Assembly: GCF_024498135.1 (NCBI RefSeq)
Contig: NZ_JANHOH010000005.1
Location: 1-64,000, forward strand
DNA from: Mucilaginibacter aquariorum
Lineage (GTDB): Bacteria; Bacteroidota; Bacteroidia; Sphingobacteriales; Sphingobacteriaceae
Direction of reading: 5' to 3'
Length of the DNA: 64,000 nucleotides
A program made the position numbers and the translations under genes. The notes beneath the pieces are model-generated. The model saw only the letters and a program-made list of their open reading frames with translations. It searched no databases and was not told the origin of the DNA. Below, piece after piece: positions 1 to 64,000 of this stretch; within the stretch, counting starts at the first letter, position 1, and each line of letters begins with the position of its first letter.

Positions 1-690
1 CTTTGCATGGCCCCAATCGCGCTGAGCGGATAAATTGCCTACGTACAGGCAATCCTGCAGGCCTAAGCTGATCTTGGCAACGGCGCGGGTAATTTTACGG
101 GTAACAAAAGTTTCGCCGCGTATGGGGCTTTCATGGTTAAACAATATACCGTTGCAGGCATACATTTGATATGCTTCGCGATAGTTCACAATGATCCAGT
201 AGCCGTAAAGCTTGGCTACCGCATAGGGCGATCGCGGGTAAAAAGGGGTGGTTTCGCTTTGCGGGACATGCTGCACCAAACCATAAAGTTCTGATGTAGA
301 TGCCTGGTATAAACGTGTTTTTTTGGTAAGGCCTAATAGCCTGATAGCTTCCAGTATGCGTAGTACACCAATACCATCGGTATTAGCGGTATACTCGGGC
401 GAATCAAAACTTACCTTAACATGGCTTTGGGCGCCAAGGTTATATATTTCATCCGGCTGTATCTCCTGGATAAGCCGGGTTAAATTCATAGCATCAGTAA
501 GATCGCCGTAGTGCAGATGTAATTTAACGCCGCTTTCATGCGGGTCGTGGTACAAATGGTCTATCCTGTCTGTATTAAAAGATGACGCCCGGCGTTTAAT
601 GCCATGTACTTCGTATCCTTTTTTCAGTAAAAACTCAGCTAAATATGCGCCGTCCTGGCCAGTTATGCCCGTTATTAAAGCCTTTTTCAT
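1..690 (-). CDS. gmd: GDP-mannose 4,6-dehydratase, 3' part cut off by the window edge
   Basis: This enzyme converts GDP-mannose to GDP-4-keto-6-deoxymannose, the first step to GDP-fucose and related sugars for surface polysaccharide. The 230 visible residues are the N-terminal part of an extended short-chain dehydrogenase. They start [19 protein letters not shown], with the Rossmann glycine motif. The STSELYG strand and the catalytic pair YAVAK follow, and the visible part ends in RDWGHAK, which is typical of the family. Full-length enzymes have about 360-370 residues, so about 130 C-terminal residues lie beyond base 1. The ATG at 690-688 is the natural start. The glycosyltransferase cluster at 21-24.5 kb is a plausible user of such sugars, but this is inference. 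Confidence 0.93.
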
Positions 691-757
691 TAACAAATAT
701 TATAAAATGCAATATTATTTAAATTAATTGTAAAAGCTTGTATCGGGCTTGCTTGTT

Positions 758-1321
758 TTAGATGCCGGCAACGGTATCTTCCAGCTCGCGGTACCATTCT
801 TCGCCATATTTGCGAATAAGGGGTCCTTTTAAAAATTCGTGTACCTTTACCTGTAGTTCATCGCCAAAAGAACATGCAGGACTACAAATGCTCCATCGGT
901 CGTAATTTAAAACATCAAACTCGGGGTATGCCGTTATGCGGATGGGATATAAGTGGCATGATATAGGTTTTTGCCAGTTAACGGCGCCTTCTTCATATGC
1001 TTTTTCTATAGCGCATTTGGTAATGCCGCCTTCCCATATTACATAAGCGCACTCTTTGTTCACCTCAACGCATGGGGTGGTGTAGTCGCCTTCAAAATCG
1101 GTTACATAGGTGCCAACCTCTTCAATAGTGGCAATGCCCTTAGCGGTCATGTATGGTTTAACCTTGGGGTATATCTCGTCCAGTATATTTAACTCATCGT
1201 GGTTTAAGGGCGCACCCGAATCACCTTCAAGGCAGCAAGCGCCTTTGCATTTGTTTAAATTGCAAACAAAGTTGTTTTTTATAACATCTTCGTGCAGTAA
1301 AACATTTCCTACTTCAATCAT
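758..1321 (-). CDS. DUF3109 family cysteine-cluster protein
   Basis: A 187-residue cytoplasmic protein with the DUF3109 arrangement. An early cysteine cluster (CNLNKCKGACC, around residues 20-30) is followed by further cysteines at TPCVEV, KECAY, TKCAIEKA, SCHLYPIR and SICSPAC. The spacing resembles the zinc- or iron-sulfur-binding cysteine clusters of the YkgJ/CxxCxxCC superfamily, so metal binding is likely. The biochemical function is not established. It ends five bases before the DUF3108 gene starts to read, so the two stop codons are not shared but the genes are close, in the same orientation. The ATG at 1321-1319 gives the usual family length. Confidence 0.85.
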   Translation of the reverse strand: MIEVGNVLLHEDVIKNNFVCNLNKCKGACCLEGDSGAPLNHDELNILDEIYPKVKPYMTAKGIATIEEVGTYVTDFEGDYTTPCVEVNKECAYVIWEGGITKCAIEKAYEEGAVNWQKPISCHLYPIRITAYPEFDVLNYDRWSICSPACSFGDELQVKVHEFLKGPLIRKYGEEWYRELEDTVAGI

Positions 1322-1325
1322 CTAA

Positions 1326-2102
1326 TTATTTTTTAATGGGGTTTAGCGGATATTTAAGTCCGCTGGCCTGCGTCAGGTCCATTACCAAGCTACCAACTAT
1401 CAGTTCTACATGTGCTTTAACGGGGATGCGGTTCTTATCGTCGGTGATCCACAAATATAGCATACTGTTTTTTCTAAATATACGCCCCGGAATAATAGTG
1501 GGGTTAAACTTTAAACAATTAAAAGTTCCCAACCCGCATTTCACCTTTTCGCGGCCTATAAAAGTAATGGTAAGTGTGTGTATGCCATCCTCCAGAAAGT
1601 AACGCATACTTAGCTTATCGCCAATTTTTAGCTTTGATACATCAATGTTACGCGCAAAGTAATAAGCCGATAAAAAGTCGAACACATTGCCTTTGAACGG
1701 GAATTTACCTTTATCAGCAGTAATTACACCTGCATTGTGGTCAAAAGTAACCTTATCGCTATGTCTGTATTTTGATTCCTGCCTTTGCTCGGAATAATAA
1801 TAAGGCATCAGCGTTTGCGGGTCAATAAATGTTTCGTACTTATTGCGCACTTTAAAAAGCAGGTTGAATGTGCCGGCAGTGCGGGCATCGGCATAAATAT
1901 GTAGTACAGGGTGGTTATCAAACTTAACCGGACTATTCTCTACCTTAATAACAGCCTCGGCCGCGGTAAAAATACCGTACTTTAATTTATATGTTATTTG
2001 TTCGCCAGCTTGAAAAGCAACCTCGTTTGTTTTGGTTACTTCCTGGCTAAATGCGCCTGCAAAACAGGTAAGCATTAAAAGAGCTAAATAATATTTCCTC
2101 AT
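1326..2102 (-). CDS. DUF3108 domain-containing secreted protein
   Basis: About 258 residues with an N-terminal signal peptide (MRKYYLALLMLTCFAGAFSQ) and a beta-rich DUF3108 body. The family has signatures such as FQAGEQITYKLKYGIF near the mature N-terminus and PYYYSEQRQESKYRHSDKVTFDH in the middle (given here only as a region, about residues 95-120). The protein is probably periplasmic or outer-membrane associated; its function is unknown. The reading frame stays open upstream to 2201, but that part would overlap the DUF2480 gene by 65 bases and has no secretion signal at its start. The ATG at 2102-2100, which begins directly with the signal peptide, is therefore chosen. Confidence 0.85.
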   Translation of the reverse strand: MRKYYLALLMLTCFAGAFSQEVTKTNEVAFQAGEQITYKLKYGIFTAAEAVIKVENSPVKFDNHPVLHIYADARTAGTFNLLFKVRNKYETFIDPQTLMPYYYSEQRQESKYRHSDKVTFDHNAGVITADKGKFPFKGNVFDFLSAYYFARNIDVSKLKIGDKLSMRYFLEDGIHTLTITFIGREKVKCGLGTFNCLKFNPTIIPGRIFRKNSMLYLWITDDKNRIPVKAHVELIVGSLVMDLTQASGLKYPLNPIKK

Positions 2103-2136
2103 GTGTTTGGTATAGACGCAATTACCACAGTACGGT

Positions 2137-2652
2137 TTAATCTTTGCGTTTATAAATAGGCACAGTTGAGCATGGCTCGCCAAACATAAGGCTTTTTGCA
2201 ACCGGGGTAAGCCGCTGTGTTAACTCCACATAAGCCGATACAGGGACAGGCACATCGCCGCATCCTTTTATCACCACGCGCTGGTCACGATATTGTTCAA
2301 CATCAAGGGCGGCCACTTCTTTTACAAACAATACGGTTTCTAACACATCGGCATCGCCAAAAACAACCTGGCGGGCGTATGGTGCCAAACGGTTAGCCAA
2401 TAACATATATGCCCAGGCGGGTACAATGGCATCGGCTGTACAGGTAATGGCTACGTTTTTGTCCTGGTATTGTGCCCAATCATGTGTTTTAACAAATTCG
2501 CGGAAATCTTTTTCGCGCAGCATAAGGCCATGGAACAGGTTATCTTTAATATCATAAACCACGCGCTCGCCCGGGGCATAAAATTGGGCAGGGTCTAAAG
2601 TAACCAGTCCGCTTTGTGCAACTTTATTTATTATATTTTCCTGTATTTCCAT
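2137..2652 (-). CDS. DUF2480 family protein
   Basis: A 171-residue cytoplasmic protein of the Bacteroidota family DUF2480. The start MEIQENIINKVAQSGLVTLD, the segment FHGLMLREKDFREFV and the PAWAYMLLANRLAPYA stretch are characteristic. There is no signal peptide or membrane segment. The function is unknown. It has a terminator-separated neighbour (the PpiD-like gene) upstream and the DUF3108 and DUF3109 genes downstream in the same direction, with 34 bases to the DUF3108 start, so the three may be cotranscribed. Confidence 0.85.
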   Translation of the reverse strand: MEIQENIINKVAQSGLVTLDPAQFYAPGERVVYDIKDNLFHGLMLREKDFREFVKTHDWAQYQDKNVAITCTADAIVPAWAYMLLANRLAPYARQVVFGDADVLETVLFVKEVAALDVEQYRDQRVVIKGCGDVPVPVSAYVELTQRLTPVAKSLMFGEPCSTVPIYKRKD

Positions 2653-2664
2653 GTTGTGTTAAAT

Positions 2665-2701
2665 AAAAAATCCGGCATCAACTATAACGTTGGTGCCGGA
2701 T
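2665..2701 (-). terminator. Rho-independent terminator after the PpiD-like gene
   Basis: Read on the minus strand, a stem of about 13 base pairs (ATCCGGCACCAAC paired to GTTGATGCCGGAT with one G-T pair) encloses a short loop. A run of six T follows. It lies 22 bases beyond the stop codon at 2724 and should end transcription of the foldase gene before the DUF2480 gene. Confidence 0.85.
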
Positions 2702-2723
2702 ACAAAATTACTTTAAATTTTCC

Positions 2724-4829
2724 TTACAAGAACTTAGCTCTGTTATCTTTTACATTCGCCTTATCTTTCAGGGCGTCAAGCACAGTGCCTTGAGAGCGTT
2801 GTAACAACGCCTGGCCTATTTGCTCTTTCTCTCTAACATTGTTTGTAAGCTGTGCCGGGTTAGTAAAGCTATCTAATGTAAATACATAAACACCTTGCTG
2901 GCCCTGAACCGGTTTCGACAGTTTATTTGGCTGTGAACCAAATACAGTACCTATAACTTTATACTCTGCTTGTGAACCTGGGATTACCGGATTAGCAAAT
3001 ACAATGTTTTGTAACGGAACAACTTTGCTGCCCGCCTTTTGAGCAACCTGATCAATGCTTGTTGCACCGTTTAAAGCGGCTTGTAATTTAGCTGCAAGCT
3101 GTTTGCCTTTAACCTGTATGCGAACCATAGGCTCAATTTGTTTTTTTACTACATCTAAAGGTAAAATGCCTTTAGGTTTTATGGCAGATACACGTGCAAC
3201 TACATATTGGTCGCCAACAGTAAATACCTGATCAGAGAAAGTTCCTTTTTCTGATTTGAATGCCCATTTTACAATTTCACGTGCATTATCTAAACCTAAT
3301 ACGCTTGCCGCTGTAGCATTTACATCTTCGGCATTTTTAATAGGTAAGCCTGCTTTTTTAGCCTGAGCATCAAAGTTTTCGTTTGTTAATGAGCTTAAGA
3401 ATGACTGCGCTTTGCTGTAAACCGTTGCTTGTGTTTTGCTGCTTGGTGCCAATGGTTTATCAACTACGGCAACTTTAACAACCTTTGATGAGCCTTTTTG
3501 CTCTTCTATCTGTACAAGGGCTACACCAAACTGAGCGTTTACGATTTTAATATCGCCTGTTTTGCCATTAAATATAGCATCTTCAAACGCAGGAGGTAAT
3601 GTGCCTCGGCCCAATGTGCCCATGTCACCACCTTTATCGCCTGATGCTTTATCTACCGAGAAGGTTTTAGCCAGATCGGCAAATGATTTACCGCCTTCAA
3701 TTAATTTCTTAAGTGAATCGGCTTTGGCAATAGCTTTATCAACGCCGCCTGCAGTAGCCGGGTTTAATATAATGCTTCTTGCTTTTACAGAATCAGGACC
3801 AACTCTTGAATCAATCAGTTTAGCTATTTTATAACTGCCATTTGATAAGTAAGGGCCATACATAAAACCTTTATCTGCAGCAAACATAACCGAATCCAGT
3901 TTAGGCTCTAACTGTCCTTTTTTCTGGTAAACAATTTGTGCCTTTGTTTCAGAGTTGATCTGCACAAAAAGTGAATCGTTAGGGGTTGCTTTAAAAGCAG
4001 CTACTAATTTATCAACCTGTGCTTTTACAGCTAAGGTATCTTCTTTTGAAGGGGCAGCATTAAAGCTTATATACTCAAAGCTGCGTAACTCCTGTTGATT
4101 TTTAAATTCAGATTTATGCTCGTTATAGTAAGTGCTATAATCATCATCAGTTAATTTGATGTTGGCATCAGGTATTGAAGCGTAATCAAGCACTGTATAT
4201 TTAAAGTTTGCTAATTTGTTTTTAGCAAGATAATCATCCTGTGCATCAAGCGAGTTTACATATAGGCCGTTAGTTACCAACGCCATGTATTTTTGCTGTT
4301 TTTTAGCCGCTATTAGTTGTTTAACAAAATCTCCCCAGGCGTCTATCTGTGCTTTCTCAACTTTTGGAGATTGCAGGTAGCTTAAAAACTGGTTAAGTTT
4401 GTTTTTATCAAACTGGCCGTCCTGCCCGGCAAATTGGCGTTGTACCTGCGGGTCGGGGTTACTGCCGCTTATCATAGCCTGGCTTTCGTCAGTACCTACA
4501 ACAATACCAAGTTTGTTAATTTCTTTATTTAACAGTAGTTCTGTTAAATACTGGTTCCAGGTAGTTTCCTGTATGTAATTAGTAATTTGAGGCGTAATGC
4601 TTTGTCCAGACTGTTGTTTAAACTGCTGTGTGCTTTGCTCTAATCTTTGGTTGAAATCAACATACGCAATTTTCTCGCCATTTACCTCGCCAATGTTGTT
4701 AGCATCGCCTCTGAAAAACGCACCACCCGATTGCACCACTTCGCTTGCAATGAACGCGAAAAGCGCTAAACCAATAACTCCTGCGAGAATTTTTCCCATT
4801 CGCTCCCGCAAATAACCCATTATGCCCAT
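2724..4829 (-). CDS. PpiD/SurA-type peptidylprolyl isomerase, membrane-anchored
   Basis: A 701-residue periplasmic folding chaperone of the SurA/PpiD group. A single N-terminal membrane segment lies at about residues 14-32 (ILAGVIGLALFAFIASEVV). A long SurA-N-like chaperone region follows. A parvulin domain lies at about residues 345-445, with ARSIIL, SFADLAKTFSVDKASGDKGGD, and FGVALVQIEE. The domain order matches PpiD, in which one parvulin domain sits between chaperone regions. In many Bacteroidota this gene is near coaX and lptC, as here. The protein probably helps outer-membrane protein folding. The ATG at 4829-4827 directly precedes the membrane anchor, and a strong terminator follows. 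Confidence 0.9.
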   Translation of the reverse strand: MGIMGYLRERMGKILAGVIGLALFAFIASEVVQSGGAFFRGDANNIGEVNGEKIAYVDFNQRLEQSTQQFKQQSGQSITPQITNYIQETTWNQYLTELLLNKEINKLGIVVGTDESQAMISGSNPDPQVQRQFAGQDGQFDKNKLNQFLSYLQSPKVEKAQIDAWGDFVKQLIAAKKQQKYMALVTNGLYVNSLDAQDDYLAKNKLANFKYTVLDYASIPDANIKLTDDDYSTYYNEHKSEFKNQQELRSFEYISFNAAPSKEDTLAVKAQVDKLVAAFKATPNDSLFVQINSETKAQIVYQKKGQLEPKLDSVMFAADKGFMYGPYLSNGSYKIAKLIDSRVGPDSVKARSIILNPATAGGVDKAIAKADSLKKLIEGGKSFADLAKTFSVDKASGDKGGDMGTLGRGTLPPAFEDAIFNGKTGDIKIVNAQFGVALVQIEEQKGSSKVVKVAVVDKPLAPSSKTQATVYSKAQSFLSSLTNENFDAQAKKAGLPIKNAEDVNATAASVLGLDNAREIVKWAFKSEKGTFSDQVFTVGDQYVVARVSAIKPKGILPLDVVKKQIEPMVRIQVKGKQLAAKLQAALNGATSIDQVAQKAGSKVVPLQNIVFANPVIPGSQAEYKVIGTVFGSQPNKLSKPVQGQQGVYVFTLDSFTNPAQLTNNVREKEQIGQALLQRSQGTVLDALKDKANVKDNRAKFL

Positions 4830-4926
4830 ATAACTATATATATTTTATATTTCTCAAAAAGAGGCGCAAGATACAATTTTTACTAAAATTCTATAACACA
4901 AAATTTTGCGTAATTAAATTTAGTCA

Positions 4927-5502
4927 TTAATGTGTAAGATTATCATCTACGTGAATAATAGCGGTAGAATTTTGAAACACCGGATTTTTAAATTTATCAT
5001 CGCTTACAAAGCTGGTGCCGGTCATTTCGTCGCCGCCAACTTTTGTCATTACTACCTTTTTGTTTGAATACACTTGCCGTTTAGCCTGGTCCCATACCAA
5101 CTCTTCGGAGCGGTAAACCGTACCATCGGGTTTTGTTGCTACAACATTTTTGCGAAATATGACAAGTTGCTTCTGGTCGTAGTAATACCCTGTATCGGCA
5201 ATAATATTGCCGTCTTCTTTTAAATCGTGGGTATATGAAATAACTTTTACGCCCTTAGGCATAATTTTGTAGGGATCTTTTTTGGTAGCGTATTCTATAA
5301 GCAACGGGGAAAAGATCTGCGCTTTTACAAACCCCGAATCGCTGTAGGTAACGGTTACACCGGTTGTACGCTGTATAGGTTTGGTGGCATCAGCAGCGGC
5401 TATTGCCTTTACCTTATTTAAATCATTTTCACAGGCGCTTAAAAACAGGGCTGTTAAAACAGCCGGTAAATAAATGCACAGTTGTTTTAGCCTGTTTTGC
5501 AT
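4927..5502 (-). CDS. lptC: LptC, LPS export ABC transporter periplasmic protein
   Basis: A 191-residue lipoprotein-like protein with signal peptide and lipobox (ALFLSAC, cysteine at about residue 24). The OstA/LptC-like beta-jellyroll body has repeated segments of the type GYYYDQKQLVIFRKNVVATK, SEELVWDQAKRQVYSNKKV and GTSFVSDDKF. In the Lpt system LptC receives LPS from LptBFG and passes it to LptA. The protein is in an operon with the outer-membrane protein gene (10 bases upstream), coaX and purQ, all on the minus strand. This order is common in Bacteroidota. Confidence 0.88.
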   Translation of the reverse strand: MQNRLKQLCIYLPAVLTALFLSACENDLNKVKAIAAADATKPIQRTTGVTVTYSDSGFVKAQIFSPLLIEYATKKDPYKIMPKGVKVISYTHDLKEDGNIIADTGYYYDQKQLVIFRKNVVATKPDGTVYRSEELVWDQAKRQVYSNKKVVMTKVGGDEMTGTSFVSDDKFKNPVFQNSTAIIHVDDNLTH

Positions 5503-5511
5503 TTTACAATG

Positions 5512-6834
5512 TTAATCAAACCTGTATTTCTGGAACCACTTATCGTTAAGCGTGAATGATAAGCGTATGTTAACATAATTCTCTTTAACCAGGCTGTTAA
5601 CCAGAGTTCCGCGCCTGCCTACTTCGGCGCCTATATTTACTTTGTAAAAGCTGGTATTATTAGCCCTTAAAGGTAAGCCAACACCAAATGTGGCCGCGTA
5701 TCTTTTAATATCTGTATTATTTACGTTTAGGTAAGTTTGATCGTAGATAAAGCCTAAACGATAATCAACCGATGCAAAATAGTTTGATAATGAATTGATA
5801 TTAGGGGTGAACTGACCGCCAACATTGAAGGTTTTGCTATCGCGAAGCCCTTTATTAGTACCGGCAACAGTTAGTTTTGACCAATTGCTCATGGTATAAT
5901 CGGCACCTATCAAAAATTTTCCATCGTTTTGGAAGGCTATTCCGAAACGGTTGATCATTGGTAATTGTATTTTAGCAGATGGTTGCTGATTGTTTATAAT
6001 ACTATCAGTAGCAACGCCTTCATCGCCATTAGAGTTTCTGTAATAGCTGCTAACAATGTAACTGTTTGATGTATTTAGTTTTGTATTTGCCGATGCAGAA
6101 TAACCAAAAGTTAAGTGTTTCCGTTGAGAAAAATCTACAGAGTATTGAATACCGTAATCGTAATTGAAACCATTAATGCTATTACTTTCTTCAATTCGGG
6201 AGTTTAATACAGCAGGCAGGGAAGGTACTTCTGTTGATTGTGTTTCCTTAAGGTTACCAAATATATAAGATATGCTACCACCAATTGATAAGTGGCTCCC
6301 TATCCCAAAACCATAGCCTAAAAATACCCTTGATAAACCGCCATCGCCGCTGTAAAGGTAGTTTACAGCACTTGTGTCTGACGGCAGGCCTGTGCCGAAA
6401 TTAGGGCTTATTTGTTTGTAATTGTAACCCAATTCGCTGTAAGGCATTAAGCCGAACGTAATTGCCGAGCGTTTTGATACCGGTATGCCAAATGCAATAT
6501 GGCTAAGCCTGAAGTTGGCGTTGCTTTGTGATGTTTGGCCCGATTTTTCAAGTGTGTTGAAATTGCCGTATAAGCCAATATCAATAACAGTTAAACCAAG
6601 GGCCGCGTTTGATGCAGGGTTTAGCGGGTTGATAGAAAAGAAACCATTGATACGGTTGGTTGCCACACCAATACCACCCATAGCACTGTTTTGTGGCAGT
6701 AGCATAGGGTTAATATCACCTATACCATAACGCGAATATGGGGAACTGGTAGTTGCAGTAGATTGCGCTTTTACGCCAAGTGCCGTTGCAGTAAATAAGA
6801 ACAGTATTATTACGAACCTTATATATCTAATCAT
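5512..6834 (-). CDS. Outer-membrane beta-barrel protein of the SSPYSRYGIGD type
   Basis: A 440-residue outer-membrane protein with a signal peptide ending near GVKAQS. The mature protein starts with SSPYSRYGIGDINPM, a signature of a Bacteroidota family annotated as hypothetical or FadL/PorV-like. Many alternating aromatic beta-strands follow, and the C-terminus NDKWFQKYRFD ends in an aromatic-rich strand consistent with Bam-dependent assembly. The gene overlaps the 3' end of coaX by eight bases and is followed by lptC, so the three are translated from one message. Transport of lipids or export of surface proteins is possible, but the substrate is not evident. Confidence 0.75.
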   Translation of the reverse strand: MIRYIRFVIILFLFTATALGVKAQSTATTSSPYSRYGIGDINPMLLPQNSAMGGIGVATNRINGFFSINPLNPASNAALGLTVIDIGLYGNFNTLEKSGQTSQSNANFRLSHIAFGIPVSKRSAITFGLMPYSELGYNYKQISPNFGTGLPSDTSAVNYLYSGDGGLSRVFLGYGFGIGSHLSIGGSISYIFGNLKETQSTEVPSLPAVLNSRIEESNSINGFNYDYGIQYSVDFSQRKHLTFGYSASANTKLNTSNSYIVSSYYRNSNGDEGVATDSIINNQQPSAKIQLPMINRFGIAFQNDGKFLIGADYTMSNWSKLTVAGTNKGLRDSKTFNVGGQFTPNINSLSNYFASVDYRLGFIYDQTYLNVNNTDIKRYAATFGVGLPLRANNTSFYKVNIGAEVGRRGTLVNSLVKENYVNIRLSFTLNDKWFQKYRFD

Positions 6835-7570
6835 TATGCTTTTGTATAGCTGCGTTTAATCCTTTTAGAACCAGGTAAGGCTCAATTTTAATATAGGGGG
6901 CAAAGATGCTATTTTTCAATAGAGTATCAAAAAAAATACTGTCGCCCCCGCTTAGTATAATATTGTACCCTTTTTGTGTTTTTATATACTCATTTATAAA
7001 GCCTTCCAGCTCGTATCTTATCCCGTTTTGCACTCCCGATTTTATTGCAGAAACGGTATCAGTACCATACGCTGCGTTAAAGTTTTTATCGGCCTGTATT
7101 AAAGGCAGTGCGGCGGTATAATGGTTAACGGCTTTATAACGCATATTTAATCCCGGTGATATACTGCCGCCAAAATAATTTGCGCCGGCATCAATAAAGT
7201 CATAAGTAATGCAGGTGCCACCGCTTATAATTATATTATTTGTACCCGGATATAAATAATTTGCCCCAATTACAGCTGCCAGCCTATCGGCACCAAGTGT
7301 GTTGGGTGTTTTGTAATGATTATTTATGCCTGCTGTTATGCTGCTGTTAAAATATATAACCGGAAACTTATTTTCCAGCAAAATTTGCCAGGGTTGTTTT
7401 TCTGTTTTTACAGATGACGTTATTACCCTGTTAATTTTATAAATGCTTAAAAAGCTATCTATATCCTTGCTGCCGGTTTGTTCATATTGCTCTACTTTCA
7501 ACAGGTCATCGTTTTCAAAAACAGCGACTTTAGTAAAAGTATTGCCAATATCAATAACCAGGTTTAGCAT
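6827..7570 (-). CDS. coaX: Type III pantothenate kinase
   Basis: CoaX phosphorylates pantothenate, the first step of coenzyme A synthesis. The 247 residues show the ASKHA-fold motifs: DIGNTFTKVAVF at the N-terminus (phosphate 1), GADRLAAVIGA at about residues 91-101, and SGGTCITYDFIDA followed by GGSISPG (about residues 113-140). There is no membrane segment. The start codon overlaps the purQ stop by one base (TGATG arrangement), which indicates translational coupling. The 3' end overlaps the next gene by eight bases. Confidence 0.95.
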   Translation of the reverse strand: MLNLVIDIGNTFTKVAVFENDDLLKVEQYEQTGSKDIDSFLSIYKINRVITSSVKTEKQPWQILLENKFPVIYFNSSITAGINNHYKTPNTLGADRLAAVIGANYLYPGTNNIIISGGTCITYDFIDAGANYFGGSISPGLNMRYKAVNHYTAALPLIQADKNFNAAYGTDTVSAIKSGVQNGIRYELEGFINEYIKTQKGYNIILSGGDSIFFDTLLKNSIFAPYIKIEPYLVLKGLNAAIQKHND

Positions 7571-8262
7571 CAGGCTTTAGCCAGTGACAATATTGATTCG
7601 AAAATGGCAAGGCCATCCTCGTTACCTACAAGGCTTTCAGATGCACGCTCGGGGTGTGGCATAAAGCCAAACACGTTACGGTTAGCATTAGTTACACCCG
7701 CAATGTTTTCAATAGATCCGTTAGGGTTGCTTTCGTCGGTTACGTTACCAAACTCATCGCAATAGCGGAACAACACCTGGTCGTTATCATTAAGGGCCTT
7801 TAATACATCAGCGTCAGCAAAATAATTACCCTCGCCATGGGCCAAAGGAATTTTTAACGCGCGCTGCTGATCAATAAACTGGGTAACCAGCGAGTTGTTG
7901 GTTTGCGCTTTCATGTGAATGTTGCGGCAAATAAACTTGCGGTTTTTGTTATGCAACAATGCGCCCGGCAAAAGGCCTGCTTCTGTCAGTATCTGGAAAC
8001 CATTGCAAATGCCTAAAACTTTACCGCCCTTTGCTGCAAACTGGATAACCTCTTGCATAATGGGCGAGAAGCGGGCAATTGCGCCCGAGCGAAGGTAATC
8101 GCCAAAAGAAAAGCCGCCTGGCAATACAATAAACTCAGCACCCTGCAAATCATGGTCTTTATGCCACAACCGCACTACCTGCTGGCCCATTACATTTTCA
8201 AGAACGTGGATGATATCTTCATCACAATTGGAGCCTGGAAATATTACTACACCGAATTTCAT
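7570..8262 (-). CDS. purQ: Phosphoribosylformylglycinamidine synthase subunit PurQ
   Basis: This is the glutaminase subunit of the small-subunit-type FGAM synthase in purine biosynthesis. It supplies ammonia to PurL. The 230 residues form a class I glutamine amidotransferase: FPGSNCDEDI near the start, the oxyanion region VLPGGFSFGDYLRSGAIA, the nucleophile elbow GICNGFQIL (Cys at about residue 86) and the His-Glu pair in MPHPERA near the C-terminus. It is the first gene of the purQ-coaX-OMP-lptC run. The promoter motif at 8267-8274 is only four bases from its ATG. Confidence 0.96.
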   Translation of the reverse strand: MKFGVVIFPGSNCDEDIIHVLENVMGQQVVRLWHKDHDLQGAEFIVLPGGFSFGDYLRSGAIARFSPIMQEVIQFAAKGGKVLGICNGFQILTEAGLLPGALLHNKNRKFICRNIHMKAQTNNSLVTQFIDQQRALKIPLAHGEGNYFADADVLKALNDNDQVLFRYCDEFGNVTDESNPNGSIENIAGVTNANRNVFGFMPHPERASESLVGNEDGLAIFESILSLAKA

Positions 8263-8266
8263 GCTA

Positions 8267-8274
8267 CAAAACTA
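8267..8274 (-). promoter_or_regulatory. Bacteroidota -7 promoter element of purQ
   Basis: Minus-strand TAGTTTTG matches the TAnnTTTG element used by the Bacteroidota housekeeping sigma factor. Its last base is four bases before the purQ ATG, so transcription would begin at or next to the start codon. Confidence 0.55.
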
Positions 8275-8307
8275 ATATAACCTATGAAATTTGAACGAAT
8301 GTAAAAG

Positions 8308-9294
8308 TTAAAAAGTGTTAAACTGAAAATATATGATGCTGATAAGCAGCAATAAATACAAACTTTCGTACATCCATTTAACGTTGGCGTTTATAAAATA
8401 ATAGGAAAAAAACACCGCTGCAGGCACAGCACACAACAAAAAGTGGTTAAGGTTAAACTCGGCTTTAATGTAAAATGATAAACTGCCAATTAAAAATATG
8501 ACAAATAAAAGCTGGAACGATTTGCGTACCTGCACGTAGCTTTTGTAGTAGTTTTGCTGCAGTTTAAAAAAGTAAAGCACTAAAATAAGCAGTACAGGTA
8601 TCAGCACCAGGTAATTATAATAGTTAATATTTATACGGTTTGGAAATTTTGAACCCAATGGCGCCCAGATGTGAGAAAAGCCGCCCAGCCTGTTATTGAG
8701 ATAATAGAAAACCGCGAAAAAGAAGAAGATGGTAAGATAACCCAATATACCTGATACCCACTCGCGCCAGTTAAAAGGCTTAAATACGATCAACGCTATC
8801 CAGATGGATAAGAACAGAAATATATAGGGGAGGTAGATGATAGAGCCAATAGCTACGATCATCCCCACATCGTAAGCGGTTGATTTGGCATCGTCGCTTT
8901 TATAAAAGCTGAATAGTTTAAACAGCATCCATATCACCAGAAAATTGCAGATGAGCGGTGCGCTTAGTACCATAAACGGCGCGAACAGGGCAGTTAACGT
9001 CACATACATCAACGATGGTAAAAAGGTAGGCCTGCCCAATAAATTAAAATGATTAACCAGATAATTAAGCAGCAATGCCTGGGCAAGCACCAATACCCCC
9101 GCCCAAAAAACATTTGCTGTGGGCGAAAAAGCATACTCGTATGATACCGGTACAAGTAAACGGGCAAAGGGTTCAACAAAAGTAAATTCGAGCTTATCTG
9201 GTACGTGTGCTATATAACCAATGCGCAGTATGAACATTAAAATGGCCAGCCATAAAACATTAAGCGGATTAAATACCTTGAAAATACTGATCAT
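8308..9294 (-). CDS. Polytopic inner-membrane protein, DUF6427-like
   Basis: A 328-residue protein made almost entirely of hydrophobic helices, about ten by eye. The N-terminus is FKVFNPLNVLWLAILMFILR, and the middle has FNWREWVSGILGYLTIFFFF. The short loops and the FKPFNWREW segment match a Bacteroidota family that has been mis-named in the past as beta-carotene monooxygenase and is now, as I recall it, DUF6427. No catalytic motif is visible. It is transcribed away from the glycosyltransferase gene with its own promoter-like element at 9314-9321. Function unknown. Confidence 0.7.
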   Translation of the reverse strand: MISIFKVFNPLNVLWLAILMFILRIGYIAHVPDKLEFTFVEPFARLLVPVSYEYAFSPTANVFWAGVLVLAQALLLNYLVNHFNLLGRPTFLPSLMYVTLTALFAPFMVLSAPLICNFLVIWMLFKLFSFYKSDDAKSTAYDVGMIVAIGSIIYLPYIFLFLSIWIALIVFKPFNWREWVSGILGYLTIFFFFAVFYYLNNRLGGFSHIWAPLGSKFPNRININYYNYLVLIPVLLILVLYFFKLQQNYYKSYVQVRKSFQLLFVIFLIGSLSFYIKAEFNLNHFLLCAVPAAVFFSYYFINANVKWMYESLYLLLLISIIYFQFNTF

Positions 9295-9313
9295 ACAGGT
9301 TGGCTAATGGCTG

Positions 9314-9321
9314 CAAAATTA
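9314..9321 (-). promoter_or_regulatory. Bacteroidota -7 promoter element for the DUF6427-like gene
   Basis: Minus-strand TAATTTTG fits TAnnTTTG and lies 19 bases before the ATG at 9294. No convincing -33 TTG is visible at the usual distance, so the assignment is moderate. Confidence 0.45.
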
Positions 9322-9394
9322 GCACAAAAATTTAGAGTGTTGGACATTTGCATCAATTCCCTCCCTTGGGAGGGTAGGGAGGGGTTCGCAGATA

Positions 9395-10378
9395 TTACCT
9401 CGCGTATTTCTTTACCATACTATCTACTATCCGCGCGGTCTCATCCGGGAAATCTACGATGATACGGTGATCATCGGCCAGCCAATTGTTTATGCGCGAT
9501 ACAAAATCATGATTAATGGTATGCACTACCTCAACCCCGAGCTTTGATGCAGACAGGGCATTGCATTGCTGCTCGTATTGTCCACGCATGGGGATCATCA
9601 GTACCTTTTTGCCCAGGAATAATGCCTCGGCAGGGCCTTCAAAGCCACCACCGGTAAGCAGGCCGGCGCAGCTTGCCAAACTGGTGTTAAAGGCCTCGTT
9701 GTTTATCGGGAACACGTTAACGTTGCCGTCCTGATAAGCGATTTTTGTACGTTTACTAAAGATCTGCCACTCGGCGTTAGTGCCTTTTAAATGTTTGATA
9801 AGTGTTTTATCGCTATAGGCGGGCAGGTACACCGTGTAATGGCCCAGGTTGCTGGTTACCATCTTACGGATATCGCTGCGGATAACCGGAGTATGGATAA
9901 AATCGTCATAACGCTCAAAGTGGAAACCAATATGATGCGTGGTGGGCGAGTAATATTTAAACAACCACTCGGCATAGTTCCATTTTTTGGGGCGGGGTGT
10001 TTTTTGCGAAACAAATGAGCATTGGTGACTTAACGATACCGACGGCACTTTTTGTAGCCTGCATGCCCAGGCGCTAACCGGTTCAAAATCGTTAATTATA
10101 AGGTCGTATTGGTTTAGCGGGATGCTGTGCATATCCTTCCACAGCTGGCGCAGGTCCATTATTTTGAAAGTAGCCCAGTTATCAACCCCGCCGTTTTTAC
10201 CGAAAACAAAACTAAAACCATGGAAACGATATTTAAGCGGCTGCGATAAACTCACCTCAGCTTCGGTACCGCTTACCAGCAGGTCTACATTGCCATATTG
10301 CTGCAAAAGGGGCACAATCTCTCGGGCACGACTAATGTGACCATTCCCTGTACCCTGTATACCGAACAATATTTTCAT
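9395..10378 (-). CDS. Glycosyltransferase of the MJ1255/MurG-like GT-B group
   Basis: A 327-residue GT-B fold protein. The N-terminus MKILFGIQGTGNGHISRA contains the GxGHxxRA loop of MurG- and UGT-like glycosyltransferases. The donor-binding region is SCAGLLTGGGFEGPAEALFLGKK (given as a region, about residues 237-260), with the GGGFEG glycine turn. It resembles proteins annotated as glycosyltransferase family proteins that sit beside an LpxH-like phosphoesterase in Bacteroidota, exactly the arrangement here, with the hydrolase gene 152 bases upstream on the same strand. A role in glycolipid or lipid A-related synthesis is plausible but not proved. No membrane segment is seen. Confidence 0.8.
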   Translation of the reverse strand: MKILFGIQGTGNGHISRAREIVPLLQQYGNVDLLVSGTEAEVSLSQPLKYRFHGFSFVFGKNGGVDNWATFKIMDLRQLWKDMHSIPLNQYDLIINDFEPVSAWACRLQKVPSVSLSHQCSFVSQKTPRPKKWNYAEWLFKYYSPTTHHIGFHFERYDDFIHTPVIRSDIRKMVTSNLGHYTVYLPAYSDKTLIKHLKGTNAEWQIFSKRTKIAYQDGNVNVFPINNEAFNTSLASCAGLLTGGGFEGPAEALFLGKKVLMIPMRGQYEQQCNALSASKLGVEVVHTINHDFVSRINNWLADDHRIIVDFPDETARIVDSMVKKYAR

Positions 10379-10530
10379 AGAATAGAATTGTGGGCAATTT
10401 AGTAAAGAAATGTGTATACAAGATTATTAAATGATGAAATGGAGGTAATTTGTATTTACCGCCATTTTTTCGCGCAAGATACCAAGGCGCAATTGATGTT
10501 CAAGAGATTAAGATGGTGATTTATCCGAGA

Positions 10531-11385
10531 TTAATGCGCTTCTTGTTTAAATCTTTCCAGCAGGCTGCGTACATCCAGTTTGGCGTCAAGGTCTTCGGCA
10601 TCGGTTATATCGTCTTCATCGTTGTCCTGCTTAAAATCATCAGCAAGATATTTGAAAACCTTCCACTCCTGGTTGTGATACTCCAGCGAGGTAAGGCTTT
10701 CTACCCAGTCGCCGCTGTTTAGGTAAAGTACCGAGCCGGTTTGTTCGGTTGATTGGATCTCCCTTATTTCGGCGTGATGGATGTGTCCGCAAATAACGTA
10801 GGTGTATGCTTTCTCTACGGCCAGGTCGGCAGCGGTTTGCTCAAATTGGTTAATAAATTTTACCGCATCCTTAAACTTGGCCTTTATTTTTTGCGAAAAG
10901 CTCATTTTTTCGCGGCCCATCGCGGTTAGGAACCAATTTGTAAGGCTATTGATCAATATGAGTGTATCGTACCCAACGGCACCCAGTTTGGCCAGCCATT
11001 TAGAGTGCTGCATGGTAACATCGAACACATCACCATGAAAGATCCAGGCTTTTTTACCGTCGATATTTAATACTATCTTATCCAGCAGTTGGAAAGTGCC
11101 CAGGTTAAAATCGGTGAATTTACGCAGCATCTCGTCGTGGTTGCCGGTAAGGTAGTAAACGGGTACACCTTCGGTAACAAACTTTAAAATGCGGCGCACC
11201 ACTTTCATGTGTGTTTCGGGCCAGTACGATTTGCTGAATTGCCAAATATCAATGATATCCCCGTTAAGGATAAGCATTTTTGGCTTTATGCTTTTAAGAT
11301 ATTTGAGGAGTTCTTTGGCGTGGCAGCCATAAGTGCCTAAATGGACATCAGATATGATAACTATATCTACTTCGCGTTTTGCCAT
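10531..11385 (-). CDS. UDP-2,3-diacylglucosamine diphosphatase-like metallophosphoesterase
   Basis: A 284-residue calcineurin-like phosphoesterase. The metal-binding motifs are in order: SDVHLG (residues 12-17), NGDIID (41-46), GNHDE (81-85), HGDVFD (about 116) and GHIHHA (about 199-204). This set fits LpxH, which releases lipid X from UDP-2,3-diacylglucosamine in lipid A synthesis. Bacteroidota have more than one LpxH-like paralogue, so the exact substrate is not certain. The C-terminal 30 residues are very acidic (DEDDITDAEDLDAK), which is not part of the catalytic domain. The glycosyltransferase gene lies just downstream. Confidence 0.82.
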   Translation of the reverse strand: MAKREVDIVIISDVHLGTYGCHAKELLKYLKSIKPKMLILNGDIIDIWQFSKSYWPETHMKVVRRILKFVTEGVPVYYLTGNHDEMLRKFTDFNLGTFQLLDKIVLNIDGKKAWIFHGDVFDVTMQHSKWLAKLGAVGYDTLILINSLTNWFLTAMGREKMSFSQKIKAKFKDAVKFINQFEQTAADLAVEKAYTYVICGHIHHAEIREIQSTEQTGSVLYLNSGDWVESLTSLEYHNQEWKVFKYLADDFKQDNDEDDITDAEDLDAKLDVRSLLERFKQEAH

Positions 11386-11447
11386 TAAAATTGATAGGCT
11401 AAAAAGTTAGCCGTTTTTTAATTACGCCGGTAAGCTGGCAACGAGTG

Positions 11448-11558
11448 TTATTCCTCGTCGTCGTCGTCATTAACCTTTAGTTCGTAAGGGCTTAGATAGA
11501 ATGCACCAAGCAATACCAGCAATCCTATTACAAACAAGTAAGCAAATTCAAAATTCAT
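11448..11558 (-). CDS. 36-residue single-pass membrane peptide with acidic tail
   Basis: A short minus-strand frame with ATG at 11558-11556 and TAA at 11450-11448. It encodes a peptide starting MNFEFAYLFVIGLLVLLGAF: one membrane helix of about 20 residues. A short loop (YLSPYELKVN) and a tail of four Asp and two Glu follow. The organisation (short periplasmic start, one helix, charged tail) is that of bacterial membrane microproteins. It is 62 bases upstream of the LpxH-like gene in the same direction and could be cotranscribed. It is not a family I can name. The coding case rests on amino-acid composition and intact frame, not on homology. Confidence 0.55.
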   Translation of the reverse strand: MNFEFAYLFVIGLLVLLGAFYLSPYELKVNDDDDEE

Positions 11559-11893
11559 CTTTCCTTATTTTTACAAATATCCGATTATCAAATTATTATA
11601 CTGTTAAGACTATGTTAAATGTAAAAGGTTACTTAACCATCTAAAATAAATTTGAAAGCGGTTATTCAGGCCGTAATTTGCCTGTTTGTAATGTAAGTTA
11701 CCAATATTATATGAAAAACGTATGAAAGTTCCTTTGCGTTTAAAACGTTGGACGCATATTTAAACCACTTTACACATTCCACAAAAGTGGTGGCAGTGTT
11801 TTGTCAGTGCCATGAAAATTAACTATTTGATTATGAGTAGATTGTGAATTTTAACAGGTGTTCACGCCAGTGAACGTGAACACTTCTATACTA
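11559..11893. other. Gene-free 335-bp stretch with one perfect inverted repeat
   Basis: AT-rich intergenic DNA between the 36-aa peptide gene and the DinB gene. I see no further reading frame. It holds a perfect inverted repeat at 11858-11883 (separate entry) and probably the promoter of the minus-strand genes to its left, but no clear TAnnTTTG element could be placed. Confidence 0.5.
11858..11883. repeat. Perfect 9-bp inverted repeat
   Basis: GTGTTCACG and CGTGAACAC are separated by eight bases. The element begins 10 bases beyond the DinB-family stop codon. On the minus strand it could act as a terminator hairpin, but no T run follows. It could equally be a protein-binding site. Confidence 0.6.
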
Positions 11894-12421
11894 TCACTTT
11901 GCAAAATTGCTTTTGATACGCTCCAATTGCTTTAAATGATGTTCTAAATGCACCCGTATAAATTTGAACCATTGGGTGGCATTTAACATACCCAAACGCG
12001 GGTGCTGCCAGCGCGAATTTTCTTTGGCATCGTTTATTAATCCGGTAATGCCTTCAATGCGTTTGCGGGTTTTTATCAGCAGGTTTTTGGCTTCTTCCTT
12101 ATCAATTTTTTTGGGTGCCAATTTTTCGGCAACCGCATCCGGTACCGTTGCTTTACCCGGCGGAAATTTCCCGGTAAGCATTAAATAATAGCCCCAAAAA
12201 CCCATGCCCTTTTTGGTTGGCGGGCAATTATTATGTGTACAACGCTCCAAAGCTATGCTTGAACCCAGACTGGCCTTAAGGATATGATCATAAACCTCGG
12301 AGCACGACCAGCCACCCATTGGCGGTGTTTCATTAAACAATGCATCGGTAAGGGTATCCAGTTGTTCCCGGTAGCTATCTAATGCGGCATCAATGGCACG
12401 GCGCTCTTTGGCAATGTTCAT
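11894..12421 (-). CDS. DinB-like four-helix metalloenzyme family protein
   Basis: A 175-residue all-helical protein of the DinB/YfiT-like superfamily. The putative metal histidines lie in YDHIL (about residue 45) and HLEHHLKQLERI near the C-terminus (about residue 160). The tryptophan in GGWSCSEVYDH matches the GWSxxEVxxHL signature of the DinB_2 subgroup. These proteins often act as thiol-dependent transferases or have unknown roles. There is no signal peptide. The gene is divergent from the orphan gene at 12452, with 30 bases between the start codons. Confidence 0.8.
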   Translation of the reverse strand: MNIAKERRAIDAALDSYREQLDTLTDALFNETPPMGGWSCSEVYDHILKASLGSSIALERCTHNNCPPTKKGMGFWGYYLMLTGKFPPGKATVPDAVAEKLAPKKIDKEEAKNLLIKTRKRIEGITGLINDAKENSRWQHPRLGMLNATQWFKFIRVHLEHHLKQLERIKSNFAK

Positions 12422-12451
12422 AGTAGTAAAGTTAACTCTTATATTAGCAAA

Positions 12452-12868
12452 ATGTTAGTACACCCTTATAAATCAGTTGGCAATTTATCATTTACAAATG
12501 ATAGGAATAAAGTAAGGGCATTATTAAATGAAGAATTTGAAACAGGTATAAAAGAGTTTGGATCCTATAAAGATTATTACGACTATTTTAAAAATAGCGC
12601 CCTATTTGTTTATTATGATAAAAACGACCGAATAAACGCATTTGAGTTTTTTGAGCCTAAGCCAATTTTCAATGAAATAGATTTGTTATCAGAGCCATTT
12701 CAGAAACTTGTAGAAACGTTTAAGGAACTTGATACCGACCTAATTGTGGAATATAATGGTTTTACTTCAAACAAGTTTGGCATAGGAATCAGTACGAATG
12801 ATGATCCTGAAACGGATGCAGCGATGCCGGACTCAGTTATAATATTTAGACAGGGCTATTATGATTAA
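12452..12868 (+). CDS. Orphan 138-residue acidic protein, unrecognised
   Basis: I do not recognise a family. The protein is soluble and acidic, without signal peptide, with sequence such as GSYKDYYDYFKNSALFVYYD and an FEFFEPKPIFNEIDLLSEPF segment. The size, acidity and aromatic content resemble stand-alone immunity proteins of polymorphic toxins, but there is no toxin gene next to it. The gene is visibly more AT-rich than its neighbours. This may indicate recent acquisition. It starts 30 bases from the divergent DinB start. Confidence 0.7.
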   Translation: MLVHPYKSVGNLSFTNDRNKVRALLNEEFETGIKEFGSYKDYYDYFKNSALFVYYDKNDRINAFEFFEPKPIFNEIDLLSEPFQKLVETFKELDTDLIVEYNGFTSNKFGIGISTNDDPETDAAMPDSVIIFRQGYYD

Positions 12869-12880
12869 AGTTAATTCACC

Positions 12881-13606
12881 TTACAGTAATAAAATTAGCT
12901 CTTTTAAATGAGTAACCTGTACGGGTACATCGGCGGGTTTTTCCAGGTTGAAGGGGTTAAAATAGATGGCATCCATACCCACCCCCATAGCACCGCGGAT
13001 ATCTGCCTCAATACTGTCGCCTATCATCAAACTTTCGGCAATGGTTGCCCCGGCCAGTTCAATAGCATGCCTAAAAATAGCAGGGTCGGGTTTGTTAACG
13101 CCCACTACCTCTGATATAATAATATTTTGAAAGTATGGTGCAAGGTTAGTACCCGCTACTTTCATCTCGGTAGATTCTTTAAACCCATTCGAGATCAGAT
13201 GCAGGATATATTTGCTTTGCAAATAAGCCAGCGTTTCATGTGCATGCGGGAACAGGTTTGTTTTGGTAGGGCCAAGGTTTACATAGGCATCTTCAAAATC
13301 GGCAGGCATCAGGTCGGGCTCTACCCCAAGTTCAATAAAGGTCGATTTAAAACGTTCCTCGCGCAACTCGTCTTTAGTTATCTGGCCCAGGTGATACTGT
13401 GCCCAAAGGCGGTGGTTATGGCGGGTATAAGTCTCTATGAAGAGGTCGGCAGAGGGCAGGCCAATGTCCTTTAGCTTATAAGTGCCGTAAAGCTCGTGCA
13501 GGGTTTCTTCGGCGTTTTTATCAAAATCCCAAATGGTGTGGTCAAGGTCGAAGAAAATGTGTTTGTAAATTTTAGATGTACGATTTACGATTTTAGATTG
13601 AGCCAT
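12881..13606 (-). CDS. YjjG-type HAD nucleotidase
   Basis: A 241-residue haloacid dehalogenase-like phosphatase. Motif I is FFDLDHTIWDF, motif II LISNGF, motif III VNKPDPAIFRHA (Lys) and motif IV MIGDSIEADIRGA. The set and length match the noncanonical pyrimidine nucleotidase YjjG group, which dephosphorylates modified pyrimidine nucleotides. The upp gene follows 34 bases further in the transcription of the upstream neighbour, so pyrimidine salvage context fits. The frame is open to 13642, but the promoter element at 13624-13631 lies inside that part, so the ATG at 13606 is chosen. The first 13 residues (AQSKIVNRTSKI) are translated from an intergenic word repeat. Confidence 0.87.
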   Translation of the reverse strand: MAQSKIVNRTSKIYKHIFFDLDHTIWDFDKNAEETLHELYGTYKLKDIGLPSADLFIETYTRHNHRLWAQYHLGQITKDELREERFKSTFIELGVEPDLMPADFEDAYVNLGPTKTNLFPHAHETLAYLQSKYILHLISNGFKESTEMKVAGTNLAPYFQNIIISEVVGVNKPDPAIFRHAIELAGATIAESLMIGDSIEADIRGAMGVGMDAIYFNPFNLEKPADVPVQVTHLKELILLL

Positions 13607-13674
13607 GTTCTCACAAGTTTGTCCAAAGTTATCATATTTCAAATCGTAAATCTAAAATCGTCCATCGTAAATTA
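13569..13674. repeat. Word-repeat hairpin shared by the YjjG-type gene start and the upp-yjjG spacer
   Basis: Words of the type TTTACGATTTTAGATT occur at 13569-13600 on one strand, and AAATCGTAAATCTAAAATCG at about 13640-13659 in the opposite sense. The two arms can pair. One arm lies inside the first codons of the YjjG-type gene. It belongs to a class of locus-specific degenerate repeats seen at several gene ends in this window. Confidence 0.7.
13624..13631 (-). promoter_or_regulatory. Bacteroidota -7 element for the YjjG-type gene
   Basis: Minus-strand TAACTTTG fits TAnnTTTG and stands 17 bases before the ATG at 13606. It supports the shorter start. Confidence 0.5.
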
Positions 13675-13675
13675 C

Positions 13676-14320
13676 TTACACCTTCTCCCCAAACGCCAGA
13701 TCTCCCGCATCGCCTAAACCCGGCACGATGTAAGCTTTGCTGGTCATTTCGTCATCAACGGCGCAGGTCCATATCTGTGCTTTTGGCAGGTTGGCGCGCA
13801 CATGGGCAATGCCTTCGGTACTGGAAATAACGGCGGCTATGTGCAGGGCTTTAAGGTTGTATTGCGCCATAATCTCTTTACAAACACAAACCACGCTTTG
13901 CCCGGTGGCCAGCATGGTATCGCACATAATTAAAGTTTTACCCTCCAGGTTTGGGGTTGATATATGATCTACCTGAATGGTGAATGCCCCACTTTTTTTA
14001 ACGTTACGGCAAGCGGTTGCAAATGTGCTTGCAGAACGGTCGAAAAAATTAATAAAGCCCTGGTGAAAGGGCAGGCCGGCCCGCAGTATGGTGGCAATAA
14101 CGGGCTGGTCGGCGGGTAAATTTACATTGGCAATACCCAAGGGGGTTTGCACATCGGTCATGTCGTATTTTAGGGTCTTGCTTATTTCGTAGGCCAATAT
14201 TTCGCCCAGCCTTTCCTGGTTCTTACGAAAACGGAACTTATCCTGCTGCGCGTTCACATCGCGCAGTTCGGCCAAAAACTGGTTGGCAATAGTGTCGGTT
14301 TTGTTGAGGATGAAAATCAT
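13676..14320 (-). CDS. upp: Uracil phosphoribosyltransferase
   Basis: This is a pyrimidine salvage enzyme that makes UMP from uracil and PRPP. The 214 residues have the family features: RKNQERLGEILAYEISKTL, PVIATILRAGLPFHQGFINF, the PRPP-binding loop LIMCDTMLATGQSV (about residues 129-142) and a C-terminal uracil-binding region ending VPGLGDAGDLAFGEKV. No signal peptide. The start MIFILNKTDTIANQFL is the typical family start. It is upstream of the YjjG-type nucleotidase on the same strand; both act on pyrimidine compounds. Confidence 0.95.
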   Translation of the reverse strand: MIFILNKTDTIANQFLAELRDVNAQQDKFRFRKNQERLGEILAYEISKTLKYDMTDVQTPLGIANVNLPADQPVIATILRAGLPFHQGFINFFDRSASTFATACRNVKKSGAFTIQVDHISTPNLEGKTLIMCDTMLATGQSVVCVCKEIMAQYNLKALHIAAVISSTEGIAHVRANLPKAQIWTCAVDDEMTSKAYIVPGLGDAGDLAFGEKV

Positions 14321-14403
14321 TCTTAAAATTAAAGTTTTTAAGTAAAAAACAGGCTATTTTATTTTTAACCTAAGAGCCAAATTATTGATGAATAAAATTT
14401 ATC

Positions 14404-14434
14404 TTGATTATATGTAGCTAACTACGTAGATTTG
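14404..14434 (+). promoter_or_regulatory. Promoter of the GNAT-MarR operon
   Basis: TTG at 14404-14406 and TAGATTTG at 14427-14434 are separated by 20 bases. This is the -33/-7 arrangement of the Bacteroidota primary sigma factor. Transcription would start near 14439, about 14 bases before the ATG at 14453. Confidence 0.7.
14414..14429. promoter_or_regulatory. Palindromic operator candidate in the GNAT-MarR promoter
   Basis: GTAGCTAACTAC (14414-14425) overlaps the perfect palindrome CTACGTAG (14422-14429). Both lie between the -33 and -7 elements, where a bound dimer would block RNA polymerase. The downstream operon encodes a MarR regulator, so autoregulation is a reasonable inference. Confidence 0.45.
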
Positions 14435-14452
14435 TACATAAATAAAAGTATT

Positions 14453-14950
14453 ATGAATATTATAACACAGATAAATGCTTTAAACAATAGCCATTGTAAA
14501 GAAATTATCGACATAATCCTCCCTATACAGCAAATAGAATTTAACGTCCCTGTAACGCTTGAAGGGCAGCCCGACCTGTTGGATATTGAAACCAATTACC
14601 ACCAAACAGGCGGCAATTTCTGGGGCGCTTTTCATAACGGTGAGTTGGTTGGTACCATTGCCATCATTGCAATAGGCGATAATGCCGGCGCTTTGCGCAA
14701 AATGTTTGTGCGTAAAGAATACCGTGGCAAAGAGTTGGGGATAGCGCAATTATTGTTAGATACGTTGATAGCTTATTGCAAACAAAACGAGATAAACGCT
14801 ATATATTTAGGTACCGTTGATATGCTGAAGGCGGCCCATCGTTTTTACGAAAAAAATGGATTTACCCAACTGAACAAAACAGAACTACCCAAATCATTCC
14901 CACTGATGGGGGCCGATAATATTTTTTATGAGTTATATTTGGGCAATTAG
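14453..14950 (+). CDS. GNAT family N-acetyltransferase
   Basis: A 165-residue acetyltransferase starting at the ATG MNIITQINALNN. Motif A, the acetyl-CoA loop, is RKEYRGKELGIAQLLLDTLI at about residues 84-103. The C-terminal RFYEKNGFTQLNKTELP is the usual strand-turn of motif B. The substrate is unknown. An in-frame TTG at 14432 overlaps the -7 element and cannot be the start. The MarR gene follows after 12 bases, an association often seen and even fused in one protein in other bacteria. Confidence 0.88.
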   Translation: MNIITQINALNNSHCKEIIDIILPIQQIEFNVPVTLEGQPDLLDIETNYHQTGGNFWGAFHNGELVGTIAIIAIGDNAGALRKMFVRKEYRGKELGIAQLLLDTLIAYCKQNEINAIYLGTVDMLKAAHRFYEKNGFTQLNKTELPKSFPLMGADNIFYELYLGN

Positions 14951-14962
14951 CCAGGGCAACAA

Positions 14963-15442
14963 ATGAACGTTATTGACGAATCGGGAATTTTAGCGATTTC
15001 CACAAGGCTGCAACGCCTTGCCGATACGCTTCGTAAGGATGGCGTGCTTATTTACAAAGCAAACAATATCGACTTTGAACCCAAATGGTTCCCTGTTATT
15101 TACACCCTGCACTTTAAGCCTGTTTTAAGCGTGGTTGAAATTGCCAACGAAATAGGATACACCCATCCATCTACCATTAGCCTGCTTAAAGAGTTGGAGA
15201 AAGAAAAACTCATCCGTTCTAAAAAAGACAAGGCCGATGAGCGCAAACGGCTCATTCAACTAACTACTAAGGGCCACGCGCTGGTTGAACAAATGAAACC
15301 CGTTTGGGAAATTATGAAGGGCGCTGCTGCCGAACTTGCTAATACCAAAAATAATCTCATGAAAGCTATTGCCGAAGTAGAAGAACAAATTAGCGAACAA
15401 AGTTTTTTTGCCCGGGCACAGCGCTTAAGGTCTTCAAAATAG
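14963..15442 (+). CDS. MarR family transcriptional regulator
   Basis: A 159-residue winged-helix regulator. The DNA-recognition helix is in LSVVEIANEIGYTHPSTISL (about residues 54-73), and the wing in IRSKKDKADERKRLIQLT. Terminal helices provide the dimer interface. It is the second gene of the GNAT-MarR operon. A palindrome in the operon promoter is the probable target. The ligand is unknown. Confidence 0.9.
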   Translation: MNVIDESGILAISTRLQRLADTLRKDGVLIYKANNIDFEPKWFPVIYTLHFKPVLSVVEIANEIGYTHPSTISLLKELEKEKLIRSKKDKADERKRLIQLTTKGHALVEQMKPVWEIMKGAAAELANTKNNLMKAIAEVEEQISEQSFFARAQRLRSSK

Positions 15443-15533
15443 TTATTTTCTAATTGTGGTGCCTCAATCCGGGCCGAACATAAATCAGGTGCGTCTGTTG
15501 TAATTAAATATAAAGATCGGTATAAACTATTGT

Positions 15534-15549
15534 TGACATACTGTTGTCA
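15534..15549. promoter_or_regulatory. Inverted repeat in the uvrB upstream region
   Basis: TGACATACTGTTGTCA has five-base arms (TGACA/TGTCA) around a six-base centre, about 65 bases before uvrB. It might be an operator for damage control. It is not a known LexA box of this phylum, so no regulator is named. Confidence 0.3.
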
Positions 15550-15613
15550 TTATTGTTGGTTTACTTTGATCTGTAAACCCTAATGCAGGATTATTTGTAT
15601 TTTTACATTATAC

Positions 15614-17641
15614 ATGGATTTTAAAATAACTTCCCAATACGTACCCACCGGCGACCAGCCCGAAGCCATCAGGCAACTGGTAGAAGGTGTAAACAATGGC
15701 GACCCTTTTCAAACCCTGTTGGGGGTAACCGGCTCGGGTAAAACGTTTAGTATTGCCAACGTAATTGAGCAAACCCAAAAGCCAACACTCATATTAAGCC
15801 ACAACAAAACACTGGCGGCACAGCTGTATGGCGAGTTTAAGCAGTTTTTCCCCGATAACGCGGTAAACTACTTTGTATCCTATTACGATTATTACCAGCC
15901 CGAGGCCTTCATCCCCTCGTCAAATACCTATATAGAAAAAGATCTGCAGATAAACGAGGAGATTGAAAAACTACGTTTACGCACTACGTCGGCATTAATG
16001 AGCGGCAGGAGGGATGTGATCGTTGTATCGTCTATATCCTGCATCTACGGTATGGGTAACCCCGAGGATTTTGCCAATTCGGTATTTAAATTCGCGGTAG
16101 GTACCCGCATCAGCAGAAATGCTTTTTTACACCGACTGGTAGAGATATTATACGCCCGCACCACCGCCGATTTTAAACGCGGAACTTTTAGGGTGAAGGG
16201 CGATACCGTGGATATTTTCCCGGCTTATATGGATTATGCTTACCGGATCAGCTTTTTTGGGGATGATATTGAAGAGCTAAGCACCTTTGATATTACCACC
16301 GGCAAAACCATTGAGAAAATGACCCATATGGTGGTCTACCCCGCCAACTTGTACGTTGCCCCGCGCGAGCGCTTCCAGCAATCTGTTTGGGCCATACAGG
16401 AAGAACTGGAAACGCGTAAGAAACAATTTATAGATGATGGCCGCTTTATTGAAGCCAAGCGACTGGAAGAAAGGGTTAATTACGATCTGGAGATGATCCG
16501 CGAGTTGGGCTATTGCAGCGGTATTGAAAATTACTCACGTTTTTTTGATGGCAGACAGCCGGGTATGCGCCCCTTCTGCCTACTGGATTATTTCCCGGAT
16601 GATTACCTGATGGTGATTGACGAAAGCCACGTTACTGTGCCGCAGATAAGGGCTATGTACGGTGGTGATAGGTCGAGAAAGATCTCGTTAGTTGATTATG
16701 GTTTCCGTTTGCCCGCGGCGATGGATAACAGGCCTTTAAACTTTCAGGAGTTTGAGCGGCTGGCACCCCAAACTATTTATGTGAGCGCGACCCCTGCCGA
16801 TTTCGAACTGGAAAAATCTGGCGGTGTGGTGGTGGAGCAGGTGATACGCCCTACCGGCTTGCTTGACCCTATCATAGATGTGCGCCCGGTAATAAACCAG
16901 GTAGATGATCTGTTGGACGAGGTTGACAAAACCATAAAAATGGGCGACCGCATACTGGTAACTACCTTAACCAAACGCATGGCCGAAGAACTGGCTAAGT
17001 ACATGGATAGGCTGGGCATTAAGTGCCGCTACATTCACTCGGAAGTAAAAACCCTGCAACGTGTAGAAATACTGCGTGGCCTACGCCTTGGTGAGTTTGA
17101 TGTGCTGATAGGGATCAACTTGCTGCGCGAGGGGCTGGATCTGCCTGAGGTATCATTAGTGGCTATTTTGGATGCTGATAAAGAAGGCTTTCTGCGGTCG
17201 GAGCGATCGCTGATACAAACTATTGGTCGTGCTGCCCGTAACGACAGGGGCAGGGTTATTATGTATGCCGACAAGATTACCGATTCGATGCAGATAACGA
17301 TGGACGAAACCAACCGTCGCCGCGAATTGCAGATAAAATATAATACCGAACATGGCATAACGCCAAGAACGGTTGGTAAATCCCGTGAGGAAATTATGGA
17401 GCAAACTTCTGTGGTCGACTTTAAAGGAGGGGTGCAGCAAGCATATGTGGAAACCGATATGGTTAGCCTTGCCGCTGATCCTATTGTGCAGTACATGACC
17501 AAGCCGGATTTGAAAAAATCTATCGAAAGTACCCGCAAGGATATGGTCGCGGCAGCAAAAAATATGGATTTCCTGCTGGCCGCCAAGCTGCGTGATGAAA
17601 TGTTTGCGCTGGAAAAAATGATGGAAGAGAAGTTTTCGTAG
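15614..17641 (+). CDS. uvrB: Excinuclease ABC subunit UvrB
   Basis: UvrB is the central helicase-like protein of nucleotide excision repair. It receives damaged DNA from UvrA and recruits UvrC. The 675 residues show Walker A GVTGSGKT (about residues 37-44), the damage-probing beta-hairpin with YYDYYQPEAFIP, Walker B-type DESH at about residue 337, and helicase motifs VSATP, GINLLREGLDLPEV and QTIGRAARN. The UVR motif at the C-terminus (STRKDMVAAAKNMDFLLAAK) binds UvrC. Length is normal. A word-repeat hairpin begins directly at the stop codon and may act as the terminator. Confidence 0.98.
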   Translation: MDFKITSQYVPTGDQPEAIRQLVEGVNNGDPFQTLLGVTGSGKTFSIANVIEQTQKPTLILSHNKTLAAQLYGEFKQFFPDNAVNYFVSYYDYYQPEAFIPSSNTYIEKDLQINEEIEKLRLRTTSALMSGRRDVIVVSSISCIYGMGNPEDFANSVFKFAVGTRISRNAFLHRLVEILYARTTADFKRGTFRVKGDTVDIFPAYMDYAYRISFFGDDIEELSTFDITTGKTIEKMTHMVVYPANLYVAPRERFQQSVWAIQEELETRKKQFIDDGRFIEAKRLEERVNYDLEMIRELGYCSGIENYSRFFDGRQPGMRPFCLLDYFPDDYLMVIDESHVTVPQIRAMYGGDRSRKISLVDYGFRLPAAMDNRPLNFQEFERLAPQTIYVSATPADFELEKSGGVVVEQVIRPTGLLDPIIDVRPVINQVDDLLDEVDKTIKMGDRILVTTLTKRMAEELAKYMDRLGIKCRYIHSEVKTLQRVEILRGLRLGEFDVLIGINLLREGLDLPEVSLVAILDADKEGFLRSERSLIQTIGRAARNDRGRVIMYADKITDSMQITMDETNRRRELQIKYNTEHGITPRTVGKSREEIMEQTSVVDFKGGVQQAYVETDMVSLAADPIVQYMTKPDLKKSIESTRKDMVAAAKNMDFLLAAKLRDEMFALEKMMEEKFS

Positions 17642-17708
17642 ATGTGCAGATTACAGATGTGCAAATGAGCTTCATCTGCACACTTGCACATCTGCATATT
17701 TGCACATT
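17642..17708. repeat. Word-repeat hairpin after uvrB
   Basis: The words GATGTGCAGATTACAGATG and CATCTGCACACTTGCACATC stand in opposite senses around a short loop, with further copies of TTTGCACAT. The structure begins next to the uvrB stop codon and could end transcription. Its vocabulary differs from other hairpins of this class in the window. Confidence 0.7.
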
Positions 17709-17741
17709 ATATAAATTGAAACATTTTTTCCGTTATATACT

Positions 17742-17749
17742 TATATTTG
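17742..17749 (+). promoter_or_regulatory. Bacteroidota -7 element before the DUF4834 gene
   Basis: TATATTTG fits TAnnTTTG and lies 19 bases before the ATG at 17769. A TTG at 17716-17718 stands 23 bases upstream, slightly further than usual. Confidence 0.5.
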
Positions 17750-17768
17750 TAAGCTAAATTAAAACCAG

Positions 17769-18026
17769 ATGGGTCTAATACGTTTTTTGATCATAACCAT
17801 TTGTTCGTTATATATCATACGCAGCCTGGTGCGTATTTTCTTGCCTATGCTATTTAATAGCGTAATAAGTAAAGCACAAGAGCAGGCACGCCAACAGCAG
17901 CAAAACTACCAGCAACAGCAACAACCAAGGCCAGATGGCCGCATCCGTGTGGACTATAAACCTGACGCAAAAAGTTCGGTGCCTGATTCTGAAGGGGAAT
18001 TTGTAGATTACGAAGAAATAAAATAA
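17769..18026 (+). CDS. DUF4834 family small membrane protein
   Basis: An 85-residue protein with one N-terminal membrane segment (IRFLIITICSLYIIRSLVRIF). A Gln-rich spacer (QQQQNYQQQQQPRP) and an acidic tail ending EFVDYEEIK follow. This arrangement is the DUF4834 family of Bacteroidota. Function unknown. It is followed after four bases by another small membrane protein gene and then by yfhO-like, so the three are probably one transcription unit with an extra promoter before the last. Confidence 0.8.
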   Translation: MGLIRFLIITICSLYIIRSLVRIFLPMLFNSVISKAQEQARQQQQNYQQQQQPRPDGRIRVDYKPDAKSSVPDSEGEFVDYEEIK

Positions 18027-18030
18027 ACCA

Positions 18031-18327
18031 ATGCTACCCGAAGGGCTATATAAACGCAGACGCGGTCACAACAATACACCGCCATCGGTGCTTTTAATAC
18101 TCACCAATTGTATTGTGCTGGCGATATTAATCCAGCTATTTACGGGCTGCAGTACCATTAATAACTTTTTTTGGATAGCTATTGGCATACTTGCGCTTTA
18201 TAATGTTTACAACATTCGCCGCAACCGCGAAGAGTATAATATGTTAAGCATTATTGTGTACGTAATCAGCATTTTGCTTATGGTATTCCTGTTCTATTAT
18301 TTTAGCAATCAACCCCATAACTGCTAA
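18031..18327 (+). CDS. Small three-helix membrane protein
   Basis: A 98-residue protein with three predicted membrane helices: about residues 18-40 (SVLLILTNCIVLAILIQLF), 46-62 (FFWIAIGILALYNVY) and 72-90 (LSIIVYVISILLMVFLFYYF). The N-terminus is basic (KRRRGHNN). I do not recognise a family. The start is four bases after the DUF4834 stop, which indicates cotranscription. Confidence 0.75.
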   Translation: MLPEGLYKRRRGHNNTPPSVLLILTNCIVLAILIQLFTGCSTINNFFWIAIGILALYNVYNIRRNREEYNMLSIIVYVISILLMVFLFYYFSNQPHNC

Positions 18328-18372
18328 AAAATATCTTATAAAACTTATCGTTTCTAATCTCATTCAAATTTC

Positions 18373-18380
18373 TATTTTTG
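18373..18380 (+). promoter_or_regulatory. Bacteroidota -7 element before the YfhO gene
   Basis: TATTTTTG fits TAnnTTTG, 33 bases before the ATG at 18414. The -33 element is not clear. Confidence 0.45.
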
Positions 18381-18413
18381 AACATTATAAATATTATCCC
18401 TAAAAGAGTTTAA

Positions 18414-20891
18414 ATGAATAACTGGATCAAGCGGAATAGTGGGCATCTTATTGTTGCTGCAATTTTTTTCGTACTAACATTTGCCTACTTCTTTAACCCT
18501 ATTATGCAGGGCAAGATTTTGTACCAGGGTGATGTTTTGCAGGCCCAGGCCATGCAAAAAGAGATAATGGACGTTAAAGCCGCTACCGGCAAAGCACCAT
18601 TATGGACAAACCAAATGTTTGGCGGTATGCCCAGTTACCAGATATGGGCTAAATACGGTTCCAATATTACTACTCACGTAATTGATGTTTTAAAAACAGT
18701 TTTCCCTAACCCGGTTGATACTGTATTGCTGTATCTTTTTGGCGCTTACCTTTTATTCTGTACATTAAAACTGAACAATTGGCTGGCAGCAGCCGGAGCT
18801 GTGGCCTTCGCTTTTTCTTCCTACAACTTTATTTATATTGATGCAGGGCACGCCAACCAGGCGTATGCCATAGCGTTTTTTGCGCCGATAGTAGCCGGTA
18901 TAATTATGACGCTTAGGGGCCAGTACATTACAGGCGGTGCATTAACAGCATTTTTCCTGGCGATGGAAATACGGTCAAACCACGTGCAGATGACCTTTTA
19001 CCTGCTACTGGCTATCATTATATTGGTATGTATCGAGCTTTACCATGCTATAAAGGCAAACCAGACAAAACCTTTTTTAAAATCAATAGCTTATTTATCT
19101 GCCGCGACTATCCTGGCAGTAATTGTAAACGCAGGATCGTTATGGACGACCTATGAGTACAGCCATTACACCATTCGTGGTAAACCGAACTTAAAAAGTG
19201 AAACAGGTGCGGCAAGCACCGGCCTTGATAAGGAATATGCTTACAACTGGAGCCAAAGCGTAACCGAATGTTTTACCTTCTTTATCCCTAATGCTTACGG
19301 CGGTGCCAGTGGCGGCCAGGCAGCTGAAGATTCAAAGGTTGCAAAAATATTAACAGACAAAGGGATAGACGCTGCGCAGGCACAACAGTTTGCCAGCCAG
19401 CTGCCTACTTATTGGGGTAATAAACCAAGCACATCCGGCCCGTGGTATTTTGGTGCCATTGTGTTTTTCCTTTTTGTTTTAGGCTTATTCATTGTTAAGA
19501 ACAGGATTAAATGGTGGTTACTTTCAGCAGTATTGCTAAGTGTGTTCCTGTCATTTGGCAAGAACCTGCCTTTCCTTTCCGATCTGTTCTTTAACTATTT
19601 CCCGCTATACAACAAGTTCCGCGCGGTTGAATCTACGTTAGTAATTGCATCGTTGTGTTTCCCTATACTGGGTTTCCTGGCACTTAACGAAGTGTTTATT
19701 AACCGCGATAAACCATATATTTTTAACAAGGCTAAACTGGCGTTTTACATTACAGGTGGCATAACACTGGTAATGATTGCCTTGCCAGGCCTGTTCCTTA
19801 CCTTTAAATCAACCGAGCATCAAACCTTAATATCAGGCCTTACACAAGCGTTTAGGGGAGATAGCGGGATGGCAAATTCAGTTGCCAATGCTTTGGTACA
19901 GGATCGCGAGTCGTTAGAAAGAGCGGACGCCATACGCACGCTGATATTTATAGCGTTAGCCTTTGGTTTGTTATGGATAGTTATCAAACAAAAAATAAGC
20001 ACAACCTTTGCCGCGCTTGCATTTATGGGCATCATATTGGTTGATATGTGGAGCATTGACAAACGTTACTTGAAGGATGAGAATTTTATCCCGAAAGAAG
20101 ACATGGGCCGTGCTTACACACCACGTGAGGTAGATGAATTTATTATGCGTGATAAAGACCCTGATTTTAGGGTAATGGATATGAGCCTTCCTGATCCTTT
20201 CCATGATTCACGCTCTTCTTACTTCTTTAAAACGGTAGGCGGTTTCCATTCGGCCAGGTTAAGGCGTTTTGATGAATTGGTAGAAAATCAGTTTACCAAA
20301 AGCACAAACCAGGATGTATTGGATATGCTAAATACCAAATACATTATCACTGCCGATCCAAAAACAGGAACTGCAAGTATGCATGCAAATTCAACAGCAT
20401 GCGGCCATGCATGGTTTGTGCAAAGCATTAAGTATGTAAAAGATGCCGATCAGGAAATGCAGGCTATCAGCAGCTTTTCGCCTAAGGACGAAGTGATGAT
20501 AGACCAGAAGTACAAAAGTATTGTAGAGGCAAAACCTTTAGGCGCTACTGTAAATGGTACAATTGAGCTAACCAGTTATCAGCCCGATCACCTGACTTAC
20601 CAAACCGGTTCAACATCAAACCAGGTAGCCGTGTTCTCTGAGATCTATTATGATAAAGGCTGGAAAATGTACATAGATGGCGTTGAACAACCCTACTATC
20701 GTGCCGATTATTTATTGCGTGCGGCAACCATACCATTAGGTAACCACAAGGTTGAGTTTATATTCCACCCAACATCATACTACGCCGGCGAGAGTATCTC
20801 GTTAGCAGGTTCGATATTGCTTGTGCTGGCCTTAGGCGGTGCAGGCTATGCCGAGTTTAAAAGGAAAAAACCTGAAGCTAAAAAAGCTTAA
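18414..20891 (+). CDS. YfhO family membrane protein (GT-C-like)
   Basis: An 825-residue polytopic protein of the YfhO family. The first half has about a dozen hydrophobic helices, beginning with LIVAAIFFVLTFAYFF. The family residues GDVLQAQAMQKEIMD and LWTNQMFGGMPSYQ lie in the first extracytoplasmic loop, where GT-C enzymes have catalytic acidic residues. A periplasmic domain of about 250 residues follows, then a last helix and KRKKPEAKKA tail. In Firmicutes YfhO relatives take part in glycosylation of teichoic acid; a role in transferring sugars from lipid carriers is inferred here. A strong terminator follows. Confidence 0.88.
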   Translation: MNNWIKRNSGHLIVAAIFFVLTFAYFFNPIMQGKILYQGDVLQAQAMQKEIMDVKAATGKAPLWTNQMFGGMPSYQIWAKYGSNITTHVIDVLKTVFPNPVDTVLLYLFGAYLLFCTLKLNNWLAAAGAVAFAFSSYNFIYIDAGHANQAYAIAFFAPIVAGIIMTLRGQYITGGALTAFFLAMEIRSNHVQMTFYLLLAIIILVCIELYHAIKANQTKPFLKSIAYLSAATILAVIVNAGSLWTTYEYSHYTIRGKPNLKSETGAASTGLDKEYAYNWSQSVTECFTFFIPNAYGGASGGQAAEDSKVAKILTDKGIDAAQAQQFASQLPTYWGNKPSTSGPWYFGAIVFFLFVLGLFIVKNRIKWWLLSAVLLSVFLSFGKNLPFLSDLFFNYFPLYNKFRAVESTLVIASLCFPILGFLALNEVFINRDKPYIFNKAKLAFYITGGITLVMIALPGLFLTFKSTEHQTLISGLTQAFRGDSGMANSVANALVQDRESLERADAIRTLIFIALAFGLLWIVIKQKISTTFAALAFMGIILVDMWSIDKRYLKDENFIPKEDMGRAYTPREVDEFIMRDKDPDFRVMDMSLPDPFHDSRSSYFFKTVGGFHSARLRRFDELVENQFTKSTNQDVLDMLNTKYIITADPKTGTASMHANSTACGHAWFVQSIKYVKDADQEMQAISSFSPKDEVMIDQKYKSIVEAKPLGATVNGTIELTSYQPDHLTYQTGSTSNQVAVFSEIYYDKGWKMYIDGVEQPYYRADYLLRAATIPLGNHKVEFIFHPTSYYAGESISLAGSILLVLALGGAGYAEFKRKKPEAKKA

Positions 20892-20907
20892 GGATTTATC
20901 TTGATAT

Positions 20908-20945
20908 GAAAAGAGCGATGGGTTAATACTTATCGCTCTTTTTTT
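20908..20945 (+). terminator. Rho-independent terminator after the YfhO gene
   Basis: A perfect stem, AAAGAGCGAT paired with ATCGCTCTTT, has a 12-base loop and is followed by a T run. It lies about 17 bases beyond the stop codon. Confidence 0.9.
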
Positions 20946-20955
20946 ATGCCGATCC

Positions 20956-21050
20956 CGTCATTGCGAGGTACGAAGCAATCTCTTTAAGCTATTCCCTTAT
21001 GCAAGGTGTATAAATGTCCTAAAGAGATTGCTTCGTACCTCGCAATGACG
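20956..21050. repeat. Palindromic REP-like element, family 1, copy at 21.0 kb
   Basis: The arm CGTCATTGCGAGGTACGAAG at the left and its exact complement at the right (ending CGCAATGACG) enclose a spacer. The whole unit of about 95 bases recurs with few changes at 40892-40986, and with a different centre at 48930-49032. It lies between the YfhO gene and a convergent glycosyltransferase gene. Such repeats are often spread by REP-associated transposases, but no such gene is in this window. Confidence 0.85.
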
Positions 21051-21074
21051 CGCGGGGAGGCGCTTCCTCAGCAT

Positions 21075-21824
21075 CTAATCGTTCGTCCTTTTATTCAACA
21101 ACCAGTACCAGCCCAGGTTAAAAGCTATTACCGCATGGTTTAGTATCGTTGGTATCAACCCATAATGGCGTTTCATAATATCAAAGCGTTCTAACAAACT
21201 CTGTTTATGCTTGGCCTTAGACATACCGCCAACCAGGTATTTGGCCAAATACCCATCCACTTTAACAATCTTTTTAGCTTTTTTTGCTGCGCGGATGATC
21301 CAGTCGATATCTGCACTAAGCTGGTATTTGGGGTCGTAAGGTTCAACGAGCGATCGTTTGATATAGATAGCCTGGTGGCTTACGCTCATACCGTATTTAA
21401 AGCTGCGCCAATTAAATTTTGCAGGCGCTATGTGGCGGCGCTGGCCAAGGCTTTCGCGTTCGTCGTTCACCATCTCGGTTTCGCCGTAATAAATATCGGC
21501 ATCGGGTGCGGTAGCAAAAACTTTGGCAACCGTATCAGGCGCGTAAAACTCATCTCCCGAGTTCATGAATATTACATAATCGCCGGTTGCAAGGGCCAGG
21601 CCTTTGTTCATGGCATCGTATATGCCTTTATCTTTTTCGCTGATGAGTTTTGCTATGCGACTTTCATATCGCTTAATAATTTCCAGCGTACCATCGTTTG
21701 ATGCACCATCTACCACAATGTATTCAATAGCATCGTAAGTTTGATTCAATACCGAAAGCAGCGTGCGTTCAATATCCCGGGCATTGTTATATACGATGGT
21801 TATTACAGACAGAACGGGTTTCAT
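21075..21824 (-). CDS. Family 2 glycosyltransferase (WcaE-like)
   Basis: A 249-residue GT-A glycosyltransferase. It begins PVLSVITIVYNNARDIERTL and continues with EYIVVDGASNDGTLEII. The metal-binding acidic region is FMNSGDEFYAP (about residues 90-100), and the acceptor region has YQLSADIDWIIRAAKKAKK. These resemble WcaE-type transferases of colanic-acid-like polysaccharides. The start overlaps the end of the family 4 glycosyltransferase gene by four bases (ATGA type), so the two are translated together. The exact sugar is unknown. Confidence 0.9.
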   Translation of the reverse strand: MKPVLSVITIVYNNARDIERTLLSVLNQTYDAIEYIVVDGASNDGTLEIIKRYESRIAKLISEKDKGIYDAMNKGLALATGDYVIFMNSGDEFYAPDTVAKVFATAPDADIYYGETEMVNDERESLGQRRHIAPAKFNWRSFKYGMSVSHQAIYIKRSLVEPYDPKYQLSADIDWIIRAAKKAKKIVKVDGYLAKYLVGGMSKAKHKQSLLERFDIMKRHYGLIPTILNHAVIAFNLGWYWLLNKRTND

Positions 21825-23098
21825 GCGCCGGCAGAGGTTAAAATGGACTGGTACAGGGAAATGTATTGCCCGGCTACCTTCTCGTTATTAAACATTCGCT
21901 TAACCTTGTATCGCGCAGCGGAAGAATATTTATCCCCATGGCCAAGGTTTAAAACATCATTAATACCTGCCGCCAAATCAACAGCCGACTTAAATTCGGC
22001 CAGGTAACCGTTCACCTGATGGTCTATCAGATCGGGGATGCCGCCGGTATCAAAAGCTACTACAGGTGTTCCGCAGCTCATGGCTTCCATGATCATATTG
22101 GGTAGATTATCCTCAATTGATGGCGATACAAAAACATCAGCCATGCTGTATATTTCGGCTAAGTCAGCTGGCGAACTAATGGTATTTAACTGATGCACCG
22201 GATAAGGCAATGCCGAGGTATTAAAGTGTTTATTCTTACCAAATATTACTATTTCTATAGGTATATCTGGTGTGGGCTCATTTTTTAGAAACTGTAGGGC
22301 TTCCACCAAAAAGCTAATGCCTTTGCGCCTGTCGTTGATATTAGCAGCACCAAATAAAATAATTTTTGCTGATGGATTGATCTTCCATTTTGCCCTTGCC
22401 GCTGCTTTATCCTTCGGAGAAAATAATTGCGTATCAATAGGGTTGGGGATAGCCTGAATAATAAAGCCTTTAAGCAAGGTGCTTTTCATGGCAACCTCGC
22501 CCAGCCAATGGCTGCAGGTTACAATAGATAAGTTTTTAGCTATAGAAAGCATATCCTTTTTACGTAACCAACCGTCATGCGATAGGTCATCATCTTCGGG
22601 GGCGTGCAGAAAATAGCAGTTGCCGCACTGGTTTTTAAAGTGATTACATGGTCCCGCGTAATGGCAGCCACCCGTAAAAGCCCACATATCGTGCAAGGTC
22701 CAAACAATGGGTTTGTTAAGGGCCATCAGCTTCTTAAGATCATGGATAGATAAGAATCCCGAATTGGTCCAATGCAGATGAATGATATCTGCCTCCTTAA
22801 TTACTTTTGATCTGCTGATATCGGTACCCGCGTTTGCTGTTGAAAAAGCGAACCGTACAGATTTATCCCGCTCATAAAAAAACATAAAGGTCAATCGTTC
22901 CCAAAGAAAATTGATCTTTGACCGCAGCTTACCGAAAATGTTTTGTTCTATACTATAAACAGCGTCTTCGGACCGTTTTTTATGCTGCACCAGCATGGTT
23001 ACATCTACAGCTTGTAGTTGCAGTGCTTTTAACAGGCGCATGCAGGCTTCGGCAGCGCCACCGCCCGAGTCGGATGTGTTTATGAGTGCAACCTTCAT
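21821..23098 (-). CDS. Family 4 glycosyltransferase (WcaC-like)
   Basis: A 425-residue GT-B enzyme starting MKVALINTSDSGGGAAEAC. The glycine-rich acceptor loop SGGGAAEA is near the N-terminus. The donor-binding domain has IILFGAANINDRRKGISFL and the family signature SPSIEDNLPNMIMEAMSCGT (E-x7-E type). GGCHYAGPC and CGNCYFLHAPE in the middle are cysteine-containing segments seen in WcaC-like transferases. The open frame reaches 23209, but that part has a hydrophobic, unrelated sequence and overlaps the divergent promoter region, so the ATG at 23098 is chosen. Role: surface polysaccharide synthesis. Confidence 0.9.
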   Translation of the reverse strand: MKVALINTSDSGGGAAEACMRLLKALQLQAVDVTMLVQHKKRSEDAVYSIEQNIFGKLRSKINFLWERLTFMFFYERDKSVRFAFSTANAGTDISRSKVIKEADIIHLHWTNSGFLSIHDLKKLMALNKPIVWTLHDMWAFTGGCHYAGPCNHFKNQCGNCYFLHAPEDDDLSHDGWLRKKDMLSIAKNLSIVTCSHWLGEVAMKSTLLKGFIIQAIPNPIDTQLFSPKDKAAARAKWKINPSAKIILFGAANINDRRKGISFLVEALQFLKNEPTPDIPIEIVIFGKNKHFNTSALPYPVHQLNTISSPADLAEIYSMADVFVSPSIEDNLPNMIMEAMSCGTPVVAFDTGGIPDLIDHQVNGYLAEFKSAVDLAAGINDVLNLGHGDKYSSAARYKVKRMFNNEKVAGQYISLYQSILTSAGA

Positions 23099-23149
23099 TC
23101 TGCAAAGATCATTTATCAGCAAGTATAATGATACTAAAATTAAAAATTT

Positions 23150-23157
23150 TACTTTTG
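23150..23157 (+). promoter_or_regulatory. Bacteroidota -7 element before the acetyltransferase gene
   Basis: TACTTTTG fits TAnnTTTG. It would start transcription near 23162, downstream of the longer open frame (22995) and upstream of the two candidate ATGs at 23178 and 23211. Confidence 0.5.
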
Positions 23158-23210
23158 AATACTTCATTAATATCAAAATGAAGTTTAACAGCAAAACCAC
23201 ACAGCACAAG

Positions 23211-23744
23211 ATGAACTTTTTCGCTTATTTATTCCAGGATTGGAGCGCCAACCAGGGCAATATAAAAGGGCGATTGGTTCTGTTTTTATTCCGGTCGGTA
23301 CAAATTGTTAACCGGCACATGCTGTTAAAGATACTTTTTTGCTGGCACCTGGTATTTTACCGCCTTTTTGTGGAATGGAATTTAGGTATCGAGCTTCCCC
23401 GCAAACTTACCGCCGGCAAAGGTCTTATTATCTATCATGGACAGGCATTGGTGGTAAACCAGGGGGCTATCATAGGCGAAAATTGCGTGCTGCGCAACAG
23501 CGTTACCATTGGTCATAAAAAACTGGCAGATGGTACATTTACCAAATGCCCGCGTTTGGGTAATAATGTTGATGTTGGTGCTAACGTTTGCATTATTGGC
23601 GATGTAACTATTGGCAATAACGTAATTATTGGTGCAGGCGCGGTGGTAATAAAAGATATACCTGATAATAGTATTGCGGTGGGCAACCCGGCACGCGTAC
23701 TGGATAATAAAACTGAAGCGGTAACCCGTATTGAAAATATTTAA
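23211..23744 (+). CDS. CysE/WcaF-like serine or sugar O-acetyltransferase
   Basis: A left-handed beta-helix acetyltransferase of about 177 residues from MNFFAYLFQDWSANQG. Hexapeptide repeats run through GAIIGENCVLRNSVTIGHK and GNNVDVGANVCIIGDVTIG, and the HGQALVVNQG segment carries the usual catalytic His. Enzymes of this kind occur in polysaccharide clusters and acetylate sugars, or they act as serine acetyltransferases. Context favours polysaccharide modification. An in-frame ATG at 23178 is an alternative start. The stop overlaps the next gene's ATG by one base (TAATG). Confidence 0.82.
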   Translation: MNFFAYLFQDWSANQGNIKGRLVLFLFRSVQIVNRHMLLKILFCWHLVFYRLFVEWNLGIELPRKLTAGKGLIIYHGQALVVNQGAIIGENCVLRNSVTIGHKKLADGTFTKCPRLGNNVDVGANVCIIGDVTIGNNVIIGAGAVVIKDIPDNSIAVGNPARVLDNKTEAVTRIENI

Positions 23745-24490
23745 TGGAGAATAATTTAACCGACCGTTCCTTCTGGAAATCGTTTTGGGAATCGCGTAAG
23801 GGGCTTATATTTAAACTGAAGCCCAATTATGTTTTTGGTGATATACTGGCTAAAATAATTGCCGATAAAGGCGTGAAGAACGCTATTGAGCTGGGTGGCT
23901 TCCCCGGGTATTATTCTATTTATCTTAAAAAGTATCAGCACCTAAAAACTACCCTGCTCGATTATTTTATTCACCCCGAACTGGTAAACAAACTGCTTGC
24001 CGCAAACGACCTGCAACCCGGCGACATCAACATCATTGAAGCTGACCTATTCACTTATGAGCCTGCCGAGAAGTTTGATATGGTACTTTCTTTTGGGCTG
24101 ATAGAGCATTTTAACGATACTAAATTCATCATCAACGAACACCTTAAATTTTTAAAACCGGGCGGTACCCTGTTTATTACTCTGCCCAATTTTAAAAGCG
24201 TTAATGGTTGGGTACAAAAGAATTTTGATAAAGAGAACTACGACAAGCACAACATCAGTAGTATGGATCTCGACCTGCTAAAAGATAGTTGTAAAGCGCT
24301 TGGATTAAAAGATATTGAAGCCTACTACCACGGCAAATTCACCGTATGGCTGGAAAATAAATCAGAACAAAAAGCATTGTCAAAAGCCATTGTTAAAGCT
24401 ATTTGGGTTGCCGGAAAAGTATTCACTAAAGTTATTCCTGTTGATAGCAAAGCACTATCACCCTACATTGTGGTGAAGGCTACAATGTAA
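23744..24490 (+). CDS. Class I SAM-dependent methyltransferase
   Basis: A 248-residue Rossmann-fold methyltransferase. Motif I is AIELGGFPGYYSIYL (about residues 46-60), the post-I acidic residue is in TTLLDYFI, motif II is FDMVLSFGLIEHF and motif III LKFLKPGGTLFITLP. The preceding N-terminal segment RSFWKSFWESRKG is basic and aromatic. Coupling to the acetyltransferase (TAATG) suggests that it modifies a cell-surface glycan or its precursor, but the acceptor is unknown. Confidence 0.87.
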   Translation: MENNLTDRSFWKSFWESRKGLIFKLKPNYVFGDILAKIIADKGVKNAIELGGFPGYYSIYLKKYQHLKTTLLDYFIHPELVNKLLAANDLQPGDINIIEADLFTYEPAEKFDMVLSFGLIEHFNDTKFIINEHLKFLKPGGTLFITLPNFKSVNGWVQKNFDKENYDKHNISSMDLDLLKDSCKALGLKDIEAYYHGKFTVWLENKSEQKALSKAIVKAIWVAGKVFTKVIPVDSKALSPYIVVKATM

Positions 24491-24512
24491 AAGCACTATA
24501 GCAACAAGCTTT

Positions 24513-25802
24513 TTAGTAAAGCAACCTAAATTTTATGGTTTGCTCAATAGCTTTTAGCTGGTTTAGTACCTGGGTATCATAACCGGTATTAACATCGGTA
24601 ATTACGTAACCAATTTGTGGGTTGGTCACCAAAAACTCTCCAACAATATTAATATTGTGCTCAGCAAATACCTCGTTTATTTGAGCCAGTATACCGGGTA
24701 CATTTTTGTGGATATGGATCAGGCGGTGCGCATTATTAATACGTGGTGGCTGCAGATCGGGGAAGTTACAGCTCATATGCGTTTTTCCCTCGTTCATAAA
24801 AGCAATTACCCTGCGGGGGATAAAATCATTATTGCGGGGGTTTGCCTTAGGGTCGTCAAAAATAATGATACCCTTTTCGCAGGCAGCCTCGGCCAGTTTA
24901 CGGCTCACGCGGCCGAAACAACCTATTACTTTTAGGCGCCCGGCGTTTTCCAGTTGCTCGGGTTTTGGCAGGTTTGCCTCATCGCAAAACAACACACCGG
25001 CCTCGTCTAAATATTCTTTTTCTATGCTATCGCGATGGCGCAGGTTATAGCCCTCGCGTTTCATCTGTGCCAAAGCTTCATCGTCTATATTACCTACAAT
25101 AAGGCATTTTATGCGGTTTTTAGGGTATGATATTGCTCTTGGCAGTTTATTGATGTACAAAAACTCGTCAAAGCTGGGCGTAATATGGTCGGCCTTTTCG
25201 GCTACAGATTTACGCTCAATGTTTTCAGTAAAAGCAAAGAATTTTTTGATCATGCCCGATTCCTTCAATTGGAAATCGGAGTAACCATCGCCAATACCAA
25301 AAATCTCGCCCGGCAGGTTTAGCTCTTTTAAAAGTTTCACTTTGCCACCCTCTTGCGATAACGGGTTTTCGCGATCGTAACCTATAATGTTGCCCTCTTC
25401 GTCAAACACAAAAGTATTGGCGTAGATATTTTCCTTTTTTATGTGATATTCGGTTACAACCGGAGTGATGAATTCCTTGAAGCCACCTGACACAATAAGC
25501 ACCTTATCCTGATGGTTCTTAAAAAATATGGTATTGCGGGAAAACGATGTAGACACCTTTTTCTTTAAATGGGTGATCAGCATTTTCAAGTGGTCGCGGT
25601 TAGCGCAAAGCAGTTTTACACGTTGCTCCAGACTATCAGTGAACGACAACCGGCCCTCCATTGAAGCATTAGTAAGGTCTTCTATCTGTTTATAGATAGC
25701 TTCCCTGTCAGGGTGATTTTTTAATGAGATGCGTGCTAACTCGTCTAAAGCTTCTACCTGTGTAAAGGTGCTGTCGAAATCTATTATAAAATACTGATCC
25801 AT
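24513..25802 (-). CDS. HAD-IB phosphoserine phosphatase-like protein fused to a SerA remnant and an ACT domain
   Basis: A 429-residue three-part protein. Residues 1-215 are an HAD-IB phosphatase of SerB type: DFDSTFT (motif I, Asp8 and Asp10), VLIVSGGFKEF (motif II) and GIGDGYSDFQL (motif IV). Residues 231-335 match the first part of the substrate-binding domain of 3-phosphoglycerate dehydrogenase (LKVIGCFGRVSRKLAEAAC). The NAD-binding Rossmann domain is absent, and the sequence jumps to the SerA C-terminal join (CNFPDLQPP). The ACT domain (about 358-429, HRLIHIHKNVPGIL) keeps the serine-ligand residues. The start at 25802 is chosen because the longer frame to 25952 runs through a REP-like repeat. 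Likely function: serine synthesis with feedback sensing; see findings. Confidence 0.85.
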   Translation of the reverse strand: MDQYFIIDFDSTFTQVEALDELARISLKNHPDREAIYKQIEDLTNASMEGRLSFTDSLEQRVKLLCANRDHLKMLITHLKKKVSTSFSRNTIFFKNHQDKVLIVSGGFKEFITPVVTEYHIKKENIYANTFVFDEEGNIIGYDRENPLSQEGGKVKLLKELNLPGEIFGIGDGYSDFQLKESGMIKKFFAFTENIERKSVAEKADHITPSFDEFLYINKLPRAISYPKNRIKCLIVGNIDDEALAQMKREGYNLRHRDSIEKEYLDEAGVLFCDEANLPKPEQLENAGRLKVIGCFGRVSRKLAEAACEKGIIIFDDPKANPRNNDFIPRRVIAFMNEGKTHMSCNFPDLQPPRINNAHRLIHIHKNVPGILAQINEVFAEHNINIVGEFLVTNPQIGYVITDVNTGYDTQVLNQLKAIEQTIKFRLLY

Positions 25803-26218
25803 TTTGGGATGTAAAATGCTGAGTTGCAAATGTGCAAAAATTTTACGGATGTGTGGAAACGGATGTGTAATAAGAACACTTTTGATTAGCCTTATCCTCT
25901 CTGACGTCTTTGCGGGGTACGAAGCAATCTCCTGACGATGCGTTGCCATCATGTCATTTCGAATGAGGTACGAGGAGAAATCTTGTTCGAGCAGTACGTA
26001 GGCGATAGGTTAGTGTTTTAAACGAACGTTAGCCCGCTCGCCGCCGCGGGGGCTCCTTCTTTTGTCTTGATACAAAAGAAGCAAAAAATCAAGACAGAAA
26101 AAAGCTTCTCCCCACAGGCCTTTACCTTTTGGCCCGCTTTTCTGTCAGGCCACCGCTCGTTCATTACATTGCAACCTCAGACTAATCTATTCGATAACAT
26201 TCCCCTATCTTTGCTATC
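25803..26218. repeat. Gene-free stretch with three repeat families
   Basis: A partial family 1 unit lies at 25901-25940 (TGCGGGGTACGAAGCAATCT). A family 2 unit is at 25951-26013 (TGTCATTTCGAATGAGGTAC followed by GAGGAGAAATCTTG), also present at 62033 and 62170. A longer family 4 unit at about 26022-26162 contains CTTCTTTTGTCTTGATACAA and its partial complement, with further copies near 62249 and 62799. No coding frame is credible. The last 20 bases hold the crp/fnr promoter. Confidence 0.75.
26206..26213 (+). promoter_or_regulatory. Bacteroidota -7 element, five bases before the Crp/Fnr start
   Basis: TATCTTTG ends at 26213 and the ATG starts at 26219. Transcription should start at or one to two bases from the ATG, so the message would be leaderless. 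Confidence 0.6.
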
Positions 26219-26791
26219 ATGCCCAACAGGTTAATCACTTTCTTGCAGCAACACAGGTTTCTTAATCAGCAGGAACAGGAACTGATCAATGATGCCTTTG
26301 AACCGCGGTTTTATAAAGAGGGAGACCCACTATTCAAAGACGGTCATATCTGTCGCGAACTCTTCTTCATTTGCAACGGGGTATTGCGTATTATGGTAAC
26401 CAACAAAAAAGGTGTGGAGCTAACCCATTTCTTTCTAAAAGAAGATTCGTTTTGTACGATCCTGTACAGCTTTAATAATGAAATGCCTGCCGATGAAGGC
26501 ATCCAGGCTGCCTGCGATACAGAAGTGCTGGTCATCACCAAAACCAAACTACTGGCGCTATACCAGCAAATACCCGGACTAAAAGAACTGATAGATCAAA
26601 TTACCCAACAAAAGCTGATGGATAAGATAAAGATCAGGAATGCCTACCTGGGCGAGGACTCTGAAACCCGCTACCATCTTTTTATGCAACAGCAGCCGGA
26701 TATCGTACGGCGTGTCCCGCTGAAAGATATTGCTGGTTACCTGGGCATTACACCGCAATCGTTAAGCCGTATCCGTAAAAACACTAAGTAA
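26219..26791 (+). CDS. Crp/Fnr family transcriptional regulator
   Basis: A 190-residue regulator with an N-terminal cyclic-nucleotide-binding-like beta-barrel (residues 20-120, with GDPLFKDGHICRELFFICNG). The C-terminal helix-turn-helix is VPLKDIAGYLGITPQSLSRIRK at about residues 164-185 (key residues T176-S180). The barrel lacks the clear cAMP-binding RxS signature and has no N-terminal cysteine cluster for iron-sulfur. It resembles the many ligand-unknown Crp-like proteins of Bacteroidota. The downstream SDR gene, 91 bases away in the same direction, is the likely regulatory target. Confidence 0.9.
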   Translation: MPNRLITFLQQHRFLNQQEQELINDAFEPRFYKEGDPLFKDGHICRELFFICNGVLRIMVTNKKGVELTHFFLKEDSFCTILYSFNNEMPADEGIQAACDTEVLVITKTKLLALYQQIPGLKELIDQITQQKLMDKIKIRNAYLGEDSETRYHLFMQQQPDIVRRVPLKDIAGYLGITPQSLSRIRKNTK

Positions 26792-26882
26792 AATATTTTA
26801 GCTGCCCATTTTCGTTTTTACCATTTGGTAAGTGGATGCGGAGCCGCACGCCCGAAATTTGTACCATAAGATATTTAATATT

Positions 26883-27617
26883 ATGGACAATCAATCAAAG
26901 CCTTTAGCAGGCAAAAGGGTAATTATATTAGGTGGTAGCGCAGGCCTTGGTTTAGCAACAGCAAAGTTAGCAGGAGCAGAAGGTGCCGATATTGTTATTG
27001 TATCAAGCAATCAGCAACGTATAAATAAAGCGTTAGAAGAACTGCCACAAGGCAGCACAGGTTTCGCGGTAGACCTGAACCGGGAACATAACATCAAAAA
27101 CTTTTTTGAGAAGACCGGCAGTTTCGACCATTTGGTATATACCGCAGGTGAAAACCTTAATCTAAATGTTATTGCCGAAACTGATATAGAGAAGGCCCGT
27201 CAGTTTTTTAACCTGCGTTTTTGGAGCGCTTTCGCGGCCGTTAAATACGCGGCAACTCATATTAATAAAGGTGGTTCAATTTCGTTAACCAGTGGTGTAG
27301 CGGGGGCAAGGCCGGGCAGTGGCTGGAGTGTGGCTACCAGCATTTGCAGCGCTATGGAAGGTTTTGTAAGGGCAATGGCTGTTGAACTGGCACCCATCCG
27401 CGTTAACTGCGTAGTGCCGGGTGTAGTAAAAACCAACCTATGGGATAGTTTGAGCGATGCTGATAGGGAAGCCCTTTATAAAAACACAGGCGATGCCTTA
27501 TTGCTGAAACGCGTGGGTGAGGCTGATGATATTGCACTGGCCTTTACTTATCTGATAAAACAACAGTATGGTACAGGGCAAAGTATTATTGTTGATGGCG
27601 GTGCGGTTTTAGTATAG
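26883..27617 (+). CDS. Short-chain dehydrogenase/reductase
   Basis: A 244-residue NAD(P)-dependent oxidoreductase starting MDNQSKPLAGKRVIILGGSA. The cofactor loop is GGSAGLG (about residues 17-23). The YTAGEN motif replaces the usual NNAG, and the catalytic region is SLTSGVAGARPGSGWSVATS. There the usual Tyr-x3-Lys is not present: the sequence has no YxxxK at this place, which is notable. The C-terminus ends GQSIIVDGGAVLV as is standard. The upstream in-frame ATG at 26832 gives an unlikely N-terminus, so 26883 is used. A neighbouring Crp/Fnr protein may control it. Confidence 0.88.
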   Translation: MDNQSKPLAGKRVIILGGSAGLGLATAKLAGAEGADIVIVSSNQQRINKALEELPQGSTGFAVDLNREHNIKNFFEKTGSFDHLVYTAGENLNLNVIAETDIEKARQFFNLRFWSAFAAVKYAATHINKGGSISLTSGVAGARPGSGWSVATSICSAMEGFVRAMAVELAPIRVNCVVPGVVKTNLWDSLSDADREALYKNTGDALLLKRVGEADDIALAFTYLIKQQYGTGQSIIVDGGAVLV

Positions 27618-27700
27618 CCATTAAACAATACGGGTAAATTGTAAAATATATGCGGTGACCGGGAGGAATTAAAACATAAAAAATAATATTTTTATGCCCC

Positions 27701-29026
27701 ATGCCTCAACCCGTTTTAACCCGAAAGATTAAATCCTTCCAGCTTATTGCACTCGTTTTTTTTACGGTTTCGGGTGGCCCCTACGGACTGGAGCCTTTGC
27801 TTAGCTATGCTGGCGAGCATGCTGCATTTTTAATATTACTTGTAACCCCGCTGCTGTGGGATGTACCCGCCATTTTTACGGTGTTGGAACTGAACAGTAT
27901 GATGCCCGTAACCGGCGGTTATTACAAATGGGTAAAGCACGCACTGGGTACCCGCTGGGGTTTCTATGAAGGCTGGTGGACGTGGATATATACTTTTGTT
28001 GATCTGGCTATTTACCCCGTACTGTTTGTTACCTATGCCTCGTTCTTTTTTCCGGGGATAGAGGACTACCGCATACCCGTTTGCCTGGTTATTGTATGGC
28101 TATCGGCAGGGTTAAACATTTTGGGTATTGTGCCGGTGGGGCGCACGGCTTTGTTTTTAGGCGCGGCGGTACTATCGCCCCTTGTTATATTAATAGTGCT
28201 GGTTATTTATCAGCATAGCGGCATTATCAGCGTCCCATCACAAACCTTACATGGACTGCCGTTCTCTTCCATCGGCATGGCGTTGTATACCGTTATGTGG
28301 AACTGCCTGGGCTGGGATAACATTACCACCTATGCCGAAGAGGTAGAAAAACCCACACGCTCTTATTTAGTATCTACCTTTACCGCTTTTGCTTTGGTAA
28401 TGGTAATTTACTTTTTTGGCATAATGGTAGCGCAGCAATCGGGCATTGATCATAATACGTTTCTGGAAAGTGGTTTCCCTGCGCTGGGCGAATTAGTGGG
28501 CGGCCATTGGCTGGGTGCTATATTAGCTATGGGCGGTATGGCAAGTTCATTGGGGATCTATGCGGCGGTACTGTTGTCTGTATCACGTGTGCCAAAAGCC
28601 ATGGCAGGGGATGGGCTGTTACCAAAAAAGTTAAATGTACTGCATTCGCGTTTTCAAACGCCTTATGTATCTATCATTATTTGCTCAATAGTAGTAAGCT
28701 TTATGATATTATGGCCATTTGCCGAGCTGCTTATTATTGATGTTACCGTTTATGGTGCAGGCTTATCGTTAGAGTATATATCACTTATAAAACTCCGCAT
28801 TACCTCGCCCAATGTAAAACGGCCTTTCAAGATCCCGCTGAATGTAGCCGGTTTATGCGCAATAATGATACTGCCGTTTGGTGTTTATTTCATCGCGTTA
28901 GCAGGGGCGTTTTCATCCACACCAAAATCTATACAAGCCGCAATATTCGCTATTTGCACTTTGTTAACTGCCGAACTTGCCTGGCGGCTTATCATCTGGA
29001 GAAAACCACATCTCAAAAACAGTTAA
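27701..29026 (+). CDS. APC superfamily amino acid/polyamine permease
   Basis: A 441-residue inner-membrane transporter with about 12 helices. The first helix carries FFTVSGGPYGLEPLL, the unwound GxG-type segment that binds the substrate backbone in APC transporters. Helix 6 contains MWNCLGWDNITTYAEEVEKP, and the conserved loop after it is typical for the family. The protein is closest in style to the plant-like and YfnA-type members with a GGPYG motif. The substrate is probably an amino acid or polyamine. It follows the SDR gene by 83 bases. Confidence 0.9.
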   Translation: MPQPVLTRKIKSFQLIALVFFTVSGGPYGLEPLLSYAGEHAAFLILLVTPLLWDVPAIFTVLELNSMMPVTGGYYKWVKHALGTRWGFYEGWWTWIYTFVDLAIYPVLFVTYASFFFPGIEDYRIPVCLVIVWLSAGLNILGIVPVGRTALFLGAAVLSPLVILIVLVIYQHSGIISVPSQTLHGLPFSSIGMALYTVMWNCLGWDNITTYAEEVEKPTRSYLVSTFTAFALVMVIYFFGIMVAQQSGIDHNTFLESGFPALGELVGGHWLGAILAMGGMASSLGIYAAVLLSVSRVPKAMAGDGLLPKKLNVLHSRFQTPYVSIIICSIVVSFMILWPFAELLIIDVTVYGAGLSLEYISLIKLRITSPNVKRPFKIPLNVAGLCAIMILPFGVYFIALAGAFSSTPKSIQAAIFAICTLLTAELAWRLIIWRKPHLKNS

Positions 29027-29090
29027 TATTCTCATTTTAAAACCGTTCGCTTTTTTAAGGGTTATAATAATCTGATTAAATTGTTTTGTT

Positions 29091-29861
29091 ATGAGATCTA
29101 TCTGGAAAGGCTCGCTTGGTTTTGGGTTGGTAAGTATACCTGTTAAATTATATTCGGCAGTACAAACCAGCACACTTGATTTGGATATGCTGGATGCCCG
29201 CGACCACGAACGGATACGCTACCAGCGTGTAAACGAGAAAACACACAAAGAGGTGCCTTACGATAAAATTGTAAAAGGCTATAAAATGGATGACGACTAC
29301 ATAATAGTTGAGGAAGCCGATTTTGAAGCCGCCGCTCCAGAAAAAAGCAAGGTGATAGAGATTGAAAGCTTTGTAGATATTGGCGACGTTAACCCCATGT
29401 TTTACGAAACATCCTATTATACCGAGCCCGATACCAAAAACAATAAGGCCTACGCGCTATTGCTGCAGGCCCTTAAAAAATCAGGGAAGGCGGGGCTTGC
29501 CCGTTTTGTATTGCGCAGTACCGAAAGCTTGTGTATTGTGCACCCGGTTGATAATGTGCTGGTGGTAACCCGCATACGTTTTGGGCAGGAGATACGCGAT
29601 ACCAGCGAATTAAATATTGCTGATGATGTAAACATTAGCAAAAAGGAGTTGGACGTAGGCCTTGCCCTGATAAACCAATACGCCGAAGATTTTGATGTTT
29701 CGAAATTTAAAGACGAGTACAATGATGAACTGCTAAAGATCATTAAAGCGAAAGCGAAAGGCAAACGGCCTACTATTAAAAAGCTTAAACCACATAAAAC
29801 CAAAAGCAATGATCTTTATGACCAGTTAATGGAAAGTTTAAAGACTAAAAAAGGTGCATAA
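29091..29861 (+). CDS. ku: Ku protein of bacterial non-homologous end joining
   Basis: A 256-residue Ku homologue, which forms a homodimeric ring on DNA ends and recruits LigD. The N-terminus MRSIWKGSLGFGLVSIPVKL is the hallmark. RYQRVNEKTHKEVPYDKIVKGYK and the YYTEPD segment follow, and the C-terminal region is basic (KAKGKRPTIKKLKPHKTK), as in other bacterial Ku proteins. No ligD gene is present within this window. The next gene encodes a DUF892 stress protein in the same direction. Confidence 0.96.
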   Translation: MRSIWKGSLGFGLVSIPVKLYSAVQTSTLDLDMLDARDHERIRYQRVNEKTHKEVPYDKIVKGYKMDDDYIIVEEADFEAAAPEKSKVIEIESFVDIGDVNPMFYETSYYTEPDTKNNKAYALLLQALKKSGKAGLARFVLRSTESLCIVHPVDNVLVVTRIRFGQEIRDTSELNIADDVNISKKELDVGLALINQYAEDFDVSKFKDEYNDELLKIIKAKAKGKRPTIKKLKPHKTKSNDLYDQLMESLKTKKGA

Positions 29862-29953
29862 TATTTTTATAGGTAAATATATTTCTAAATATGTAAAACT
29901 TGTAACCCTTAGTGGTGTTGTTTACTATACACAAAAATTAAATATCTATTACT

Positions 29954-30502
29954 ATGGCAACTACTAAAACGAAAAAAGCACCCGAAACCACAGAGGTTGC
30001 TGAGGAATCTGCATTAAACGAATTATTTATCGACGAACTAAAGGACATTTACTGGGCCGAAAAACATTTGACCAAAGCTTTGGCTAAACTGTCTAAAAAA
30101 GCCACCACGGAAGAATTACGGGGCGCGATTGAAACACACATCGGGCAAACCGAAAATCAAATTACCCGTTTGGAGTCGGTTTTTGAATCGATAGGCGAAA
30201 AAGCTGTTGCAAAAAAATGTGAAGCTATGGCTGGGTTGATCAAAGAATCGGAAGAGATTGTTGAAAGCACCGAAGATGGCAGTATTACCCGCGATGCCGG
30301 TATCATTTCTGCCTGCCAAAAAGTAGAGCATTATGAAATTGCATCATACGGCACCCTTAAAACCTTGGCAGGTGTATTAGGCTACACCGAAGCTGTTGAG
30401 TTACTGGATGCAACATTGCAGGAAGAAAAACAAACTGATGAATTGCTTACCCAGGTTGCCGAAGGTACTATCAACCAATCTGCTAAAAACGAAAAAGCAT
30501 AG
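29954..30502 (+). CDS. DUF892/YciE-type ferritin-like protein
   Basis: A 182-residue four-helix bundle of the YciE/YciF family. The signature LNELFIDELKDIYWAEKHLTKAL is at about residues 22-44 (FIDELKDIYWAEKH). The second half has ISACQKVEHYEIASYGTL with the conserved KVEHYEI. Members are related to diiron ferritins and are associated with stress. The N-terminus has a Lys/Thr-rich extension (MATTKTKKAPETTEVAEE). A clear terminator follows. Confidence 0.9.
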   Translation: MATTKTKKAPETTEVAEESALNELFIDELKDIYWAEKHLTKALAKLSKKATTEELRGAIETHIGQTENQITRLESVFESIGEKAVAKKCEAMAGLIKESEEIVESTEDGSITRDAGIISACQKVEHYEIASYGTLKTLAGVLGYTEAVELLDATLQEEKQTDELLTQVAEGTINQSAKNEKA

Positions 30503-30528
30503 CAACAACTAACTAACTTTAACTAAGA

Positions 30529-30557
30529 AGGACCGCCCCAAAAGGCGGTCTTTTTTT
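30529..30557 (+). terminator. Rho-independent terminator after the DUF892 gene
   Basis: GACCGCC and GGCGGTC form a perfect stem around CCAAAA, followed by seven T at 30551-30557. It lies about 27 bases beyond the stop codon. Confidence 0.92.
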
Positions 30558-30707
30558 GTTTTCTTAAAAAAAATCTACTTCATAGTGTAACACCTGTAAC
30601 AATATAGCCGTCAATGAGTGTAATGTTTGAAAGTATAGGTATATTACGAGTTAAACATTACTGTCATCACAATTAAAAAAGGCGTAAAGCCTGCTAAACC
30701 TTATAGA

Positions 30708-31355
30708 ATGAAAAAGAACATCTTAACCTTAATCGCGATTATTTCAATTTTTAGTGCCTGTACAAAAGAGAAAGGCGCACCAGGCGGCTCGGGCGATTAC
30801 CAGCCATTCACTGCAAATTCTACATGGTCATATCGCAACGAAACAACCGTAGATATAGGTATACCGGGCGTACATGGTGTAGTTGATACTACAGTTAACA
30901 CCATGACAGCCACAGTAAAAGTATTAGGTGGCAAAACCTTCCATTTGTTAAATTCTGTTACAAGCGGCGAAGCCGAAGAGGGTTATATAGGCTTTAACAA
31001 TGGTATTTACACTAGCCGCGGTATGCAGGAAGGCGAATTTGTTGAGTTTGATTACCTGGATGAAACAAAAGCGGCAGGTTACTCATCAGTTACTCCGGTT
31101 GAAGTAGAGGATGCCGAAGCACAATTAAAAACTACAGTTGTAGAAAAAGGCATAAACAAAACCATACTTGGTAAAGCTTATAGCAATGTTATTCATACCA
31201 AGATAGAAACCCAGGCTAAAGAAAACGGCGGATTTAAAACCATAGCTTCCGTAGAGTTTTACATAGCAAAAGGTGTTGGTTTAATTGCTCTATATACAAG
31301 CTTTAATGGTATCCAGCTTAATAAATCAGAGTTGATAAGTGCTGACATAAAATAA
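30708..31355 (+). CDS. Putative lipoprotein of unknown function
   Basis: A 215-residue protein with a lipoprotein signal (MKKNILTLIAIISIFSACTK, Cys at residue 18). The mature part is beta-rich, with FTANSTWSYRNETTVD near the start, a pattern seen in small Bacteroidota lipoproteins of unknown role. No catalytic residues stand out. It is a single gene bounded by terminators on both sides. Localisation at a membrane surface is the safest conclusion. Confidence 0.85.
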   Translation: MKKNILTLIAIISIFSACTKEKGAPGGSGDYQPFTANSTWSYRNETTVDIGIPGVHGVVDTTVNTMTATVKVLGGKTFHLLNSVTSGEAEEGYIGFNNGIYTSRGMQEGEFVEFDYLDETKAAGYSSVTPVEVEDAEAQLKTTVVEKGINKTILGKAYSNVIHTKIETQAKENGGFKTIASVEFYIAKGVGLIALYTSFNGIQLNKSELISADIK

Positions 31356-31397
31356 ATTACTGTATAAGAAATACCTTTTATTGGATACTTACATGGC

Positions 31398-31431
31398 AAG
31401 CCCATTACGCATTTGCGTAATGGGCTTGTTT
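31398..31431 (+). terminator. Hairpin terminator after the lipoprotein gene
   Basis: AAGCCCATTACGCA pairs with TGCGTAATGGGCTT over 14 base pairs with a two-base loop. The stretch that follows is T-rich (GTTTATGTTT). The perfect stem can work from both strands. Confidence 0.85.
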
Positions 31432-31537
31432 ATGTTTAAAAGTAGTGGCTAACTATTAAAGTAGATGCTGCTATACAGTTAAAGCTATCCCCGCTTGTTA
31501 ATAATATTCTGTAATTTTTTTAATTAAAAATTAATAC

Positions 31538-31553
31538 TGGCATGGTGGTTGCA
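31538..31553 (+). promoter_or_regulatory. Sigma-54 (RpoN) type -24/-12 promoter
   Basis: TGGCATGGTGGTTGCA fits the RpoN consensus TGGCAYR-N4-TTGCA, with the GG and GC dinucleotides at the required distance. Transcription would start at about 31564, giving a leader of about 26 bases before the ATG at 31590. The open frame read from 31542 lies within the promoter and is not translated in this view. An enhancer-binding site was not identified. Confidence 0.65.
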
Positions 31554-31589
31554 TTGGTAGTAGTAAATAAAATTCTAATAAAAACTACT

Positions 31590-32051
31590 ATGGAAACTAC
31601 CACAGAAAAATCAATTGAAGTTTTAAATGACCTGATTGAAATTAACAACGACAGGATAGATGGCTTTGACAGGGCGTCGAAAGAATTAGGTGAAAGCGAT
31701 AGCGACCTTGTAGCTGTGTTTGACAAATTTGCAAACGATAGCCGCCGCAATGTACAGGAACTAAGTGCAGCAGTTGCCCAATCAGGTGGCGAGGTTGAAA
31801 CAGGTAATACTGCAAGTGGTACCATACACCGCGCATGGCTGGATGTTAAAGCTACTTTTAGTGGCCACGACAGGGAAAGTATTTTAGAAGAATGCGAACG
31901 CGGCGAGGATGCTATTAAAAAGGCATACCAGTCGGCTTTGTCTGACATTAATGGCTTAACTGCCCAACATAGTCAGCTTATTGCACAACAGCAACAAGTT
32001 ATTATCGAAGGGCATGATACGATCAAAGCCTTACGAGATAGCCAGGTATAA
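31590..32051 (+). CDS. PA2169/DUF2383 family four-helix-bundle protein
   Basis: A 153-residue protein starting METTTEKSIEVLNDLIEINN. It is helical throughout and matches the PA2169 family: an IEINNDRIDGF helix, then LVAVFDKFANDSRRNVQEL, IHRAWLDVKA with the family Trp, and ECERGEDAIKKAYQ. The fold is ferritin-like. The role is probably in stress response or storage; it is not defined. The ATG follows a sigma-54-like promoter, which supports stress-specific expression. A terminator closes the unit. Confidence 0.88.
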   Translation: METTTEKSIEVLNDLIEINNDRIDGFDRASKELGESDSDLVAVFDKFANDSRRNVQELSAAVAQSGGEVETGNTASGTIHRAWLDVKATFSGHDRESILEECERGEDAIKKAYQSALSDINGLTAQHSQLIAQQQQVIIEGHDTIKALRDSQV

Positions 32052-32072
32052 GCCTGAAATAATTTCTTTTTT

Positions 32073-32106
32073 AAAAGCCGCTCAGTGTAAACTAAAGCGG
32101 CTTTTT
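32073..32106 (+). terminator. Rho-independent terminator after the PA2169-type gene
   Basis: AAAAGCCGCT pairs with AGCGGCTTTT, with a 13-base loop and a T-rich end. It begins 22 bases after the stop codon. Confidence 0.9.
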
Positions 32107-32161
32107 AGTAATAATGACATTTGTTAACAGTAATTTTAAATCCTGTGTGGCGTTTTAATCG

Positions 32162-32169
32162 TATATTTG
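32162..32169 (+). promoter_or_regulatory. Bacteroidota -7 element before the desaturase gene
   Basis: TATATTTG fits TAnnTTTG, 40 bases before the GTG at 32210. The -33 element is not clear. Confidence 0.45.
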
Positions 32170-32209
32170 TAATCATTATAAATAATACATCCACGTTAAA
32201 TTCAATTTT

Positions 32210-32944
32210 GTGATCATATTAATTTTCTTCCTTGGGCATTGGTTTTTGTCCTTGTTCTTCCAAACTTTCTTTCTGCACAGATACGCTTCTCATAAAATGT
32301 TTACCACCAATAAATTTTTTGAACGTACTTTTCATATCATGACCTATGTATTTCAAGGTTCATCATATTTAAACCCGCGTGCTTATGCAATAATGCACCG
32401 CGAGCACCATGCCTACAGCGATACCGAAAAAGATCCTCACTCTCCGCACTTCTTTACAGATGTGTTTCAGATGATGTATTATACCGCTATTAGCTATCGC
32501 AAACATGAGAAAAAACTGAAAGAACCCGAAGAACGCTTTAAAGGCAACTATCCCGAGTGGAAGTTTTTAGATTATGTAGGTTCTTCTATCGTATCACGTA
32601 TCATCTTCGGTTTGTTATACATCGCTTTTTATGTAGAATTTGCTACAGAATGGTGGATGTACCTACTTATCCCTATTCATTTTATTATGGGCCCCTTACA
32701 TGGCGCCATTGTAAACTGGTGCGGCCACAAGTATGGTTACTCCAATTTTGATAATAACGATAAATCAAAAAATACAACCCCTTTCGATTTTTTTATGCTT
32801 GGCGAATTGTTCCAGAACAATCACCACAAACGCCCAAACAGCGCCAATTTTGGTGCTAAATGGTTCGAGATCGATCCGGTTTATCCTATCATGAAAATGA
32901 TGCACTGGGCCCGTATCATCAGGCTAAGAAAAGCATACTTGTAA
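32210..32944 (+). CDS. Acyl-CoA/fatty-acid desaturase-type membrane di-iron enzyme
   Basis: A 244-residue integral membrane protein with the three histidine boxes of delta-9-type desaturases: HRYASH (residues 23-28), HREHH (about 64-68) and QNNHHKRP with a final HH near residue 200. Helices flank the boxes. The short length compared with eukaryotic enzymes is normal for bacterial members. It probably introduces a double bond into membrane acyl chains. The start codon is GTG at 32210, which begins immediately at the first hydrophobic helix (MIILIFFLGHW). Confidence 0.87.
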   Translation: MIILIFFLGHWFLSLFFQTFFLHRYASHKMFTTNKFFERTFHIMTYVFQGSSYLNPRAYAIMHREHHAYSDTEKDPHSPHFFTDVFQMMYYTAISYRKHEKKLKEPEERFKGNYPEWKFLDYVGSSIVSRIIFGLLYIAFYVEFATEWWMYLLIPIHFIMGPLHGAIVNWCGHKYGYSNFDNNDKSKNTTPFDFFMLGELFQNNHHKRPNSANFGAKWFEIDPVYPIMKMMHWARIIRLRKAYL

Positions 32945-32965
32945 TAAATACTAAAGGACAAATAT

Positions 32966-33000
32966 AAAAGGCGAAGGGTTGTAAGATCTTTCGCCTTTTT
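32966..33000 (+). terminator. Rho-independent terminator after the desaturase gene
   Basis: AAAAGGCGAA pairs with TTCGCCTTTT around a central loop, followed by T. It lies 22 bases after the stop codon. Confidence 0.88.
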
Positions 33001-33005
33001 GTTGG

Positions 33006-33093
33006 CCTCACCCCCGGCCCTCTCCAAAGGAGAGGAAGGAGAATGTCTTGCTTGTTTCAAAGTCCTCTCCTTTGGAGAGGATTTAGGTTAGGC
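33006..33093. repeat. Palindromic repeat with CCTCTCC(T/A)... arms
   Basis: Left arm CCCTCTCCAAAGGAGAGG and right arm CCTCTCCTTTGGAGAGG are themselves palindromic and also mutually inverted. The left part (CTCACCCCCGGCCCTCTCC) is of the same family as the first bases of the DUF559 insertion in the icmF-like gene at 58043 (minus strand GCCTCTCCCCAGCCCTCTCC). Confidence 0.75.
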
Positions 33094-33118
33094 TCTTCTT
33101 CTTTCCCCTCAATAACCC

Positions 33119-33126
33119 TATCTTTG
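33119..33126 (+). promoter_or_regulatory. Bacteroidota -7 element before the aminotransferase gene
   Basis: TATCTTTG, 21 bases before the ATG at 33148. It fits TAnnTTTG. Confidence 0.55.
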
Positions 33127-33147
33127 CCCCCTGTAATTAATCTATAA

Positions 33148-34404
33148 ATGAAAGTATCAGTATTAGCGCAAAATTTGCACGGTTCAGAAATTATCAAAAT
33201 AGCCGGCGAAATAAACGAATTAAAGAAACAGGGACAAAACATAGCTAACTTAACCATTGGTGATTTTGATGCTGATATTTATCCCATCCCAACTGAACTT
33301 AAAGAGGGCATTATTGATGCCTATAACCATAACCAAACAAATTATCCGCCTGCCGATGGTATGCTTAGCCTGCGCGAAAGTGTATCGGCTTTTCTGAAAA
33401 GCAGGATGGGTTTAGAGTATGCTTCCAACCAGATCTTAATTTCCGGTGGTTCGCGCCCGCTGATATATTCTGCTTACCTGGCACTGGTTGATCCGGGCGA
33501 TAAGGTGGTTTTCCCTACACCGTCATGGAACAATAATCACTATTGTGATTTAACAAGCGCCGAAGCCATTTTGGTAGAAACCAGCGCCGAACACAACTTT
33601 ATGCCTACGGCAGATGAGATCCGCCCGCATTTAAAGGGTGCTACCATGCTGGCATTATGCTCGCCATTGAACCCAACCGGCACCATGTTCGATAAAAAAG
33701 ACCTGGAAGAAATTTGCGACCTGGTTATTGCTGAAAACAAAAGCCGCAGTGCCGGCGAAAAACCATTGTACTTACTGTACGATCAAATTTATTCGCAATT
33801 AACCTTTGGCGAACATAGGCACTTTGACCCGGTAACTTTACGCCCCGAGCTAAAAGATTACACTGTGTTTATTGATGGCGGCTCTAAATGTTTTGCCGCT
33901 ACAGGCGTACGTGTGGGCTGGGGTTTTGGTCCGGCATTCATCATCAATAACATGAAAGCCATTGTTGGCCACATGGGCGCATGGTCGCCAAAGGCAGAGC
34001 AGGTTGCCATGGCCGAATACCTGAAAAACGATGGCTATGTTAACGCTTACCTTGATAAACTAAAGGGCAATATACAAGCCAGCCTAAGCACCCTGCACGA
34101 GGGCTTTCAGGCTTTAAAAGCCGAAGGTTTCAGCGTTGATTCCATTGAACCAATGGGCGCTATTTACTTAACTGTTAAGGTTGATTACATTGGCAAAACC
34201 ACACCAGACGGTAAGGTGCTGAATGACTCGGCAGATGTAAACTTCTTTCTGATAAAAGAAGCGGGTGTAGCCTTTGTGCCGTTCTCTGCTTTTGGTACCG
34301 GCGAAGAAATTACCTGGTTCAGGGCATCGGTAGGGGCAAGTACACTGGAAGATATCCAACAAATGATACCACGCATCCGCGAAGCGCTTGCAAAACTGAA
34401 GTAA
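33148..34404 (+). CDS. PLP-dependent class I/II aminotransferase
   Basis: A 418-residue fold-type I aminotransferase, likely aspartate/amino acid specific. Features include LISGGSRPLIYSAYLAL (phosphate loop), SPLNPTGTMFD (Asn contacting PLP), LLYDQIYSQLTFGEHRHF (Asp-Tyr pair) and DGGSKCFAATGVRVGWGFG with the Schiff-base lysine at about residue 253. The sequence has no membrane or signal part. A palindromic element that can act as terminator follows directly. The substrate is not fixed by sequence alone. Confidence 0.88.
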   Translation: MKVSVLAQNLHGSEIIKIAGEINELKKQGQNIANLTIGDFDADIYPIPTELKEGIIDAYNHNQTNYPPADGMLSLRESVSAFLKSRMGLEYASNQILISGGSRPLIYSAYLALVDPGDKVVFPTPSWNNNHYCDLTSAEAILVETSAEHNFMPTADEIRPHLKGATMLALCSPLNPTGTMFDKKDLEEICDLVIAENKSRSAGEKPLYLLYDQIYSQLTFGEHRHFDPVTLRPELKDYTVFIDGGSKCFAATGVRVGWGFGPAFIINNMKAIVGHMGAWSPKAEQVAMAEYLKNDGYVNAYLDKLKGNIQASLSTLHEGFQALKAEGFSVDSIEPMGAIYLTVKVDYIGKTTPDGKVLNDSADVNFFLIKEAGVAFVPFSAFGTGEEITWFRASVGASTLEDIQQMIPRIREALAKLK

Positions 34405-34412
34405 TTAAAACT

Positions 34413-34443
34413 GTAGAGACGCAATACCTCGCGTCTCTTTTTG
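34413..34443 (+). terminator. Terminator formed by the GTAGAGACGC palindrome
   Basis: AGAGACGC pairs with GCGTCTCT around AATACCTC, followed by five T. The same palindrome family occurs twice inside the icmF-like coding sequence at 58760-58841, in frame. Confidence 0.8.
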
Positions 34444-34464
34444 TATAATACATAAAACATTACC

Positions 34465-35175
34465 ATGGCTTACGGAACCCTCTTTTTAATACCTGTACCC
34501 CTTGCAGACGAGGCCGCGGCCCAATCTTTTACGCCCTATTTGGTAGATACCATTAACAGCGTAAAAGAATACATTGTAGAGAACGAAAAAACCGCCCGCC
34601 GTTTTTTAAAGTTGGCTGGTTTAAAAACCCCGCAAAGCGAGCTGGTGATACACGATTATGGCAAACATAACCGCGATGCCGGCCTTAAAGAGTTTTTTAA
34701 AGGATTGGTTGTAGGGAAAGATGTTGGCCTGATGAGCGAAGCAGGCTGCCCCGGCATTGCAGACCCCGGCGCGGATATCGTAGCAGAGGCGCACCGTAAA
34801 GGTATAAAGGTTGTGCCCCTGGTTGGCCCGAGCTCTATTTTGCTGGCGCTGATGGCATCGGGGTTTAATGGACAAAGCTTTACCTTTCATGGTTACCTGC
34901 CTATTGATAAACTGGAACGCAGCAAAAGCATCAAAGAACTGGAAAGCCTGGCCGAGAAGAACAAGCAAACGCAGCTATTCATCGAAACACCTTTCCGTAA
35001 TGATAGCATGCTACAGGAGATTTTGAGAAGTTGCAAACCAAACACCCGGCTATGCATTGCCTGTGATATTACCGCACCTACAGAATTTATTAAAACAATG
35101 ACTATAGGAGAATGGTTAAAACAAGTGCCAGATCTGCGTAAGCGCCCGGCTATATTTCTTATATTTCATTCATAA
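34465..35175 (+). CDS. RsmI-like SAM-dependent methyltransferase (tetrapyrrole methylase fold)
   Basis: A 236-residue protein with the tetrapyrrole methylase fold. LMSEAGCPGIADPGADIV (about residues 90-107) and VPLVGPSSILLALMASG are RsmI-type SAM-binding segments. RsmI 2'-O-methylates C1402 of 16S rRNA. The N-terminus GTLFLIPVPLAD is also typical, but the usual rRNA-binding C-terminal extension is missing. Bacteroidota often have this shorter paralogue in addition to RsmI, so the substrate is uncertain. It follows the aminotransferase gene by 60 bases and a terminator. Confidence 0.8.
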   Translation: MAYGTLFLIPVPLADEAAAQSFTPYLVDTINSVKEYIVENEKTARRFLKLAGLKTPQSELVIHDYGKHNRDAGLKEFFKGLVVGKDVGLMSEAGCPGIADPGADIVAEAHRKGIKVVPLVGPSSILLALMASGFNGQSFTFHGYLPIDKLERSKSIKELESLAEKNKQTQLFIETPFRNDSMLQEILRSCKPNTRLCIACDITAPTEFIKTMTIGEWLKQVPDLRKRPAIFLIFHS

Positions 35176-35240
35176 ATAATCCAATGGGACAGACAAAGGC
35201 ATAAAAATCAATAATTCACTAAATCAATAATTGTTTTTAG

Positions 35241-36845
35241 ATGATAACCCCGCCGCAACATACCAGCGTACTGATAGTTGGCGCCGGGCCATCCGGTTTA
35301 ATGATGGCCGCGCAACTACTGCGAAATGGGGTGCAACCTATTATTATTGATATTAAGCCTGGGCCAACCAATCAATCAAAAGCATTGGCCGTACAGGCCC
35401 GCTCGCTCGAGATTTACCGGCAACTGGGGGTTATTGATAAAATTATTAACGAGGGTAAGCAGGCAGGGGGCTTATCTTTTAATATGGGCGGCGAAGAATT
35501 GGCCACCCTCTCTTTAAAGGACATAGGCGATACCGAAACGCTGTTCCCTTTTATCCTCCTGTATCAGCAAAGCAAAAACGAGCGCCTATTACTCGACTAC
35601 CTGACCCAGGCTTGTTGCCCCGTATATTGGGGAACTTCGCTCATCAGCCTTAAGCAAAATAAGGATAATGTTGAAGTTACCCTGCAAAACGGCGATACCA
35701 CCCATAACCTTACCTGTAATTATGTTGTTGGTGCCGATGGAGCGCATAGCGTGGTACGTAAGCAATCTGCTATCCCGTTTTCGGGCGATACCTATCAGCA
35801 TAAATTTTTCCTGGCGGATGTGAAGCTGGCCAGCAGTATGAACGGTGAGGTGGTAAACCTGTTCATGGCAAAAAATGGCTTCGCAGGTTTTTTTCCCATG
35901 CCCGAGGAGCGATCATTCCGTATTGTTGCCAGTTTGCCCGATGGGCTGGAAAACAAGGAAGACTTGAATATTGAAGATGTACTGCCCGATCTGCAGGCCA
36001 CAACTGCATCAGCCTTAGATATTGAACAGGTTAACTGGTTCACTATTTATAAACTGCACCACCGCATGGCCGAAAAGTTTAGCGACGGCCGCTGTTTTTT
36101 AATTGGCGATGCCGCGCACATCCATTCGCCGGTTGGCGGACAGGGCATGAACACCGGTTTACAGGATGCTTATAACCTGGGCTGGAAACTGGCCGCGGTA
36201 ATAAACCGACAAATAAAAGAAACCATCCTTACCAGTTATGCCGCAGAACGCATGCCGGTGGCTAAAGACTTGCTTAACACTACCGACCGCATTTTTAACC
36301 TGATCACTTCACGCAATTGGTTTAGCGGGCTGTTGAAACGTTATATTATGCCTAAGGCGTTAAATTTGGTGTGGAAGAACGAGAAGCTGCGCAGATTCTT
36401 CTTTAAACGCGTATCGCAAACAAGTATCAACTATCGCGATAGCAAAATTAACCTGCAATTAGGTCATGCTCATGCCACCCATATAAAAGTCGGCGACCGC
36501 CTGCCATACATGGAGATATTTGACGAGAAGAAAAAGACAAAAACAGACATACAAACCTGGTGCAGCAAGCCCGGTTTTACGCTTATTACCCTTGGCGATA
36601 TTAAAGAAGATTACCTGTTTACCCTGGCCAAGTGGATAACGCAGGATTACCAGGGCGCCATCAATTTTTTCCACCTGCCGCCATCAAACACCAACTGGGA
36701 TGTTTTTGACGCTTTTGAGGTAAAACCAGGTATGCGCAAAGCCCTCATCATACGCCCGGATATGCACATCGGTTACATTAATGATACTGTGGATATTGAA
36801 ATGATGAACAATTACATGCGCAATGTTGTGGGGTTTAATAAGTAA
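35241..36845 (+). CDS. FAD-dependent aromatic monooxygenase (PheA/TfdB-like)
   Basis: A 534-residue class A flavoprotein hydroxylase. The first Rossmann motif is VLIVGAGPSGLMMAAQLL (about residues 11-28), the DG motif is VVGADGAHSVVRK (about 160-172) and the second FAD motif is LIGDAAHIHSPVGGQGMNTG (about 288-307). The C-terminal part is thioredoxin-like, as in phenol hydroxylases. Such enzymes hydroxylate aromatic rings, including drugs. The stop codon abuts base-to-base with the stop of the convergent gene. An intradiol dioxygenase-like gene 0.6 kb away suggests an aromatic-compound context. Confidence 0.88.
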   Translation: MITPPQHTSVLIVGAGPSGLMMAAQLLRNGVQPIIIDIKPGPTNQSKALAVQARSLEIYRQLGVIDKIINEGKQAGGLSFNMGGEELATLSLKDIGDTETLFPFILLYQQSKNERLLLDYLTQACCPVYWGTSLISLKQNKDNVEVTLQNGDTTHNLTCNYVVGADGAHSVVRKQSAIPFSGDTYQHKFFLADVKLASSMNGEVVNLFMAKNGFAGFFPMPEERSFRIVASLPDGLENKEDLNIEDVLPDLQATTASALDIEQVNWFTIYKLHHRMAEKFSDGRCFLIGDAAHIHSPVGGQGMNTGLQDAYNLGWKLAAVINRQIKETILTSYAAERMPVAKDLLNTTDRIFNLITSRNWFSGLLKRYIMPKALNLVWKNEKLRRFFFKRVSQTSINYRDSKINLQLGHAHATHIKVGDRLPYMEIFDEKKKTKTDIQTWCSKPGFTLITLGDIKEDYLFTLAKWITQDYQGAINFFHLPPSNTNWDVFDAFEVKPGMRKALIIRPDMHIGYINDTVDIEMMNNYMRNVVGFNK

Positions 36846-37388
36846 TTACTTAGCTACTTTTAGCTGACTAAAAACGTCATGATTGTTTAGTGCCGTAACG
36901 CTATTTATTTCCTGGTAACTGCTGATAGATAAGCCATCCTGCATTTTCACGGTGAAAGTTTCTTCGCCATTACCGGCTGTCAAAACTAAATATTCGCCTA
37001 TTGTATTTAGCAGCGTAAGTTCGCCGGTAATGTAATTAAGGGCTACCTTATGCTCGGCTATTGTTGTTGTATCCGATTCTATCAGTTCAAATTTTGGCGC
37101 TTCAAAAGTGATGCTGTTACCAAGGTTATCAGTTAAAACAGGGATCTTGTTTTTTAATGTTTCTATAAAATACCCAATAGCAAAGCTCAGTTTATAATGC
37201 AGCGAGTTTGACCGGCCGTCATTATTTTTCATTTCGCTGAACGTTTTTAACCTGTTGCCGGGGTTGTATGCCTGCGATTTTAGCAAGAACTCCTGGTAGG
37301 AAGCAAACAGTACGTTCTTTTCAAAATCGGTGGTTGATGAAGCATCGATAACCTGTTTGTAAGTAAGTTTTATAATTGCCTTTGACAT
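36846..37388 (-). CDS. Unrecognised 180-residue protein
   Basis: I do not recognise a family. It starts MSKAIIKLTYKQVIDASSTT. The middle has SNSLHYKLSFAIGYFIETLKNKIP, and the C-terminus is beta-rich with ITGELTLLNTIGEYLVLTA. No signal peptide or membrane segment. It is convergent with the monooxygenase: the stop codons at 36845 and 36846 touch, with no spacer and no terminator. An in-frame ATG at 37415 is less likely because it adds a short, unrelated peptide (MLIHYPPII). Confidence 0.7.
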   Translation of the reverse strand: MSKAIIKLTYKQVIDASSTTDFEKNVLFASYQEFLLKSQAYNPGNRLKTFSEMKNNDGRSNSLHYKLSFAIGYFIETLKNKIPVLTDNLGNSITFEAPKFELIESDTTTIAEHKVALNYITGELTLLNTIGEYLVLTAGNGEETFTVKMQDGLSISSYQEINSVTALNNHDVFSQLKVAK

Positions 37389-37442
37389 AATGATAGGGGG
37401 GTAATGAATAAGCAAAAAGCCGGCGTTAACCGGCCCATAATA

Positions 37443-38179
37443 TTATAATGCGATACCAAAAGTATATGTGCCAATATAACCAGCTGCTATGCTGCCGGTT
37501 AAAGACGGTGTTTCGTTAGCCAGATCGGTAGCCGAGTTTCCTAAAATACCGTCTTGGGCATTTCGGGTTGTATTTGGCCCTACACCATAGTTATTATGCA
37601 CTGCATCTGATATGGTTTCAGGAAAACCAAATTGGGCGGTTTTTTTAGTGCATTATTTACAAAAACCTCAAAGTGTATGTGAGTTGCCCTGCCGCCATAC
37701 CAGCCCGGGTAAATAGTGTTAAATGTTAAAGCACCTTGTGCATCGGTAGTTTGATAGCCGCGCAGCCAGGTTTCGCCAATATAGCTTTTGCTGCCCAACT
37801 GCCCTTGCTGACCCGAATAGCCCGAGTAGTAGCCATCTTTATTGCAATGCCAGATATCAACACGGGCGTTTGCAACCACATTACAATTGTCGTTGGTGTT
37901 TACCACTAATAAGTTAAGTGTTAATGGTACGCCGGTTTGCCCACTGGTAATGTCTATTCTGTTTAGCGGGTTTTTAATTTCGCCGCCGGGGTACGGATAA
38001 GGGCCTTCTACTTCGATAGGGGTTACACGGCAGGCGCTGCTGCTGGCATTAGTATCAGCAGCTGTTGTTTCACCTGTTGATGAACTGGTGCTTACCGAAT
38101 CTTTTTTACAAGCATCCATTAGCATGGGGCCTGTTGCCGCAGCCAATACAAACGTTCTGAGAAAGTTTTTGCGTTCCAT
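37443..38179 (-). CDS. Intradiol ring-cleavage dioxygenase-like lipoprotein with an A7 frameshift
   Basis: The reading frame from 38179 starts with a lipoprotein signal (RTFVLAAATGPMLMDACKK) and contains the intradiol dioxygenase-like core: CRVTPIEVEGPYPYPGG, VDIWHCNKDGYYSGYSGQ and YPGWYGGRATHIHFEV, with the two Tyr and His-x-His of the iron site. At 37646-37640 a run of seven A (minus strand) shifts the frame, and the open frame ends at 37580 after an unrelated tail. In the -1 frame the family-typical continuation TAQFGFPETISDAVHN runs on to ITGSIAAGYIGTYTFGIAL-like residues and stops at 37443. The gene is therefore either broken, mis-sequenced at a homopolymer, or uses slippage at A-AAA-AAA. 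Confidence 0.8.
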
Positions 38180-38295
38180 TATGCAATAATTAGTAGGGGT
38201 ATATAATAATTAATGTAAATGTAGGCGGAAGAAGGGGCGCAAGGAATGGAGTATCGGTAAATGGGATGGATGTATCGACTATCTGATTTTTTTCA

Positions 38296-38994
38296 TCACA
38301 TTTTCATCCATCTGCGGGCAAAATCAATATAACTATCGCTTATGGGTAATTCAATGCCGGGCAGTTTAACTTTACGGTTTTGGATAGAGATTATCTTATT
38401 TACCGGTATTATATAGCTGCGGTGGATGCGCTGAAATTTATCTTCCGGAAGTTTTTCCAGCACCCTTTTGAGGGGCATTAGCGTAAGTACCGTTTTGTCA
38501 AATTGCAGATGGATCTTGATGTAATCCTCCATGCTCTCAATGTATTCAATATCCTTCAGGCTTATCTTAACCATCCTGTATTCGGAGTGCACATACAAGC
38601 TTTCATCCTTACTCTCGGCAGCGGTAGCTGTTTTGTACCGATAATAATCAACAGCTTTTTCAACCGCCTTGCCAAAACGTTTAACGTCGATAGGTTTCAG
38701 CAGATAATCTATTGCTTCCAGCTCAAAGCCTTCAAAAGCAAAGTTTTTGTAAGCGGTAGTGAATATCACCATTGGTTTTGAAACTAACGACCGTACCAGA
38801 TCTATGCCGGTAATATCGGGCATGTTAATGTCTACAAATAGCAGGTCTATCGGATTATTGCGCAAATATTCTGCACCGGATACGGCATCTTCAAAAGTTT
38901 GCAGCAATTGCAAAAAAGAGAAGCGTGCAATATAGTTCCTCATCAGCTCCAACGCCAGGGGCTCGTCATCAATGGCAACACATTTTAAAACCAT
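38296..38994 (-). CDS. LytTR family response regulator
   Basis: A 232-residue regulator. The receiver domain has the acidic pair at KCVAIDDEPLALEL, the phospho-acceptor Asp in LLFVDINMPDITGI (about residue 54), the switch Thr in VIFTTAYKNF and Lys in YLLKPID. The LytTR DNA-binding domain covers about residues 125-232 with SLKDIEYIESMEDYIKIHL and FQRIHRSYIIPVNKI. It pairs with the sensor kinase gene that ends four bases upstream. The target genes are not evident. Confidence 0.95.
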   Translation of the reverse strand: MVLKCVAIDDEPLALELMRNYIARFSFLQLLQTFEDAVSGAEYLRNNPIDLLFVDINMPDITGIDLVRSLVSKPMVIFTTAYKNFAFEGFELEAIDYLLKPIDVKRFGKAVEKAVDYYRYKTATAAESKDESLYVHSEYRMVKISLKDIEYIESMEDYIKIHLQFDKTVLTLMPLKRVLEKLPEDKFQRIHRSYIIPVNKIISIQNRKVKLPGIELPISDSYIDFARRWMKM

Positions 38995-38998
38995 AGTA

Positions 38999-40168
38999 TT
39001 AGGTATGTAAAGTTAACACCACGGTAAACTGATTGTTATCATCAGCAATATTTAATATATGCTTGCCGGGGTATAAATGCTGCAGGCGCTTTTTTGTATT
39101 AGCAATGCCAATGCCGGTACGTTCAATGTTTTCTTTACGATCGAATATTGGGTTAATGCACATAAAGGTAATCGCATCGTTTGCAATGTTCAGGTTAATA
39201 TCTATAGCGCTTTCGTGCTGTTTACTAACGCCATATTTAAACACGTTCTCTACGAAGGTCATGAACAGTAAGGGTGCTATTTTTTGCTGCGCGATGGTGC
39301 CTGTAATATTAAAGTTAACTTTGGTTTTACTGCCTAAACGTAAACGCTGCAGATCTATATAATCTACAACACAATCTACTTCGCTTTGCAGGCTTACAAA
39401 ATTTTCGGTAACATCATCGGTAACGTACCGCATAATATTTGATAATTTCATGATGCTTTCGGCGGTGTTGGCATTGTTGGTGATGGCCAGCGTATAAATG
39501 TTATTCAAGGTGTTAAACAAAAAGTGCGGATTTATCTGCGCCTTTAAAAAAGATAGCTCGGCGTTTGCTTTTTCGGCTTCGGCGCTAATGGCGCGTTGCT
39601 CGGTAAGCTGCCATTGTTGTACTGTTTTTATGGCGGTACTAAGCGCCATTATCATTAAAAAAAGAAACAGACTGATGGTATCAAAATGCTTTCGTTTACC
39701 ACCGGGCCAGCGCTGGCCAAACGGAGGGGGCTGTTTGCGTCCTTTAAATAAACTATCGCGCGGCGGCATCAGTTTGTCGTTATTTGGGGGTGGGGTGTTG
39801 GTAGGATTGCCAAACTGCCCCGGCCCCCGGGATTGTTGCATAGCCATGTTATTACGCCAGCCTTCGCTGTTGCGTAACAAGTTTTCAAACGGTTTTAAAA
39901 AGTATATGGCACTCAATAAGCATATACAAATGATAGCATAATCTACATATCTCTTTTTCAGGAAGAAGAAGGGGAACAGCAGGGAGCTATTCAGGTAAAA
40001 TAACGTGATATAGGTTAAGCAGAATAACCAGTAATAAGGCGATGCAAGCAAAATAAATATGCTGGACGAGGTGCCGTTGCGCCCGTTTGTAAACAGCAGC
40101 GGCAAGGCCATAAAGAGCAGCCAGCAGGCAATATGTATAATTACCGAAAAGGTTTTTAAGCGTAGCAT
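38999..40168 (-). CDS. LytS/YehU-type sensor histidine kinase
   Basis: A 389-residue membrane kinase. Four hydrophobic helices occupy the N-terminal half (VIIHIACWLLFMALPLLF first). The region between is rich in Pro and Asn. The kinase domain is of the His_kinase type: phospho-acceptor region LKAQINPHFLFNTLNNIYTL, N box MTFVENVFKYGVSK and G box RTGIGIANTKKRL. The start is the ATG at 40168; the frame read from 40174 uses TTG. The response regulator gene follows after four bases, so the pair is one operon. Confidence 0.93.
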   Translation of the reverse strand: MLRLKTFSVIIHIACWLLFMALPLLFTNGRNGTSSSIFILLASPYYWLFCLTYITLFYLNSSLLFPFFFLKKRYVDYAIICICLLSAIYFLKPFENLLRNSEGWRNNMAMQQSRGPGQFGNPTNTPPPNNDKLMPPRDSLFKGRKQPPPFGQRWPGGKRKHFDTISLFLFLMIMALSTAIKTVQQWQLTEQRAISAEAEKANAELSFLKAQINPHFLFNTLNNIYTLAITNNANTAESIMKLSNIMRYVTDDVTENFVSLQSEVDCVVDYIDLQRLRLGSKTKVNFNITGTIAQQKIAPLLFMTFVENVFKYGVSKQHESAIDINLNIANDAITFMCINPIFDRKENIERTGIGIANTKKRLQHLYPGKHILNIADDNNQFTVVLTLHT

Positions 40169-40239
40169 CTTCAAAGTAAATACTATTTAGCTTGTAATAT
40201 AACCAATGTATCGGTAACCGGGTATTTTGTATGGATGAG

Positions 40240-40839
40240 CTACCCGTGTATGGTTTCGCCTTTGCCGTAATTTTGTATCACCTGCGCCTCAAAGGCTAAA
40301 AACTCTGTCCAGCGGGCATCAACGTCAACAGCTGCTGCATGTTTACGGGCAAGCCTTAAAAACATGGCGTAATGGGTAGCTTCGCTGATCATCAGCTCGT
40401 GATAAAATACAGAAAGCTCCTTATCATTAATATTTTCTGACAGTACTTTAAAGCGCTCGCAGCTACGGGCCTCAATCATGGCCGAAAGCAATAACCGGTC
40501 TATCAGTTGTTGTTCGCGGCTGCCGCCAACGATCATAAACTTGCGAAGCTCGTTCACGTAATTATCCCTGCGCTCTTTACCAAGTACAAAACCGCGCTTC
40601 AGCATTATCTGGTGCACCAGTTTAAAGTGCTCCATTTCCTCCTGGGCAAGGGCTATCATTTCCTGTACCACATCACTCAGGTTTGGGTTTTGGATGATCA
40701 GGGTAATGGCATTGGTAGCCGCCTTTTGCTCGCAATAAGCATGGTCGGTTAATAGTTCTTCAATATTACTTTCCACCACGTTTTTAACCCATAGCGGGTC
40801 GGTAGGTAACTGAAGTTTAAGGATGGTTTTCTCGCTCAC
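40240..40839 (-). CDS. miaE: tRNA-(ms2io6A37) hydroxylase, MiaE type
   Basis: A 199-residue ferritin-like di-iron monooxygenase that hydroxylates the isopentenyl group of modified A37 in tRNA. The EEMEHFKLVHQIML helix and the second ESTHY-type helix (MISEATHYAMFLRLARKHA) carry the metal ligands. LLTDHAYCEQKAATNA is the conserved first helix. The start is GTG at 40839, five bases from the -7 promoter element. It is a single gene followed by no obvious partner. Confidence 0.9.
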   Translation of the reverse strand: MSEKTILKLQLPTDPLWVKNVVESNIEELLTDHAYCEQKAATNAITLIIQNPNLSDVVQEMIALAQEEMEHFKLVHQIMLKRGFVLGKERRDNYVNELRKFMIVGGSREQQLIDRLLLSAMIEARSCERFKVLSENINDKELSVFYHELMISEATHYAMFLRLARKHAAAVDVDARWTEFLAFEAQVIQNYGKGETIHG

Positions 40840-40844
40840 AGGAG

Positions 40845-40852
40845 CAAAGATA
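40845..40852 (-). promoter_or_regulatory. Bacteroidota -7 element, five bases before the miaE start
   Basis: Minus-strand TATCTTTG is followed by CTCCT and then the GTG. Transcription would start at or next to the start codon, so the message is probably leaderless. Confidence 0.55.
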
Positions 40853-40891
40853 GGTTGTTATAGGTAAAAGGCGAAAGGATTTAATTACATC

Positions 40892-40986
40892 CGTCATTGC
40901 GAGGTACGAAGCAATCTCTTTAAGCTATTCGTTTATGCAAGGTGTATAATTATCCTAAAGAGATTGCTTCGTACCTCGCAATGACG
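40892..40986. repeat. Palindromic REP-like element, family 1, copy at 40.9 kb
   Basis: Same arms (CGTCATTGCGAGG at left, complement at right) and almost the same centre as the copy at 20956-21050. It sits between miaE and the nadD stop codon. Confidence 0.85.
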
Positions 40987-40996
40987 CGCGGGGGAG

Positions 40997-41572
40997 CTAA
41001 ACTCTGTAAAGGCTTTTACTCTCTATAAACTTTAAAACCGGATCGGGCACAAAATATTGTACGTTCTTTTTCTCGGCGATTGATTTACGGATAAAGGTTG
41101 CCGATAGTTCCATCAGCGGTGTCATGGTGATGGTAACGGACGGGTGCGATGCAAATTCGGCATTTTCATAGCCCGGGCGTGGGTAAACAAAGATCTGGTA
41201 ATCGCGCAGTATCAGCTTATAGTTCTTCCATTTGTGCAGTGTTACCAGGTTATCAGACCCCATAATAAGGGCAAACTCATGCTCGGAATATTTTTCTTTT
41301 AAATGGGTAAGGGTATCAATGGTGTAAGATGGCTGCGGCAGCTTTAATTCTACATCGCTTACGGCAATATTGGTGGAGTTGTCTGTAGCCAGCTTGGCCA
41401 TCTCCAGCCTGTCGTATGTATTTATGAGGTCGCCGTATTTTTTTAATGGGTTTTGGGGCGATACAACCAGCCACACCTTATCAAGTGTGGTGTAGTTAGC
41501 CATATAGTTGGCAATTATTAAATGCCCAATGTGTATAGGATTAAATGAACCGAATAGTAAGCCTATCTTCAT
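40997..41572 (-). CDS. nadD: Nicotinate-nucleotide adenylyltransferase
   Basis: NadD makes deamido-NAD from nicotinate mononucleotide. The 191 residues show LLFGSFNPIHIGHLIIANY (FNPxHxGH, residues 5-16), the LVVSPQNPLKKYG region, and LSATFIRKSIAEKK, the ISSTxIR-like motif. The length is normal. It lies upstream of a repeat and downstream of gmk in transcription order, so gmk-nadD may share a message, as commonly found in Bacteroidota. Confidence 0.95.
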   Translation of the reverse strand: MKIGLLFGSFNPIHIGHLIIANYMANYTTLDKVWLVVSPQNPLKKYGDLINTYDRLEMAKLATDNSTNIAVSDVELKLPQPSYTIDTLTHLKEKYSEHEFALIMGSDNLVTLHKWKNYKLILRDYQIFVYPRPGYENAEFASHPSVTITMTPLMELSATFIRKSIAEKKNVQYFVPDPVLKFIESKSLYRV

Positions 41573-41580
41573 GTGTTACT

Positions 41581-41670
41581 CCCTAACCCCTAAAAGGGGC
41601 ATGTTAAAAAAGTTTAGTACCCCTGTTTCAAATGAGAATTTGAAACTCCCCCTTCAGGGGGCTGGGCGGC
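41581..41670. repeat. Palindromic repeat that supplies the Gmk C-terminal tail
   Basis: CCCTAACCCCTAAAAGGGGC at one end and CCCCCTTCAGGGGGCTGGGC at the other, with TTTCAAATGAGAATTTGAAA between. The right half (41617-41670) is translated on the minus strand as the last 18 residues of guanylate kinase. The right part resembles the other end of the DUF559 insertion at 57541. Confidence 0.75.
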
Positions 41671-42234
41671 ATTGATAAACCCTCTCACTAAATCTTCCGC
41701 CTCTTTGCAAGCCGTTTCAAGATCGTAATTTTTAAGGATAATATCAAACTGAGGGGCGTAATTAAGCTCCTTTTCTGCTTTTGCAAAACGTTCCTGTAGT
41801 TTTTCGGCACTATCGGTACCGCGGCCGGTTAATCTTTCTATCAAAACCTCTAATGATGGTGGCTGAACGAATATAGCAAGCGCCTGGTCCTCATACTTAC
41901 GTTTAAGGTGCATGCCACCCTCCACATCAATATCAAATATCACGGTTTTGCCTTTTGCCCAGATGCGTTCAATTTCGGTACGCAAGGTGCCGTAGAAAGT
42001 GCCTGTGTAAACTTCTTCAAACTCTACAAACTGCTTTTTGGCAATGCGGTGAAGAAACTCTTCTTTGCTGATGAAATAGTAATCTTTTTCGTGCTGTTCA
42101 TCGCCACGGGCGGGCCTGGTAGTAGCCGAAATGGAAAACTCCAGCTCGGGCATTTTGCTAAGCAGGTGATGTACTATGGTAGTTTTACCTGCTCCAGACG
42201 GGGCCGAAAATATGATGAGTTTACCTTCTTTCAT
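41614..42234 (-). CDS. gmk: Guanylate kinase with a repeat-encoded C-terminal tail
   Basis: Gmk phosphorylates GMP to GDP. The 206 residues have Walker A FSAPSGAGKTTIV (about residues 9-21), the GMP-binding region SATTRPARGDEQHEKDYYF and the lid LTGRGTDSAEKLQERF. The conserved protein ends about residue 188 (EDLVRGFIN). The last 18 residues (AAQPPEGGVSNSHLKQGY) are encoded by a palindromic intergenic-type repeat, which also supplies the stop codon. Such tails are not part of the enzyme fold. The upstream yicC gene ends 85 bases before it. Confidence 0.96.
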   Translation of the reverse strand: MKEGKLIIFSAPSGAGKTTIVHHLLSKMPELEFSISATTRPARGDEQHEKDYYFISKEEFLHRIAKKQFVEFEEVYTGTFYGTLRTEIERIWAKGKTVIFDIDVEGGMHLKRKYEDQALAIFVQPPSLEVLIERLTGRGTDSAEKLQERFAKAEKELNYAPQFDIILKNYDLETACKEAEDLVRGFINAAQPPEGGVSNSHLKQGY

Positions 42235-42237
42235 TTG

Positions 42238-42319
42238 ATCATTGAGTCATTAGGTCATTGAGTCATTAATCAAAGTGGTGCAAACCTAACAATGACCTAA
42301 TGACTCAATGACACAATGA
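42238..42319. repeat. Word-repeat hairpin between yicC and gmk
   Basis: Left arm words TCATTGAGTCATTAGGTCAT are matched by right arm words ATGACCTAATGACTCAATGA in opposite sense, around a loop of about 20 bases. The hairpin starts one base from the yicC stop codon (42320). It may end transcription or protect the 3' end. Confidence 0.8.
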
Positions 42320-43195
42320 TTATAGCACGTTTAACAGTTGTTCTTTAATTTTTTCAAGCTCTTCTTTCATGCCTACTACCAGTTTTTGCATATTGGCATC
42401 GTTAGCTTTTGAGCCCAGGGTGTTTATTTCACGGCCAATTTCCTGCGAAATAAAGCCGAGTTTTTTACCGTTTGCATCGGCATTTTTCAATGTCTCGATG
42501 AAATATTCGCAATGCGCTTTCAGGCGGATCTTTTCTTCCGTAATGTCAAGCTTATCTATATAATAGATCAGTTCCTGCTCAAAACGGTTCTTGTCAATGC
42601 TTTCGGCACCTACTGCTTCACTTAAAAACTGGTTCAACCGTTCGCGGATAACCGGTACGCGTTTGGGTTCTTCAACCTCAACCAGTTCCAGGTTTTTTAA
42701 GATAATGCCAATGCGGTATTTAATATCCTGCTCTAAAACGTTCCCTTCATCGCTACGGAACTGCTGAAACGCAGCCATAGCTTGCTGAAATGTTTTTTCA
42801 ACCAGTTTCCATTCATCGTCAGATACAGTATCTTCTTCGTACTTAACAACTTCGGGTAAACCCAAGGCTAACTGCAACAGGTTACCACCTGGTTCGTTCA
42901 GCTCATCGCTTACGCTTTTTAGCTGATTATAGTAATGTTTAAGTAACTCCCGATCGATACCGGCAGCTTTTACGTTGGAGTTAGCCTGTTCTACATTAAT
43001 AGAAAGGTTTACTTTACCACGGTCTATCTGCTTACTGCAATCGTTACGTAACTGAAACTCTTTTTCGGAGAATATTTTTGGTAAGCGCAGGGATAGTTCA
43101 AGAAATTTACTGTTAAGGGATTTTATCTCAACGGTATATTTTGTTTTGCCGGAGTCAAAGCTGGCAATTCCATACCCTGTCATGGATTTTATCAT
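42320..43195 (-). CDS. YicC/YloC family endoribonuclease
   Basis: A 291-residue protein of the YicC family, whose members are RNA endonucleases active on sRNA and mRNA. The N-terminus MIKSMTGYGIASFD and EIKSLNSKFLELSLRLP are diagnostic. The C-terminus has LGFISQEIGREINTLGSKAND, the conserved metal and RNA region of DUF1732. Membership is firm, while substrate specificity here is unknown. It is upstream of gmk, a common Bacteroidota arrangement. Confidence 0.93.
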   Translation of the reverse strand: MIKSMTGYGIASFDSGKTKYTVEIKSLNSKFLELSLRLPKIFSEKEFQLRNDCSKQIDRGKVNLSINVEQANSNVKAAGIDRELLKHYYNQLKSVSDELNEPGGNLLQLALGLPEVVKYEEDTVSDDEWKLVEKTFQQAMAAFQQFRSDEGNVLEQDIKYRIGIILKNLELVEVEEPKRVPVIRERLNQFLSEAVGAESIDKNRFEQELIYYIDKLDITEEKIRLKAHCEYFIETLKNADANGKKLGFISQEIGREINTLGSKANDANMQKLVVGMKEELEKIKEQLLNVL

Positions 43196-43199
43196 GGTG

Positions 43200-43207
43200 C
43201 AAAGATA
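43200..43207 (-). promoter_or_regulatory. Bacteroidota -7 element, four bases before yicC
   Basis: Minus-strand TATCTTTG, then CACC, then the ATG. A leaderless transcript is likely, as for miaE, purQ and the Crp/Fnr gene. Confidence 0.55.
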
Positions 43208-43212
43208 ATATT

Positions 43213-43291
43213 TTTAGACTAGAGATGTGAGATTTGAGATATGAGATTGCGACGTTCGTAACTAATCACCAATCTCTACACTCTAATCACC
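43213..43291. repeat. Word-repeat hairpin before yicC
   Basis: Words such as GAGATGTGAGATTTGAGATA at 43219-43248 face AATCACCAATCTCTACACTC at 43263-43283. The two sides share reversed complements of GAGAT and TGAGATT. The element lies between two divergent genes. Confidence 0.55.
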
Positions 43292-43352
43292 AGCATTTAA
43301 CATTTTTTCACATTTTAAGCCATATACATTTTATAAGTTTGCTACGTTAAAT

Positions 43353-44084
43353 ATGATGCCCTTGAAGTTTTTAATAGCCTGTTTACTTAATCTGTTTTGT
43401 TTTACCTTCCTTGTTTCTGCACAGCAAAAGGTTATAAAAGGGGCTATTTACCGCAGGATCTCATCAGTAAAACTTACAGAAGTATTTATCACCAATATGA
43501 AAACTAAAGCCGTTGCCATAAGTGATGGTTTGGGTGGGTTTAGTATTAATGCTACCGTTGGTGATACTTTGTTATTTACCAAAAAGGGCTATACACCGCA
43601 AAAACAGGAAGCCAGTAATTACGGCATGGTAGTTTACATGCAGCCCGAAGTACAATTGGGAGAGGTGCGTATTGTTGGCCAAACAAAAAAACAGGAACTA
43701 AACGAGATAATGGGCGATTACCGCAAGCAAGGCACTTTTTACAATGGTAACCCGCCAGTATTAGCTGCGCTGGCCTCTCCTTTAACAGGCTTGTATGAAT
43801 TGTTTGGCAAAACGCCGGGTAGAGCTAAGCGGTTTGCTGCCTTCTCTAAACGCGAGTTAGAAGCAACAGAGGTTGACAGGCGCTACAATAAACCCCTGAT
43901 AATGCGTGTTACCGGCTTAACTGAAAATGACAGCACAACAGTACGCAAGTTTATGGAATACTATCGCCCATCTTTTGAAGACTTGAAAACCTGGGGTGAT
44001 TATGACCTGATCCAGAAAATAAAAACTCAATACCAATATTTTAAGAAGAACGGCGACCACCCAACTTTGCAGAAGTTGTATTAA
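43353..44084 (+). CDS. Secreted protein with a carboxypeptidase-regulatory-like (CarboxypepD_reg) domain
   Basis: A 243-residue protein with signal peptide (LIACLLNLFCFTFLVSAQQ). An N-terminal CarboxypepD_reg-like Ig-fold follows: VIKGAIYRRISSVKLTEVFI, GLGGFSINATVGDTLLFTKKGYTPQ. A less characterised C-terminal region contains LYELFGKTPGRAKRFAAFSK. Such domains also start TonB-linked transporters, but the barrel is absent, so this is a stand-alone periplasmic or surface protein. The function is unknown. Confidence 0.82.
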   Translation: MMPLKFLIACLLNLFCFTFLVSAQQKVIKGAIYRRISSVKLTEVFITNMKTKAVAISDGLGGFSINATVGDTLLFTKKGYTPQKQEASNYGMVVYMQPEVQLGEVRIVGQTKKQELNEIMGDYRKQGTFYNGNPPVLAALASPLTGLYELFGKTPGRAKRFAAFSKRELEATEVDRRYNKPLIMRVTGLTENDSTTVRKFMEYYRPSFEDLKTWGDYDLIQKIKTQYQYFKKNGDHPTLQKLY

Positions 44085-44086
44085 GG

Positions 44087-44163
44087 GGAGTGATTAGTGG
44101 TTAGTAATTTGTGATTAGGCTGGCACGATAGAAACTAATAACTGATCACAAGTTAACTGATCT
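44087..44163. repeat. Word-repeat element between two convergent genes
   Basis: GTGATTAGTGGTTAGTAATT and TGTGATTAGG face ACTAATAACTGATCACAAGT in opposite sense. It lies between the stop codons at 44084 and 44171 and could end both transcripts. Confidence 0.6.
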
Positions 44164-44170
44164 CTAAACC

Positions 44171-44896
44171 CTATATCCCCAACGCAGCGCAGGCCTTTTC
44201 GGCAGCCAGCTTCTCGGCATTCTTTTTACTGAATTCTTTTCCGGAGCCCATTACTTCGCCATCAACACTGGCTTGTACGGTAAACAGCTTGGCGCTTTCG
44301 CCTTCTTCGTTGGTTATAAGATCAAAGCTAATGTCTTTACCATGGCGCTGGCACCATTCAATTAATTTACTCTTAAAGTTTGTTTCGGTTTGCTCCAGCG
44401 TGTGGATATCAATATGCGATTTAATGATGTGGTTCACCAAAAAGTTACGAGTAAAATCGTAACCTTTATCCAGGTAAACGGCGCCTATAAGGGCCTCAAA
44501 GGCATCGCCAAGCAGGGAGCCCTGCCTGCCCGAATTTAATACTTTGTTATCAAACTCTATCAGTTTATCAAAACCAAGCTTGCGGCCAAGCTGGTTAAGG
44601 TTGTTCCTGCTCACAATTTTTGAACGCAGCTCGGTTAAGAAGCCTTCATCCTCGTAAGGGTATAGTTTAAAAAGCACCTCGGCCACTACGCTACCCAATA
44701 CGGCATCGCCCAAAAACTCAAGGCGTTCGTTACTGTTTTTTACGCCTTTTTTTATGTTTTGCGCAACCGATTTATGGCGAAATGCCAACCGGTATAACGA
44801 TAAATTGCCCGGTACAAAACCGAGCAAATTTTTCAAAACCTTAACGTATTTTCTATTTGGCGAAAGGTATAGCTTATAAAAGCGGCTAATTGGCAT
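44171..44896 (-). CDS. rnc: Ribonuclease III
   Basis: RNase III cleaves double-stranded RNA in rRNA maturation and regulation. The 241 residues have the signature NERLEFLGDAVLGS (about residues 55-68) and the second acidic motif GDAFEALIGAVYLDKGYD, giving Mg-binding Glu and Asp residues. The C-terminal dsRNA-binding domain ends VMGSGKEFSKKNAEKLAAEKA. The gene is last in acpP-fabF-rnc, a conserved order. Confidence 0.97.
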   Translation of the reverse strand: MPISRFYKLYLSPNRKYVKVLKNLLGFVPGNLSLYRLAFRHKSVAQNIKKGVKNSNERLEFLGDAVLGSVVAEVLFKLYPYEDEGFLTELRSKIVSRNNLNQLGRKLGFDKLIEFDNKVLNSGRQGSLLGDAFEALIGAVYLDKGYDFTRNFLVNHIIKSHIDIHTLEQTETNFKSKLIEWCQRHGKDISFDLITNEEGESAKLFTVQASVDGEVMGSGKEFSKKNAEKLAAEKACAALGI

Positions 44897-44905
44897 CCAA
44901 CGAAA

Positions 44906-46159
44906 TTATTGCTGGTACTTTTTAAATATAACTGAAGCATTATGACCACCAAAACCAAAGCCATTGCTTTGCGCTATGTTTACCACGCGTTTTTGGGCGG
45001 TGTTAAATGTAAAGTTAATTTTAGGGTCAAAAGCCGGGTCGTCAGTAAAATGGTTGATCGTTGGTGGGATGATATCGTTCTTCAATGCCAAAATAGAGGC
45101 AATAGCTTCAACAGCACCTGCAGCACCAAGTAAATGGCCTGTCATTGATTTTGTTGAACTAATGTTGATACGATAAGCATGCTCACCAAAGGCATCCTGT
45201 ATTGCTTTGACTTCCTGCGGGTCACCAATTGGGGTTGATGTACCATGAACGTTTACGTAATCGATATCGGCCGGGGTTAAACCTGCATCTTCCAACGCAG
45301 CTTTCATTACCAGTGATGCACCTAAACCATCAGGGTGAGGGGCAGTCATGTGGTAAGCATCAGCACTCATGCCACCGCCAACCATTTCAGCATAAATTTT
45401 GGCGCCGCGTTTAATGGCGTGGCCTAATTCTTCTAAAATAATTGTACCCGCGCCTTCGCCCGCTACAAAACCATCTCTGTCCAAATCAAATGGGCGGGAT
45501 GCAGTTGCAGGATCATCGTTACGGGTTGATAGGGCATGCATAGCGTTGAAACCGCCAATACCTGCTTCGTTTATAATAGCTTCAGATCCACCTGTGATAA
45601 ACATATTTGCTTTACCAAGGCGCAGATAATTAAAAGCATCAATAAGCGAATTGTTTGATGAAGCACATGCGGATACCGTAGTAAAGTTTGGCCCGCGTAA
45701 ACCATATTTAATAGATATATGGCCCGGTGCAATATCAGCTATCATTTTAGGGATAAAGAACGGATTAAACTTAGGTGTACCATCGCCTTTGGCAAAGTTT
45801 ACAACCTCGTCTAAAAATGTCTTTAAACCACCAATGCCCGATCCCCAGATAACGCCAATGCGGCTGGTATCCAGTTTCTCGAAATCTAATCCGGCATCTT
45901 TAACAGCTTCTTCTGTTGAAAATAAGGCGTATTGAACAAACGGATCGAGCTTGCGGGCATCTTTCCTGCCCAAAAAACCATCCGCGTCAAAGCCTTTTAC
46001 TTCACAGGCAAATTTAGTTTTGAATTTTTCAACATCAAAACTCTTGATAAAGGCAGCGCCGCTTACCCCATTAATAAGGCTGTTCCAATATTCCGGAACA
46101 GTGTTACCAATTGGAGTAAGCGCTCCAAGCCCGGTTACTACAACTCTTTTAAACTCCAT
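44906..46159 (-). CDS. fabF: 3-oxoacyl-ACP synthase II
   Basis: FabF condenses malonyl-ACP with acyl-ACP during fatty acid elongation. The 417 residues form a thiolase fold with nucleophile Cys in TVSACASSNNSLIDA (about residue 163), His in VNVHGTSTPIGD and His in SMTGHLLGAAGAVEA. The N-terminus is VVVTGLGALTPIG. It lies 24 bases downstream of acpP and nine bases upstream of rnc, so the three are in one operon. Confidence 0.97.
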   Translation of the reverse strand: MEFKRVVVTGLGALTPIGNTVPEYWNSLINGVSGAAFIKSFDVEKFKTKFACEVKGFDADGFLGRKDARKLDPFVQYALFSTEEAVKDAGLDFEKLDTSRIGVIWGSGIGGLKTFLDEVVNFAKGDGTPKFNPFFIPKMIADIAPGHISIKYGLRGPNFTTVSACASSNNSLIDAFNYLRLGKANMFITGGSEAIINEAGIGGFNAMHALSTRNDDPATASRPFDLDRDGFVAGEGAGTIILEELGHAIKRGAKIYAEMVGGGMSADAYHMTAPHPDGLGASLVMKAALEDAGLTPADIDYVNVHGTSTPIGDPQEVKAIQDAFGEHAYRINISSTKSMTGHLLGAAGAVEAIASILALKNDIIPPTINHFTDDPAFDPKINFTFNTAQKRVVNIAQSNGFGFGGHNASVIFKKYQQ

Positions 46160-46183
46160 TTAACAGTTTTAGGGAGCTTTAAA

Positions 46184-46423
46184 TTAAGCCTTAACGTTTT
46201 TTTCTAAGTAAGCAACAGCCTGGCCAACAGTACCAATGGTTTCTGCCTGATCATCAGGAATTGCAACGTTAAATTCTTTTTCAAACTCCATGATCAATTC
46301 CACGGTGTCTAAAGAGTCAGCACCAAGATCGTTGGTGAAGCTTGCTTCTGGTGTAACTTCACTTTCGTCAACACCCAGTTTTTCCACGATAATAGCTTTT
46401 ACTCTTGAAGCGATATCAGACAT
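46184..46423 (-). CDS. acpP: Acyl carrier protein
   Basis: A 79-residue acidic protein with the phosphopantetheine attachment site [13 protein letters not shown] (Ser at about residue 38). It carries growing acyl chains to FabF and other fatty acid synthase enzymes. It is the first gene in the acpP-fabF-rnc operon. A TAGATTTG element is 61 bases upstream. Confidence 0.97.
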
Positions 46424-46909
46424 AGTCTTTATAGTTTAATGATTAATAAATTCAGTGCAAAGAAAAATAAATTATGTTAAATATCAAATCTAAAAACTTT
46501 GACAATATTGAGTGAACAATGAATTGTGACAAAAGGTTTGAATTTGGGTTTTTAACCGGCGTAAAAGTAATGATTTTGAACAGAAGTATTAAAGTTTAAT
46601 ATCTATTTTGGATTTATAGTAGTAAAGTTACATTTATTGGATGTATGTAATTGATTATTAGCAAAGTATGGTGATTTATAAAAGAGGGGTAATTATTTAT
46701 TTGGTTAAAGAGATGTCACGCTAAGCAGCGAAGACGCCAAAAAGTGTCCCCGGCTGCTTAGCGCCTTTGCATCTTTGCGCAAAAAAATAAACTTGCGGCG
46801 TTTATATAGACAAATTTGCAGCGCAGTATTATACTATAATAGTATTATGTAAATAATCCACATTTGAATTATACTGATTACGTTTTGTATTTTTACCGCC
46901 TTAAATAAA
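46424..46909. other. Divergent regulatory region between acpP and the IPExxxVDY gene
   Basis: No coding frame is credible. The left part holds the probable acpP promoter. At 46717-46787 there is a repeat, CACGCTAAGCAGCGAAGACG, with the inverted part GCTGCTTAGCGCCTTTGCAT ending in TTTGCGCAAAA. The right part is AT-rich and holds the promoter of the plus-strand genes, with no clear -33/-7 pair. Confidence 0.6.
46485..46492 (-). promoter_or_regulatory. Bacteroidota -7 element of acpP-fabF-rnc
   Basis: Minus-strand TAGATTTG fits TAnnTTTG. It would give a leader of about 57 bases. The -33 element is not clear. Confidence 0.45.
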
Positions 46910-47335
46910 ATGGTTTTGAACAGAAAAGTTTTAAAGTTTGAGATCGATCTTGATTTTATATTGATAGCGGTTACCACATCGTTAAAGGATTATCGTATAT
47001 GCTACTATATAAACAAATGTTTAAATTTTAATTTTACCCGTATTGATGATCTTTCGTTAGATACCCATGTAAACGGCTCGCCGCTGCTGTTTTCGCTGTA
47101 TCATTACGTTTGGGAAAGTACCGAAACCGATTTTTATTTTATTGGAAATAAGGGTTCTGACGGTTATTTGGTGCCAGAAATGCGCGAGGCCGATTATTTT
47201 ATTATGATCAAGAATTATATTGATGATGATGACCTGGATAACATGATTTCGGGCCTGAATAAGATCCCCGAAATTGTCGCGGCGGTAAAGATTGACCCGA
47301 AAAAAATAAAATCACGCGAAAATCTATTATTTTAG
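46910..47335 (+). CDS. IPExxxVDY family protein
   Basis: A 141-residue cytoplasmic protein. The family-naming motif appears as VPEMREADY at about residue 88-96, with Val and Ala in place of the Ile and Val of the name. KLDFILIAVTTSLKDYRICYY-type sequence (about residues 12-32) precedes it. The function is unknown. In many Bacteroidota it is encoded just upstream of pyruvate kinase, as here with 62 bases between, so cotranscription and a linked role are plausible. Confidence 0.85.
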   Translation: MVLNRKVLKFEIDLDFILIAVTTSLKDYRICYYINKCLNFNFTRIDDLSLDTHVNGSPLLFSLYHYVWESTETDFYFIGNKGSDGYLVPEMREADYFIMIKNYIDDDDLDNMISGLNKIPEIVAAVKIDPKKIKSRENLLF

Positions 47336-47397
47336 CGGAAATTTAGATGTGTAAATAATACACAATACTTAATATTGCCTGAATTTAACCTGAAAAT

Positions 47398-48834
47398 ATG
47401 AAATTTTACTATAATCGTACTAAGATTGTTGCCACAATGGGCCCGGCCTCGGCTAAGAAAGAAGTTTTATTAGCCATGATAAGAGCCGGTTTAAATGTGT
47501 GCCGCTTAAATTTTTCGCACGGTAAACCCGAAGACCACAAGAAATTTATTGACCTTATTCGCGAGATAAACGAAGAATATAAAACCAATGTAGGTATCCT
47601 TGCCGATTTACAAGGCCCTAAAATTCGTATCGGTTTAGTAAAAGATGGCGGTATCCATTTAATTAATGGTACCCGTATTAATATAACTACAAAAGAGTGT
47701 ATTGGTGATGATAACCAAATCTACATTACTTATGAAACCTTCCCGCAGGATGTACAGGCAAACGAGATCATTTTATTGGATGATGGTAAGCTGCAGCTAA
47801 AAGTTATTGAAACCAACCGCCTTGATACTGTAGTTTGCGAGGTAGTGCACGGTGGTATACTAACATCACGTAAAGGTGTTAACCTGCCAAACACAAAAGT
47901 ATCTATCCCAAGCTTAACGCCCGATGACCTTGTGAACCTGCAATACGCTTTACAGTGGGATGTAGATTGGATAGGCCTTTCATTTGTACGTACTGGTCAG
48001 GATATTATAGATCTTAAACGCATCATCCGCGAAAGTGGGAAATCTGCACGTGTAATTGCCAAGGTTGAAAAACCAGAGGCTATTGATAATATTGATGAGA
48101 TAATTGCCGCTACTGATGGTGTGATGATTGCCCGTGGCGACCTTGGTGTTGAAATGCCATTGGAAGAAGTGCCATTGCTGCAAAAAATGATCGCCCGTAA
48201 ATGCCGTGATGCATCAAAACCTGTTATTGTTGCTACCCAGATGCTGGAATCAATGATAACTACCCCACGCCCAACACGTGCCGAGGTGAACGATGTGGCC
48301 AACTCTGTGCTTGATGGTGCCGATGCAGTAATGCTAAGCGGTGAAACATCAGTAGGTGAGTTCCCGGTTATAGTTATCGAAACTATGGCTAAGATCGTTC
48401 GTAACGTAGAAGACCTGGGTTATCCGTTCAATGCTTCAAAAGCAGAAAACACTGATACTACTTCTGTAAATTACTTAAGCGATGCGCTTTGCGGATCTGC
48501 CGTTTACCTGGCCGAGCACACAAAAGCAATGGGTATTGTAAGCATGACCGTTTCCGGTTACACCGCTTTTGAAATATCAAGCTACCGCCCTCAGGCAGGT
48601 ACTTACATCTTTACATCAAGCAAGCAACTGTTAAACGCATTAAGCCTTGTTTGGGGTGTAAGGGCTTTCTATTACGATAAAACAGAAAGCACCGACCAAA
48701 CTATAGCCGATGTAAACAACATCCTGAAATCTGAAGGATTGCTTAACCCGGGCGATGTGGTAATTAATACCGCAGCAGTGCCAATTGTTAAAAAAGGTAA
48801 AACAAATATGCTTAAAGTAAGCGTTATTGAGTAA
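47398..48834 (+). CDS. pyk: Pyruvate kinase
   Basis: Pyk makes pyruvate and ATP from phosphoenolpyruvate in the last step of glycolysis. The 478 residues have TKIVATMGPAS at the N-terminus, RLNFSHG, ADLQGPKIRIG, the active-site lysine region VIAKVEKPEAIDNIDEI and MIARGDLGVEMPLEEVP with VATQMLESM. The C-terminal domain is present and the length is normal. A bidirectional hairpin and a REP-like unit follow. Confidence 0.98.
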   Translation: MKFYYNRTKIVATMGPASAKKEVLLAMIRAGLNVCRLNFSHGKPEDHKKFIDLIREINEEYKTNVGILADLQGPKIRIGLVKDGGIHLINGTRINITTKECIGDDNQIYITYETFPQDVQANEIILLDDGKLQLKVIETNRLDTVVCEVVHGGILTSRKGVNLPNTKVSIPSLTPDDLVNLQYALQWDVDWIGLSFVRTGQDIIDLKRIIRESGKSARVIAKVEKPEAIDNIDEIIAATDGVMIARGDLGVEMPLEEVPLLQKMIARKCRDASKPVIVATQMLESMITTPRPTRAEVNDVANSVLDGADAVMLSGETSVGEFPVIVIETMAKIVRNVEDLGYPFNASKAENTDTTSVNYLSDALCGSAVYLAEHTKAMGIVSMTVSGYTAFEISSYRPQAGTYIFTSSKQLLNALSLVWGVRAFYYDKTESTDQTIADVNNILKSEGLLNPGDVVINTAAVPIVKKGKTNMLKVSVIE

Positions 48835-48835
48835 T

Positions 48836-48866
48836 AGAGATTAGAGGTTAGTGATTGGAGATTAGT
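48836..48866. repeat. Short word repeat at the pyk stop codon
   Basis: AGAGATTAGAGGTTAGTGAT followed by TGGAGATTAG repeats the word GATTAG/GGTTAG. It begins next to the stop codon and has no opposite arm, unlike the hairpin forms at other genes. Confidence 0.5.
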
Positions 48867-48880
48867 TTCCGATCCAAATA

Positions 48881-48922
48881 AAAAGAGGGTTATGCATCAG
48901 CGTAGCCCTCTTTTGTTTTTTT
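48881..48922 (+). terminator. Rho-independent terminator after pyk
   Basis: AAAAGAGGG pairs with CCCTCTTTT around a short inner stem, followed by a T run. It lies 46 bases after the stop codon. Confidence 0.87.
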
Positions 48923-48929
48923 ACCGCCC

Positions 48930-49032
48930 CGTCATTGCGAGGTACGAAGCAATCTCAGAACTATGATCCGTCTTGCATGGTTACAACCTACCAGTCGGGA
49001 GATTGCAGATTGCTTCGTACCTCGCAATGACG
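48930..49032. repeat. Palindromic REP-like element, family 1, copy at 49.0 kb
   Basis: The arms CGTCATTGCGAGGTACGAAG and complement are conserved. The centre (AGAACTATGATCCG...) differs from the copies at 20956 and 40892, so arms and centre evolve separately. Confidence 0.85.
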
Positions 49033-49043
49033 CACGGTGAAAT

Positions 49044-49610
49044 CTACTTCGTTTTTTCCTTCTCAACATAGGTCTTAGGGTCAAGTGCTTTTGGCGACCA
49101 GCCCTCAAAAAACTCCATTACTTTGGCTTTGCTGTGGCCTTTGCCTTCTTCCAGGTAGCCGGAGTTTTGTGTATGCAGGCGGTTACCTTTGCCATCTAAC
49201 ACAACAAACACTGGAAAACCAAAACGCTGCGGGTAGCCCAGATCGGCCAGTACCTTCTCGTTCTTATTCTCGGGGCTCCAGTTTACGTGTAATACCACGT
49301 AGTTATCGGTAAGATACTTGGTAAGGTCGGCATCCTTAGTAACCAGGTCATTAAAGCGCAGGCACCAAACACACCAGTTACCGCCAATTTGCAGCAAAAC
49401 ATTTTTATGCTGTGCCTGTGCCGTTTTTACAGCGGCTGCAATGTCAGCCTTAGCATCGGCAGCGGGGTTATATAATTTTGGCGTTTGTTGCTTTGAAGTA
49501 TCTTGTGGTTTTACAGCGATACTTGGGGATGCCGGCGGTTTAGCGGTTTGCTGTGCTATTGCAGCACCCGACAGCGCAATTATGGCGACTGTAAACAGTA
49601 ATTTCTTCAT
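49044..49610 (-). CDS. Periplasmic thioredoxin-like protein (CVWC)
   Basis: A 188-residue protein from the ATG at 49610, with a signal peptide (KLLFTVAIIALSGAAIAQQ). A Pro/Lys-rich spacer of about 30 residues precedes a thioredoxin fold: QIGGNWCVWCLRFNDLV contains the redox pair CVWC, and GFPVFVVLD has the cis-proline. It resembles thioredoxin_7/DsbD-gamma-like proteins and may act in periplasmic disulfide reduction. The frame open to 49736 has no signal peptide at its start, so it is not used. Confidence 0.88.
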   Translation of the reverse strand: MKKLLFTVAIIALSGAAIAQQTAKPPASPSIAVKPQDTSKQQTPKLYNPAADAKADIAAAVKTAQAQHKNVLLQIGGNWCVWCLRFNDLVTKDADLTKYLTDNYVVLHVNWSPENKNEKVLADLGYPQRFGFPVFVVLDGKGNRLHTQNSGYLEEGKGHSKAKVMEFFEGWSPKALDPKTYVEKEKTK

Positions 49611-49693
49611 GATATGTTTATTTTTTCTAAATATATAAATAGTAGTAATAGGCAGCTGTAAAAATATCGTAATATTATTGAGATGTTTAGGGC

Positions 49694-49723
49694 ATAAAAA
49701 AGCCCCGCGTGTGCAGGGCTTTG
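49694..49723 (-). terminator. Rho-independent terminator after the 80-aa membrane protein gene
   Basis: On the minus strand AAAGCCC pairs with GGGCTTT around TGCACACGCG, followed by T. It lies 22 bases after the stop codon at 49745. Confidence 0.82.
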
Positions 49724-49744
49724 TGCTTATGGGCATGTTTAGTA

Positions 49745-49987
49745 TTATGGGCTTATTGAATCATCATCGGGCCCGGTAGAATAATATTGAGTATCGCCGG
49801 CATTTATATCGTCGGCTTTTTTATTGTTAGCCTTTAGTAAGCGGCGCCTTCTTCGTTTTAAATCGAAACGTTCTGTCCAATGATCAAACGTGCCTGTGAC
49901 TGCTAAAATACAGCCTACTACAAAAATAACCATCATGAAAATAACGAATATATGGAGCAGGCTTTCAAGTATGTGTATCATGATCAT
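49745..49987 (-). CDS. 80-residue single-pass membrane protein
   Basis: One membrane segment near the N-terminus (LLHIFVIFMMVIFVVGCIL, about residues 10-28). A strongly basic cluster (KRRRRRLLK) follows at the membrane border, placing the C-terminus in the cytoplasm. The end is acidic (GPDDDSISP). There is an alternative ATG two codons downstream. I recognise no family. It is isolated and closed by its own terminator. Confidence 0.7.
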   Translation of the reverse strand: MIMIHILESLLHIFVIFMMVIFVVGCILAVTGTFDHWTERFDLKRRRRRLLKANNKKADDINAGDTQYYSTGPDDDSISP

Positions 49988-50188
49988 TAATCAAGTAGTT
50001 CAACCATATAAGGCAATAGCCGTGCCTTAGTGCAATATTTTTTAACAGTAAAGTGTAATAAACTATAGGATACTTAGCTACAGGAGCCGTTTTAATAAAC
50101 TTGTGCAAAGCATGTTTATTAAATTAGTAAAGGGCTTTTGTGTGCATAAAAGTGTACAAATTACACTGTTTGGTAAAAAAGAACACCC

Positions 50189-50866
50189 TTATTGTGTATC
50201 TATAGTTGTTGTTACATTTAATCCCGCTCTAATAATATCATGAAGCGTAAAAGGCTGTCGTTTTCTATAATTACTTAAAAAGTCATCGGCCCCCTTTATC
50301 ATTGCTAATTTGCTGCTTGCCGGTAAATTACAATTGACCGCTGTATAATTAGTATCGAAATAAGTGGTTAACCATACACACTTTTCTTTGTTTTTGACGG
50401 CGTTACGAAACCTGCTGCTTAAGTAATAACCCGACAGATAGTCGGTAAAAATTATCTCCTCCTCGGTTGTAAGGCTTAAATTGTATTTAAGAACTATTAA
50501 CTCCACATACTCATGAGCCAGTTTATTAACCATATTTACATGATCGATGGTTGTTTCGCCCGGTTCTTTTAGCGAATTAAGATCAAGGAAAATGCTGCCG
50601 ATATCAACATTGGATTGCGACATTTCTTTTGGAAGTACTTCCAGGCTATCGAAATACCAGTATGCGGGTGATTTGAAAAAAAAATCGGATAGTAATTGAA
50701 GCTCATTCTTAACAACGGTGAAACAGACAGAATCTGGTATCGACCAATAGTAAAAGGCGCTCCGTGTTTGTGCCGACCGCTCCTCGTAATTTATCATCTG
50801 AAGGCGTTGGGCATTTGTATCGGCTACGATAAAAATCATTAAAAACGTTATATAATAAGTTTTCAT
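50189..50866 (-). CDS. Secreted protein resembling a metallopeptidase with a changed zinc site
   Basis: A 225-residue protein with a signal peptide (YYITFLMIFIVADTNAQRL). The segment NKLAHEYVELIVLKYNLSLT at about residue 116-135 and TDYLSGYYLSSRF about 30 residues later resemble the zinc-binding helix HExxH and the following ADYLAGYY helix of putative neutral zinc metallopeptidases. The second His of HExxH is replaced by Glu, so catalysis is doubtful. The rest is unrecognised. It could be a binding or scaffold protein. Confidence 0.65.
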   Translation of the reverse strand: MKTYYITFLMIFIVADTNAQRLQMINYEERSAQTRSAFYYWSIPDSVCFTVVKNELQLLSDFFFKSPAYWYFDSLEVLPKEMSQSNVDIGSIFLDLNSLKEPGETTIDHVNMVNKLAHEYVELIVLKYNLSLTTEEEIIFTDYLSGYYLSSRFRNAVKNKEKCVWLTTYFDTNYTAVNCNLPASSKLAMIKGADDFLSNYRKRQPFTLHDIIRAGLNVTTTIDTQ

Positions 50867-50989
50867 AATTAAAGAGTAGTATAAAACTATCTAATTATCT
50901 TATTTATAAGTATTTAATGCAATAAATTGGGTATTAAAATGTATAAATGCGCCACACATTTACACACATCTGCCGGTTTGTATTTTTCT

Positions 50990-52567
50990 TTAAAGATGCT
51001 TTACCTGGTAACTCCGGGTTAAAAAGCCGGCGCATAAAAGAAATGCATTAATGCAAATGATAATAAGGATGTATAAACCCGCATTATTATGGGTTAAACT
51101 GCCCAGGTAATCTGCCACATCTACCTTATTTATAATGGCGTAGGTGAGCATAAAAAACATCACCTCAAATAGTTTTTTGCCACCGCTTAATATCCCTAAT
51201 GTTGCAGCGAGTGAAACAATAAAGATAGAGCCGTTAACGATATTTATAATGGCATAACCGTTTAAGGCCGCGGCATTGCGCAATAGTACGGGCAGCGCTA
51301 ATACAAGAGCTAATAATATGCCGGCAAAAATTTGCGCTGGCAGCATACGTTGCAAAGGTTTGTACGATGCGTAAGCGAAGTAATGCACACGATTGGTTTT
51401 CTCTTTGGTGACCAGGTCAGACCAGCGTGTTACCTGCAAAAACAGCAGTATAGGCAGCATATAAGTATAGGCAATAGGTAAGGGTGCTATAAACATGGCT
51501 ATCCATAAACCTGCATTAAGCAGCCAAAGCCATTTATTCCCTTGCCGTACCAGCAGTAATAATTCTGTTTTGATGAACGGGAATATACCGTAGTTAAAAA
51601 CAAGGGGCGGCATGGTTTGGCGGGTGATGCCTGCCGGGTTGATGGTTAATTTATCCGCATCCGGTTGCTGTATTACCTTTATTTTCTTTTTACCCGCGGC
51701 CTGCTTAAAATCAAACCGGTGAAAAAACAGGGAAGAGAAATAGGTAAGCGCTAACCCAAGGCTTATCCATAAAACACGACTAAATATAAACACTGCCGAC
51801 CAACTGATACCATCCCAAACGAAGGGCTTGTATTTGCGGTGCCCGTTAAAAATAAAGCCGAACGATACATCTTTAATGCTCTCGTGAAACTGCAAGTTAA
51901 TTTGGCTGGTGATGCTTTTTGTGATGAGGCTTAACCCAAACGGATCAAATACACCACTGGGGTTATCCCCGCCTTTTGTTTTGATAAGGGACATTGTCAT
52001 CCCGCATAAAAAAAAGTAAATGATGAATTGCAGGATGCTGCGTTTGCCCAAAAATACCTCGGCTACCACTGCCAGCGATGCCACTACGAATAACGCGGGT
52101 ACCGCGAAGAACAGATAGGGCAAAACAAAGTTTGACAGGATAAAGGGAAAGCCCGTACCCCGGATAAAAAACAAGATCAAACTTATACTGAATGTACAGC
52201 CGGCAATGGTTAACAATACCAGGTAATTACTTAGCTGTTTACATAATAGATATTTAAAATTGCTGATAGGGGTGGTGGCGATGATCAATCCCACCTCGGT
52301 ATCTATATCTTTTTTAATGCCGCTGTTTACCAGTAAAAAGCCGTAAAAGGATAACATAACGGTAGTCATGATGGCGGATACATATCCCACCCAGGCCGAA
52401 TTATAGGCCCCCTTATAACCCGAAGCGCTTAAAGTAGTATAAGCGGCGCTATCGGGCGGCACAAACGAGTAAGCCGCGTAAACGGTTACCGCCAGCGTTA
52501 TTAAAAACGAGTAGCTGCGGGTGCGCTGCAGGTAATCTGCCTTAATAATATTGTAGATGTATGGCAT
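50990..52567 (-). CDS. ABC transporter permease
   Basis: A 525-residue polytopic protein with about a dozen helices in two halves. It starts YNIIKADYLQRTRSYSFLITL, a common N-terminus of ABC-2-type permeases. A central cytoplasmic part (FFHRFDFKQAAGKKKIKVI) separates the halves. It forms an operon with the ATP-binding protein gene (four bases between). The cargo is unknown; similar pairs export lipids, antibiotics or peptides. Confidence 0.85.
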   Translation of the reverse strand: MPYIYNIIKADYLQRTRSYSFLITLAVTVYAAYSFVPPDSAAYTTLSASGYKGAYNSAWVGYVSAIMTTVMLSFYGFLLVNSGIKKDIDTEVGLIIATTPISNFKYLLCKQLSNYLVLLTIAGCTFSISLILFFIRGTGFPFILSNFVLPYLFFAVPALFVVASLAVVAEVFLGKRSILQFIIYFFLCGMTMSLIKTKGGDNPSGVFDPFGLSLITKSITSQINLQFHESIKDVSFGFIFNGHRKYKPFVWDGISWSAVFIFSRVLWISLGLALTYFSSLFFHRFDFKQAAGKKKIKVIQQPDADKLTINPAGITRQTMPPLVFNYGIFPFIKTELLLLVRQGNKWLWLLNAGLWIAMFIAPLPIAYTYMLPILLFLQVTRWSDLVTKEKTNRVHYFAYASYKPLQRMLPAQIFAGILLALVLALPVLLRNAAALNGYAIINIVNGSIFIVSLAATLGILSGGKKLFEVMFFMLTYAIINKVDVADYLGSLTHNNAGLYILIIICINAFLLCAGFLTRSYQVKHL

Positions 52568-52571
52568 ATGC

Positions 52572-53444
52572 TTAGGCGTTGTTTTGGGTTAAAAACAAGT
52601 AAGCATCCTCTAACGTAGCTTTAACAGGGGCAGATGATGGGGCTGCATGCGCATCGTTACTAATGTAGCGCGTTTTTATCCGGTCGTTTTGGCGGGCTGT
52701 GTCAATTACCTTGTACCGGTTTTTAAATTCGGTAAGGTTGTTATTCTCTAAAAATATCTCAAAGATCTGGCCATCGGCTTGTTTTATAATATCCTGCTGA
52801 TAACCTTTGGTGATCAGCTTGCCACCCTGCATAATAGCAACCTCATCGGCAATGGTCTCAATATCTGATACGATGTGTGATGACAGGATGATGATGCAAT
52901 CCTGCGCCAGGTCGGCAATCAGTTGCCTAAACCGCATCCGCTCTTCGGGATCGAGGCCTACAGTGGGTTCATCAAAAATTAAAACTTTAGGGTCGTTAAG
53001 CAGGGCCTGGGCTATGCCTATGCGTTGTTTCATCCCACCAGAGTAGGTACCAATGGGCCTTTTGGCATCTGCGGTAAGGTTAACACCTTCCAGCAATACA
53101 TCGATACGCTTGCGCAGGCCGGGGCCGCCGACACCTTTCATGGCGGCTATATATTCTAAAAACTCGTAAGCATTAAGGTTGGGGTACACACCAAAATCCT
53201 GCGGCAGGTAGCCCAATACCCGGCGTATGGCATCGGGGTGTTGCACAATATCGGTGCCATCTAAAAACAAACTACCCTGTGTAGGCTTGCTGATAGTGGC
53301 GATAAGCTTCATCAGGGTTGATTTACCAGCCCCGTTTGGGCCAAGCAAACCCAATATCCCCTTATTTATGGTGATGGAGTAATTGCTTAAGGCGGTTTTT
53401 TGTGCGTTATATTGTTTGGAAAGGTTGGTTATTTCTAAGGCCAT
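52572..53444 (-). CDS. ABC transporter ATP-binding protein
   Basis: A 290-residue ATPase. Walker A is LLGPNGAGKSTLMK (about residues 33-46), the Q loop GYLPQDFGVYPNLNAYE, signature YSGGMKQRIGIAQAL, Walker B VLIFDEPTVGLDPEERMRF and the switch His in LSSHIVSDIE. The C-terminal 80 residues are a regulatory tail. Together with the next gene it forms a two-gene exporter. Confidence 0.95.
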   Translation of the reverse strand: MALEITNLSKQYNAQKTALSNYSITINKGILGLLGPNGAGKSTLMKLIATISKPTQGSLFLDGTDIVQHPDAIRRVLGYLPQDFGVYPNLNAYEFLEYIAAMKGVGGPGLRKRIDVLLEGVNLTADAKRPIGTYSGGMKQRIGIAQALLNDPKVLIFDEPTVGLDPEERMRFRQLIADLAQDCIIILSSHIVSDIETIADEVAIMQGGKLITKGYQQDIIKQADGQIFEIFLENNNLTEFKNRYKVIDTARQNDRIKTRYISNDAHAAPSSAPVKATLEDAYLFLTQNNA

Positions 53445-53537
53445 GTGGAGGTTGTATGGTGGCTATGACATGCATATCGCCACCAATGTTACACAAAAAA
53501 GGAAATAAGGCCTAATGGCAGAATTAGGAGGGATTTA

Positions 53538-53907
53538 GCTTGTCCGTCCGCTTAGGTATACGGGAAGTTTGGACAGTGCGGACAGGTAATTAAATGTTCC
53601 TGCGGAGCAAAGACTCTTTTGCGTTATGGATTGGAGCGGATACCGGCCATGTGGCTAATGCCTGCGCAGTATGAGCGCAAAGCCCGGGCCGCAGGTAACG
53701 CCATTAACAATCCATCATGGCAAATTTATTTCGGCACTTCACATGCAGGGTACTTGTCCCGAGAGATCCTGAAACAAGTTTAGGATGACCAAACTCGTAA
53801 CGTCATGCCGAATTTATTTCGGCACCTCACATGCAGGGGTGCTTGTCCCGAGAGATCCTGAAACAAGTTCAGGATGACGGTTTCTCTTGATTCCTGACTC
53901 TAAAATC
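53538..53907. repeat. Long dispersed repeat, copy A
   Basis: From TTGTCCGTCCGCTTAGGTAT to CTCTAAAATC. It contains a 170-bp left part (including ATACCGGCCATGTGGCTAAT) and two copies of a palindromic unit (GTCATGCCGAATTTATTTCG and GAGATCCTGAAACAAGTTCA). Copy B at 56052-56316 has the same order with only one palindromic unit and about 90 percent identity. The right end supplies the stop codon of the DUF4846 gene. No transposase gene is inside. Confidence 0.85.
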
Positions 53908-54655
53908 TTTTCAGATACTTCGCGTCTACCAGTTCCCCGTAGGGTACTTCGGCAACTGTACCCAGGCTAAACCACGGGGAACCATCTTCCAGTACCTGTA
54001 TGTTTTGAGCGGGCATAAAGCTTTGCGCCAAAAGGAACTGCTTTTTATGGGCGCTATTCTCGGTAACATCCATCACTATAAAACAATGGCCCGGCGAGCC
54101 GCCCTTAATAAATACATCGCCGGCTTTAATATCGTTAGGGTTAGTAACCGGTTTTAATTCTTTTTGGAGCGATAACGTACCGGCGTAGGAAAATACAAGG
54201 TTCATGTACCGTAAAAAATTGGGGTAGCTGTAATCTTTTTTGCCTTTAAGCACCCAACGATCATTGGCGTAGCGATAGCCATCGGCATAGTGGATATAAT
54301 CGCATTTAAAGCCGCTGGTAAAGTTAAAGGCTATGGCCTTATAGTTTTTCTGCTGATACAGGTACTCGGCACGCAGGCGCATAACGGCGTCGGCACATTG
54401 TTGCAGGTCCTGGCTGCCAATGCTCATATCAATAACCGCGGCGGTGTAAAGATCAGTGCGGGCAATACTACCTGTGTAAGTTTTGGTATGGGTGCCCGCG
54501 GGCTTAAGCGTTAACGATTGCAGGTAAGCCCCAAAGCTGCCCGGTGCAACGGCAACATGCGTATAGCCTGCTGATGGTTTAAAGCGGGTGTGTACATTAT
54601 CCGCAGGGGTAAATGCCGTTAATGCAAGCAATATAAATGCTAAAATACTCTTCAT
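53900..54655 (-). CDS. DUF4846 domain-containing secreted protein
   Basis: A 251-residue protein with a signal peptide (LAFILLALTAFTPA). The DUF4846 features are GSFGAYLQSLTLKPAG, SQDLQQCADAVMRLRAEYLY, and GGSPGHCFIVMDV near residues 190-202, followed by LLAQSFMPAQNIQVL. The function is not known. The gene starts inside the M23 peptidase gene end (four-base overlap), so cell-envelope metabolism is a plausible context. Its stop codon lies in the tail of repeat copy A. Confidence 0.87.
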   Translation of the reverse strand: MKSILAFILLALTAFTPADNVHTRFKPSAGYTHVAVAPGSFGAYLQSLTLKPAGTHTKTYTGSIARTDLYTAAVIDMSIGSQDLQQCADAVMRLRAEYLYQQKNYKAIAFNFTSGFKCDYIHYADGYRYANDRWVLKGKKDYSYPNFLRYMNLVFSYAGTLSLQKELKPVTNPNDIKAGDVFIKGGSPGHCFIVMDVTENSAHKKQFLLAQSFMPAQNIQVLEDGSPWFSLGTVAEVPYGELVDAKYLKRF

Positions 54656-55389
54656 TTTTTTGTTGATTTAACCAGTTGTTGGTAAGGGTTAAAAGGTACC
54701 GGCAGCCCGTTTACTATCCTGAATGCCGAAAAGTGCAAATGCGTTGGCGAGCGTTTTTTGTAGGCGTTAAGCCCGGTACGACCTACTTCGGCAATTTTTT
54801 GGCCTTGTTTTACTTCATCGCCCGGTTGTACAAATATGGCGCGATTGTGGGCATAGTAACTAAATATGCCCGCCGAAGGATGGTACACCCAAATGAATTT
54901 ACCGCCCCTTAAGGCGCTTGCAGGTTCCCAATCGTTGCTGCAGGAAACCACAATGCCATCTGACACGACCAGTACATCAACCGGTTTAAGGCTGCGGTCG
55001 TCAATGCCGTCCTGATTTTTATCATTGATGAAAATATCATGAGCGGGATGAGCGCTGTGTTTGTTGCCATCTAAATAATTATAACCTTTATCGTTATAGC
55101 CATTGCCGTTTGTGCCGCCAATAGCGCTGGTTTTATAACCTTTAAGCGGGAATACCCAGGGCTGATTTGCAAAAGTTAACTGGCTTCTGTTGAAGTAAGC
55201 GCTGTATATGGCGGCCTTTAATTCAATCAGTTCTGCTTTAAATTGCTTTGCCGCATCTGCCCGTTTAATGGTTCCGTTAAGTACGCGGTTATTAAGCTCG
55301 TTTATTTTTTGACAGATAGATTTTACATCTTGTGCAAAGGCGGGGATAGTAAATAACGCGATTGCGAATATCAGCAGCAGTTTCTTCAT
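54652..55389 (-). CDS. M23 family metallopeptidase
   Basis: A 245-residue secreted protein with signal peptide (LLLIFAIALFTIPAFAQD). The M23 zinc site is present: the HPAHDIFIND segment (first His and Asp ligands) and the THLHFSAFR His-x-His motif near residue 220. The intervening DGIVVSCSNDWEPAS, GQKIAEVGRTG and beta strands form the lysostaphin-type domain. It probably cuts peptidoglycan cross-bridges or acts as an envelope hydrolase. It is translated with the DUF4846 gene. Confidence 0.88.
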   Translation of the reverse strand: MKKLLLIFAIALFTIPAFAQDVKSICQKINELNNRVLNGTIKRADAAKQFKAELIELKAAIYSAYFNRSQLTFANQPWVFPLKGYKTSAIGGTNGNGYNDKGYNYLDGNKHSAHPAHDIFINDKNQDGIDDRSLKPVDVLVVSDGIVVSCSNDWEPASALRGGKFIWVYHPSAGIFSYYAHNRAIFVQPGDEVKQGQKIAEVGRTGLNAYKKRSPTHLHFSAFRIVNGLPVPFNPYQQLVKSTKK

Positions 55390-55453
55390 AATTGGTGTTT
55401 AAATTTATGGAAAAGCAGAGTGGGATGCAATTTTTCATCACTATATTACACTC

Positions 55454-56050
55454 ATGAAAAAAAACCTTATCGCCCTTGTTTTACTGTTTGCTATGTCATT
55501 TGGGTTGAAAGCACAATCGATAACAACAGATGAAGAGTGGGGTAAATTAATAGGATTTCTTTCGGCTGAGCAATGGGACGGGGCAAACAGCCTGTCATTG
55601 CAGTTTTTAAAAAGGATACCTGATGCCAATAAAGATGGGAATGAAGCGGCGGTTTTAAGATATATGTATATTTATTCGGAAGCCGGCCTAATGAATGAAC
55701 AAAAGGTAACAAAGGCAGAGGCACAAAAAAAGGTATCTGCTCATGTTGGGCACAGGGTGGTATTAGCTTCTCACCCCATAACTTCAAAAGAAGGATTTAA
55801 CAGCATACAATTAGTAAATGATAAAACCGATACCCTGATGGTATCGGCCGCGAATAGAAAGGCTACGCAGATATTCAGCTTTGAATATATTTTACCTAAA
55901 AAAGCTTTTCCGTTGGATGAATTTAAAAGCAATGAAGGCAAAGTGTATGAGGTAATAGGCCGTATAAAATCGATAAATGTGGAAGGTAATATGTTTCCGC
56001 GGTTTAAAATATTTATTGATGAGGCAGAAATAAGCCCGAGAGAACAGTAG
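55454..56050 (+). CDS. Secreted protein of unknown function
   Basis: A 198-residue protein with a signal peptide (LIALVLLFAMSFGLKAQS). The mature protein is soluble, with DGANSLSLQFLKRIPDANKD and a C-terminal beta-rich VYEVIGRIKSINVEGNMFPR. The GRIKSINVEG segment resembles OB-like folds, but I do not name a family. It is divergent from the M23 gene by 64 bases and is followed directly by repeat copy B. Confidence 0.72.
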   Translation: MKKNLIALVLLFAMSFGLKAQSITTDEEWGKLIGFLSAEQWDGANSLSLQFLKRIPDANKDGNEAAVLRYMYIYSEAGLMNEQKVTKAEAQKKVSAHVGHRVVLASHPITSKEGFNSIQLVNDKTDTLMVSAANRKATQIFSFEYILPKKAFPLDEFKSNEGKVYEVIGRIKSINVEGNMFPRFKIFIDEAEISPREQ

Positions 56051-56051
56051 T

Positions 56052-56316
56052 GTTGTCCGTCCGCTTAGGTATACGGAAAGTTTGGACAGTGCGGACAGGT
56101 AATTAAATGTTCCTACAGAGCAAATTCGCGTTGGAGCAGATACCGGCCATGTGGCTAATGCCTGTGCAGTATGAGCGTAAAGCCCGGGCCGAAGGTAACG
56201 CCATTAGCAATACGTCATGCCGAATTTATTTCGGCATCTCACATGCACAGGTACTCGCCCCGAGAGATCCTGAAACAAGTTCAGGATGACGGTTTTTCTT
56301 GATTCTTGACTCTAAA
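56052..56316. repeat. Long dispersed repeat, copy B
   Basis: The same element as at 53538-53907, but with a single palindromic unit (CGTCATGCCGAATTTATTTC...CAGGATGACG). It lies two bases after the stop codon of the preceding gene and ends nine bases before the stop codon of the icmF-like gene, so it fills the convergent space. Both copies end in a word of the type GATTCYTGACTCTAAAA. Confidence 0.85.
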
Positions 56317-56324
56317 AGTCTCTA

Positions 56325-59300
56325 CTACATATTCCTTCTATACTGCCCGCCAACCGCATACAGCGCGTTGCTTATTTGCCCTAAGCTGCAATACTTGCAG
56401 GCCTGCATCAGCGCCTCAAAGATGTTATCGCCGGCTATGGCACGCTGCTGCAATTCTTTCAACAGTTCAGGTGCATGCTCTTCGTTCCGTTGCTGAAACA
56501 GGTGCAGGGCCGCTATCTGGAACTGCTTTTCCTCCTCGGTAGCACGGATCACTTCGGATGGTACAATGGTAGGCGACCCCTTTTTGTTAAGAAAAGTATT
56601 TACGCCGATGATAGGGTATTCGCCGGTATGTTTCAAAGTTTCATAGTAAAGCGATTCTTCCTGGATCTTGCTGCGCTGATACATGGTTTCCATAGCGCCC
56701 AGTACACCGCCACGGTCGTTTATAGCTTTAAACTCGGTTAGCACAGCCTGCTCTACCAGGTCAGTTAGTTCTTCTATAATGAAAGCGCCTTGTATAGGGT
56801 TTTCGTTTTTAGCCAAACCAAGCTCACGGTTAATGATGAGCTGTATAGCCATCGCCCTGCGTACCGATTCTTCGGTTGGGGTGGTGATGGCCTCATCGTA
56901 AGCGTTGGTGTGCAACGAATTACAGTTATCGTAAATGGCATACAAAGCCTGCAATGTGGTACGGATATCGTTAAAGTCGATCTCCTGCGCGTGCAACGAG
57001 CGCCCGCTGGTTTGTATATGATATTTAAGCTTCTGTGAGCGATCGTTCCCCTTATACTTGTTCTTGATAGCTTTGGCCCAAATGCGCCTTGCTACGCGGC
57101 CTATAACGCTATATTCAGGGTCGATGCCGTTGCTAAAGAAGAAGGAAAGGTTGGGCGCGAAATCGTCGATATGCATGCCCCGGCTTAGGTAATACTCTAC
57201 ATAAGTAAAACCATTGCTTAGGGTAAAGGCCAACTGCGTAATAGGGTTGGCGCCCGCTTCGGCAATATGGTAGCCCGATATAGATACCGAGTAAAAATTC
57301 CTAACCTTTTGATTAATAAAATACTGCTGGATATCGCCCATCATCCGCAGGGCAAATTCGGTGCTGAAGATGCAGGTGTTTTGTGCCTGATCTTCCTTTA
57401 AAATATCGGCCTGTACGGTACCACGCACGGTGGCAATAGCATAGGTGCGGATCTTCTCGTAAACATCCGCAGGTAAAACCTGATCGCCGGTTAAGCCGAG
57501 GAGCATTAAGCCGAGGCCGTTGTTGCCTATTGGCAGTGAAGAAGCCCCCTCTAAATCTCCCCCGATAGGGGAGACTTTCCTTTCTGGTTCATTTTCTGAT
57601 GACGCCTTTGCGTACACATTCCTTTCAGGTTGCTTATCTAATACCGACTTAATACTATTTACTACACTCGAAACATCGCCTATCACTGCTTCGTTTGTAA
57701 AGCGTATCACTTCAAAACCGTAATAGTTAAGCACTGTCGTTCTTACTTCATCCTGCTCTTTATTAAAGTCGTGATATTTTCCATCGACTTCAATCACCAA
57801 CCCTTTATTTAAACATACAAAATCAGCGATGTAGCCGTCAATGGCATGCTGTCTTCTGATCTTGTAACCGGTTTGTTTATTTCTTAAAAATTGCCAAAGA
57901 ATGTTTTCTGCTTCGGTGGGGTTTTGGCGATGCTCAAGCGAATTAGTTTTTAAAATCTCCCAGATAGTAATATCAGCTGTCTCAAACTTCTCCTTCGCTA
58001 ATGCTTCCTGCTCCCTCTCCTTCGGAGAGGGCTGGGGAGAGGCCCCCTGGTACCTCGGCCTCACCAATCCCTTATCATCATACAGCTCCTTATACTTAGC
58101 CTCTACCAAATGTTCCAGCTTATTTTCGGTGATGTATTTTTCGCATTGCTGATCTATGGCGGCGTTCATGAAGAAACCCAGCAGCATAGGGGCAGGGCCG
58201 TTAATGGTCATGGATACCGATGTACTGGCATGGCAAAGGTCAAACCCCGAATACAGTTTCTTGGCATCATCCAGCGTGGCTATGCTTACGCCCGAGTTAC
58301 CTATTTTACCGTAGATATCCGGCCTTTCGTGCGGGTCTTCACCGTAAAGGGTAACCGAATCAAACGCGGTAGACAACCTGTGCGCCGGCTGACCAAGCGA
58401 TACATAATGGAAACGTTTGTTCGTCCGTTCGGGACCACCCTCTCCGGCAAACATGCGGGTTGGATCTTCACCCTCACGCTTCAGCGGGAATACACCTGCA
58501 GCGTATGGGAATTCGCCCGGTACATTTTCGGTAAGCAGCCAACGCAAAATATCGCCCCATGCCTCGTATTTTGGCAACGAGATCTTAGGCACCTTCAGTT
58601 GCGAAAGCGAGGTATAGTACAAAGGCAGTTTTATCTCTTTATCGCGTACTTTGTAAATGAAGTTTTCGGCTTTGTATTTGGCAACCGTTTCGGGCCATTC
58701 CTTTAACAGACGTTTGCAATCGGCATGCAGGTGGTCTTCCAGGTGGGTGTAAATATCTTGTAGAGACGCGATACTTCGCGTCTTAAATTCCTGTGCATCG
58801 GCGGCCTGCATGGCGGGAGACGCAAGGGGTTGCGTCTCTACGGTTTCAATGGTCCCCTTAACATTAAACATCTGCTGGGCAATCTTACACTGCTCGTTCA
58901 CCCAATTGGTATAGGCCACGCTGCTTTCAGCGATCTCTGCCAGGTACCTTATCCTATCAGGAGGTATAATATAGATCTTCTCCGATTCGCCTTGTTCCCC
59001 CGCACTTCGCACCCCATTCTTCGCACCCTCAAACAGATCCACCCCCGTTTTCGCCTTAACGGTTTTCATGAGGGCGGTAAACAGGGTGTTCATGCCCGGG
59101 TCGTTAAACTGCGATGCCATGGTGCCGTAAACAGGCAGGTCATCATCCTTGGCATCAAAAAGCATATGGTTGCGCTTGTATTGCTTGCGCACATCGCGTA
59201 TGGCATCTAAAGCGCCTCGTTTATCAAATTTATTAAGGGCTACCAGGTCGGCAAAATCCAGCATGTCAATTTTCTCTAACTGGGTTGCCGCGCCAAACTC

Positions 59301-60248
59301 GGGAGTCATTACGTAGAGGGATAGGTCGCAGTAATCGGTTATCATCGTGTCGGATTGACCGATACCTGATGTTTCTACGATCACCATATCGTAACCAGCC
59401 GCTTTGCAAATATCAATAGCTTCCTGCACGTGACCGCTTAAGGCTAAATTAGCCTGACGTGTTGCCAGCGAACGCATATACACCCGCGGATTATTAATGG
59501 CATTCATGCGGATCCTGTCGCCCAATAAGGCACCGCCTGTTTTACGTTTACTGGGGTCAACCGAGATAATGGCTAAGGTTTTATCCGTCTCCATCAAAAA
59601 GCGCCTAACTATCTCATCTACCAGGCTGGATTTACCTGAGCCACCTGTGCCGGTAATGCCGAGGACGGGTGTGTGGAGCGAGGATTGAGGATCGGGGAGC
59701 GTGGATTTGGAGTTGAGGAATGGTGTATGGTTACCTGCTTCTGCTGCCGAAATATGGCGGGCTATCTGTTTTATCTTATCCGCACCCGCACCTAATTCCG
59801 ACTCCGCTACCGAAAAATCGCACTGCATCATCATGTCGTTTATCATACCCTGCAAGCCCATGGTGCGGCCGTCATCGGGCGAGTAGATCTTACTGATGCC
59901 GTAGGCCTGCAACTCGGCAATTTCCTGCGGAAGGAAAACCCCGCCGCCACCGCCGAAGATCTTGATATGCCCCGCGCCACGCTCGGCCAGCAGGTCGTGC
60001 ATGTATTTAAAATACTCTACGTGGCCGCCCTGATAACTGGTAAGGGCAATGCCCTGCACATCCTCCTGTATAGCGCAATTCACCACTTCATCTACACTGC
60101 GGTTATGGCCCAGGTGTATCACCTCGGCACCTGTGCTCTGCAAAATGCGGCGCATAATGTTGATGGTAGCGTCGTGCCCGTCAAATAACGAGGCAGCGGT
60201 AACAAAGCGAATTTTGAACTTAGATTTATAAGGAGCGATGCTTTCCAT
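56325..60248 (-). CDS. icmF: Fused isobutyryl/methylmalonyl-CoA mutase (IcmF type) with an in-frame DUF559 endonuclease domain
   Basis: About 1,307 residues. Order: B12-binding domain (residues 10-140; [17 protein letters not shown] with the cobalt-ligand His25), G-protein chaperone domain (195-430; Walker [10 protein letters not shown] and [11 protein letters not shown]), linker, then acyl-CoA mutase domain (about 510-1307; [19 protein letters not shown] and [20 protein letters not shown]). The enzyme rearranges acyl-CoA carbon skeletons with adenosylcobalamin. Residues 736-904 are an insertion containing a DUF559 domain. Repeat-encoded segments lie at 172-197 and 470-497. The start at 60248 ([10 protein letters not shown]) agrees with the -7 element at 60272-60279; the longer frame to 60284 begins upstream of that element. 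The family usually has about 1,090 residues. Confidence 0.92.
57537..58043 (-). mobile_element. DUF559 insertion in the icmF-like gene
   Basis: A 507-base (169-codon) block within the mutase domain, between host residues RPRYQG and LPIGNNGLG. It starts with [11 protein letters not shown], the translation of a palindromic repeat, and ends with [12 protein letters not shown], the translation of another repeat. The centre is a complete DUF559 (Vsr-like) domain: [25 protein letters not shown] and [13 protein letters not shown], keeping Asp809, Glu820, Asp822 and His826 as candidate catalytic residues. The frame is open through the whole block. Confidence 0.8.
58760..58841 (-). repeat. In-frame palindromic repeat in the icmF-like linker
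   Basis: GTAGAGACGC at 58760 and GCGTCTCTAC at 58832 form inverted ends. The inside has further self-complementary parts (GAGACGCAAGGGGTTGCGTC). The block is translated as residues 470-497 ([12 protein letters not shown]...RSIASL). The same palindrome at 34413 is intergenic and acts as a terminator. Confidence 0.75.
59658..59735 (-). repeat. In-frame word repeat in the icmF-like B12/G-domain linker
   Basis: Minus-strand words CCTCAACTCC, GATCCTCAATCCTCGCTCC and related pieces are translated as residues 172-197 ([20 protein letters not shown] and HTPVLG). It falls between the B12 domain and the Walker A motif, where length is tolerated. Confidence 0.6.
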
Positions 60249-60271
60249 GCAGGCGGATAATTGATAAAGCA

Positions 60272-60279
60272 CAAAATTA
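60272..60279 (-). promoter_or_regulatory. Bacteroidota -7 element of the icmF-like gene
   Basis: Minus-strand TAATTTTG fits TAnnTTTG and lies 23 bases before the ATG at 60248. It supports this start over the one at 60284. Confidence 0.5.
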
Positions 60280-60311
60280 ATCAATTTGCAGAACTATGCA
60301 TGCATAGTTTT

Positions 60312-62039
60312 TTAATGTGCCGGTGGCTCGTTGTTTTTAGCAGGATGCGCTAATTTAAAGCCATCCTTAATAGTGCTGCCACGCAGGGTTAACGAGCTAT
60401 CGGGATGCACCGAGCAAGGGATGGTGCAGTCGCCTATGTCCCAGTTATCAGATGTGGCGCTGTTTACCACCACGTTTATTTTTAAGCCCGATCTGGTTAC
60501 AAACACGTTGCTTTTTATAGGCCGCACATCCCCCAGCGGGGTAATATCTGTATTAAAATTACGAATGATGATAAGTAAACAGCAAACCGAAATAAAGGCC
60601 GGGAAAAACCTGGTGTACTTAACATTGGTATTGCTAATAAGATAAGCCAGCGGCGCCAACCCAAGCGCCCAAAAGGTAAACACCGCGAAGCGGATATCGG
60701 GCGCGGTTACCAGCCAAAAAACAATGGCGATAAACAGCGGTGTCAGTACATAATATAGTTTGGCGGCGTTTATCCGTTTAATGCGCAGTATTATACCAAC
60801 CCCTATCGCCAACAGCAGCGGCACCATAAAGCCAAAGGTAGTGGCCATCCTTTTTATCCAGCCGGGTATCCACGTGTAGGTGTAGGCGGCATCAATACCT
60901 GGCTGCCCGTGCAGGTGGGTACGGGCAAAACCTTTTACATAGGCCATAAAAAGCTCCAACTCTCTGGCGGGCATTTTCCAGTCGACCGGTAGCGGGAACA
61001 TGGTTACGGGGAAAGCGATATATCCGCTGGAGATACCGCCCCTTATCACCCATGGCACCAATAAAAACAGGCCAAATGCAAGCGCTGTTAATATGCTGCC
61101 CGCTTTGTAAAGCTTGTTTGCAACCAGCAGCCATATCAGCACCACGGCGGCGCCCAGGGCAACGCCAATAAAGCTAAACTTCATTACAATGCCCAGCAGG
61201 CAGTAAAAGGCCAGCAAAAATATATCCCCGAAGGTTATCTTTTTGCTTTCGATACAGGCAATAATATCCGAGATGAGTTTAAAGGTGAGTAGGTTAATGA
61301 ATACATCGGGCGTAGGGCTGCTTAGGTTTTGCACGCCGATGTTGATACACAACGGCAAAAACAACAGTTGGAACAGCGCATAAAAGCTCAGCTTTTGTTT
61401 ACCCTGCAGGCAGGCGGCGTTTCGGTACACAATTTCGGTGCATATAACCAAAGCCAGTAAGCCATTGGCAGCACAGGCACCGCGGTAATGTCCCCATAGG
61501 GCATCTAAAAACGCTGGGTATAAAAAGTACGACTGGTTAAGCCCCAAATAGGTAAATACATTGCCCATGCCCGGTGTTACAGGGTAACTGCCCAGCCACT
61601 TAATGGTGTAGAAATGGTAAACCAGCGTATCAAAAATATAGCTGTTATCCAAATTGCTTAAAATTAGGAACAGGAAGATGACCACCCACAACACGCCCGC
61701 AAGCAACCCCGGTTTGCCAAAGCCCGACCGCCAATGCCTTAAGCCCCAAACCCCATAAGCAGCCACCGGCAACAGGCATAACCACGCCAGGCTGTTAACG
61801 GGTAAAAACAAGTTCCATACTTGTAAAAACAGGATGGTGATGCCAAGTCCGTACCAAAACCCGGTGAACAGGCTGCCGGCCAGCACGCCCTTTTGTTTGC
61901 CAAAAGGCATACAGGCCAAACCAACGCCGGTAATAAATACGAAGGCCAACAGCCAAAAAAATGGTAAGATAAGTGCCTGGGTAACCAATTGGGTATTTTT
62001 AGCTAAGATGGAGTATTTTTTTAATACGCACCATGTCAT
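60312..62039 (-). CDS. Large polytopic membrane protein, LIC_10190-like (GT-C style)
   Basis: A 575-residue protein with more than ten helices. The loop after the third to fourth helix contains NLDNSYIFDTLVYHFYTIKWL, with acidic and aromatic residues placed as in GT-C glycosyltransferases; SSPTPDVFINLLTFKLISD and WVIRGGISSGYIAFPV are further conserved-looking loops. It matches what I know of the LIC_10190 membrane family and of Bacteroidota membrane-bound glycan proteins. The C-terminal tail is periplasmic (SVHPDSSLTLRGSTIKDGF). The start ATG at 62039 lies in a repeat edge, so a slightly shorter N-terminus is possible. The gene starts 27 bases upstream of icmF-like in transcription order. Confidence 0.75.
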   Translation of the reverse strand: MTWCVLKKYSILAKNTQLVTQALILPFFWLLAFVFITGVGLACMPFGKQKGVLAGSLFTGFWYGLGITILFLQVWNLFLPVNSLAWLCLLPVAAYGVWGLRHWRSGFGKPGLLAGVLWVVIFLFLILSNLDNSYIFDTLVYHFYTIKWLGSYPVTPGMGNVFTYLGLNQSYFLYPAFLDALWGHYRGACAANGLLALVICTEIVYRNAACLQGKQKLSFYALFQLLFLPLCINIGVQNLSSPTPDVFINLLTFKLISDIIACIESKKITFGDIFLLAFYCLLGIVMKFSFIGVALGAAVVLIWLLVANKLYKAGSILTALAFGLFLLVPWVIRGGISSGYIAFPVTMFPLPVDWKMPARELELFMAYVKGFARTHLHGQPGIDAAYTYTWIPGWIKRMATTFGFMVPLLLAIGVGIILRIKRINAAKLYYVLTPLFIAIVFWLVTAPDIRFAVFTFWALGLAPLAYLISNTNVKYTRFFPAFISVCCLLIIIRNFNTDITPLGDVRPIKSNVFVTRSGLKINVVVNSATSDNWDIGDCTIPCSVHPDSSLTLRGSTIKDGFKLAHPAKNNEPPAH

Positions 62040-62066
62040 TTCAAACGGGGTACGAGGAGAAATCTT
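62033..62066. repeat. Family 2 repeat, partial copy overlapping a gene start
   Basis: ATGTCATTTCAAACGGGGTA followed by CGAGGAGAAATC. It overlaps the first two codons of the membrane protein gene. A fuller copy is at 62170-62228 and another at 25951. Confidence 0.7.
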
Positions 62067-62525
62067 TTACACCATGCCTCCCACCAACCCGTCATGCCGA
62101 ATTTATTTCGGCACCTCTCATGCTAAGTGTGCGCTATTAATTCCGCCGCTCGTCGCCCGCCTCACCACCATGTCATTTCGAACGAGGTACGAGGAGAAAT
62201 CTTGTTCGAGCAGTAAGTAGGCAATGTATCGGCACCGCTATTAATTTCGCCGCTCGTCGCCGCGGAGGCTCCTTCTTTTGTCTTGATACAAAAGAAGCAA
62301 AAAATCAAGTCATAGCGATGCTTCCACCCGCCCTGCCGGTTCTTAACGCTTTTTCTGGATGTCTCGCTGCGCTCGCATCACTCGAAAAAGCTAAACCGTC
62401 ATTCCCGCCATACACCCGGCCCGCCGCTATGACAGGCCAACGCATTCAGAATACCCCCGCGCTCTTCGAAAAGGTTAGCGTTCCATTCCCTCCCACGGGA
62501 GGGGCGCGGCTGCCACTGCGCACAA

Positions 62526-62768
62526 AGGCAGGGAGGGGTTTCACCGCCCAACTTCACCGCCCAACTTCACCGCCACTCCAAGCCCCCACAAGCAGAACGT
62601 TAGCTACCTAAATGCGGCATTGGCGTGTTGCGGGTAGCACAAGCCCTTCCACAGCACAACCTTTAATAGCGACACGACGCAGCCGCGACTTTTCTTTGGT
62701 TACTTTCTTTTGGGAGAAAAGAAAGTGACAACCACAGGCCAAACAGCAAGTACTACCACTTCCTAACA
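62526..62768. repeat. Direct repeat, left copy
   Basis: Starts AGGCAGGGAGGGGTTTCACC and includes GCGGCATTGGCGTGTTGCGG, CGACACGACGCAGCCGCGAC and CCACAGGCCAAACAGCAAG. The right copy is at 62991-63228 with about 85 percent identity. The inner TTTCTTTTGGGAGAAAAGAAA part is palindromic. Confidence 0.82.
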
Positions 62769-62990
62769 GGGCACTGTAAAAGGTTTGTGCTTTTAATGAA
62801 CGTTAGTCTGCTCATAGCCGCGGAGGCTCTTACTTTTTCCTTGATGAAAAAGTAACAAAAAATCAAGACAAAAAAATCCTTCCCCGCACAGGCCTTTACC
62901 CATCGGCCCCGGTTTTTTGTCGGCCCCCCGCTCTTCGATAAGTTTAGCGGGGTGCGGCTGTTATGGTGAGCTTGTCGAACCAGGAGCGCG

Positions 62991-63228
62991 AAGGCAGGGA
63001 GGGGTTTCACCACCCCACTTCACCACCACCCCAGTCCCCACAAACGGAACGTTAGTTACCTGATGCGGCATTGGCGTGTTGCGGTAGCACAGACCCTGCC
63101 ACAGCAGAACCTTTAATAGCGACACGACGCAGCCGCGACTTTTCTTTGGTTCGTTTCTTTTGAGAGAAAAGAAATGAACATCCACAGGCCAAACAGCAAG
63201 CACAACCACTCCCTAACAAGGCACTAAC
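62991..63228. repeat. Direct repeat, right copy
   Basis: Same order of blocks as the left copy (62526-62768), with small changes. Between the two copies lies a family 4 unit. The arrangement suggests duplication of a composite unit. Confidence 0.82.
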
Positions 63229-63348
63229 GTTCGCAAAGGCAGCGAGGGCCTCACCACCCAACAATGCAACAAAATCACTACAAAACCCCCATTAAACCTT
63301 GCCGGCTCAAACCCGTCATACCGATATCTAAAAACACACCATATCACC

Positions 63349-63726
63349 ATGAGAAAACTAATCTTGCTGACCGCCCTGTTTGCGCTGCCTTACTTCAGCT
63401 TTGCACAAACCGACAGCACCGCGCTAACCAATAACACCAGCTATGTGCCTGCCGAAAAATACTGTGTAGTAAACCCCTCACGCGGCCTTTTCGCAACCAA
63501 AATAAGCCTCGAAGTTGATTACGGACAAGACCCAACCGGCGACAACCGACTGCGCGATACCGACGGCAAAGAAATTAAATTTAACAGCCTTGCCGACGCC
63601 CTAAACTACATGGCCAACCAGGGATGGGTATTTGTAAACGCTTTCCAGGCAGATGGCAGCACCTTCAGTTACCTTTTGCGCCGCCCCACACCGAGGCCGG
63701 TTATAATAGCGGGCAGCAGCCGTTAA
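63349..63726 (+). CDS. Small secreted protein of unknown function
   Basis: A 125-residue protein with a signal peptide (LILLTALFALPYFSFAQTD). The mature part, about 100 residues, has KEIKFNSLADALNYMANQGW in the middle and a C-terminal strand FSYLLRRPTPRP. Such short secreted proteins are common in Bacteroidota and have no known role. No partner gene is adjacent; the repeat array lies upstream. Confidence 0.78.
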   Translation: MRKLILLTALFALPYFSFAQTDSTALTNNTSYVPAEKYCVVNPSRGLFATKISLEVDYGQDPTGDNRLRDTDGKEIKFNSLADALNYMANQGWVFVNAFQADGSTFSYLLRRPTPRPVIIAGSSR

Positions 63727-63986
63727 GCCTCTAATGGTTCGCCCGTATCACAGACGTGCATCCCAATAAACTAATGAACCACTGAACTAATGAACCATAG
63801 AAAAGCAAAGGCAGTGGTGCTTGGGTTGAGGTAGCCCCGCTATCCGCTATACGAGGTATACGCTGCTATCGGGTTTAGGGGTGTGGGTTAACTGGTAGTT
63901 AATTGAAAAACAGGTATTTATACGGTTGTGTTAATTATAATATAACAATATATTTATAGCCTTGCCACCTAAGCTAATTATCTAAA
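63727..63986. other. AT-rich intergenic DNA at the window end
   Basis: Contains a word repeat at about 63768-63800 (AACTAATGAACCACTGAACT and AATGAACCATAG) and an AT-rich promoter-like stretch before an ATG at 63987. I see no gene. Confidence 0.5.
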
Positions 63987-64000
63987 ATGAGATTACTGCA
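63987..64000 (+). CDS. Possible start of a gene cut by the window edge
   Basis: An ATG followed by AGATTACTGCA (Met-Arg-Leu-Leu) lies after a long AT-rich upstream region with TAGCCTTG at a promoter-like distance. Only four codons are visible, so the product cannot be named. Confidence 0.3.

Follow-up and report, generated by a model that had tools for sequence, protein, structure and literature searches.

A predicted phosphoserine phosphatase of Mucilaginibacter aquariorum joined to the substrate and ACT domains of SerA: a candidate serine sensor probably derived from a bifunctional fusion

Domain organization of the encoded protein

The window, a contiguous stretch of 64,000 nucleotides from M. 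aquariorum, carries on its minus strand an open reading frame that begins with an ATG at position 25802, a start position common to the homologues, and ends with a stop codon at position 24513. The features of this gene are listed in Table 1. The deduced protein of 429 amino acids gave matches in Pfam and NCBIfam to HAD (residues 6-179), SerB/HAD-IB (residues 4-203) and ACT (residues 361-424) families, along with a weak match to the 2-Hacid_dh catalytic domain (residues 234-323, E 0.048). A phmmer comparison with Escherichia coli SerA aligned two separate pieces, residues 224-324 with 4-111 and residues 330-429 with 310-410, and an AlphaFold2 model of the whole protein was obtained with a mean pLDDT of 93 and a pTM of 0.84. 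These data bear out the initial annotation, which had described an HAD-IB phosphatase joined to a piece of the SerA substrate domain and to the SerA ACT domain, with the NAD-binding domain (NBD) missing.

Table 1. Positions of the gene, its domains and selected codons in the window
Feature	Coordinates	Strand	Remark
Whole gene: HAD phosphatase, SerA substrate domain and ACT domain	24513..25802	minus	429 codons plus stop
HAD-IB phosphoserine-phosphatase domain, residues 1-222	25137..25802	minus	Pfam, NCBIfam, structure match
SerA substrate (lateral) domain, residues 223-339, two halves directly joined	24786..25136	minus	
Junction of the missing NBD, about residues 324/325 (E. coli SerA 111/305)	24830..24831	minus	
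Linker between substrate domain and ACT domain, residues 340-357	24732..24785	minus	model
SerA-type ACT domain, residues 358-429	24516..24731	minus	Pfam, NCBIfam, model
Codons H365 to N367, equivalents of E. coli SerA His344 and Asn346	24702..24710	minus	
Codon N385, equivalent of E. coli SerA Asn364	24648..24650	minus	

The N-terminal part of the model matched the phosphoserine phosphatase (PSP)-like protein of Francisella tularensis (3kd3, Z 26.6) and human PSP (6hyy, Z 25.5), which share the HAD-IB fold and the active-site residues and, unlike the protein studied here, consist of a single domain without a regulator. In the alignment with human PSP, the HAD motifs and the Mg- and phosphate-binding residues of phosphoserine phosphatase were present. 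Conservation was assessed in a set of 159 homologues comprising 101 sequences from Mucilaginibacter or from the genome itself, 18 from other Sphingobacteriaceae, that of genome G248, and 18 with a dead and 21 with a live NBD (f-, g-, G- and L-numbers are the family, genus, genome and locus codes of the genome collection). The catalytic residues D8, D10, S105, K154, D172 and D176 were each invariant in all 159 sequences. Residues E17, M48, F54 and R61, which were found in 158, 142, 156 and 159 of the 159 sequences, respectively, align with Glu29, Met52, Phe58 and Arg65 of human PSP, which we take to be its substrate residues.

The HAD domain passed the cut-off of the HAD-IB subfamily TIGR01488 (63.6 versus 45 bits) and missed that of the curated SerB family TIGR00338 (66.4 versus 144.15 bits). 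A search of the genome with TIGR00338, which does not extend to phosphatases of other superfamilies, revealed no second SerB, and the gene in the window is the only SerB-like HAD detected by it; the stronger of the remaining matches lie in long open frames of 568-903 codons that resemble P-type ATPases, a reading by size and not by a domain test. Accordingly, the protein stands outside TIGR00338 membership and is probably to be classed as SerB by function. The missed cut-off would also fit an HAD domain that acts on another small phosphate ester, and PSP-like HADs of other bacteria have histidinol phosphate as their assigned substrate (PMC5764234), yet such a non-SerB role is highly improbable in view of the retained substrate residues, of an apparent parent that is fused to an intact SerA, and of the lack of any other SerB-like HAD in the search.

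Superposition of model residues 227-429 on residues 7-410 of E. coli SerA covers about 200 residues (about 2 A, 31-32% identity). Therefore, the SerA-derived part is no scrap but comprises a nearly whole substrate domain with its ACT domain: the 'SerA fragment' of the initial annotation indeed derives from the substrate domain, although it is not a fragment, since only the inserted NBD has been removed. An NBD concealed within residues 231-335, named beforehand as the result that would speak against this domain structure, was not found there: the NBD family PF02826 had no Pfam match in the protein, and a hidden NBD was ruled out by Pfam, by the structure comparison and by the alignment junction, which joined E. 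coli positions 111 and 305 in all 19 of the Sphingobacteriaceae proteins examined. The SerA catalytic residues Arg240, Glu269 and His292 lie within the missing stretch and are thus absent, and the substrate residues Arg60/Ser61 are replaced by Asp/Glu; because of these losses and replacements, the protein is by its sequence neither a SerA nor a dehydrogenase.

The pN/pS ratios, which are rough because the synonymous sites are near saturation, were low in all three parts of the protein (0.086 for the ACT domain, 0.095 for the phosphatase and 0.171 for the substrate domain); the value of the substrate domain is about twice that of the other two, yet still low. The earlier idea that the SerA part serves as a spacer or interaction module can accordingly be refined to a nearly complete, folded substrate domain that is under selection and forms one unit with the ACT domain in the model.

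Distribution and origin of the truncated fusion

The truncated fusion was detected as a single copy in 191 of the 201 Sphingobacteriaceae genomes sampled and in 150 of the 151 genomes of an order-level sample that contains largely the same genomes. The search of other Bacteroidota for the same architecture, proposed in the initial annotation, thus showed it to be a family-wide trait with one further NBD-less case in G248. A pseudogene or an assembly artefact was ruled out by this distribution, by the absence of internal stops from the listed matches and by the purifying selection; the distribution and the low pN/pS of all three parts likewise go well past what chance would give. The closest named matches came from Mucilaginibacter isolate RYN_316 (99% identity) and M. 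terrigena (97%), which places the genome in Mucilaginibacter.

Most relatives elsewhere in the Bacteroidia are SerB-SerA-ACT fusions of about 630 amino acids that contain a whole SerA. These proteins share the order of the HAD and ACT domains with the truncated form, at 43-51% identity and with conserved HAD active-site and serine residues; they differ from it in that the NBD is complete and, for most families, all catalytic residues of phosphoglycerate dehydrogenase (PGDH) are present. In the fusions of families f2, f4, f9, f11, f14, f41, f42, f44 and f49, none of the SerA catalytic and substrate residues checked (R60, S61, N108, R240, E269 and H292) has been lost, and the fusion encoded at locus L148 scores 646 bits as SerA. 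The genomes of f2, f14 and f44 gave no orthologue of the short SerA, so that the fusion probably serves as both SerA and SerB there, as judged from gene content; the other families with the 630-aa fusion also have a short SerA. The full-length fusion, which may well be already known to annotators, is the apparent parent of the truncated form, and the SerA-derived half of the latter is a relic of this bifunctional protein still present in other Bacteroidia.

Dehydrogenase function has been lost in two ways. In 18 homologues the NBD is present and dehydrogenase or substrate residues are lost (family f10, in the order of G385, with 16 proteins, and genomes G272 and G257), while the NBD itself is deleted in the Sphingobacteriaceae (junction 111/305) and in G248 (junction 105/306). 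With the exception of one assembly of 71% completeness, all examined genomes with a dead or deleted NBD, among which f10 is represented by G385 only, carry a separate orthologous short SerA. In the proteins of the order of G385 (L163, L178-L192), the dehydrogenase residues are lost, yet almost all retain the Rossmann motif GxGxxG and Asp181, and it is possible, to judge from these motifs, that they represent NAD(H)-binding pseudo-dehydrogenases on a phosphoserine phosphatase.

A tree of the HAD and ACT domains placed f10 as sister to the Sphingobacteriaceae (SH-aLRT 85) and G248, G272 and G257 elsewhere. The AU test rejected a single loss shared by all lineages (p 0.0002) and likewise a common origin for both NBD deletions (p 0.011), with the caveats that G248 is a long branch, that the groups were named after the tree had been seen and that the grouping of f10 with the Sphingobacteriaceae has an SH-aLRT of only 85. 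The AU tests thus support an independent loss of the dehydrogenase, several times, within the Bacteroidia.

Some Sphingobacteriaceae (genomes G205, G010, G023 and G024; genera g11, g23 and g24) contain the short SerA, and neither the truncated fusion nor any TIGR00338 SerB was found in them; another phosphatase may perform the phosphoserine step there. Additionally, serB and serA are adjacent separate frames with intact SerA catalytic residues at L144 (G285), an arrangement that may derive from the fusion by splitting or represent its unfused state, and the fusion frame of L193 in G389, a relative of G248, is broken near residue 82 by a sequencing error or by decay.

Serine biosynthesis and the predicted role of the ACT domain

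The genome contains adjacent serC and serA genes on contig C1 (locus L005) that are unlinked to the gene in the window, and no serine genes occur beside the latter within the 64 kb. The SerC protein passes its curated cut-off, whereas the SerA protein consists of a substrate domain and an NBD, a domain search revealing no ACT domain. A separate full SerA, about which the initial annotation had asked, therefore exists, and it lacks the regulatory domain. By its domain structure it falls into the type III class of SerA enzymes, which are not feedback-regulated by serine (PMC6300728), and the PGDH of this genome is assigned to this locus. Since it has no ACT domain, the phosphatase alone among the pathway enzymes identified carries a serine-sensor ACT domain of the SerA type.

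The initial annotation had equated H365, N367 and N385 with His344, Asn346 and Asn364 of E. coli SerA, and the alignment upholds this assignment. These residues bind serine in the E. coli enzyme, where the ligand is held by a pair of ACT domains and rotates the unit of substrate domain and ACT domain (PMC6300728). All three are invariant in the 159 homologues, including every lineage without dehydrogenase function; this invariance could be structural in cause, as 15 further columns in the ACT region show no variation either.

Taking the domain make-up, the excision, the separate SerA, the conservation and the repeated loss from sequence and model, we infer that phosphoserine would be the substrate, that the ACT domains of two subunits would pair and that L-serine would bind at their interface via H365, N367 and N385 of the partner chain. 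By analogy with E. coli SerA, the substrate-domain/ACT unit would relay the signal to the fused phosphatase, with lower activity as the presumed outcome. The presumed order of events starts from a bifunctional SerB-SerA-ACT fusion, whose dehydrogenase function would have decayed after the first step had passed to a separate SerA of the unregulated type III; in the Sphingobacteriaceae, the NBD would then have been cut out in frame and the serine sensor retained. The reading that we favour, and consider reasonably likely, is thus that the protein is the SerB of the cell, equipped with a SerA-derived half as serine sensor and descended from the bifunctional fusion by excision of the NBD. The comparative evidence favours serine feedback on the last step of the pathway, and the persistence of the serine-sensing end of SerA after removal of the dehydrogenase core suggests that serine probably controls this last step instead of the first. 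The constraint on the ACT domain, which resembles that on the phosphatase (roughly 0.086 versus 0.095), counts for this reading, as does the serine control known for the ACT-bearing phosphoserine phosphatase of mycobacteria (PMC10564941). Against it stand the requirement of the serine site for two subunits, the score of the HAD domain below the SerB cut-off, the relatives with a short SerA in which neither the fusion nor a TIGR00338 SerB was found, the possibly structural invariance of the three contact residues, and the consideration that control of the last step only would let phosphoserine accumulate and is a less usual control point.

The same domain structure would be compatible with a real phosphatase whose SerA-derived half serves for dimerisation or stability alone, with an ACT domain that has lost its response to serine. 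ACT domains often dimerise, regulatory domains added to PGDHs are not always functional according to a review (PMC6300728), and change in the substrate domain is about twice as rapid as elsewhere in the protein. This alternative appears rather unlikely, as PGDHs with a serine-insensitive ACT domain have altered contact residues (PMC6300728), whereas the contacts are maintained here through several losses of the dehydrogenase. The identity of the ligand and the direction of its effect bear on a further alternative, namely that the ligand of the ACT domain is an amino acid other than serine, or that the phosphatase is activated by this domain rather than inhibited. ACT domains bind many ligands, the best Pfam ACT model for the protein is of the AHAS small subunit type, and the sign of an effect is not readable from sequence; nevertheless, the nearest curated full-length NCBIfam family is SerA and all three serine contacts are kept, so that we attach little probability to this variant.

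The composition of the pathway also raises the idea that the half comprising substrate and ACT domains is a serine sensor for the short SerA, working in trans or through a complex with SerC/SerA, in which case the first step would be controlled. The short SerA has no ACT domain of its own, and nearly every examined genome with the truncated fusion also encodes it. Such an action is nevertheless quite improbable: the subunit contacts of E. coli SerA are NBD-NBD and ACT-ACT contacts (PMC6300728), so that, with the fusion devoid of the NBD and the short SerA devoid of the ACT domain, no conserved interface is left between them; moreover, the two genes are unlinked, and the short SerA occurs without the fusion in G010, G023, G024 and G205.

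If serine inhibits the phosphatase, as the favoured reading predicts, an allosteric module would have outlived its enzyme and been put to use on a second enzyme in that pathway. The stages would still be open to comparison: a bifunctional form that resembles the ancestor, an intermediate with a dead NBD, and the end product from which the NBD has been excised. It would offer a possible answer to how the Sphingobacteriaceae, with a SerA lacking a regulatory domain, could control serine synthesis. More speculatively, and doubtful at present, serine control may have shifted throughout the family from the entry enzyme of the pathway to the final one by excision of a catalytic core with retention of its allosteric module, more than once in the Bacteroidia, and the dead dehydrogenase of the sister order may sense NAD(H), so that the phosphatase would read both serine and redox state.

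Comparison with known enzymes and genomic context

With E. coli SerA, a type II D-3-phosphoglycerate dehydrogenase (1psd, 1yba), the protein shares the substrate and ACT domains and the residues corresponding to His344, Asn346 and Asn364, whereas it has lost the NBD (about residues 112-304) and has its SerA part placed behind a phosphatase. ACT domains are likewise present in the mycobacterial phosphoserine phosphatase SerB2 (ACT1-ACT2-HAD), the oligomeric state and activity of which are altered by L-serine (PMC10564941). SerB2 differs in having two N-terminal ACT domains and no SerA substrate domain, is not built from SerA, and uses other serine residues in M. tuberculosis (E33, R103 and T136); its N-terminal tandem ACT is absent from the 429-aa protein, which has an N-terminal HAD domain and a single C-terminal ACT domain. 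The latter protein is accordingly a new form within the known group of ACT-bearing phosphoserine phosphatases and not a separate kind. An N-terminal PSP-type HAD domain joined to an NAD-dependent dehydrogenase is also found in the algal PSP-GPDH bidomain enzyme of Dunaliella (6iuy; PMC7468427); in this case the dehydrogenase is intact, belongs to another family and pathway, and is not accompanied by an ACT domain.

An earlier description of the NBD-less SerB-SerA-ACT form was not found in the literature within reach, to which subscription journals and supplements did not belong. In the accessible text, GapMind does not give SerB among the gaps that remain for Pedobacter.

With respect to the genomic context, a scan for promoters and terminators at the gene gave no more than chance matches, and its neighbours in the window are not conserved in other genera. 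A gene encoding an NAD-dependent epimerase-like protein, absent beside the locus in the window, is located near the fusion in many Mucilaginibacter loci and directly upstream of it in 17 of 18 other genera (L125-L142).
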